A stretch of DNA of 32,901 bases from Saprospiraceae bacterium. Lineage in GTDB: Bacteria > Bacteroidota > Bacteroidia > Chitinophagales > Saprospiraceae. Shown here piece after piece: positions 1 through 32,901 of this stretch. The notes below the pieces were generated by a model, which did no database searches, was not told where the DNA came from, and saw only the letters and a program-made list of their open reading frames with translations. Every line of letters begins with the position of its first letter. The stretch's first letter is position 1. The stretch lies in contig JAHQVP010000333.1 in the NCBI GenBank assembly GCA_019634275.1, forward strand, positions 1 to 32,901, written 5' to 3'. Both the position numbers and the translations under genes were made by a program.

Positions 1-22
1 GGTTCGAATCCCCCTCTCACCG
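1..22 (+). tRNA. 3' end of a tRNA gene (partial; isotype uncertain, possibly Ser)
   Basis: The window opens inside a tRNA gene. Visible are the end of the T arm (GG, the loop TTCGAAT, then five C of the 3' T-stem strand), a seven-base 3' acceptor strand TCTCACC at 15-21 and a discriminator G at 22. No CCA is encoded; CAAGG follows. The anticodon lies outside the window. G73 is compatible with Ser but also with Asn, Asp, Gln and Trp, so Ser is only a guess. A terminator-like hairpin begins nine bases downstream. Confidence 0.75.
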
Positions 23-63
23 CAAGGCACAAAATGGCTCCGCGACAGCGGGGCCATTTTACG
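7..63 (+). repeat. Direct repeat, left copy (tRNA 3' end plus terminator)
   Basis: This 57-base stretch covers the last tRNA bases, the acceptor strand and the terminator hairpin. It recurs at 261-317 with five mismatches. Three of the mismatches fall in or beside the hairpin loop and the stem is kept. Duplication of a tRNA 3' end is typical of integration-site scars, but tandem tRNA duplication followed by decay would look the same. Confidence 0.8.
31..60 (+). terminator. Hairpin terminator after the partial tRNA
   Basis: AAAATGGCTCCGC pairs with GCGGGGCCATTTT around a four-base GACA loop, a 13-bp stem with one G-U pair. The stem ends in a short run of four T. It lies directly after the tRNA 3' end, so it probably ends tRNA transcription. 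A near-identical hairpin recurs at 285-314. Confidence 0.65.
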
Positions 64-94
64 TAGCGGCCGGCGCCAAGCTTGCTTGAGCGCT

Positions 95-182
95 GGTAAG
101 CGAAGTAAAATGCCGACCGAAAAGGGCGGGCTATTTTGTGTCTTGCAAGGCTCCCCTCGTTGGGATCATGGAATAATCCCCC
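95..182 (+). repeat. Tandem repeat unit 1 (88 bp)
   Basis: The unit starts GGTAAGCGAAG and ends AATAATCCCCC. It is followed directly by a second copy at 183-268 that is two bases shorter, the difference lying in the CCGAAAAGGG/CCAAAGGG stretch. Inside the unit GGGAT and ATCCC can pair around nine bases, resembling a damaged T arm. No convincing protein is encoded. Confidence 0.85.
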
Positions 183-268
183 GGTAAGCGAAGTAAAATG
201 CCGACCAAAGGGCGGGCTATTTTGTGTCTTGCAAGGCTCCCCTCGTTGGGATCATGGAATAATCCCCC
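183..268 (+). repeat. Tandem repeat unit 2 (86 bp), running into the second tRNA-tail copy
   Basis: This is the second copy of the 95-182 unit. Its end merges with a copy of the tRNA acceptor strand (CTCTCACCG, 268-276). From 183 to 276 the stretch is 94 bases, about the length of a tRNA with a long variable arm, and GGTAAG at its start can partly pair with CTCACC at its end. It may therefore be a decayed tRNA copy, but no D arm or anticodon arm is clear. Confidence 0.8.
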
Positions 269-317
269 TCTCACCGTAAGGCAAAAAATGGCTCCGTGCA
301 AGCGGGGCCATTTTACG
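261..317 (+). repeat. Direct repeat, right copy (tRNA 3' end plus terminator)
   Basis: This is the right-hand partner of 7-63, with 52 of 57 bases identical. It keeps the acceptor strand TCTCACC, the G at the discriminator position and the hairpin. The T arm before it is altered (GGAATAATCC in place of GGTTCGAATCC), so it is not part of a working tRNA. Confidence 0.8.
285..314 (+). terminator. Second copy of the tRNA terminator hairpin
   Basis: AAAATGGC pairs with GCCATTTT, extended by a five-pair inner stem (TCCGT with GCGGG, two G-U pairs). It matches the hairpin at 31-60. It lies about 155 bases before the DMT transporter gene and may insulate that gene from tRNA transcription. Confidence 0.5.
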
Positions 318-468
318 CAGACTTGGTCCCTCATGCATCCTTGAAAACAAGGGTAGCGAAGTCCAATATATAAGTGTATGCCAGAAGCCTGGTAACATGG
401 CATTGGCCCTCGTAATTCCTCCCGAAATGTCAACAATATGCCATCGACCAACACTGTAGCTTCGTACC
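318..468. other. Leader region before the DMT transporter, no gene seen
   Basis: About 150 bases between the repeat zone and the first protein gene. No Bacteroidota-type promoter (TAnnTTTG) could be placed with confidence. Long reading frames on the reverse strand here cross the repeats and the start of the transporter gene and look like non-coding shadows. Confidence 0.5.
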
Positions 469-1395
469 ATGACCGTCACAACCAGACGAGCGCAATTTAT
501 TGGAATTGCTTTGGCATTGGCAGGAGCTTTGCTCTTTTCGACCAAAGCGGTTTTAGTTAAACTAGCATATCTCCATGAGGTAGACACGGTTGTACTGCTT
601 TTTCTTCGCATGGGATTTGCCCTCCCTTTCTATGTAGTGGCCGCTGCTCAGATTCGATCAGATGAATGGACCAGGCTAAAGGGGCTGCCTACAAAGTCCT
701 GGCTCGGTGTCTTTCTGGCAGGAGCCTTGGGCTACTATCTTTCCAGCCTGTTGGACTTTTTAGGTCTTCAGTATATCGATGCGAGTGTTGAGCGACTGAT
801 TCTTTTCATTTACCCCACTATCATTGCAATATTGGCGGTCCTCTTCTTAAAAGAGAAAGTCACTAAACTTCAAGGCCTGGCATTGGCGATTTCTTATGGC
901 GGATTGGTTTTTGTCTTTGGTGACCAACTGGGAAATTTTTCGATAACCGATGACTTCTGGAATGGCTCATTGCTCATCCTGGCTTGTGCATTCACCTTTG
1001 CCGCATTCTTGGTGATGAGCCAGTGGTTGATCAAGCCCTTTGGAGTGCGAGCCTTCACAGCTTTTAGTATGATCGTAGCATGCTTAGTGGTCTGTCTCCA
1101 TTTTTTGGCTACTTCGGACTGGGCTGCTCTCCAGCATTTGCCCTGGCAAGTCTATCTGTACGCTATTATCATGGCGATCTTTGCAACGGTATTGCCGTCG
1201 TACCTGGTAAACATGGCCATTCAACGGATTGGCGCCATTCGAATGGCCATCGTCTCAAGTATCGGCCCCTTTTCCACCATAACATTGGCCTATTTATTAC
1301 TCGACGAACGGTTGACGGTTAACCAATTGCTGGGTGCTTTGCTTATCGTAGTAGGTGTAACGGTCGTATCCATTGAGCGAAAGAAGAAGTCTTGA
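469..1395 (+). CDS. EamA/DMT-family transporter
   Basis: A 308-residue, very hydrophobic protein with about ten predicted membrane helices, arranged as two EamA-type halves (roughly residues 9-141 and 160-302). Each half ends with the family's usual pattern, for example FLKEKVT in the first and LLDERLTVNQLLGALLI in the second. Family members export metabolites such as amino acids or purines through the inner membrane; the substrate cannot be inferred here. The start is the first ATG of the frame, and no Shine-Dalgarno sequence is visible, which is normal for Bacteroidota. A PHP-family gene follows after about 40 bases on the same strand and may share its transcript. Length is normal for the family. 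Confidence 0.9.
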   Translation: MTVTTRRAQFIGIALALAGALLFSTKAVLVKLAYLHEVDTVVLLFLRMGFALPFYVVAAAQIRSDEWTRLKGLPTKSWLGVFLAGALGYYLSSLLDFLGLQYIDASVERLILFIYPTIIAILAVLFLKEKVTKLQGLALAISYGGLVFVFGDQLGNFSITDDFWNGSLLILACAFTFAAFLVMSQWLIKPFGVRAFTAFSMIVACLVVCLHFLATSDWAALQHLPWQVYLYAIIMAIFATVLPSYLVNMAIQRIGAIRMAIVSSIGPFSTITLAYLLLDERLTVNQLLGALLIVVGVTVVSIERKKKS

Positions 1396-1436
1396 GGTAG
1401 TTCTTATCAGAGTTGTATTTTGCTAAAAAGCTTGCC

Positions 1437-2561
1437 ATGGTTGTTCGCACTATAGTCCTAACGTTTCTGATCTCCTCCGGATCTTTAATGGCTCAGCATA
1501 GCCATGAACACGGTCGTAAGATTGAGTTTCCCAATGTTCCGGGATATCAGACCCTCAAATGTGATTTTCACATCCATAGTGTCTTTTCCGATGGAAATGT
1601 CTGGCCCACCATAAGGGTTGAGGAGGCCATTCGAGATGGCCTGGATGCCATTTCGCTTACGGAGCATCTCGAATACCAACCTCATAGTGCAGACATGCCA
1701 CATGAAGACCGTAATCGATCTTTTGAGATTGCCAAAGAATTTGCAAAGGCACGGGACATTTTGATCATCCATGGTGCAGAAATCACTCGTGACATGCCCC
1801 CGGGACATGCCAATGCGCTCTTTATCCAAGATGCCAATGCGCTCAATAACATCGAAGATCCCGTCGAGGCTTACCGGGCGGCAGGGGCTCAAGGCGCATT
1901 TGTTTTTTGGAATCACCCAAACTGGTTTCGGCAGTATGAAGATGGAGTCGCACGCATGACCTCCATGCATGAACAATTGATTGCAGAAAATCTATTGCAC
2001 GGTATAGAAGTGGTGAATGACCTTACCTATTCGGACGAGGCACTTCAGATATGCTATGATCATGACCTGGCCGTGGTGGGCACCTCTGACATTCATGGGC
2101 TAGTGGACTGGCAGTTTGAAATACCGGAGGGCGGTCACAGGCCGATCATGCTCGTGTTTGCTGTCAACAGAGATGAAGCATCGATCAAAGAAGCGATGTT
2201 TGCTCATCGGACTTTAGCCTATTTCAATCACCATTTGGTGGGGCGAGAAGAGGTGCTCAATCCGTTGATCGAAGCTTCTTTAAACGTCTCCAAGGCTGCT
2301 TATGAAGGCCCTACCTCTGTAGCCTTTGTCACCATCGAGAATAACAGCGACGCTCCATTCTTGTGTAAAAACGCCGGGATCTATCGCTTCCATAATTTCG
2401 CCGATGTCTTTGAAGTGCCACCACATGGTTCGGTAGAAGTACAGGTCAAGACTTTGGAACAAAAAGCCCAATTTGATTTGGCATTGGAGATCCTTAATGG
2501 CGTCACGAGACCAGGCCAACATCCGACCATTACCCTGAAAGTCGTCATGCCGAAAGAGTAG
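1437..2561 (+). CDS. Exported PHP-domain phosphoesterase-like protein
   Basis: A 374-residue protein with a signal peptide (residues 1 to about 20, ending SLMAQ) and a PHP metallo-hydrolase domain. The metal-site motifs are all present: HIH (H45, H47) followed by SDG (D52), TEH (H77), HGAE (H112, E115), NHPN (H160) and SDIHG (D218, H220). PHP proteins bind up to three metal ions and usually cleave phosphoesters. An exported version probably acts in the periplasm, but its substrate is unknown. The last 110 residues look like a beta-rich accessory domain that I do not recognise. A TTG 24 bases upstream (1413) would give a longer, lysine-containing leader; ATG 1437 is preferred. Convergent with the next gene, with 32 bases between the stops. 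Confidence 0.85.
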   Translation: MVVRTIVLTFLISSGSLMAQHSHEHGRKIEFPNVPGYQTLKCDFHIHSVFSDGNVWPTIRVEEAIRDGLDAISLTEHLEYQPHSADMPHEDRNRSFEIAKEFAKARDILIIHGAEITRDMPPGHANALFIQDANALNNIEDPVEAYRAAGAQGAFVFWNHPNWFRQYEDGVARMTSMHEQLIAENLLHGIEVVNDLTYSDEALQICYDHDLAVVGTSDIHGLVDWQFEIPEGGHRPIMLVFAVNRDEASIKEAMFAHRTLAYFNHHLVGREEVLNPLIEASLNVSKAAYEGPTSVAFVTIENNSDAPFLCKNAGIYRFHNFADVFEVPPHGSVEVQVKTLEQKAQFDLALEILNGVTRPGQHPTITLKVVMPKE

Positions 2562-2593
2562 GTCACAGTGGGATCGGGTGCTTCCCGAAGATG

Positions 2594-3430
2594 CTAGTGA
2601 GCCACTAGCTCATCGTCAACGACGACTGCCCCCATTCTTAATACGGTTCGATAGTGTTCTAATTGTAGGGTGCCCAGATCCAACTGCATGAGTTGCAACT
2701 GTTGTCCCGAAATTTGGATGGGCATGGTGCGCACAATGTCGTTTTGGCGATTGAAAAAGATCAGCTGGGCAATGCCTGCCCTCGGCATTGCGCTGAGAAG
2801 CATATTGATCCGATTGGATTGTGGTACCCGTTGTACTTGTAAGGAGGGACCAAGGGGCGGTTGATCGAATGTGTTCCATGCGGGACTTGTCGCACAAGCG
2901 GTGACTAGAAGTTGAGAACCCAGTCCACTTTCCAAACTGGTGCACTCCAGGCTCTTCTTGGTGTCTAGTCGCAGGCTAAGGGTTAGCTGCCCCACTGCAA
3001 GTTGAGCGGGATCAAGATCGATGGATATCGGTGCTTCTTGCCCTACCTCCGTTTCTCCCAGTAGATGGGCATTGGCAGTGGAATGGAAGAACTGGCCTCC
3101 TCTATCAGGGGATTTGGATAGACGATGCACCGTGAGCAGACCAGCGTGATTGACGGATGTAGGATAGATCAGCAATTGGGCTTCTCGGACAGGATCCTTC
3201 GCTTCTCTCCGATACTCCAGAATGCCGATGTGTTGACGTCGATGCGGCAAGCCTCGCACTCTGAGACGATCTTTTTGTTGCTCAAAAGTAATGGAGTCGC
3301 CGTTTGAGAAAGCCGTGTAGTCTGCTTCTGGCCATTCTACATAGGTCACAATTTGACAATCATTCTGGGATAACCCGTTGCCTAGTATCCCGGTCGAGAG
3401 CAGGATCAGCAAGTATGGAATTCGACTCAT
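2594..3430 (-). CDS. Secreted protein of unknown function with a probable degenerate T9SS sorting domain
   Basis: A 278-residue protein starting with a clear signal peptide (about residues 1-21, ending NGLSQ). The middle part is beta-rich and not recognised. The last 70 residues resemble the type A sorting domain of the type IX secretion system: a segment like AGIAQLIFFNRQNDIVRTM, then QLDLGTLQLEHYRTVLRMG and a short hydrophobic tail ending DELVAH. In typical domains the middle motif reads roughly 'dLs.LpsGvYlvrl..g', so this copy is diverged. If it works, the protein is moved across the outer membrane and either released or attached to the surface. It points away from the MFS transporter region and converges on the PHP gene, so it forms its own transcript. 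Confidence 0.7.
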   Translation of the reverse strand: MSRIPYLLILLSTGILGNGLSQNDCQIVTYVEWPEADYTAFSNGDSITFEQQKDRLRVRGLPHRRQHIGILEYRREAKDPVREAQLLIYPTSVNHAGLLTVHRLSKSPDRGGQFFHSTANAHLLGETEVGQEAPISIDLDPAQLAVGQLTLSLRLDTKKSLECTSLESGLGSQLLVTACATSPAWNTFDQPPLGPSLQVQRVPQSNRINMLLSAMPRAGIAQLIFFNRQNDIVRTMPIQISGQQLQLMQLDLGTLQLEHYRTVLRMGAVVVDDELVAH

Positions 3431-3445
3431 TTCTGCGAAATTCAG

Positions 3446-3565
3446 ATGAACGAGTGGTTCGTCAAATTCATCAAATGTCGCTTTGAGCGGATCGTAGGAA
3501 TCGTAAGTATAGGACTATTTATTCAGTTCTGCCTTGGCTGGGTTTACTTCCCGTTGTACGTTTAG
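3446..3565 (+). CDS. Possible 39-residue single-pass membrane peptide
   Basis: A short frame begins ATG AAC GAG TGG and ends TAG at 3563-3565. It translates to a polar, basic N-terminus (MNEWFVKFIKCRFER) followed by one hydrophobic stretch (IVGIVSIGLFIQFCLGWVYF). Such a basic-then-hydrophobic layout is unusual for a chance frame. It lies 22 bases before the likely GTG start of the MFS transporter, suggesting a shared transcript. I do not recognise it. It may be a small membrane protein, a remnant of a larger gene, or chance. Its presence argues against a TTG start at 3534 for the transporter, which would overlap it. Confidence 0.35.
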   Translation: MNEWFVKFIKCRFERIVGIVSIGLFIQFCLGWVYFPLYV

Positions 3566-3587
3566 GCTCTTCAAAAGCGAAAACAGG

Positions 3588-4799
3588 GTGCGCATCTTTG
3601 AGTTCTATCGAAGTTCTTTTGCAGGCTTAACCAAAGAAGTCTGGATATTGTCCATCTCGGTGTTGATTAATCGAGCAGGGATGATGGTGCTGCCCTTCCT
3701 TACCATATACTGCACCAATTCTCTTGGCTTTAGCATTGTCCAAGCCGGTATTGTTACCGGCTGCTATGGTGCAGGGTCGCTCTGTGGGGCACTACTTGGT
3801 GGCGAATTGACGGACCGTTTTGGGCACTATCGCATTATGGTGTGGAGTCTGCTGGCTTCGGCGATAGGATTGATGTCCCTGACCCTCGTGAGTACTTTTG
3901 TACCCCTTTGCATTGCCGTGTTTCTTACCTCCACCCTGGGCGATGCGTTTCGGCCCGCAACAATGGCAGCTGTGGGCGTTTACAGCACGCCGGAAAACCG
4001 TACTCGATCCATCTCCCTGCTGAGGATGGCCCTTAATTTGGGCATTTCCATTGGTCCGGCCATTGGGGGCTTTTGTGCGGCTTCGATTGGGTACACCTGG
4101 CTCTTCATACTGGACGGCTTTACGTGTCTCTTAGCTACTCTATTTCTGGTTTTCCTTATGCCGTCTGATCGCAACCTTCGGGAGACCGAAGTCATTGAAT
4201 CGGATACGGATACCCCTTCTGCATACCGTGACCTTGTTTATGTTGCGTTTCTCCTCATTACTGCAATCAATATCGTGGCATTCATGCAGATATTATCTAC
4301 CGTTCCGCTCTACTTGAAAGAGGTTATGCATCTGTCGGAGGGTTATATAGGCCTGTTTTTTACCATTAATGGCCTGATAGTTTTCTTCTTGGAGATGCCC
4401 TTAGTGGCTTATTCGGAGAAGCGTTTTTCATCCTTTACCAGCATGATCATAGGTGCAGTCCTCATTGGACTGGGCATTCTCACCTTAAACATTCCCATGC
4501 ACTGGCTGGCACTGTTTATTTGTTATAATCTGCTTGTCTCTTTAGGCGAGATTGTCAATTTCCCCTTTGGGAATAGTCTTGCCCTTAATCGGGCACCGGA
4601 GAAGCAACGAGGGTCCTATATGGGCATGTGGTCCATGATGTTTTCGGTCACGTTTATTGTTGCCCCTGTTCTGGGGACGTTTCTTGTGGAGCACTTTGGA
4701 TTTAATGTAACCTGGTGGTTTATGGCTGGTATGAGTGCCGTCTCCATTCCAGGGTTTTATTTTATTCGACGCTTGTGGCAGGATGGCAATGGTACCTAA
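3588..4799 (+). CDS. Major facilitator superfamily (MFS) transporter
   Basis: A 403-residue, 12-helix inner-membrane transporter if started at GTG 3588 (VRIFEFYRSSFAGLTKEVW). The signature between helices 2 and 3 is present as GGELTDRFGHYR (about residue 70-81), matching the MFS motif A pattern G-x-x-x-D-R-x-G. A central polar loop (around SDRNLRETEVIESDTDTP) separates the two six-helix halves. Family members are proton-driven exporters or importers of small molecules; the overall pattern resembles the drug/sugar efflux group, but the substrate is unknown. A TTG at 3534 would add 18 atypical residues and is less likely. The S9 peptidase gene follows after about 100 bases on the same strand. 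Confidence 0.85.
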   Translation: MRIFEFYRSSFAGLTKEVWILSISVLINRAGMMVLPFLTIYCTNSLGFSIVQAGIVTGCYGAGSLCGALLGGELTDRFGHYRIMVWSLLASAIGLMSLTLVSTFVPLCIAVFLTSTLGDAFRPATMAAVGVYSTPENRTRSISLLRMALNLGISIGPAIGGFCAASIGYTWLFILDGFTCLLATLFLVFLMPSDRNLRETEVIESDTDTPSAYRDLVYVAFLLITAINIVAFMQILSTVPLYLKEVMHLSEGYIGLFFTINGLIVFFLEMPLVAYSEKRFSSFTSMIIGAVLIGLGILTLNIPMHWLALFICYNLLVSLGEIVNFPFGNSLALNRAPEKQRGSYMGMWSMMFSVTFIVAPVLGTFLVEHFGFNVTWWFMAGMSAVSIPGFYFIRRLWQDGNGT

Positions 4800-4901
4800 A
4801 GTGATTTCGGGGGATCCTCTGCTCTCATGGTGCGTTCTTTTCGCGTGGCGGTATTGTGATCCGATGAATTGGCTACCTTTTATGCATCAAAAGAGTGAAC
4901 A

Positions 4902-7592
4902 ATGTTCCGGATTATAGTTTCAAGTATTGCCCTCTGCTTATCGAGCTGCATAGCGGTCTATTCTCAAGACAAATGGACGGTTGACGACATCATTAAGACA
5001 CAGTTTTTGGGTAACCCCGTTATTTCTGACGACAACAACATGATTGCCTGGACAAAATCTAAGGCAGTCAAGAAAAAGGATCGTTTTGTTCGGGATATCT
5101 ACGTGACGCATCTCGACCAGACAGAATCCGGCATGCCTTTGACGATTCAAATGACACAGGGAGAAGAATCAAACTCGAGTCCTTTGTTCTCCGCTGATGG
5201 GAATACGTTGTATTTTCTTTCGTCTAGAGAGAAGGGCAAGAAGCTGTGGAGCTTAGATCTGCGCGGTGGTGAAGCATCTTCGGTACACGAGTTCAAGCAT
5301 GGAATTTCTTCGATCAAGTGGCTTAACGACAGCACGATCTGCTATCTATCTCATGATGGACCTTTACTTTCTCAACAGGAGGAAGAGAAGAAGAAAGACA
5401 ATGTGGTCGTGGTAGAGGATACGGTGTCTTGGACGCGCACCCGGCTCTATACTTTTGGAGTCAAAGACAAGAAGAATACTCGGATGACAGAGGACTCTTA
5501 TCCGGTGCGTTCGTATGAGGTGTCACCAGATGGTCGTTGGATTATTTATACACTACAGCTTAGTACCCACTATGCCTCGGACGCCAATCCAGATAACCAG
5601 GTCATTCTACTTGATCGGAACACTGGCGAAAAGAGGGTTGTGTTGGCGGATCTACAGGAACCAGGCAATTTTTCATTTATGCATGACAGTCAGGGTTTTT
5701 ACCTGGTTTCGACACTTTCTTCAGATCCTGAGTGGAACGGAGCTGGAGCTGGACAAGTAGGTTACTATGATCTGAGGACACATGAGTTTCACTCGATCCC
5801 GTTAGAGTGGGAATGGGGGGCAACAGGATCAATCTATGTGGATGGCACAGACGTTTTGGTCTCCTTAGCGAATGGACCTTTGACTAAATATGCGTGGTAC
5901 CGCAAAGGAGCCAATGGATGGATGAAAGAGGATCTCGACACTGGGGAATTTGGCGAACATCTTTGGATATTGGCGATGTCCAAAGATGGCGATCGTTTGG
6001 TGGTGGAACACTCCACCGGAGGTGCCTTGCCAAAGTACTTTGCCGTTGCTCCAGACGCCAATCAATTGGACCAACCACTGGAATTTGTAACACTCAACAA
6101 AGGATTGACTGATAAGCCCATTGTAAGGCATGAAATCATGCGTTGGAAAGGCGCTTATGGAGATGAAGTCAACGGCATCCTCTACTACCCCGAGGACTAT
6201 GAAGAAGGGAAACGATACCCATTGATGTTGTCCATACATGGTGGACCTTCGGGAGTGGATCAGGATCGCTGGCGAGAGCGCTGGAGCACTTATCCGCAGA
6301 TAATTGCTCAGCGAGGAGCATTTGTTCTAAAGCCCAATTACCATGGTTCCAGTAATCACGGACAGAAATTCGTCGAGTCGATCAAGGGGCACTACTATGA
6401 TCTCGAAATAGAGGACATCCTGACAGGCTTGGAAAAGTTGGAGCAAGAAGGGAAAGTAGATCCTGATCAATTGGGGGTTATGGGATGGTCAAATGGAGCG
6501 ATTATCGCAACCATGCTGACTGTGCGCTATCCGGATATGTTTAAAGTAGCTTGTCCGGGTGCAGGGGATGTCAATTGGACATCTGATTTCGGCACTTGCC
6601 GTTTTGGAGTGAGCTTTGACCAAAGTTATTTTGGGGGGGCTCCCTGGGATGATCTTGATGGCAAGACCTATAATGAAAACTACATCCTGAAATCGCCCCT
6701 GTTTGAGTTGGAAAAAGTCAAAACGCCTACGATCATCTTTCATGGCAGTGAGGATCGAGCCGTGCCTCGCGACCAGGGTTGGGAGTACTATCGTGCATTG
6801 CAACAGGCTGATCAAACTCCCGTTCGTTTTCTATGGTTTCCCGGACAACCGCATGGCTTGGGTAAGATCACGCACCAGCAGAGAAAGATGAAAGAAGAGC
6901 TGGCATGGATTGATCGCTATCTATTTGATGTGCATGACCATGGTGATCCCTCGATCAAGATCGGAAGTCCCTTAGCGGCGTTGAGTGCTTTGGATTCGAT
7001 GCCCCACCAGCAGGGCTTAATGGGTGTCCTGCATGAGGATGTGTTGATACCCGCGGTACAGCCATGGATGGATGGCATCGCCATTGGGTCCTTCGAAGTA
7101 ACCAATGCACAGTATGCTGCACACGATCCAAATCATAGGGTGCCAGCCACACAGGAGAATTATCCTGCATTGACAAACCATAGACAAGCCCTGGATTATG
7201 TCGCCTGGCTGTCAGATGCAACTGGTCGCACGTTTCGACTCCCTTCAGAAGATGAGGCAGTGACTTTGCATGAAAAGGCAAAGAAACTTGCTGCTAAGGA
7301 AAATACAGTTCGCTATTGGGCAGGCTATGATCTCAATACGAGAGACGCGACTCGCCTGCAGCAGAACATGCGCGGCAACCCAAACCGATTTATTAAGGCG
7401 GTGGGCAGCTTCAATGTGGGAAAGTTGGCCTCCGGCACCTCACTGTATGATCTGGGGGGCAATGTGGCGGAATTTAGCGCAACGGGAAGCACGTATGGAT
7501 TTAGTGCCGTTGACTATGCTGACCAGGCCAGGGAAAGTCAATCCAGCAATGGGGACCTTACAGGATTTCGAGTAGTCGAAGTTTTGAAATGA
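4902..7592 (+). CDS. S9 family (prolyl oligopeptidase-like) peptidase fused to a C-terminal FGE/SUMF1-like domain
   Basis: An 896-residue exported protein with a signal peptide (about 1-21, ending AVYSQ). Residues 25 to ~400 look like the seven-bladed propeller of S9 peptidases. The alpha/beta-hydrolase domain follows (about 420-690), with the nucleophile in GWSNGA (S530), the acid in HGSEDRAVP (D618) and the histidine in GQPHGL (H651). The usual motif is GxSxGG; here the final glycine is alanine. Residues ~700-896 match the formylglycine-generating-enzyme fold: GSFEVTNAQY (about 729-738), a YVAWLSDATGRTFRLPSEDEA block, GNVAEF (853-858) and a terminal GFRVV. No cysteine is seen in this part, so FGE catalysis is unlikely and a binding role is more probable. 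The protein should degrade peptides in the periplasm or at the surface. A weak promoter-like TACCTTTT lies at 4874. The penicillin-acylase gene follows 69 bases later. Confidence 0.88.
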   Translation: MFRIIVSSIALCLSSCIAVYSQDKWTVDDIIKTQFLGNPVISDDNNMIAWTKSKAVKKKDRFVRDIYVTHLDQTESGMPLTIQMTQGEESNSSPLFSADGNTLYFLSSREKGKKLWSLDLRGGEASSVHEFKHGISSIKWLNDSTICYLSHDGPLLSQQEEEKKKDNVVVVEDTVSWTRTRLYTFGVKDKKNTRMTEDSYPVRSYEVSPDGRWIIYTLQLSTHYASDANPDNQVILLDRNTGEKRVVLADLQEPGNFSFMHDSQGFYLVSTLSSDPEWNGAGAGQVGYYDLRTHEFHSIPLEWEWGATGSIYVDGTDVLVSLANGPLTKYAWYRKGANGWMKEDLDTGEFGEHLWILAMSKDGDRLVVEHSTGGALPKYFAVAPDANQLDQPLEFVTLNKGLTDKPIVRHEIMRWKGAYGDEVNGILYYPEDYEEGKRYPLMLSIHGGPSGVDQDRWRERWSTYPQIIAQRGAFVLKPNYHGSSNHGQKFVESIKGHYYDLEIEDILTGLEKLEQEGKVDPDQLGVMGWSNGAIIATMLTVRYPDMFKVACPGAGDVNWTSDFGTCRFGVSFDQSYFGGAPWDDLDGKTYNENYILKSPLFELEKVKTPTIIFHGSEDRAVPRDQGWEYYRALQQADQTPVRFLWFPGQPHGLGKITHQQRKMKEELAWIDRYLFDVHDHGDPSIKIGSPLAALSALDSMPHQQGLMGVLHEDVLIPAVQPWMDGIAIGSFEVTNAQYAAHDPNHRVPATQENYPALTNHRQALDYVAWLSDATGRTFRLPSEDEAVTLHEKAKKLAAKENTVRYWAGYDLNTRDATRLQQNMRGNPNRFIKAVGSFNVGKLASGTSLYDLGGNVAEFSATGSTYGFSAVDYADQARESQSSNGDLTGFRVVEVLK

Positions 7593-7661
7593 AGCAATTA
7601 ATAAAGGCGCAATCGGGATCGAATTTCTGATGGGAGTTTGCGTTCTTGCAGAATATCGTAC

Positions 7662-10079
7662 ATGAAAAAGACGGCCGTAGGAATCATTCTGCTCTGCTTG
7701 GGAATCGCATTGATGTCCAAGAATCTCGAAGTGGGTGGAAATACACTGCCCCCTCTTGGACAGTTTTTGAGTCCCGTACATGGATTTTGGACCTCGGCGG
7801 AAGCAGTCGATGGAAAGAAGGAAATCACCACATTGACCACAAAACAATTAGAAGGGGAGGTTAAGGTCCTCTTCGATGAGCGACTCGTGCCACACATCTT
7901 TGCGGAGACAGATAGCGACTTGTACTATGCGCAAGGCTATGTTACCGCGATGCATCGCTTGTTTCAGATGGACATGGCCACTCGCTCAGCCGAAGGGACA
8001 TTAAGTGAGGTCATTGGCAGTAGAACCCTCGAACTCGATCGTGAAAGGAGGAATCAGGGAATCGGATGGGCAGCGGAAAACGCTGTGCGGGGATGGAAGA
8101 AGCATCCTGAATATTTTGCATTGGTTGAGGCCTATTGTCAGGGAGTAAACGATTATATCGCCACGCTATCGCCTCGGGATTATCCACTGGAATATAAGTT
8201 CTTGGATTTTGCTCCCAGCGCCTGGAGCCCTTACCGCTCTGCCCTCTTCAGCAAAGTCATGGCCATAGACCTTGCCATGGCAGAGTCGGATTTAGAAAAT
8301 TCGAATGCCCGGGCCGCATTTGGCAAAGCCGTGATGGATGATCTGATGCCAGAAAGCAACCCTTACCAGTCTCCGGTAATTCCGTCGGGTACTTCCTGGG
8401 ACTTTGACCCAATCAAGGTAGATTCTCAAGAGGTTGCGGCAAGCGAGGCCTTCCGAAGGGGACGCTTTAGGCCTTCTCCTGCCAATCTAGGGTCTAACAA
8501 TTGGGCAGTGGGAGGTGAGAAAACTGCGGATGGCAGTGTGATTCTCTGCAGTGATCCTCATCTATACCTTACGCTACCCAGTATATGGTTTGAGATCCAC
8601 TTGCAGTCAAAAGAGCAAAATTGCTATGGAGTGTCATTGCCAGGCATCCCCAGTGTGATCATTGGATTTAATGAAGACATTGCCTGGGGACAGACCAATG
8701 TTGGGCAGGACGTCCTTGATTGGTATCAGGTGGAATGGGTGGACGCCAGCCGTCAAAGTTATCGATTGGACGGGGAGATCGAGCCCGTGCAAATGCGAAT
8801 CGAGGAAATCAGCGTTCGGGGACAAGAGGCCATTCGGGATACGATCCGATACACCAGCTGGGGGCCAGTGATGGAAAAAGGAGATTGGAAAGATCTTGCC
8901 ATGCGGTGGCTGGTGCATGACGAACCACAGGTCTGCGAAATCTCTGCTTTGGCCAAGCTAAACAAGGCCAGCAATTTTGAGGAATACCGGGAAGCGCTAT
9001 CGCATTACGTGGCTCCTGCGCAAAACTTTGTCTTTGGATCACGCGAAGGAGACATTGCCATGACGGTTGCGGGAACTCTGCCGCTCCGACGGCCAGGCCA
9101 GGGTCGACTGGTACAAGACGGATCATTTTCAGCCAATGCCTGGCCAGGCTTGATTCCCTACGAACACAACCCCTACGTCAAGAATCCACCCAGGCAATTT
9201 GTGGCTTCCGCCAATCAACACTCGACCGATGACTCTTACCCATATTACTACAATGCCTTTCCCTACTTTGACGATTATCGAGGACGATACCTAAATCAGG
9301 CATTGGAGCAAAAGTCAGACATTACGGTGGAGGATATGGCTCAGCTCCAATTTGACTCTTACAGCTTACTGGCGGCTGAAGGGCTTCCTGTATATCTTGA
9401 GGCCATTGCTGCCAAGTCGATTCCCGATTCTTTGAGGACCATAATTGAAATTCTAAGAGCGTGGGACTATCGCTATACGCCCGAGGCCAAGGCGCCTTAT
9501 ATTTTTGAACAGCTTCACCGACGTATACGCTGGAATGCTTGGGACGAGTTTTATGAGGTGAACGACTCCTTTCCTGTCTCCTTCCCCGAATCCTGGAAGA
9601 CGATTGAGTTGTTAAAAAAAGAACCAGGCCATGCTTTTTTCGATCGACAAGGAACACCCGAAGTGGAGGGAGCGACCGACATAATTTGGCAGGCCTTCAC
9701 AGCGCTGCCGTCCATCCTAAGGAGGTCACAATATGACTTGGAGGTCAGTGATAAAGGCAGCACATTAAAAACCTCGCTCACCCACATAGGTCGATTTCCT
9801 GGCTTTGGTCGAGAAATGACCGATGTAACCGGAAACAGATCCGCTTTAAATGCAACATCCAATGTAACCGGACCATCCTGGCGTATGATCGTAACCCTTG
9901 GAGAAACAGTGCGTGCTCAAGTGGTATACCCGGGAGGGCAATCAGGAAACCCAGGGAGTCCATATTATGAGAACATGGTCGAAGCATGGCGGACAGGAAA
10001 GTACTATTCCGCAAACTTTGTCGGAGATCCCAGTGAATTGCAAGAAGTGGTGGCAGAACTAAACTTTGTAAAACCATGA
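7662..10079 (+). CDS. Penicillin acylase family (S45) N-terminal-nucleophile hydrolase
   Basis: An 805-residue precursor with an N-terminal hydrophobic signal or anchor (MKKTAVGIILLCLGIALMS). The first part carries the A-chain pattern of this family (VPHIFAETDSDLYYAQGYVTAMHRLFQMD). The predicted self-cleavage point precedes the catalytic serine of GSNNWAV (S278 counting from ATG 7662), which becomes the B-chain N-terminus. Downstream, GVSLPGIPSVIIGFNEDIAWGQT is also characteristic. Members cleave amide bonds of acylated amino compounds such as penicillins or acyl-homoserine lactones; the true substrate is unknown. TTG 7638 is in frame but would add eight residues before a good signal sequence, so ATG 7662 is chosen. 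It is probably co-transcribed with the peptidase upstream and the small membrane protein downstream. Confidence 0.9.
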   Translation: MKKTAVGIILLCLGIALMSKNLEVGGNTLPPLGQFLSPVHGFWTSAEAVDGKKEITTLTTKQLEGEVKVLFDERLVPHIFAETDSDLYYAQGYVTAMHRLFQMDMATRSAEGTLSEVIGSRTLELDRERRNQGIGWAAENAVRGWKKHPEYFALVEAYCQGVNDYIATLSPRDYPLEYKFLDFAPSAWSPYRSALFSKVMAIDLAMAESDLENSNARAAFGKAVMDDLMPESNPYQSPVIPSGTSWDFDPIKVDSQEVAASEAFRRGRFRPSPANLGSNNWAVGGEKTADGSVILCSDPHLYLTLPSIWFEIHLQSKEQNCYGVSLPGIPSVIIGFNEDIAWGQTNVGQDVLDWYQVEWVDASRQSYRLDGEIEPVQMRIEEISVRGQEAIRDTIRYTSWGPVMEKGDWKDLAMRWLVHDEPQVCEISALAKLNKASNFEEYREALSHYVAPAQNFVFGSREGDIAMTVAGTLPLRRPGQGRLVQDGSFSANAWPGLIPYEHNPYVKNPPRQFVASANQHSTDDSYPYYYNAFPYFDDYRGRYLNQALEQKSDITVEDMAQLQFDSYSLLAAEGLPVYLEAIAAKSIPDSLRTIIEILRAWDYRYTPEAKAPYIFEQLHRRIRWNAWDEFYEVNDSFPVSFPESWKTIELLKKEPGHAFFDRQGTPEVEGATDIIWQAFTALPSILRRSQYDLEVSDKGSTLKTSLTHIGRFPGFGREMTDVTGNRSALNATSNVTGPSWRMIVTLGETVRAQVVYPGGQSGNPGSPYYENMVEAWRTGKYYSANFVGDPSELQEVVAELNFVKP

Positions 10080-10432
10080 AGTCCTGGATTCTTGCTGCAA
10101 TCATCATTGTAGGCGCGAGTTGGTTGATGCTGCCATGGGTTTGGTGGATTTTTGCGCTGCCCGCCCTGGCCGTCGGGTTTGCATTTGCGGCAAAACTTCG
10201 GTACCCTTTTTTGCTAGGCTTGTGTGCAGTTGCAGTGCTGCACCTCATGTTGGTTTTGCCCCAGTCGTATGCGAATGATCATATGCTATTGGATAGAGTA
10301 TCGCAGATGTTTGACATCCCAGGATGGGGATTGCTGGCCATAACGGTGATCGTGCCTGCCCTCCTAGGCGGGCTTGCAAGCTGGTCCGGAGCATCGTTGG
10401 GTAAGGCCATTCGTAAAGAAAAGGTTAAATAA
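10076..10432 (+). CDS. Small multi-pass membrane protein of unknown function
   Basis: A 118-residue hydrophobic protein. Its ATG overlaps the stop codon of the acylase gene in the arrangement ATGA, which suggests translational coupling. Three or four membrane helices are evident: about residues 3-38 (a hairpin of two), 41-60 and 80-103. The tail is basic (GKAIRKEKVK) and probably cytoplasmic. I do not recognise the family. The coupling suggests a role linked to the acylase, but nothing in the sequence proves it. Confidence 0.7.
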   Translation: MKSWILAAIIIVGASWLMLPWVWWIFALPALAVGFAFAAKLRYPFLLGLCAVAVLHLMLVLPQSYANDHMLLDRVSQMFDIPGWGLLAITVIVPALLGGLASWSGASLGKAIRKEKVK

Positions 10433-10547
10433 GCGGCAAACCGGAACTTCTTGTGGGTTCCCTTGCAACTTTTCTGGCAAAGTTCCCGTCTCTCCTTATA
10501 AATAGCCTAATCTGAAGAGACTGCATACTTAACCTTAGACGTAAATC

Positions 10548-11201
10548 GTGAAATCTAAAAATACAAGTGTATCATCGGTCGACCGTGCAGTCATTAGGCA
10601 GATGTGGACGCCCCATACACGCCTTCCTCAGAAACGCTACGAAGCCATTGTGATGTTTACAGATGTCGTGGGCTTTTCGCGCGTCATGCATGAAGATGAG
10701 GAGAATGCCATCATCAAACTGGAAAAGATCAGAAGGTTGATAGAGCGACACCACGCCAATTCCAATGGTCGGATCATACAGTACTACGGGGACGGCTGCC
10801 TTAGTGTATTTGATAATGCGGCAGACGCCCTTCACTGTGCAATCGCCATCCAGGGCCAGAGCAGAAAACAAGAAATACTCCCGTTGCGCATTGGCATACA
10901 CGGAGGAGACATTGTGGAAAAGGACGGTGCAATCTATGGAGATGTTGTAAATATTGCCGCTCGCGTGGAAGCCGCAGGAGCAGAAGGGGTGATACTGGTT
11001 TCGAATTTTGTCAGACAGAAGGCGAAAGGTGCGTTCGACTTCATGGAGTTAGGAAGGCGATTGTTTAAGAATATTGATGCTCCAGTAGTAATTCATGCTG
11101 TTCGACATGCTATGACAAATTTACCTCCTTCGAAGACATCTTCTCCATTGCAGAGGGCAGCAAGTCAACTGCTTCGCTTTGCTTCCATGATGCTTGCCTA
11201 G
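10548..11201 (+). CDS. Class III adenylate/guanylate cyclase domain protein
   Basis: A 217-residue soluble protein that is almost only a cyclase homology domain (about residues 29-185). The metal-binding aspartates are present in MFTDVVGF (D39) and YGDG (D82), and the transition-state pair in VNIAAR (N135, R139). At the base-selecting position three residues before GDG, where adenylate cyclases usually have Lys and guanylate cyclases Glu, this protein has Gln (Q78), so the product (cAMP or cGMP) is uncertain. No transmembrane, HAMP or other sensor domain is attached. The GTG start is the first in frame; an ATG at 10602 would leave out 18 polar residues and is a real alternative. The gene stands alone, with 115 bases before it and about 120 after. 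Confidence 0.85.
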   Translation: MKSKNTSVSSVDRAVIRQMWTPHTRLPQKRYEAIVMFTDVVGFSRVMHEDEENAIIKLEKIRRLIERHHANSNGRIIQYYGDGCLSVFDNAADALHCAIAIQGQSRKQEILPLRIGIHGGDIVEKDGAIYGDVVNIAARVEAAGAEGVILVSNFVRQKAKGAFDFMELGRRLFKNIDAPVVIHAVRHAMTNLPPSKTSSPLQRAASQLLRFASMMLA

Positions 11202-11325
11202 CTCTTTGATCGAGTTAGTTGCTTCCTCAATCTGTTTGCACATGAAGCTGATCGGACAATTGCGCGAGCCCGGCACTTACTTCTTATCTTAGTCTTATCA
11301 GTTGCAAACGATCAATTTCAGTAAG

Positions 11326-12501
11326 ATGAAGAACTTGACTTTCAGTATTCTAGTGGGGTTATCCAGTTTCGCGATCGGTTATGTCTTAGGAGAACGTACT
11401 CAGGCAGCAGACCAAACCGCCTTAGAATCAAATGACATAGCGGGAGAGCGCCCAGGCTCAGCGACTTCAGATCGTGTGGTAGAGGTAGAGCCTGCTGCAT
11501 ACGCTTCGGTGCGCAATGAAGCTGATCCTAACTATTCCCGAGCAGAACTGGCGACCATTAATCTCTTTGAAGATGCTGCACCGTCCGTCGTCTACATCAA
11601 TACCTCCAATTACCGACAAAATTACTGGACCCGTGACCTCACCGAAATACCACGAGGCAGTGGATCTGGATTCGTGTGGGACAAAGAAGGGCATATTGTC
11701 ACAAATTTTCATGTGATCCAAGACGCAGATAAAGCGATCGTCACCCTTGCCAATCAGGAGAGCTACGAAGCGGACTTAGTAGGTTACGCACCGGAGAAGG
11801 ATCTGGCCATCTTGCGCATAAAGGCTCCTCGTCAGGATGTGGTGCCCATAAAGAAGGGAGACTCCGAACAACTTAAAGTGGGACAATCGGTATTTGCGAT
11901 TGGAAATCCTTTTGGCTTGGATCAGACATTGACTACTGGAATTATCAGTGCGTTGGGTCGGGAGATTAAATCTCAATCTGGCAGTCCCATCAAAGATGTC
12001 ATCCAGACCGATGCGGCCATCAATCCAGGCAACAGTGGTGGTCCGCTACTGGATTCACGTGGATCTTTGATCGGAGTGAATACCGCCATCAAGAGTCCCT
12101 CTGGTGCCTATGCAGGCATTGGATTCTCGATACCAGTTGATGTAGTGAAGTGGGTCGTACCGGATTTGATCAAATATGGAAAGATCAATCGACCAATGTT
12201 GGGCGTACAACTTGCACGTCAAAGTCAGACCAGCAGAGCCGGGATAAAGGGAGCGCTTGTTTTTGAGGTCGAGCCCGGAAGTGCCGCTGCCAAAGCAGGT
12301 GTGCAACCTACCAGGAGGACACGAGACGGTGATTTTGTCTTGGGAGACATCATCGTGCAAGTGGAGGAAACCCAAATCGCCACTAACAATGATCTGTTCC
12401 TGGCCCTTGAAGCATATCGACCAGGTGATCGAATTGAAGTCACGGTCATACGCGACGACAATCCGATCAAATTGAATGTGGTATTGGACCAAGGCAAATG
12501 A
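11326..12501 (+). CDS. HtrA/DegP-type trypsin-like serine protease (S1C) with one PDZ domain
   Basis: A 391-residue envelope protease starting at ATG 11326 with a hydrophobic signal or anchor (MKNLTFSILVGLSSFAIGYV). The protease domain contains the full triad: TNFHV (H129), EKDLAIL (D159) and GNSGGPL (S237). The oxyanion-region motif AIGNPFGLDQTLTTGI is also standard. One PDZ domain follows (about 285-390, with GALVFEVEPGSAAAKAG and GDIIVQVEETQI). Members degrade or refold damaged periplasmic proteins. With a single PDZ domain and an N-terminal anchor it is nearer to DegS-like architecture, but many Bacteroidota have one-PDZ HtrA proteins that act as general quality-control enzymes. An in-frame TTG at 11302 is a less likely start. 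Confidence 0.93.
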   Translation: MKNLTFSILVGLSSFAIGYVLGERTQAADQTALESNDIAGERPGSATSDRVVEVEPAAYASVRNEADPNYSRAELATINLFEDAAPSVVYINTSNYRQNYWTRDLTEIPRGSGSGFVWDKEGHIVTNFHVIQDADKAIVTLANQESYEADLVGYAPEKDLAILRIKAPRQDVVPIKKGDSEQLKVGQSVFAIGNPFGLDQTLTTGIISALGREIKSQSGSPIKDVIQTDAAINPGNSGGPLLDSRGSLIGVNTAIKSPSGAYAGIGFSIPVDVVKWVVPDLIKYGKINRPMLGVQLARQSQTSRAGIKGALVFEVEPGSAAAKAGVQPTRRTRDGDFVLGDIIVQVEETQIATNNDLFLALEAYRPGDRIEVTVIRDDNPIKLNVVLDQGK

Positions 12502-12737
12502 GCAGGAATTGGCCCTCATGAAATGGCTTGCTCCCTATATTGCTTTTCAACCCGGTTTATGCAATGGGTTTTCGTCATGAGACGCCAAAGCCCAAGGAGA
12601 ATGGGGGCTCCACGGTAATTTTGACGCGCAGACGTGGTCACCATCACGGTGAGCATCAAAATTGCTGGACGTGCCCAGTCTCAAAGGGATCTGGCGTCGG
12701 AATAGATTATCTATTGCATAAAGCGGGTTCAACGAAT
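12502..12737. other. Intergenic region between convergent genes with a doubtful small frame
   Basis: About 236 bases between the protease stop and the stop of the opposite-strand gene. A frame from TTG 12528 begins with a hydrophobic stretch (LPILLFNPVYAMGF), then a His-rich and Cys-x-x-Cys segment (HHHGEH, CWTC), but it runs into the 3' half of the opposite gene. An ATG at 12519 reads 20 residues in another frame before stopping. A broken small exported protein is conceivable, but the evidence is too weak to call a gene. No terminator is evident. Confidence 0.4.
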
Positions 12738-13361
12738 CTAGCGACGATAGAAGGATCCTCTGATTTTACCCCGGCGATTGATCAAGACCAGTCGACGTCG
12801 GTCGAGTTGGATCAGATTGCCTTTATGATCCTCAAAACCATTAGGTCCCGCATGGAAGGTTCTTGAACCGAATCCCAGTCCGCGGACACGAAGAGCCCCT
12901 CTGCGCGATCGGATAAACAAGCAGTCGTCATTCCAATAGTTGACCCAGGTTCCTTGCAAGTCCCTGGCTTGAACCGCCCTTCTAACGCGGTTGCCGCCTC
13001 TCCAGTCGTTCCTGGACGAGTAGGAGCGGCCCCTCTGGTAGGTCCTATTCCGGGAATTTGATCGATTGAATTGAATGCGCTTCCGACCATCAGAGCTTTC
13101 CCACTCCAATTGACCATTGCTCAATACATAGTAGGTGTTGCCTTGCTGATCCTGAAATTGGTTGTTGCGTACTTCTCTATACTGTCTCCAGCGTGACTGC
13201 CCAATACGTAAGACCCGTATTCCCTGGGGAGTTCTCTCCACCTGGACCTGTACTTGGTGGCGGGAATTTGACCAGTAACCCTCTACTTGTTGAGTGACGG
13301 CTTTCGCTTCAACCAGAACACAGGAAGCGAGAAGCATACTTAAGATGACAAGATTTCTCAT
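12738..13361 (-). CDS. Basic secreted protein of two similar halves, unknown function
   Basis: A 207-residue protein with an N-terminal signal (MRNLVILSMLLASCVLVEAKA). LASC could be a lipobox, or signal peptidase I may cut after AKA. Two segments resemble each other: about residues 27-100 (EGYWSNSRHQV ... NQFQDQQGNTYYVL ... GRKRIQFNR) and about 137-207 (QGTWVNYWNDDCL ... NGFEDHKGNLIQL ... GKIRGSFYRR), suggesting an internal duplication. They are joined by an Arg/Ser/Tyr-rich linker. The protein is strongly basic, so it could bind nucleic acid or anionic polysaccharide; that is only inference. The start is ATG 13361; a TTG three codons upstream is also possible. It is divergent from the SusC gene. 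Confidence 0.7.
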   Translation of the reverse strand: MRNLVILSMLLASCVLVEAKAVTQQVEGYWSNSRHQVQVQVERTPQGIRVLRIGQSRWRQYREVRNNQFQDQQGNTYYVLSNGQLEWESSDGRKRIQFNRSNSRNRTYQRGRSYSSRNDWRGGNRVRRAVQARDLQGTWVNYWNDDCLFIRSRRGALRVRGLGFGSRTFHAGPNGFEDHKGNLIQLDRRRLVLINRRGKIRGSFYRR

Positions 13362-13520
13362 AGTGTTCAATTTTATCTAAAGGACACCATAAAGACTGTT
13401 AAAGAGTACTACAGTGGGGTTAATACGTGGTTAAAGGAAGGAGATGCTAGGAACAGGGGTAAAAAAAAACGGCAATAGAGGCAGCACATCTTTCGCAAGT
13501 CCAGTTCTAGTACCGTAAAA

Positions 13521-13537
13521 CTTAAGAAAATCTTAAG
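13521..13537. repeat. Inverted repeat CTTAAG-AAAAT-CTTAAG, possible operator
   Basis: Two palindromic CTTAAG hexamers separated by five bases. The first 16 bases recur with one change at 13652-13667, just before the susC-like start codon. One copy lies about 110 bases upstream of the promoter element, the other downstream in the leader. Regulator binding is inference only. Confidence 0.4.
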
Positions 13538-13629
13538 CTCTATCTCAAACTGTATGGTCTACTCGTAACGTCCTATCGGGCAACTTATTGGTATATATAT
13601 CATTGGGGTTGGAGCGAAGAGATTTTTTT

Positions 13630-13637
13630 TACTTTTG
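13630..13637 (+). promoter_or_regulatory. Bacteroidota -7 promoter element for the SusCD operon
   Basis: TACTTTTG matches the Bacteroidota -7 consensus TAnnTTTG. A TTG at 13609-13611 lies 18 bases upstream and could be the -33 element. The susC-like ATG is 36 bases downstream, leaving a short leader that contains CTTAACAAAATCTTAA. Confidence 0.55.
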
Positions 13638-13651
13638 CGCGTTGATTTATT

Positions 13652-13667
13652 CTTAACAAAATCTTAA
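13652..13667. repeat. Second copy of the CTTAAnAAAATCTTAA motif in the susC leader
   Basis: CTTAACAAAATCTTAA differs from 13521-13536 at one base. It ends five bases before the start codon of the susC-like gene, so it could affect translation initiation or be bound by a regulator. Confidence 0.4.
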
Positions 13668-13672
13668 AAAGT

Positions 13673-16600
13673 ATGAAAAAGCTCATTTTACCTCTACTAC
13701 TGGTATTGTTTGTGACGGGCTTTGTTTCTGCTCAAAGGACGGTCACGGGAACCATTACCAATGATGATGGTGAGCCGCTGATCGGGGCGTCAGTCCTGGT
13801 AAAAGGTACCACTGTTGGTACTGTTGCCGACTTTGATGGTACGTACACACTCGATGTGCCCGATGGAAGCAATACCCTTGTCTTCAGCTTTACAGGTTAC
13901 CAACAACAGGAGATCGAACTCGGTACTTCTAATGTGGTGGATCTTGTATTGTCCGAAGGCGTTGAACTAGGTGAGGTAGTAGTTACCGGCCTCGGTATCA
14001 AGCGAGAAAAGAAAGCACTTGGATACGGTGTCTCAACCATCGCATCCGGTGACATCGCTGGTCGACAAGAGGCTGACGTCGCGCGTATTTTGCGTGGTAA
14101 AGCTACAGGGGTAGACATTACCCAAACATCCGGTCTTGCAGGATCGGGTACCAACGTTATCATTCGGGGCTATTCCTCGATCACGGGTAACAACCAACCG
14201 CTGTTTATCGTAGACGGTATTCCTTTTAATAGTGAAACCAATACGAACTCAGGATTTGGAGCCGGTGGTGCAGCAGCATCCAGTCGTTTCCTTGATCTTG
14301 ATCCCAATGCCATTGCTGAGGTCTCTATCCTTAAGGGATTGAGTGCAACAGTACTATATGGTGAAGCGGGACGAAATGGGGTGATCCTGATCACCACCAA
14401 AAACGGTAACGCAGGTGTCGATGCCAACAAAGGACTGGAAGTATCTGTTACGCAGGCGCTTTCCTTTTCAGAGGTAGCCAACTTACCTGATTATCAGAAT
14501 ACTTTCGGAAACGGATTTAACGCTGGTTTTGGATGGTTCTTCTCTAACTGGGGTGCGGCTTTTGCAGATTTGAAGCCAAGCAGCTACGGCTCTGACTATA
14601 AAGGAGAGAAGAATGGTCAAGTATTGATCACGCATCCTTACGATCAGGCTCAGTATCACGACGATTTTCCTGAGTACATCGGTGCGGAATATCCTTATCA
14701 GCCTTTTAGCAGTGTTGAAGAGTTTTTGGGTGATCCTGGAATGACTGCCAACACCTCGGTCTCTATCGAGAGTAAATTGGGAGCTAATGCTTCAGTATCA
14801 GCCACATACAGCTACTTGAATGATGAAGGGTTTACGCCTAAATTGGACGAGGAACGTGGTGGTGGAGCTTCAAACTTCCTCAAGAAGCACAACCTCGGAC
14901 TAGGAGCGCGTACAAAGCTTGCTAATGGCCTTGAGATTCAAGGTACGTTCAACTTTGTGGCTTCTGACCGACGTACACCGATCACCAGTACAGCCTTTGG
15001 TGGTGCCGGTAACGGACTATTTGCAGCCGTATTGTTTACGCCACGATCTATGGACTTGATGGGACTTCCTTATCAAAGCCCGATTGACGGATCAAACGTA
15101 TACTACCGACGGGGTTCTCCGATTCAGAATCCACGATGGATCTTGAATAACGGAGCAGATGTTGACAACACACTTCGTTTCTTCAGTACCCTGAAATTGG
15201 GTTATGAGTTGACTGACAACATTCGATTCCAATACCAATTGGGTATCGATCAGTACTCATTGAAGCAAACAAGAACGCAAAACCGTGGTGGGGCCAACAA
15301 TCCTGATGGTTTTATGAACACCTCAAACAGGTTAAGTAGAATCTCAGATCAGCTCTTCAACGTACTGTATCAATTTGAATTGACTCCGGACTTCTCGCTT
15401 GATGGTATCTTAGGATTTAACATCCGCCGTGAAGTACAGGAAGGATTTATTGATGTAGCATCTCAGCAGTTCGTTTACGGACTCTTTACTACACAGAACT
15501 TTATCAACCACCAGTCGTTCTCAGGCTTTGCTGAGGAGAACACACTTGGTGCCTACGCTACTGCCACACTTGGATATAAGAACTATGCATACTTGAACTT
15601 GCAGGTTCGTAATGACTGGACTTCTACCTTGGAAGAAGCCAATCGTTCTGTCCTTTATCCATCTGTGAGCTTGTCATTTGTACCAACAGATGCGATCCCA
15701 AGTCTTCAGAACAGCACTGTTCTGAACTACTTGAAGATTCGACTTGGATATGGTACTTCTGCAGGATATCCAAATCCATATCAAACACGTAACGTGTTGA
15801 ATACCTATACCAATGGTTTCGTAGCCGCTGACGGTACGATTCTTAATGGTAACCAGGTATCTGGTCGATTGGGTAACGGAAACCTGATGCGCGAGTTGCA
15901 TACAGAGATTGAAGGGGGAATTGAAGCACGCTTCTTGCGTAATCGCATTGGTGTTGATCTCTCGCTCTACAATCGAAATTCAAGTGACTTGATCATCGAT
16001 TTGAACTTGGATCCAGCGACTGGATTTAACAATACCACAGTAAATGCTGCGGAGTTGGAGAACAAAGGTGTTGAACTTGGTTTGAACATTACTCCATTCC
16101 AGGGTGACTTCCAGTGGGACATCACATTGAACTACACCAAGAACGTAAGCGAAGTACTTGCCATCGCTGAAGGAATCGATCAAATTCAGATTCGTAGCGA
16201 AGGAGACGTACTTACTGGTGATGGAGCCGCAGGTTTCAACGGAGGTCTTGGTAACTACGCGATCGTAGGACAGCCTTACGGTATCATGCAAGGTTCTTCT
16301 TTCATCAGAGATGATGCTGGAAACCTAGTGGTCGATGGACAAGGTGCATACCAAGCCGCTTCTGGTCTGGGCATCATCGGCGATCCTAACAACAACTTCC
16401 AGGCCAACTGGATTAACAACTTCTCTTACAAGGGATTGTCTTTTGGTTTCCAGTGGCAGTACATCGATGGAGGAGACATCTATTCTTCTACCGTACAAGC
16501 ATTGCTTGCTAGGGGTAACACCGTCGATACCGATGTGGACCGTTTTGTACCGGTTATCATGCCTGGTGTTAAAGCGGACGGAACTCCTAATGATATTCAG

Positions 16601-16918
16601 ACATACATCGGAGATACATTCTTTAGAGCGTACTTCTTTGCAAACGAAGGTGGAGTATTTGATGCTACTACCATCCGCTTGCGTGAAGTTTCTCTTGCTT
16701 ATGTATTGCCAAGCAAATTATTGGAGCGAACTCCTTTCGGACGCGCGGGCATTACCATCTCAGGTGAAAACCTATGGTACAATGCACCAAACTTCCCTAA
16801 AGGAATAAACTTTGATCCAGAGGTTCTCAGCCTTGGGGTAGGTAACGGTCGTGGTTTTGACTTCCGAACTGCTCCTACGGTTAAGAAATATGGTGTGAAT
16901 CTATCACTGACCTTCTAA
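13673..16918 (+). CDS. SusC/RagA-type TonB-dependent outer-membrane transporter
   Basis: A 1081-residue outer-membrane protein with a signal peptide (MKKLILPLLLVLFVTGFVSAQ). A carboxypeptidase-regulatory-like domain follows (about 22-95, TVTGTITNDDGEPLIGASV). Then comes the SusC signature EVVVTGLGIKREKKALGY and a plug domain (to about residue 230, with the NNQPLFIVDGIPFN and LKGLSATVLYGEAGRNGVIL motifs). The rest is a long beta-barrel ending in an aromatic residue (LSLTF). With its SusD partner it forms a lid-covered pore that imports oligosaccharides or peptides using TonB energy; the substrate is not readable. Length and start fit the family. No sensor or ECF sigma/anti-sigma pair adjoins it. 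It is first in a three-gene operon. Confidence 0.97.
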   Translation: MKKLILPLLLVLFVTGFVSAQRTVTGTITNDDGEPLIGASVLVKGTTVGTVADFDGTYTLDVPDGSNTLVFSFTGYQQQEIELGTSNVVDLVLSEGVELGEVVVTGLGIKREKKALGYGVSTIASGDIAGRQEADVARILRGKATGVDITQTSGLAGSGTNVIIRGYSSITGNNQPLFIVDGIPFNSETNTNSGFGAGGAAASSRFLDLDPNAIAEVSILKGLSATVLYGEAGRNGVILITTKNGNAGVDANKGLEVSVTQALSFSEVANLPDYQNTFGNGFNAGFGWFFSNWGAAFADLKPSSYGSDYKGEKNGQVLITHPYDQAQYHDDFPEYIGAEYPYQPFSSVEEFLGDPGMTANTSVSIESKLGANASVSATYSYLNDEGFTPKLDEERGGGASNFLKKHNLGLGARTKLANGLEIQGTFNFVASDRRTPITSTAFGGAGNGLFAAVLFTPRSMDLMGLPYQSPIDGSNVYYRRGSPIQNPRWILNNGADVDNTLRFFSTLKLGYELTDNIRFQYQLGIDQYSLKQTRTQNRGGANNPDGFMNTSNRLSRISDQLFNVLYQFELTPDFSLDGILGFNIRREVQEGFIDVASQQFVYGLFTTQNFINHQSFSGFAEENTLGAYATATLGYKNYAYLNLQVRNDWTSTLEEANRSVLYPSVSLSFVPTDAIPSLQNSTVLNYLKIRLGYGTSAGYPNPYQTRNVLNTYTNGFVAADGTILNGNQVSGRLGNGNLMRELHTEIEGGIEARFLRNRIGVDLSLYNRNSSDLIIDLNLDPATGFNNTTVNAAELENKGVELGLNITPFQGDFQWDITLNYTKNVSEVLAIAEGIDQIQIRSEGDVLTGDGAAGFNGGLGNYAIVGQPYGIMQGSSFIRDDAGNLVVDGQGAYQAASGLGIIGDPNNNFQANWINNFSYKGLSFGFQWQYIDGGDIYSSTVQALLARGNTVDTDVDRFVPVIMPGVKADGTPNDIQTYIGDTFFRAYFFANEGGVFDATTIRLREVSLAYVLPSKLLERTPFGRAGITISGENLWYNAPNFPKGINFDPEVLSLGVGNGRGFDFRTAPTVKKYGVNLSLTF

Positions 16919-16958
16919 TGTTTCGGAGATAATTTCGCAAATCGTAAAAAAGAATATT

Positions 16959-18683
16959 ATGAAATATTTAAATAAGTTGATTGTCGTTGTCTTCGCTGCA
17001 TTGATGGTTACTGCCTGTGATAACACAGAACTTGATCTTCAGGATAACCCTGCTGCGGTTACTCCCGAGCGCGCAAGTGTCAATGACTTGTACAACAATA
17101 TCCAGCTCACGTTCAGCAACGTATTTTTCAATGTTGCTGGTCGTAGCACGGCCCCTGGGACGCATGCTCGCATGTACCACATGGGATCTTTTAACTACAT
17201 CGCGGCCTCCTCGCCTACTACCTTCAACGGGTTGTGGTTTAACACCTACTCAGGATTATTCCCTGACATAGAGGCACTTGAGGTTATCGCCGCAGAAAAA
17301 GGGTTTGATATCCATTCCGGTACAGCAAAAATCATGAAGGCGTATGCTTTGATGGCGCTTGTTGATGTACTGAATGATGTGCCTATGTCTCAAGCGGGAC
17401 AGGGTACAGATGTGATCAGCCCTGGTGCTGACAGTGGTGCAGATGTATATCGCGCTGCTGTAGATCTACTGGATGCAGCGATCTCTCAGTTGAGTGGTAC
17501 TTCTGCGCCAGCTCCTGCTTTTGATAACTTCTACGGCGGCGACGCTGCGAAGTGGGTTACTTTGGCCAATACGCTTAAGCTAAGGGCCGCAGTAACTACC
17601 CGTTTGATTGACCCATCAGGTGCTACTGCAGCTGTTTCTTCACTGACGGACATCATTGATGATCCATCAGAAGACTTCCAGTTTAACTATGGAAGCCAGC
17701 GGAACAATCCAAACTCTCGCTCTAGCATGTACAATAACCACTACGAGCAAGGAGATGGGGACTACCTCTCTAACTACTACATGTGGTTGTTAGCTGGTGA
17801 AAAGCTAGATGCTGATGAGAATGAGATTCGTGATCCACGTATCCGCTACTACTTCTACCGCAAGGAGAAGAATACGGCAGATCAGGATTTGACGACCTAC
17901 TCTTGTCACTTCTCTATCGCACCGACTCAAGATGCTGCTCCTGATCATTGGGACGCAGTTGATTCTAGAATTCCTTATTGCATCGCAACCTCAGATGGAT
18001 ACTCTGGTAGAGATCATGGTAACGGTGAAGGAACCCCTCCTGATGGTCCTATTCGTACTTCTTACGGATTGTACCCAGGTGGAGGATCTTTTGATGACGA
18101 GACCTTTGAGGACACGCGTAACGCGGGTACCACTGGTGGACTCGGACAGGGAATCGATCCGATTATGTTGTCTTCTTTCGTGAATTTCATGAAGGCAGAG
18201 GTAGCCATTGCCAACGGTGATGCCGCTACTGGACGCACAGAATTGGAAGCAGGTCTACGGGCGGCTTTTGCCAAGGTAGAATCTTTCGAAAGCTTGGTTT
18301 CAAGTACTATGAGCGACATCAGAATAGTTCGTGAAAACGAATTTACGGTGAAGGAGCTTTATGGTCTGAACGAAGAGCGTACCAACGAGTACATTGATTT
18401 TGTACTTGGGCAGTATGACGCTGCTGCAAATGACACGGAGCGTATGGATGTTGCTATGAAGGAGTACTTCATTGCACTTTGGGGCAATGGTCTGGAGGCG
18501 TACAATATGTATCGTCGTACAGGTATGCCTTTAAACATGCAGCCAACGCTTGAGCCTAGCAGCGGTGAGTTCGCAACTTCATTTTTCTTACCTGATGTAC
18601 ACGTAAACAGAAATGCGAATGCTACTCAGAAGGAAATCACAGATCGTGTTTTCTGGGATGATGGTTCTGCTAACGTGTATTAA
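16959..18683 (+). CDS. SusD/RagB-type nutrient-binding surface lipoprotein
   Basis: A 574-residue lipoprotein with a lipobox (LMVTAC, lipid on C20). The SusD-like pattern is visible in DNTELDLQDNP at the mature N-terminus, helical tetratricopeptide-like segments (AKIMKAYALMALVDVLNDVPMSQA and DVYRAAVDLLDAAISQL) and the C-terminal ALWGNGLEAYNMYRRTGMP region. It resembles the SusD-like group common in Saprospiria and Cytophagia. It sits 40 bases after the susC-like gene and caps that transporter from the outside, capturing substrate. The operon contains no enzyme that would reveal the substrate. The start is the first ATG, just before the basic MKYLNK segment. Confidence 0.95.
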   Translation: MKYLNKLIVVVFAALMVTACDNTELDLQDNPAAVTPERASVNDLYNNIQLTFSNVFFNVAGRSTAPGTHARMYHMGSFNYIAASSPTTFNGLWFNTYSGLFPDIEALEVIAAEKGFDIHSGTAKIMKAYALMALVDVLNDVPMSQAGQGTDVISPGADSGADVYRAAVDLLDAAISQLSGTSAPAPAFDNFYGGDAAKWVTLANTLKLRAAVTTRLIDPSGATAAVSSLTDIIDDPSEDFQFNYGSQRNNPNSRSSMYNNHYEQGDGDYLSNYYMWLLAGEKLDADENEIRDPRIRYYFYRKEKNTADQDLTTYSCHFSIAPTQDAAPDHWDAVDSRIPYCIATSDGYSGRDHGNGEGTPPDGPIRTSYGLYPGGGSFDDETFEDTRNAGTTGGLGQGIDPIMLSSFVNFMKAEVAIANGDAATGRTELEAGLRAAFAKVESFESLVSSTMSDIRIVRENEFTVKELYGLNEERTNEYIDFVLGQYDAAANDTERMDVAMKEYFIALWGNGLEAYNMYRRTGMPLNMQPTLEPSSGEFATSFFLPDVHVNRNANATQKEITDRVFWDDGSANVY

Positions 18684-18709
18684 TCAAGCTTAATTTAAAG
18701 AGACAACTT

Positions 18710-19636
18710 ATGAATAAGTTTAAATCATTGGTTTTGGTCTGCGCCACACTATTCGTTTTCGGATGTGCTGACGAAGAACTTAAACCTATAATCACGTTTG
18801 ATGACGCTGGTAAGGGTGCTTATGTGGCACTGGTAGAAAGCACTGGCGGGGACATCATGGTAGATAACCTTGCTGGTTCTACCTTTAATTACACAGTGGA
18901 GTTTGTCGATCTTCAGGGCGGATCTTTGGTTGCGGAATATCGCACCGAGGTTTCTTTCACGGATTTTGATGATTCCGATGGCGACAGCTCTACAGGTCCT
19001 GTTGCATTGCAGTCTTATTCCTCTTCTGACTTTAGCCCTCAAGGCGAGTTTGGAAATGCCGGTGTTGGTAACATTACCGTTACCGGTACTGATTTGATCA
19101 ATGCGTTGGGATTGACCGCGGATGATCTTGCAGGAGGAGGTCAGTTTGATGTAGCAGGTACGGTAACAACCACTGATGGTCAGGTATTTACTGCGAATAA
19201 TTCTTCTCCAACAGTGAATGGAGCGGGTTTTCGCGGTTTCTTTGATTACACATTGTTTGTAGTATGCCCTTCCGAATTGGGAGGAACGTACTCAGGAGTA
19301 GCTACCGGAACTTCTACAGATCCATGCTGTCCTGATGAAACCACAGTCAATGCAGACATCACCTTGACGGCTACGGCTGGCGGAGGAGAGTATACCATTT
19401 CTGATTGGAGTGGTGGTCTTTACTTCGAATGGTATGATGTTTATGGCATTAACGGTCCCTCTGATACAGAAGGAGACATCAAGGATGCTTGTACCATCAT
19501 TACACTGCTGACTGACGGCGAGCCTTTTGGGGAGAGCTTGAAAGGAAGTGGTAAGGCCAATGCTGATGGAACCGTTAATTTGAAATGGTCCAACGGATAC
19601 GGCGATCAAGGAACATTAGTCCTTACGCCAAAGTAA
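18710..19636 (+). CDS. Third SusCD-operon lipoprotein, unknown function
   Basis: A 308-residue lipoprotein with a lipobox (FVFGC, lipid on C19) followed by acidic residues (ADEEL), a context often associated with export to the surface in Bacteroidota. The N-terminal half (about 25-165) is beta-rich and rich in Gly, Thr and Asp. The C-terminal part begins CPSELGGTYSG and contains paired cysteines (DPCC, KDACTI) and ends WSNGYGDQGTLVLTPK. The position after susD and before a strong terminator suggests an accessory binding protein like SusE/SusF, though no SusE/F sequence pattern is seen. The gap to the susD-like gene is 26 bases, so the three genes form one operon. Confidence 0.75.
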   Translation: MNKFKSLVLVCATLFVFGCADEELKPIITFDDAGKGAYVALVESTGGDIMVDNLAGSTFNYTVEFVDLQGGSLVAEYRTEVSFTDFDDSDGDSSTGPVALQSYSSSDFSPQGEFGNAGVGNITVTGTDLINALGLTADDLAGGGQFDVAGTVTTTDGQVFTANNSSPTVNGAGFRGFFDYTLFVVCPSELGGTYSGVATGTSTDPCCPDETTVNADITLTATAGGGEYTISDWSGGLYFEWYDVYGINGPSDTEGDIKDACTIITLLTDGEPFGESLKGSGKANADGTVNLKWSNGYGDQGTLVLTPK

Positions 19637-19680
19637 GTCTAGAAGATCTCGGTCTTTGATCGAGTTACTTGATAGTATAT

Positions 19681-19718
19681 AAAGTGCTTGAGTCAACATG
19701 ACTCAAGCACTTTTTTTT
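19681..19718 (+). terminator. Strong intrinsic terminator of the SusCD operon
   Basis: AAAGTGCTTGAGTCA and TGACTCAAGCACTTT form a perfect 15-bp stem with a three-base loop (ACA), and the T run at 19709-19716 or so continues to 19718. It lies 45 bases after the third gene and separates this operon from the FG-GAP lipoprotein gene. Confidence 0.92.
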
Positions 19719-19936
19719 AATGCCTAAGCACGGGGCGACTTAGCCATCAGATGATGGTGTGTTGTTGATCAGCGATCAGTAGGGCATTAGCAAGTGTCAA
19801 ACGCGCTATGCGGCCAGTGTAATGGTTGGCATTTGATCTTTCAGAACGCACTGTCAGTCGCACTGTAACTTCATGTTTGCCATGCTGGGCGATATCTCTA
19901 TTCCCTCTGCCATCAGTATATTTGCAGGAAAGAGCA
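19719..19936. promoter_or_regulatory. Promoter region of the FG-GAP lipoprotein gene
   Basis: About 220 bases without a gene. CGCACTGT occurs twice, 12 bases apart (19847 and 19859), and a -7 element lies at 19917. A long open frame on the reverse strand here overlaps the following gene and shows no protein features. The forward frame is open back to a TTG at 19826 but that part looks untranslated. Confidence 0.5.
19917..19924 (+). promoter_or_regulatory. Bacteroidota -7 promoter element for the FG-GAP lipoprotein gene
   Basis: TATATTTG matches TAnnTTTG and is followed by CA, as in many strong Bacteroidota promoters. No convincing -33 element was found. The ATG at 19937 is only 12 bases downstream, so the 5' leader would be very short. 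This favours the ATG cluster at 19937-19948 over the upstream TTG. Confidence 0.5.
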
Positions 19937-22900
19937 ATGCCTATGATGCGCCTTGGCGTCATTTTCCTATGTCTTTTATTGGTTTGTTGTGATGGTGAGC
20001 GATCCACACAGCCTGTGATTCTCTTTGAGACGCTAGATGCCACACATACGGGCATAGATTTCTCAAATTCCCTGCAAGAGAATTTGTCGACCAAGTCCAA
20101 CTTGTTGGATTTTGACTACTTCTATAATGGAGCCGGGGTGGGAGCGGCTGATCTTGATAACGATGGACTACCCGAGTTGTTCTTTAGTGGGAACCAGGTT
20201 TCCAATCGATTGTATCATAATCAAGGAAAATTAAAGTTCACAGACGTGACCGACATAGCGGGCGTCAACACCGGACACCAATGGAGCAATGGAATCACGT
20301 TTGCTGATGTAAACAGCGATGGCCTGACCGACATTTACGTCTGCCAGGGTGGACCACTGGAGTCAAAATTTCGCAAGAACCTACTCTTCATTAATGAAGG
20401 AGCGCTCAGGTTTCGAGAGGCTGCTGCAGCGTTTGGTTTGGACGATCAGGGCATCAGCACGCAAGCTGCCTTTTTTGACTATGACCTGGATGGAGACCTT
20501 GATTGTTTCGTGATGAATGAAAGCGAACTGTACGGCTATGATCCAGCTGCATTCTATCGACTCCATCTTGAGAACCCAGGCAGATGGTCTGGGAGTTTTA
20601 GCCACCTGTACCGCAATGATGATGGAAAATTTAAGGATGTCAGTGTCGAGGCTGGTATTGACGCGCCGACTTTCGGACTAGGCTTGGTGATAGGAGACAT
20701 CAATGAGGACGGCTGGCCCGACATTTATGTCGCTAATGACTACTATGTTCCAGACCATCTATATATCAATCGCAAGAATGGCGCTTTTGTAGAACGATCA
20801 AGAGTACACCTCAAGCAAATGTCATTTTTTGGAATGGGGGCCGACCTTGCCGACATGAGCGGAGACGGCCATCAGGACATTGTAGTGGTGGATATGGCTT
20901 CCAAAGACCATGTTCGTGCCAAGACGCTGATGGCCTCCATGGACAGCGATCAATTCAGTATGCTTGTCGATGGACTGGGCATGCCGCATCAGTACATGTT
21001 CAACACCCTCCAACTTAATGATGGTGCTGGGAGGTTTAATAATGTGGCACACCAAGCAGGACTAGCAAAGACGGATTGGAGTTGGGCACCCATTGTCGAA
21101 GACTTTGACTGGGATGGAGATGCCGATATAATCGTGACCAATGGTTATCGACGGTATGCTTTAGACAACGACTTTAAGTTGCGGGTGGTCGCAGCCAAAC
21201 AGAAGTACAACGGCAAGGTTCCGCTAGCCGTCAAAGAGCAACTTTACCAGTCTATGCCTTCCGAGACACTCCCAAATCTCTATTTCGAGAATCAGAATAG
21301 CCTGCAGTTTAGGGAGAAAGGAGAAGCCATTGGGCTGCGCGAAAGTACATTCTCGAATGGAGCCATTAGTGTAGACTTGGATGGCGATGGAGATCTGGAT
21401 CTGGCCTTGAGCAATATCGATCAGGAAGCTTTGGTTTATGAAAGTCATACTGCAAGAAAGGGAGGTTCCTTCCTGGTGGTGGAATTCGAATCTGCGCTGC
21501 AGGATCTTTTGCCAGTGGTCAGGCTCTGGTCGGGAGGAAAACAGCAGGTGAGGGAGGTGAGGCGAACGCGAGGATATATGTCGTCGACAGAGCCCAAAGC
21601 AACTTTTGGCCTGACTACATCGTCGCTGGATTCATTAGAAGTTGTCATTCCCGGTAAGGGTAAAGTTACCCAACATAAGCCCAAGATAAACGGTCGCATT
21701 CTCATCCGAGAAAATGAGTTCACGGACCGACCATCTAAGGCAAGGCGTAGATCAAAAGTGATCAGACCCACGACTCCTTTGGCTCATGGGTTGGATTTTA
21801 ATCATCAGGAGAACGAGTATGACGATTATCAGCAGGAGGTACTGTTGCCTTATAAGCAGTCGACTTTGGGGCCTAGTTTTGCTACGGCTGATGTAAACGG
21901 AGATGGAATGAGTGACCTGTTTCTAACAGGTGCTGCCGGTCAATCTTCCTCGCTATATCTGCAAAAAGAAGATGGGGCATACGTCAAATCCCGACAGCCA
22001 CAATTTGAAAAGGACTTTGCCTCCGAAGATGTGTCGGCTGCCTTCTTTGATTTGGAAGGAGATGGGGATCAGGACTTGTTTGTGGTGACAGGTGGAAATG
22101 CATTTCCTGAAGGCGATCCACGGTATCAGGACCGTCTATATGTCAATGACGGGGGAGTTTTTAGGCGGACGGAAGATGCATTGCAAGCTCGCTTCAGCGG
22201 AAAATGCGTCGTAGCTGTAGATCTTGATGGGGATGGTGACAGCGACCTCGTGGTTGGAAACCGCATCCAGCCACAGGGCTATCCCGTATCGGCTCCATCT
22301 CAGATATGGATAAATGAGCAGGGTACCTTAGTCAATGCAACTCAAAAGTGGGCGCCTGATTTCGAGGATTTTGGCATCGTAAATGACATTGCTGCGGTAG
22401 ATCTGGACCAAGATGGCCGAGTGGATTTGGTGGTCGTAGGAGAATGGACCACCATTGGGATCTTTAAGAATGATGGAGCACGTCTTCGACGCGTAGCTAC
22501 TGATTTTGATCACCTTAGAGGCATGTGGATGTCGGTCACGGTCTGCGATATGGACGGGGATGGCTTACAAGATCTGGCAGTGGGCAATATGGGGTTGAAT
22601 TCGAAATTTACAGCAACGGTTGACGCACCCTTTCAAATATATGCCGAGGACTTTGATTCTACAGGAACACTTGACCTTGTCTTGGCGAATCCCTACAAAG
22701 GTAAATATGTGCCTGTGAGAGGTCGAGAATGTTCATCCGAACAAATGCCGTTCATTGCCGATCGCTTCCCCAGCTATGATGCTTTTGCCAATGCTTCATT
22801 GGAGGATATCTATGGAGATGGATTGCATACGGCCTATCATAGAGAGGTCAATACGTTTGAATCCCACTTCTTACATAACAAAGGGGACATGAGATTTGAG

Positions 22901-23248
22901 GCAGAGACATTGCCATACCAAGCCCAGACTTTTCCGATGCTAACCGGCACCTCAGCTGATCTAAATGGCGACGGACTCGAAGATTTGGTGCTCGCGGGAT
23001 GCATTTACAATATGGAAGTGGAAACACCCAGGCTTGATGCAGGAACGGGATTGGTCTTACTGAGCGATGGTAATGGGTTTAGTGCCGGTGCATGCCCTGA
23101 CTATTGTTTGACGATTCCGGGCAACATTAAGTTTATTGATTGGCTTGACTTAGCAGATGGCAGAAAGGTCCTTTTATCATGCAGAAACAACGAGACGCTC
23201 TATACGCATGCGATCGAGAGTTACAATGACGACCTAAAATTGGAGTGA
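19937..23248 (+). CDS. FG-GAP/VCBS-repeat lipoprotein with ASPIC/UnbV domain (CRTAC1-like)
   Basis: A 1103-residue lipoprotein with lipobox-like LLLVC after a short hydrophobic signal. It contains 14 calcium-loop repeats of the DxDxDG type, seven before and seven after a central ASPIC/UnbV domain (about residues 505-595, containing SGGKQQVREVRRTRGYMSS). The first seven include DLDNDGLPEL, DVNSDGLTDI, DYDLDGDLDC and DLDGDGDLDL; the second seven include DVNGDGMSDL, DLDGDGDSDL and DLNGDGLEDL. One late copy is degenerate (DFDSTGTLDL). Two seven-bladed propellers would fit. Such proteins are common at the Bacteroidota surface, where they bind calcium and probably carbohydrate or protein ligands; the function is not established. 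ATG codons at 19943 and 19946 are alternative starts. Confidence 0.9.
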   Translation: MPMMRLGVIFLCLLLVCCDGERSTQPVILFETLDATHTGIDFSNSLQENLSTKSNLLDFDYFYNGAGVGAADLDNDGLPELFFSGNQVSNRLYHNQGKLKFTDVTDIAGVNTGHQWSNGITFADVNSDGLTDIYVCQGGPLESKFRKNLLFINEGALRFREAAAAFGLDDQGISTQAAFFDYDLDGDLDCFVMNESELYGYDPAAFYRLHLENPGRWSGSFSHLYRNDDGKFKDVSVEAGIDAPTFGLGLVIGDINEDGWPDIYVANDYYVPDHLYINRKNGAFVERSRVHLKQMSFFGMGADLADMSGDGHQDIVVVDMASKDHVRAKTLMASMDSDQFSMLVDGLGMPHQYMFNTLQLNDGAGRFNNVAHQAGLAKTDWSWAPIVEDFDWDGDADIIVTNGYRRYALDNDFKLRVVAAKQKYNGKVPLAVKEQLYQSMPSETLPNLYFENQNSLQFREKGEAIGLRESTFSNGAISVDLDGDGDLDLALSNIDQEALVYESHTARKGGSFLVVEFESALQDLLPVVRLWSGGKQQVREVRRTRGYMSSTEPKATFGLTTSSLDSLEVVIPGKGKVTQHKPKINGRILIRENEFTDRPSKARRRSKVIRPTTPLAHGLDFNHQENEYDDYQQEVLLPYKQSTLGPSFATADVNGDGMSDLFLTGAAGQSSSLYLQKEDGAYVKSRQPQFEKDFASEDVSAAFFDLEGDGDQDLFVVTGGNAFPEGDPRYQDRLYVNDGGVFRRTEDALQARFSGKCVVAVDLDGDGDSDLVVGNRIQPQGYPVSAPSQIWINEQGTLVNATQKWAPDFEDFGIVNDIAAVDLDQDGRVDLVVVGEWTTIGIFKNDGARLRRVATDFDHLRGMWMSVTVCDMDGDGLQDLAVGNMGLNSKFTATVDAPFQIYAEDFDSTGTLDLVLANPYKGKYVPVRGRECSSEQMPFIADRFPSYDAFANASLEDIYGDGLHTAYHREVNTFESHFLHNKGDMRFEAETLPYQAQTFPMLTGTSADLNGDGLEDLVLAGCIYNMEVETPRLDAGTGLVLLSDGNGFSAGACPDYCLTIPGNIKFIDWLDLADGRKVLLSCRNNETLYTHAIESYNDDLKLE

Positions 23249-23281
23249 TATTTGAGCAGGATAGATAGATCCTAGTGATAA

Positions 23282-24172
23282 ATGCAGAAGGCGATCCGAG
23301 ATTTTCTTGACCATTTGACCAACCGCAAGCGATATTCAGCACACACCATCCAAGCCTATCGGGGAGATTTGCGCGATTTTTGCGACTTCTTGTCGATCAC
23401 CTACGATGCACTTGCACTTGAGGACATTACACATGAGCATGTAAGATCCTGGGTGGCGCACCTTAGGCAAAGCAAGGTGAGCCCTCGTAGCAGCAATCGA
23501 AAACTGTCGACCCTGCGTTCGTTCTTCAAGTATCACCTGGTTCGTCAAAACATCAATGCCAATCCTTGTACCCCAATTACTGCACTCAAGACTCCAAAAC
23601 GATTGGCAAACTTCTTTTCAGAAAAAGAAATGGCGTCGGTTTTGGCACCTCCCGCCGAAGACTTTTCATCGCTTCGTGATCAATTGATTTTGATACTGCT
23701 CTATGCAACGGGTATCCGAAGAAATGAGCTCTTGACGTTGAAGGACCATGACTTTGATCCTTACCGACAGACATTAAGTGTGATGGGCAAAGGGGGGAAG
23801 TCAAGGCTGCTGCCCGTACATCCCTCCATTCAGGAGGTGGTGGAGCGATACATAAGTCTTCGCGATGCATTTTTTGAAGAGCAAGGACGTGCAGATTTTC
23901 TCTTCGTGACAGATAAGGGCAGAGCATTGTATCCTAAGTACGTCTACAACGTAGTCACAAGCATGATGAGTGCAGTGACTACCAAGGCTAAGCGCAGTCC
24001 GCACGTATTGCGTCATTCCTTTGCCACTCATTTGTCTGCAGGAGGTGCCGACATCAATGCCATCAAGGAGTTGTTGGGGCATGCTTCTTTGGGTGCAACC
24101 CAGATCTATACACATTCAAACATTGAAAAACTAAAAGAAGCGTATCAGCAGGCTCATCCAAGATCAGAGTAG
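23282..24172 (+). CDS. XerC/XerD-type tyrosine recombinase
   Basis: A 296-residue recombinase with an N-terminal SAM-like core-binding domain (about 1-90, RYSAHTIQAYRGDLRDF) and a catalytic domain. All catalytic residues are present: R146 (TGIRRNELL), K170 (MGKGGKSR), H241 and R244 (HVLRHSFATH), H267 (LLGHASL) and the nucleophile Y276 (QIYTH). Length is that of XerC/XerD, which resolve chromosome dimers at the dif site with FtsK. In Bacteroidota a xer gene often sits next to the tRNA-tuf cluster, as here, so this is probably the housekeeping enzyme and not an integrase of a mobile element. XerC and XerD cannot be told apart here. It starts 33 bases after the FG-GAP gene. Confidence 0.92.
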   Translation: MQKAIRDFLDHLTNRKRYSAHTIQAYRGDLRDFCDFLSITYDALALEDITHEHVRSWVAHLRQSKVSPRSSNRKLSTLRSFFKYHLVRQNINANPCTPITALKTPKRLANFFSEKEMASVLAPPAEDFSSLRDQLILILLYATGIRRNELLTLKDHDFDPYRQTLSVMGKGGKSRLLPVHPSIQEVVERYISLRDAFFEEQGRADFLFVTDKGRALYPKYVYNVVTSMMSAVTTKAKRSPHVLRHSFATHLSAGGADINAIKELLGHASLGATQIYTHSNIEKLKEAYQQAHPRSE

Positions 24173-24572
24173 TGTCGACATGCGGTGTGATCCTGGAGTA
24201 CGTGGTGCGCTCCGAACCTGCTCAAACAGATGTCTAGCCGAGAAAAAAGATGACAGGGATCAACGGCTTCGTACCACTTTCTGAGCCAGTTTCGAATTTC
24301 GACATTTCCCTTTGGTACATTGAAGCATAGGCTTCCGAGATTCGATAAAAAATAATATCTTTGCACACGCTTTTGGGGAAAAGTCCTTGAATTGCACCTT
24401 AGATCGGGATCGAATCTAGTTTTTGGGTGTGACTAAAGACTACTTTAAGCATTGATTTTCAGGGTAATAGATCGTTATCATGACGCAATGTTTGGGGTGG
24501 TTCTTTTATTTGATAGAATGATATACTTGAGGTGAGTGATTGTGTAAAAGCTTTTGTAGGCTCTTTTGTAAC
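24173..24572. promoter_or_regulatory. Promoter and leader region of the tRNA-tuf cluster
   Basis: A 400-base region without a convincing gene. It holds the promoter element at 24356-24363 and a leader of about 205 bases before the first tRNA. Many Bacteroidota have a ribosome-hibernation gene (raiA/hpf) here, but no forward frame of about 100 codons exists. The reverse-strand frame 24154-24366 has no recognisable features. Confidence 0.6.
24356..24363 (+). promoter_or_regulatory. Strong Bacteroidota-type -7 promoter element
   Basis: TATCTTTG followed by CA is an excellent match to TAnnTTTG. It lies in an AT-rich stretch (ATAAAAAATAATATC). No clear -33 TTTG was found at the expected distance. 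It probably drives the tRNA-tuf transcription unit and perhaps the secE-nusG-ribosomal protein genes beyond. Confidence 0.65.
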
Positions 24573-24645
24573 GCCGATGTAGCTCAGCTGGTAGAGCAGC
24601 TGATTTGTAATCAGCTGGTCGGGGGTTCGAGTCCCTCCATCGGCT
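24573..24645 (+). tRNA. tRNA-Thr (anticodon UGU)
   Basis: A 73-base cloverleaf. The acceptor strands GCCGATG and CATCGGC pair fully. The anticodon stem is GCTGA/TCAGC with loop TTTGTAA, giving anticodon TGT at positions 34-36 (reads ACN codons). The T arm contains GTTCGAG. The discriminator is T and no CCA is encoded. It is the first of four tRNAs before tuf, an order (Thr-Tyr-Gly-Thr-tuf-Trp) shared by many Bacteroidota. Confidence 0.96.
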
Positions 24646-24660
24646 CACACGAATATACCT

Positions 24661-24688
24661 TCCCTAGCATTCTTTGTTAGGGATTTTT
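24661..24688 (+). terminator. Hairpin with T run between tRNA-Thr and tRNA-Tyr
   Basis: TCCCTAG at 24661-24667 pairs with TTAGGGA at 24677-24683, seven pairs including one G-U, followed by TTTTT. Being inside a tRNA cluster, it may be a partial terminator (attenuator) or an RNA-processing site, not a full stop. Confidence 0.5.
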
Positions 24689-24695
24689 GAAAGGA

Positions 24696-24778
24696 GGGGG
24701 CGCGCCGGAGTTGGAGAGCCGGGGCAGACTGTAAATCTGTTGTCTACGACTGAGTAGGTTCGAATCCTACCGCCCCCA
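24696..24778 (+). tRNA. tRNA-Tyr (anticodon GUA)
   Basis: An 83-base tRNA with a long variable arm. Acceptor strands GGGGGCG and CGCCCCC pair fully. The anticodon stem GCAGA/TCTGT closes loop CTGTAAA with anticodon GTA. The T loop is TTCGAAT and the discriminator is A, both as expected for bacterial tRNA-Tyr. CCA is not encoded. Confidence 0.96.
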
Positions 24779-24780
24779 CG

Positions 24781-24803
24781 ATTGGGTGTGAGTGTGAGTG
24801 TGG
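24781..24803 (+). repeat. GT-rich tract after tRNA-Tyr, complementary to CA tracts downstream
   Basis: A run of GTGTGAG-type repeats just after the tRNA-Tyr 3' end. Positions 24783-24803 are the exact reverse complement of 26700-26720, in the tRNA-Trp leader. Its core also pairs with the CA tract before tRNA-Gly at 24960-24976 (15 of 17 positions). Confidence 0.8.
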
Positions 24804-24957
24804 ACAGGGGTGTGAGGATGAGTAAGGAGCAGAGTGTGTTGTCGTACCAGATACGAGATCCAACCAAACTCCTACAAAAAATGCATTGACCACCACACAC
24901 CAGGCACAAGTCACACCACTCGTCCTCAAGCACACACCAAGCAGCGAAGCTGTTTGA

Positions 24958-24977
24958 CCACACGCACACACACACCT
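24958..24977 (+). repeat. CA-rich leader repeat before tRNA-Gly
   Basis: CCACACGCACACACA, followed by further CA repeats, ends four bases before the tRNA-Gly gene. The same 15 bases occur just before tRNA-Thr(GGU) at 25184, and a related tract lies before tRNA-Trp. Confidence 0.8.
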
Positions 24978-24981
24978 AATT

Positions 24982-25054
24982 GCGGGCGTAGCTCAGTTGG
25001 TAGAGCATCAGCCTTCCAAGCTGAGGGTCGTGGGTTCGAGTCTCATCGCCCGCT
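24982..25054 (+). tRNA. tRNA-Gly (anticodon UCC)
   Basis: A 73-base cloverleaf. Acceptor strands GCGGGCG and CGCCCGC pair fully. Anticodon stem TCAGC/GCTGA closes loop CTTCCAA, giving anticodon TCC. The T loop is TTCGAGT, the discriminator is T and CCA is not encoded. Confidence 0.96.
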
Positions 25055-25062
25055 CTGATATG

Positions 25063-25104
25063 CAGGGAGTTTCATTTGACCGAAAAAGTTCGGAATTGTC
25101 CCTG
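25063..25104 (+). other. Nested hairpin between tRNA-Gly and tRNA-Thr
   Basis: Outer strands CAGGGA (25063-25068) and TCCCTG (25099-25104) enclose an inner stem CCGAA/TTCGG with an AAAG loop (25080-25093). No T run follows, so a processing or folding element is more likely than a terminator. Confidence 0.45.
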
Positions 25105-25183
25105 TTGATTGTTTGAAAATTGGCAAACTGATCGATTGAAGTATGTATTGTGAACTTCATTCGTCATACACTCACACTTATCC

Positions 25184-25199
25184 CCACACGCACACACAG
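25184..25199 (+). repeat. CA-rich leader repeat before tRNA-Thr(GGU)
   Basis: CCACACGCACACACAG, sharing its first 15 bases with the tRNA-Gly leader at 24958. It ends two bases before the mature tRNA 5' end. A related CACTCACAC stretch lies about 15 bases farther upstream. Confidence 0.8.
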
Positions 25200-25201
25200 T
25201 T

Positions 25202-25273
<72 letters not shown>

Positions 25274-25345
25274 CCCATGCTTTGAAAAAGTTTGAAGCAG
25301 TGCTTGAAAAGAATATTTATCCATGTCAACTCCATATAAGGGTTG

Positions 25346-25373
25346 AGCCTTCTCTGGCAGGCAGAGGCTTTTT
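25346..25373 (+). terminator. Hairpin with T run between the tRNA cluster and tuf
   Basis: AGCCT-T-CT pairs with AGAGGCT (one bulged T), and TTTTT overlaps the end of the stem. It lies about 90 bases before the tuf start codon. It may lower read-through from the tRNAs into tuf or mark an RNA-processing point. No convincing separate tuf promoter was found after it. Confidence 0.55.
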
Positions 25374-25459
25374 GCTTCTCATTGGTCTTACCCGATATAG
25401 GGAATTGATGTTTTTAAATTATAGTAGGTAACTTCTTAACAACGTAAAATTACTGTCCG

Positions 25460-26656
25460 ATGGCAAAGGAAACTTTTGAAAGGAATAAACCGCACCTGAA
25501 TGTAGGTACGATTGGTCACGTTGACCACGGTAAGACCACGCTGACGGCTGCCATCACGTATGTGCTGTCCGGCGACGGCTTGGCTGAGAAAATGGATTAT
25601 GATTCGATCGATGCTGCTCCAGAAGAGAAAGAACGAGGAATCACGATAAATACAGCTCACGTAGAATACGAGACTTCGAATCGCCACTACGCACACGTTG
25701 ACTGTCCTGGTCACGCTGACTATGTTAAGAATATGGTTACGGGTGCTGCTCAGATGGATGGTGCGATTCTGGTAGTTGCAGCTACCGACGGACCCATGCC
25801 TCAGACAAGAGAGCACATCTTGCTGGCTCGTCAGGTAGGCGTTCCACAGATCGTAGTATTCATGAACAAGGTTGATCTTGTAGATGATGAGGAAATGCTA
25901 GAACTGGTTGAAATGGAAGTTCGTGAACTTCTTGATCAGTATGAGTTTGATGGAGACAATATCTCTATTATCCAGGGTTCTGCACTGAAAGCATTGGAAG
26001 GTGACGCTGGTGCTCAGCAAGCCATTAAAGATCTTATGGCAGCTGTGGATGCTGACATTCCAGAGCCTGTGCGTTTGGTTGATAAACCATTCCTGATGCC
26101 TATTGAAGATGTTTTCTCCATTACAGGTCGTGGTACGGTTGCTACAGGCCGAATCGAGCGCGGTGTAATTAACACCAGTGATGGAGTGGAGATTGTAGGT
26201 ATGATGGCTGAAGGAGAAAAGCCATTGACTTCAGTAGTAACGGGAGTAGAAATGTTCCGTAAGATTTTGGATCGGGGTGAAGCTGGTGACAATGCTGGAT
26301 TGCTCTTGAGAGGAATTGATAAGGAAGCCATCAAGCGAGGTATGGTTATCTGTGCTCCGGGCTCTGTAAAGCCGCATAAGAAATTTAAGTGTGAGGTATA
26401 TGTCCTCGGAAAGGATGAAGGTGGTCGTCATACGCCATTCTTCAATGGATATCGTCCTCAGTTCTATTTCCGTACCACTGATGTAACGGGTGATGTGAAG
26501 TTGCCGGAGAACATTGAGATGGTGATGCCTGGTGATAACGTTGCCTTGGAAGTATCCCTGATTAACTCCATTGCAATGGAGAAAGGACTGCGATTTGCGA
26601 TTCGCGAAGGCGGACGTACCGTAGGTGCCGGTCAGGTTACGGAAATTATCGAGTAA
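25460..26656 (+). CDS. tuf: Elongation factor Tu
   Basis: A 398-residue GTPase that delivers aminoacyl-tRNA to the ribosome. All G motifs are present: GHVDHGKT (residues 19-26), RGITI in switch I, DCPGH, NKVD and SALKAL. Domains 2 and 3 ([33 protein letters not shown]) are intact to the usual C-terminus. The ATG start gives [14 protein letters not shown], typical for Bacteroidota. It lies between the Thr and Trp tRNAs, the standard order for the phylum. A stem-loop directly follows the stop codon. Confidence 0.99.
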
Positions 26657-26667
26657 ATAACAGTGGA

Positions 26668-26700
26668 GTGGGTGTGAGTGATACAAATTCTCACACCCAC
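26668..26700 (+). other. Perfect 11-bp stem-loop after tuf
   Basis: GTGGGTGTGAG pairs perfectly with CTCACACCCAC across an 11-base loop, beginning 12 bases after the tuf stop. No T run follows; the CA-rich tRNA-Trp leader does. It probably protects or defines the tuf mRNA 3' end or guides processing of the tRNA-Trp precursor. Confidence 0.6.
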
Positions 26701-26735
26701 CACACTCACACTCACACCCACACTCACACCCAATT
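26690..26735 (+). repeat. CA-rich leader repeat before tRNA-Trp
   Basis: An array of CACACTCACACCC-like units ending at the tRNA-Trp 5' end. Positions 26700-26720 are the exact reverse complement of 24783-24803. The sequence belongs to the same family as the CA tracts before tRNA-Gly and tRNA-Thr(GGU). Confidence 0.8.
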
Positions 26736-26808
26736 ACGGGCATAGCTCAATTGGTAGAGCGACGGTCTCCAAAACCGTAGGCTGAGGGTTCAAGTCCTTC
26801 TGCCCGTG
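26736..26808 (+). tRNA. tRNA-Trp (anticodon CCA)
   Basis: A 73-base cloverleaf. Acceptor strands ACGGGCA and TGCCCGT pair fully. Anticodon stem ACGGT/ACCGT closes loop CTCCAAA, giving anticodon CCA. Discriminator G73 is the expected Trp identity base. The 3'-terminal CCA is not encoded. secE starts 37 bases downstream. Confidence 0.97.
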
Positions 26809-26845
26809 CTTAGAGATCGAGGTTGAAGGATTAAATTGATGAATT

Positions 26846-27034
26846 ATGGAAGGCATCGTCAACAGCATCAGAGAAAGCTACAACGAACTGGTAAATAAGG
26901 TGAGCTGGCCCACCTGGCCAAATCTACAGAGCAGTACCATTCTGGTATTGGTTGCTTCTCTGATCATTGCTTTTCTTGTCTTCTTGATGGATACCGTTTC
27001 AAAACAAGTAGTGAATCTCATCTATGGAATCTGA
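26846..27034 (+). CDS. secE: Preprotein translocase subunit SecE
   Basis: A 62-residue single-helix SecE of the short bacterial type. The amphipathic N-terminal part ([18 protein letters not shown]) carries the conserved KVSWP motif, followed by one membrane helix (about residues 30-52). It clamps SecY in the inner-membrane protein-export channel. Its 3' end overlaps nusG by 11 bases, suggesting coupled translation. Position before nusG and rplK is near-universal in bacteria. Confidence 0.97.
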
Positions 27035-27593
27035 GGAACTCATCGTATCCGAAGACAGCCGCTGGTACTCACTGCGGGTCATCAGCGGCAAGGAACGAAA
27101 GCTTAAGGAGCGGATTGAACTGGAAGTCCGACGATCAGGATGGAGTGATATCATTACTCAGGTGGTAGTCCCTACGGAAAAGGTGTATAAAATCAGAAAC
27201 GGAAAGAAGGTCATTCAAGAACGAAACATTCTTCCGGGATACATCCTAGTCGAAGCGCTGCCAGAGAAGCTGACAGGGGAGATGATTCAGTCGATCGCAG
27301 GAATGACGAATGTGATCAATTTTTTGGGAGGGAACGCTCCGATTCCCATGAGACAGTCTGAGGCCAACCGAATGTTAGGCAAGGCAGATGATTCCCAGGA
27401 TGGTGAAGAGATCATGATCGAGCCATTCATCGAAGGAGAAACAGTGAAAGTAATTGATGGACCCTTTAACAATTTTGTGGGCGACATCAAGGAGGTCAAC
27501 GAAGAGAAGAAGAAGCTTAAGGTAATTGTAAAGATTTTCGGACGTGGAACTGAAGTGGAACTAAACTTCATGCAAGTCGAGAAACAAACGTAG
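27024..27593 (+). CDS. nusG: Transcription elongation/antitermination factor NusG
   Basis: A 189-residue protein with an NGN domain (about 10-115: [30 protein letters not shown]) and a C-terminal KOW domain (about 135-170: [21 protein letters not shown]). It binds RNA polymerase to reduce pausing and links it to Rho or the ribosome. The ATG lies inside the end of secE. rplK follows after eight bases. Length is normal for Bacteroidota. Confidence 0.98.
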
Positions 27594-27601
27594 CAGAAAG
27601 A

Positions 27602-28054
27602 ATGGCTAAAGAGGTCGAAACTAAACTAAAACTGCAGGTACGTGGAGGGCAGGCAAATCCTGCTCCACCGGTTGGCCCGGCACTTGGTGCTAAGGGGGTA
27701 AACATCATGGAATTTTGCAAGCGCTTCAATGGGCGTACGCAAGATTCGATGGGAAAAGTTATCCCAGTGGTCATCACGGTCTATAAGGATAAGTCGTTTG
27801 ACTTTATTCTCAAGACTCCCCCAGCAGCCGTCCAGCTCCTGGAGGCATCAAAACTTAAGAAGGGATCACCGGAATCAAACCGCGTCAAAGTGGGAAAGGT
27901 GACTTGGGATCAAGTACGCACCATCGCAGAGGATAAGATGGTTGATCTTAATGCATTTAAGATCGAATCAGCCATGAGGATGGTGGCAGGCACAGCAAGG
28001 AGCATGGGCCTTAATGTGATCGGGGAAAAACCCTGGTCAGACGAAGAAGAGTAA
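27602..28054 (+). CDS. rplK: 50S ribosomal protein L11
   Basis: A 150-residue L11. The N-terminal domain shows [19 protein letters not shown], the conserved proline-rich helix involved in thiopeptide response and stringent-factor activation. The C-terminal 23S rRNA-binding domain contains [10 protein letters not shown] and [10 protein letters not shown]. It forms the GTPase-associated centre with L10 and L7/L12, encoded downstream in the same operon. Confidence 0.98.
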
Positions 28055-28106
28055 ACAATTGTGTAGGGAGTCTCTCTAAAAAGGGACGTCAGAACCTCGA
28101 ATTATT

Positions 28107-28796
28107 ATGGCAAAATTAAGCAAGAAACGTAAGGCCGTCGAACAACTTATCGATAGGGATCATTTGTACCCCTTAGATGAAGCGATGGCAAAAGTAAAAG
28201 AAGTCAATACGGCATCATTTGATGCATCGGTTGATCTCCATATCCGTCTTGGGGTAGATCCCCGTAAAGCGGATCAGGCCATCCGTGGATCCGTGACTCT
28301 CCCGCATGGGACTGGAAAGGACAAGCGTGTATTGGTATTGTGCACACCCGACAAGGAGGCGGAGGCCACTGAGGCAGGAGCTGATTATGTAGGCCTTGAT
28401 GAGTTGCTGACCAAAATCAAGGGAGGCTGGATGGATTTTGATGTGGTGATTGCCGCACCTACAGTTATGGCAAAAGTTGGCCAGATTGGTAGGATTTTAG
28501 GACCACGAGGACTCATGCCCAATCCTAAGACGGGTACCGTCACGATGGATATAGCAAACGCAGTGAAGGAAGTTAAATCCGGGAAAATTTCTTTTCGGGT
28601 AGACAAATTTGGGATCATCCATTCCCCGGTTGGTCGTGTGTCATTTTCAGCCGATAAGCTTACTGACAATGCACAGGAACTGCTGGATACCCTTAATCGA
28701 ATGAAGCCTTCTTCAAGCAAGGGAACGTACATGAAGTCGGTGACGGTGGCAAGTACCATGAGCCCGGGCGTCAAAGTGGAACCAAAACATAGCTAA
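28107..28796 (+). CDS. rplA: 50S ribosomal protein L1
   Basis: A 229-residue L1 with the typical two-domain pattern: [23 protein letters not shown], then [16 protein letters not shown] and [18 protein letters not shown]. It forms the mobile L1 stalk for E-site tRNA release. In many bacteria L1 also represses the rplK-rplA mRNA; the 52-base rplK-rplA gap here shows no obvious copy of its rRNA site. Length and start are normal. Confidence 0.98.
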
Positions 28797-28817
28797 CCTC
28801 ACTAGAAGAATAAGGAA

Positions 28818-29396
28818 ATGACCAGAACGGAAAAAAGAAAAGAAGTAAAGAGGTTATCGAAGAAGTTCGATAAAAGCCCCTTCTTCTACCTCACAGATTC
28901 TTCAGAGCTTTCTGTTGCACAAGTCAATAAGCTTAGAGGTTTGTGTTTTGAGAAAGGGGTAGAAATGAAAGTGGTAAAAAACACTTTGGCAATTAAGGCA
29001 ATGGAAACACTGGACGCAGATCGAAATTTCGGCGAGTTGTTCGGTGCCTTGAAAGGCCCTACTGCTATTTTGTTTACCGAGACCGCTAATGTGCCAGCGA
29101 AAATCATTAAGGAATTTCGCAAAGACAATGAAAAACCGATTCTTAAGGCAGCATACATCGATAGCAGTATCTACCATGGCGACGATCAAGTAGATAACCT
29201 AGCAGCCTTAAAATCAAAAGATGAACTCATTGGAGAGATCATTTCTCTGCTGGAAGGGCCCATTCAAGGGGTTGTCTCAGCTATCAGTTCCGGAGAATCT
29301 ACCATTGGCAGCTTAGTTGCAGCCTTAGGCGATCGAAGCGAGGATTGGACTCCTCCTGCAGTGTCAGCGACTTCGGCACAAGACGAAGAACAATAA
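28818..29396 (+). CDS. rplJ: 50S ribosomal protein L10
   Basis: A 192-residue L10, starting MTRTEKRKEVKRLSKKF. The rRNA-binding domain has the conserved KVVKNTLAIKAM and LKGPTAILF patterns. The C-terminal helix that anchors L7/L12 dimers follows (LVAALGDRSE). A polar, acidic tail (DWTPPAVSATSAQDEEQ) makes it somewhat longer than many L10 proteins. The spacing after rplA is 21 bases, leaving no room for a long autoregulatory leader like that of E. coli. Confidence 0.97.
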   Translation: MTRTEKRKEVKRLSKKFDKSPFFYLTDSSELSVAQVNKLRGLCFEKGVEMKVVKNTLAIKAMETLDADRNFGELFGALKGPTAILFTETANVPAKIIKEFRKDNEKPILKAAYIDSSIYHGDDQVDNLAALKSKDELIGEIISLLEGPIQGVVSAISSGESTIGSLVAALGDRSEDWTPPAVSATSAQDEEQ

Positions 29397-29409
29397 TTTG
29401 GCTTCCACT

Positions 29410-29425
29410 ATGTGCTTCGGCACAT
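29410..29425 (+). other. UUCG-capped hairpin between rplJ and rplL
   Basis: ATGTGC and GCACAT form a perfect six-bp stem with a TTCG loop closed by C-G, an especially stable tetraloop. It begins 13 bases after the rplJ stop. Without a T run it is not a terminator. It may stabilise rplL mRNA or slow RNA decay, helping make more L7/L12 than L10. Confidence 0.5.
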
Positions 29426-29463
29426 TGATTGAATAAATTCTATCAAAATTAAAAACATTAGAA

Positions 29464-29847
29464 ATGGCAGATATAAATGCTATAGCAGAACAGCTCGTAA
29501 GCCTTACGATTAAGGAGGCACAAGAGTTGAAGGATGTACTTAAGGAGCAGTACGGCATCGAGCCAGCTGCTGCTGCTGTTGCTGTTGCAGCCGCTCCCGG
29601 TGCTGCCGGAGGCGATGGAGGAGCAGCAGAAGAGAAAACGGAGTTTGACGTGATGTTGAATTCTGCTGGTGCGTCTAAACTAAAAGTCGTTAAAGAGGTT
29701 AAAACTCTCTTAGGCATCGGCTTGAAAGACGCCAAAGATTTAGTTGATAATGCTCCTTCTGCAATTAAGGAAGGTGCTCCCAAAGATGAAGCAGAGAGCA
29801 TAAAATCTGCTTTGGAGGCAGTTGGTGCCGAAGTTGAACTCAAGTAA
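29464..29847 (+). CDS. rplL: 50S ribosomal protein L7/L12
   Basis: A 127-residue L7/L12. The N-terminal dimerisation helix pair ([20 protein letters not shown]) is followed by an Ala-rich hinge ([16 protein letters not shown]) and the factor-binding domain ([33 protein letters not shown]). It is the multi-copy stalk protein that recruits EF-Tu, EF-G and other GTPases. The gap from rplJ is 67 bases and contains a UUCG hairpin. Confidence 0.98.
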
Positions 29848-29907
29848 GACTGAATTCTCACTTCGACGCTACACTGAAGCATTACACTAAATAAACAAAC
29901 AGATTAT

Positions 29908-29937
29908 GGCTTGATCCGATTTCAATCGGGTCAAGCC
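29908..29937 (+). other. Strong stem-loop between rplL and rpoB
   Basis: GGCTTGATCCGAT pairs with ATCGGGTCAAGCC around a TTCA loop, a 13-bp stem with one G-U pair. Only TATCG follows, so it is not a typical intrinsic terminator. Its place matches the rplL-rpoB attenuator and RNase III site of E. coli, so a role in keeping RNA polymerase expression below ribosomal protein expression is likely by analogy. Confidence 0.65.
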
Positions 29938-29999
29938 TATCGTCGTTAAAGAACGCCGAATTGATCCAGGCTGGATCTTCAACTTCTAAATTAATTCGA

Positions 30000-32901
30000 A
30001 TGGCCAAAAGTGCATTGAAGAAATCCAAGAACCCCAGAGTAAACTTTGGCAAGATTACACTGGCTTCCGACTATCCTGATCTGCTCGAAATTCAGATCAA
30101 ATCTTTCAAAGAGTTTTTCCAGTTGGAAACAACTCCTGAGAATCGAGGAAACGAAGGATTGTATCGTGTTTTTCAAGAAAATTTCCCCATCACGGATGCG
30201 CGTAACATATTTGTGCTGGAGTTTCTGGATTACTTTGTTGATCCCCCTCGATATACGATCAGTGAGTGTATGCAACGAGGCCTGACCTACAGTGTACCAC
30301 TGAAGGCAAAGCTGAGGCTCTCCTGTAACGACGAGGAACATGTAGATTTTCAGACCATCGTACAGGATGTATTTCTTGGAAACATCCCATACATGACGCC
30401 CAAGGGGACATTCGTAATCAATGGTGCAGAGCGCGTTATCGTATCGCAGTTGCATCGTTCTCCTGGCGTATTTTTCTCGCAAAGCTTTCACCCAAACGGG
30501 ACAAAAATATACTCCGCTCGAGTCATTCCTTTCAAAGGGGCTTGGATGGAATTTGCAACGGATATTAATTCTGTGATGTACGCGTACATCGATCGTAAGA
30601 AGAAATTTCCTGTCACAACGCTGCTAAGAGCCATCGGATATGATTCCGACAAAGAAATCCTCGAGCTCTTTGGTCTGTCTGAAGAGATTAAGGTGACCAA
30701 AGCCAAACTCAAGAAGGCCATTGGCAGAAAACTCGCCGCAAGAGTTTTGCGTAAATGGGTAGAAGATTTCGTTGATGAGGATACCGGAGAGGTTGTATCC
30801 ATTGAGCGCAATGAGATCATTCTTGAACGTGACATCGTGCTCGATGAGGAGAACATTGAAGCCATTTTGGAAGCCGAAATTCAAGACATCATCCTTCAAA
30901 AGGAAGACATCGATGAAGATTATTCCATCATCTACAACACGCTCCAAAAAGATGTATCCAGCTCTGAGATAGAGGCTGTACAGCACATCTATCGCCAACT
31001 TAGAGGAACCGATCCACCAGATGAGGAAACGGCTCGTGGCATAATTGACAAGTTATTTTTCTCGGATAAGCGATACAATCTGGGGGAAGTTGGGCGCTAT
31101 AAGATCAACCGGAAATTAGGCTTGGACATTGACGAAGAGACCCTAATCTTGACAAAGGAAGACATCATTCGCATTGTCACATACCTGATCAGTCTGACCA
31201 ATCAGAAAGCAGAGCTGGATGACATCGATCACCTCAGCAATCGACGGGTACGCACAGTGGGAGAGCAATTGTATGCCCAGTTCGGAGTCGGACTGGCGCG
31301 TATGGCACGTACCATCCGTGAACGCATGAACGTCCGTGACAATGAAGTCTTTACGCCGATTGATTTGATTAATGCAAGAACGCTTTCTTCAGTGATCAAT
31401 TCTTTCTTCGGAACCAGTCAGCTTTCTCAATTCCTGGACCAAACCAATCCACTGTCTGAGATCACACACAAGCGAAGGATTTCGGCACTAGGACCAGGTG
31501 GACTATCACGTGAAAGAGCAGGCTTTGAGGTACGTGACGTGCACTATTCGCACTATGGTAGGCTTTGTACCATCGAGACCCCGGAAGGACCCAATATTGG
31601 TCTCATCTCAACCTTGTGCGTACACGCGAAGGTGAATAAGATGGGATTCCTGGAAACGCCATACCGTCGGGTTAAGAAAGGGAAGCTGGACATTCGATCA
31701 GAAGCAGAATATCTCAGTGCAGAGGGAGAAGATTTTAAGAAGATCGCGCAGGCAAATGCCGAGGTCGATAAGAAAGGAGTATTTCAATCCGATCGAATCA
31801 AGTGTCGGGAGCACGGTGACTTCCCTGTCTTGGCACCTGAGGAAATCGAGTACATGGATGTAGCGCCTAATCAGATTGTGGGCGTGTCTGCATCACTGAT
31901 TCCGTTCTTAGAAAATGATGATGCAAACCGAGCCCTGATGGGATCAAACATGCAACGTCAAGCGGTACCATTGCTGAAACCATCGTCACCCATTGTGGGG
32001 ACAGGGCTGGAAGCCACAGTGGCGCAAGACTCCCGAATGTTGATCAATGCAGAAGGAGAGGGAATCATCGAATATGTTGATGCAGATAAAATCATCATCA
32101 AATATGACCGGACGGAGGAGGATCAATTGGTGTCTTTTGAAGACAACATGAAGACGTATGATCTGATTAAGTTTCGTCGTACCAATCAAGGTACTTGCAT
32201 TAATCTAAAACCGATTGTACGCAAGGGCCAGCGTGTCCATCACGGCATGATTTTGTGTGACGGCTATGCCACGGAGAAGGGAGAATTGGCCCTCGGCCAA
32301 AACCTCAAGGTGGCCTTTATGCCCTGGAAAGGGTACAATTTTGAAGATGCCATCGTACTATCTGAACGGGTCGTGCGAGAAGACATCTTTACCTCGATTC
32401 ACATTGAGCACTTCGAACTCGATGTGCGCGATACAAAATTGGGCGAAGAGGAACTCACCAATGACATTCCGAATGTCAGTGAAGAAGCCACTAAGGATTT
32501 GGACGAAAATGGCATTATTCGCGTAGGCGCATGGGTCAAAGAAGGGGATATCCTCATTGGAAAGATTACCCCTAAGGGAGAGTCTGATCCGACACCGGAA
32601 GAGAAGCTATTGCGGGCCATTTTCGGTGATAAGGCCGGCGATGTAAAGGATGCCTCGATGAAGGCCCCTCCTTCGAAAATGGGGGTTGTTATTGATAAGC
32701 AACTTTTCGCCAGAGCTAAAAAGGACAAGACCAAGAAGGCTCAGGAGAAGTCCTTGTTGAACAAACTGGAAGACTCCCATGCGATTGCGCTCAACGAGTT
32801 AAAGACGCTATTGGTGGATAAGCTTAAAGCATTGGTGAACAGCCGCGTGAGCGAAGGCATAAAGAGTATCTATAATGAAGAGATGGTCAAGAAGGGCATC
32901 A
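30000..32901 (+). CDS. rpoB: RNA polymerase beta subunit (5' part, runs off the window)
   Basis: The first 967 codons of RpoB, open to the window end. The start ATG at 30000 gives [20 protein letters not shown]. Conserved blocks include [19 protein letters not shown] and the rifampicin-region stretch [20 protein letters not shown] from residue 471, followed by [20 protein letters not shown] and [14 protein letters not shown]. The positions equal to E. coli D516, H526 and S531 are D480, H490 and S495, the usual rifampicin-sensitive residues. The active-site region [14 protein letters not shown] is also present. rpoC would be expected beyond the window. The leader from rplL is 152 bases and carries a strong hairpin. 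Confidence 0.98.

Follow-up and report, generated by a model that had tools for sequence, protein, structure and literature searches.

The window, the whole stretch of 32,901 nucleotides analysed here, carries on its + strand an ATG-initiated open reading frame (4902–7592) whose 896-residue product is an S9 peptidase extended by a C-terminal tail of the FGE/SUMF1 group. This architecture is real and widely shared; the combination was recorded earlier, and the subfamily is unstudied as far as the literature searched goes. The sequence-only reading had proposed such a fusion, and the Pfam scan agrees, with PF00326 and PF03781 both over their cut-offs. Here an enzyme fold serves as an attachment that seems to be non-catalytic, in a protein other than the T9SS ring components, where such reuse is known.

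Domain map and catalytic half

The polypeptide begins with a probable signal peptide, judged by eye (residues 1–22, 4902–4967); a lipobox-like LSSC is present in the window's copy and, again by eye, absent from most relatives displayed. It continues with a β-propeller (about residues 24–410, 4971–6131), marked by a PD40 match at residues 84–116 and modelled mostly as strands, an α/β hydrolase of the Peptidase_S9 type (about residues 411–675, 6132–6926) and the FGE-like tail (residues 686–896, 6957–7589). The Pfam and NCBIfam matches listed for the 896-residue protein include no T9SS sorting domain. PF00326 covers residues 463–674 with 139.1 bits against a cut-off of 22.6 (E 1.8e-40). The Ser-Asp-His triad occurs in order, with Ser530 in GWSNGA (6489–6491), Asp618 in GSEDRAVP (6753–6755) and His651 in GQPHG (6852–6854), the catalytic roles being assigned by homology, and all three residues are kept in 41 of the 41 alignment rows.

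The model of the full protein aligns to S9 structures across residues 23–675, in agreement with an N-terminal β-propeller, and is uncertain at residues 554–654 and in parts of the tail. Its best solved match is 8wt1 from Geobacillus (Z 31.8 over 546 residues, 20% identity), and the other S9C-like peptidases or carboxypeptidases with the same propeller and hydrolase come from Deinococcus (5yzm–5yzo; 5yzn, Z 28.0 over 534 residues) and Fusobacterium (7ep9, Z 21.6), at 18–20% identity overall. These solved chains, of about 650–690 residues, stop at the hydrolase and have no tail. Since S9 enzymes and propellers, that is, one part of the protein, fill the fold list obtained with the full model, this list is uninformative against an FGE fold in the tail.

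Porphyromonas gingivalis DPP5 and the acylpeptidyl oligopeptidase AOP (S9C) are likewise S9 peptidases of Bacteroidota, AOP being a suspected counterpart of the present enzyme. DPP5 differs, as testified by the score of the window's protein in the Dpp5 equivalog model NF053518 (147.8 bits, below the cut-off of 900). The best reading of the sequence is that of an S9C-like oligopeptidase, in which peptidase activity would be retained. In the available part of PMC8048996, the P. gingivalis DPPs and AOP are described as exopeptidases that trim peptides in the periplasm, and by analogy with these S9 relatives a peptide-trimming role may be suggested here.

Fold and sequence of the FGE-like tail

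In the whole protein PF03781 is a weak match (residues 749–879, 7146–7538; 24.2 bits against a cut-off of 23.3). It rises to 30.3 bits (E 4.4e-7) when residues 686–896 are scanned alone, and because the tails of relatives match as well, 23 of the 23 scanned doing so at E ≤ 0.01 (best 9.8e-14), the match lies beyond chance. The motifs quoted in the sequence-only reading are located at EVTNAQY (from residue 732), RLPSEDEA (from 779), GNVAEF (853–858, 7458–7475) and GFRVV (888–892, 7563–7577). Among 40 tails, the invariant residues are E732, T734, Y766, R779, E785, N801, G808, G853, N854, E857, G888 and R890, which are largely FGE core motifs, together with P690 of the linker. The latter lies in a conserved SPL motif at the hydrolase/tail junction (residues 689–691, 6966–6974), which is part of the tail and slightly precedes the boundary of about residue 700 given earlier; residue 689 is Ser in 30 tails and Ala in the other 10. 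The short linker and the presence of P690 in 40 of 40 tails suggest a fixed packing of the tail. Two further stretches of the alignment, around ENTLxxWAGY and GYSAYDY, are conserved specifically in this family. Conservation over 25 rows amounts to 0.61 and 0.59 in the two tail parts, 0.63 in the propeller and 0.85 in the hydrolase, so that the tail has evolved at about the pace of the propeller.

A profile of the tail compared with solved structures retrieves PorK, ToxD and PvdO at E-values of 1.9e-8 to 4.9e-8 and, more weakly, OvoA (5.6e-4), EgtB (0.016) and FGE (0.27); PorK chains head these matches, the best of them being the sum of short weak pieces. The AlphaFold2 model of the tail alone has a mean pLDDT of 61.9, with 94 of 221 residues below 50. 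With this low-confidence model only ToxD falls below a Foldseek E-value of 0.001 (4.6e-4), followed by PvdO (0.018), the Treponema variable protein TdeVP (0.41) and human FGE (1.4). Realignment to structures of the FGE group yields Z values of 8 to 10.7 over 124–140 residues, namely, over 131–140 residues, 10.7 for TdeVP, 10.1 for CarF and for PvdO, 9.3 for ToxD, 8.7 for PorK (5.7 over 134 residues for another PorK entry) and 8.6 for human FGE, which constitute support and not proof, since the tool warns that a best Z of 7 to 8 is common. Profile and model comparisons thus give modest support for assigning the tail to the FGE/PvdO/ToxD/PorK fold group, and the absence of an FGE fold, which would have contradicted the initial proposal, is not what the comparisons with PvdO, ToxD, PorK and human FGE indicate, at the low confidence of the model.

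FGE proper binds copper through a cysteine pair near its C-terminus. The tail in the window has no cysteine in residues 686–896, as had been noticed from the sequence, and over the 40 tails, window included, there is no cysteine in 31, one in 8 and two in 1, with a C-x(3-5)-C pair in 0 of 40. It was accordingly predicted not to be a formylglycine generator; without the pair it cannot be a copper FGE, and an active FGE was set aside on this ground. The tail shares with FGE/SUMF1 proper the E-x-T, RLP, GNxxE and GFR elements and, by the weak model, a likeness of fold, but it differs in the missing cysteine pair, the shortened C-terminal part and the eroded RGGSW-type element. The stretch from GN to GFR spans 34–41 residues in the 39 tails measured, one of the 40 having yielded no length, whereas it is longer in the host's own three FGE-like proteins (L001–L003), where it contains RGGSW, KGGSW or RGGSY. 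Much of the FGE C-terminal part is gone. RGGAA is still readable in the tails of two distant relatives (L113 and L114), which agrees with a tail that may have decayed from a complete FGE-like domain, a course that fits the sequences. One of the host proteins, L001, is GldK (568.2 bits, over the cut-off), L002 is related to it, and the third, L003 (G000:C325:15143–15823), is a 312-residue protein with a signal peptide recognized by eye.

Relatives and catalytic clade

Forty distinct relatives, 38–60% identical to the window's protein, were collected from Saprospiraceae, Lewinella, Flavobacteriaceae, four further families of the same phylum and an Aminicenantes bacterium. The tail is visible in 39 of them; in the 40th (L042) a contig end precedes it, and this relative counts for the catalytic clade only. 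The N-terminus is missing from L080 and L043, and L078, L082 and L084, second copies of L033, L031 and L032, were left out of the counts. In a collection of named genomes the full-length query returned 14 loci, from Saprospiraceae, Lewinella, Winogradskyella, Seonamhaeicola, Robertkochia, a contig labelled Thalassovita and the Aminicenantes bacterium, together with a Flavobacteriaceae bacterium whose locus is cut before the tail. The Thalassovita (Pseudomonadota) label belongs to a 7.3-kb contig whose positions 1–1935 (L043) are taken up by a tailed S9 gene with 55.7% identity to that of the window; it is possibly a mis-binned Bacteroidota contig.

A survey of the architecture had been proposed, and it proves recurrent. 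Within the window's family the tail is found at E < 1e-40 in 14 of 199 genomes, the window's included; 21 of the 199 match at E ≤ 0.001, the remaining seven at 4.8e-5 or weaker. In the phylum-wide set of 395 genomes, the tail profile finds 18 at E ≤ 1e-20, all in stop-free frames of 897–1008 residues, and 20 of 114 genomes match within one order. Two genes joined by an assembly or gene-prediction artefact would be conceivable in a genome as fragmented as the window's (368 contigs, 89.81% complete), but tail and catalytic domain share one frame in 39 other relatives, which refutes this explanation, and one-contig genomes (G216 and G284) are among the carriers; we regard it as vanishingly improbable.

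Most relatives were found with queries that contain the tail, and a tail-free catalytic query served as the control. Applied to the 395 phylum genomes, with at most six candidates scored in each, it matched 20 genomes at E ≤ 1e-50. Of these, 18 coincide with the carriers from the tail search, and each of them has a catalytic match of 59% identity or more within a frame of at least 897 residues. The other four catalytic matches, two in carriers and two in other genomes, are 38–40% identical and sit in frames of 696–771 residues, too short for a tail. No tail-less member of the tailed clade was seen in everything examined.

A tree of 67 catalytic domains, from which matches covering fewer than 180 residues of the query had been dropped, has a single branch (support 100/100, stem of 1.94 changes per column) that separates the 41 members of the tailed clade from 26 other S9 enzymes; the tree is midpoint-rooted and carries a long-branch warning that includes the window's side. 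After the hydrolase match the 26 other enzymes have 0–24 residues, with the exception of L072, whose extension of 262 residues contains no FGE domain by Pfam at E ≤ 0.01. Since the tail follows one catalytic clade, its distribution requires no more than a single joining event, although the root may lie within the clade and long branches may have had an influence. The L072 enzyme, an 895-residue S9 peptidase at 718–3405 on the − strand, has a different long C-terminal tail with no Pfam domain at E ≤ 0.01. In Robertkochia (L040) the tailed gene is immediately followed, at 10687–12756, by that of a second, tail-less S9 peptidase (689 residues, 29.9% identity).

Role of the tail and gene neighbourhood

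We propose a serine oligo- or exopeptidase of the S9C-like branch that is exported, most likely to the periplasm, and would use the usual Ser-Asp-His mechanism to cleave short peptides in the chamber that lies between its propeller and its hydrolase. The shortened FGE-fold domain, devoid of the cysteine pair and fused after the hydrolase, would act structurally and not catalytically, the short conserved linker keeping it packed against the hydrolase, and its most likely role would lie in the assembly of subunits and the control of access to the active site. Taken as a whole, this explanation, an exported S9C-like peptidase with a non-catalytic FGE-fold module for assembly or access control, has in our estimate about an even chance of being correct. 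Among the roles, assembly or gating ranks first as the most likely, and substrate binding next. A more far-reaching version has a distinct S9 subfamily capture a decayed oxidase fold a single time, early on, and turn it into a dedicated access or substrate-selection module needed for assembly or peptide choice; it is tentative and stands well below an even chance.

The tail could instead be a ligand- or substrate-binding module that captures peptides or glycopeptides with the C-type-lectin-like face of the FGE fold. By Z, the tail model matches TdeVP best, a member of a class of proteins known for ligand binding, and the two family-specific patches are conserved. However, Z values from 10.7 to 10.1 are ties and the Foldseek E-value of TdeVP is 0.41, most invariant residues of the tail belong to the general FGE core motifs, and the would-be binding loops are among the low-confidence parts of the model; such a module is possible, although we would sooner doubt it than accept it. 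An active oxidase of the FGE, EgtB or PvdO type, modifying the peptides handled by the peptidase, is highly improbable: PvdO and sulfoxide synthases do occur among the matches of the tail, but the 40 tails have neither a conserved cysteine nor a C-x(3-5)-C pair, and the short GN-to-GFR stretch and the eroded RGGSW-type element speak against it as well.

The sequence-only reading had also raised the possibility of an anchor resembling GldJ and GldK, that is, a tail that would dock the peptidase to the ring of the gliding or type IX secretion machinery, much like the docking FGE-like folds in PorK, GldK and GldJ. PorK chains head the tail-profile matches, the best through several short pieces, and PorK's FGE-like fold is a docking hub in the portion of PMC12421860 available; SprA is present in 18 of the 18 carriers, which are not independent lineages. 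But SprA is over its cut-off in 303 of the 395 phylum genomes anyway, the tail scores 12.6 bits in the PorK/GldK equivalog model TIGR03525, below the cut-off of 350, and only 2 of the 18 carriers reach the GldK cut-off. In 7 more the GldK matches are all below threshold, some of them being the tail itself, and the remaining 9 give nothing at E ≤ 0.001. Among the sub-threshold matches two, in separate carriers, are long, scoring 177.5 and 156.3 bits in frames of 614 and 606 residues, and may be divergent ring proteins. In the Aminicenantes carrier, a genome whose completeness is not given, there is no SprA match, and the one GldK match (25.5 bits, in a frame of 909 residues) is by its length the tailed peptidase. 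Anchoring to a GldK ring, poorly supported by these counts, was set aside, and docking to the ring is improbable.

For the structural module that we favour, the nearest precedent of a reused FGE fold is the docking hub of PorK (PMC12421860, seen in part). According to the same portion of that source, PorK/GldK and GldJ likewise have a structural FGE fold without active-site cysteines; they build the T9SS ring or the gliding track, whereas here the fold forms the tail of a peptidase, and 16 of the 18 carriers have no GldK over the cut-off. The combination of a POP-family protein with a formylglycine-generating-type domain appears in a 2014 survey of prokaryotic prolyl oligopeptidases (Kaushik and Sowdhamini, PMC4522959), where the Figure 3 legend contains "FGS-Formylglycine-generating sulfatase". 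In the portion of the text available, this is a legend abbreviation only, with no domain order, members or role, and section 8 does not discuss it; the architecture had thus been recorded, which partly answers the concern that it was already well described, without being described further there. Apart from this survey, no work naming both S9/POP and FGE was found among the literature matches listed, and the available part of PMC2605481 mentions neither FGE nor sulfatase nor formylglycine. The 39 relatives with visible tails offer a test set for how accessory domains alter S9 peptidases; the interest would be minor if the tail merely stabilises the enzyme, and is modest until its effect is measured.

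Outside the enzyme, a penicillin-amidase-family acylase (7638–10079, + strand; PF01804, E 5.9e-188) starts 45 bases downstream of the peptidase on the same strand. The co-occurrence of the two genes, suggested earlier as a point to survey, is not a rule: among 40 further distinct loci, an acylase adjoins the peptidase just once (L031, of the same genus, where it is cut by the contig end), and the acylase was set aside as a general partner. The DNA available downstream measures 0 bases in L042, 873 in L031, 1590 in L033, 2505 in L081 and 2560 in L036, and more than 4500 bases in the other 35 of the 40 loci. Clustering of the neighbours in 39 loci, L124 being left out through the ORF selection, gave no cluster present in more than 5 of 39, the peptidase itself aside. 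Clusters 1, 2, 5, 8, 13, 15 and 19 mix distant genomes and may reflect a weak association. Within the window's family, L085, L087 and L088 share a gene of 202–207 residues directly upstream of the tailed gene, and L032 and L080 share one of about 1060 residues directly downstream. Further along the window lie a small class III nucleotide cyclase (10548–11201; PF00211, E 2.4e-10) and an uptake pair (13673–18683), in which a SusD-like protein (PF12771, E 3.3e-27) comes after a TonB-dependent receptor plug protein (PF07715).
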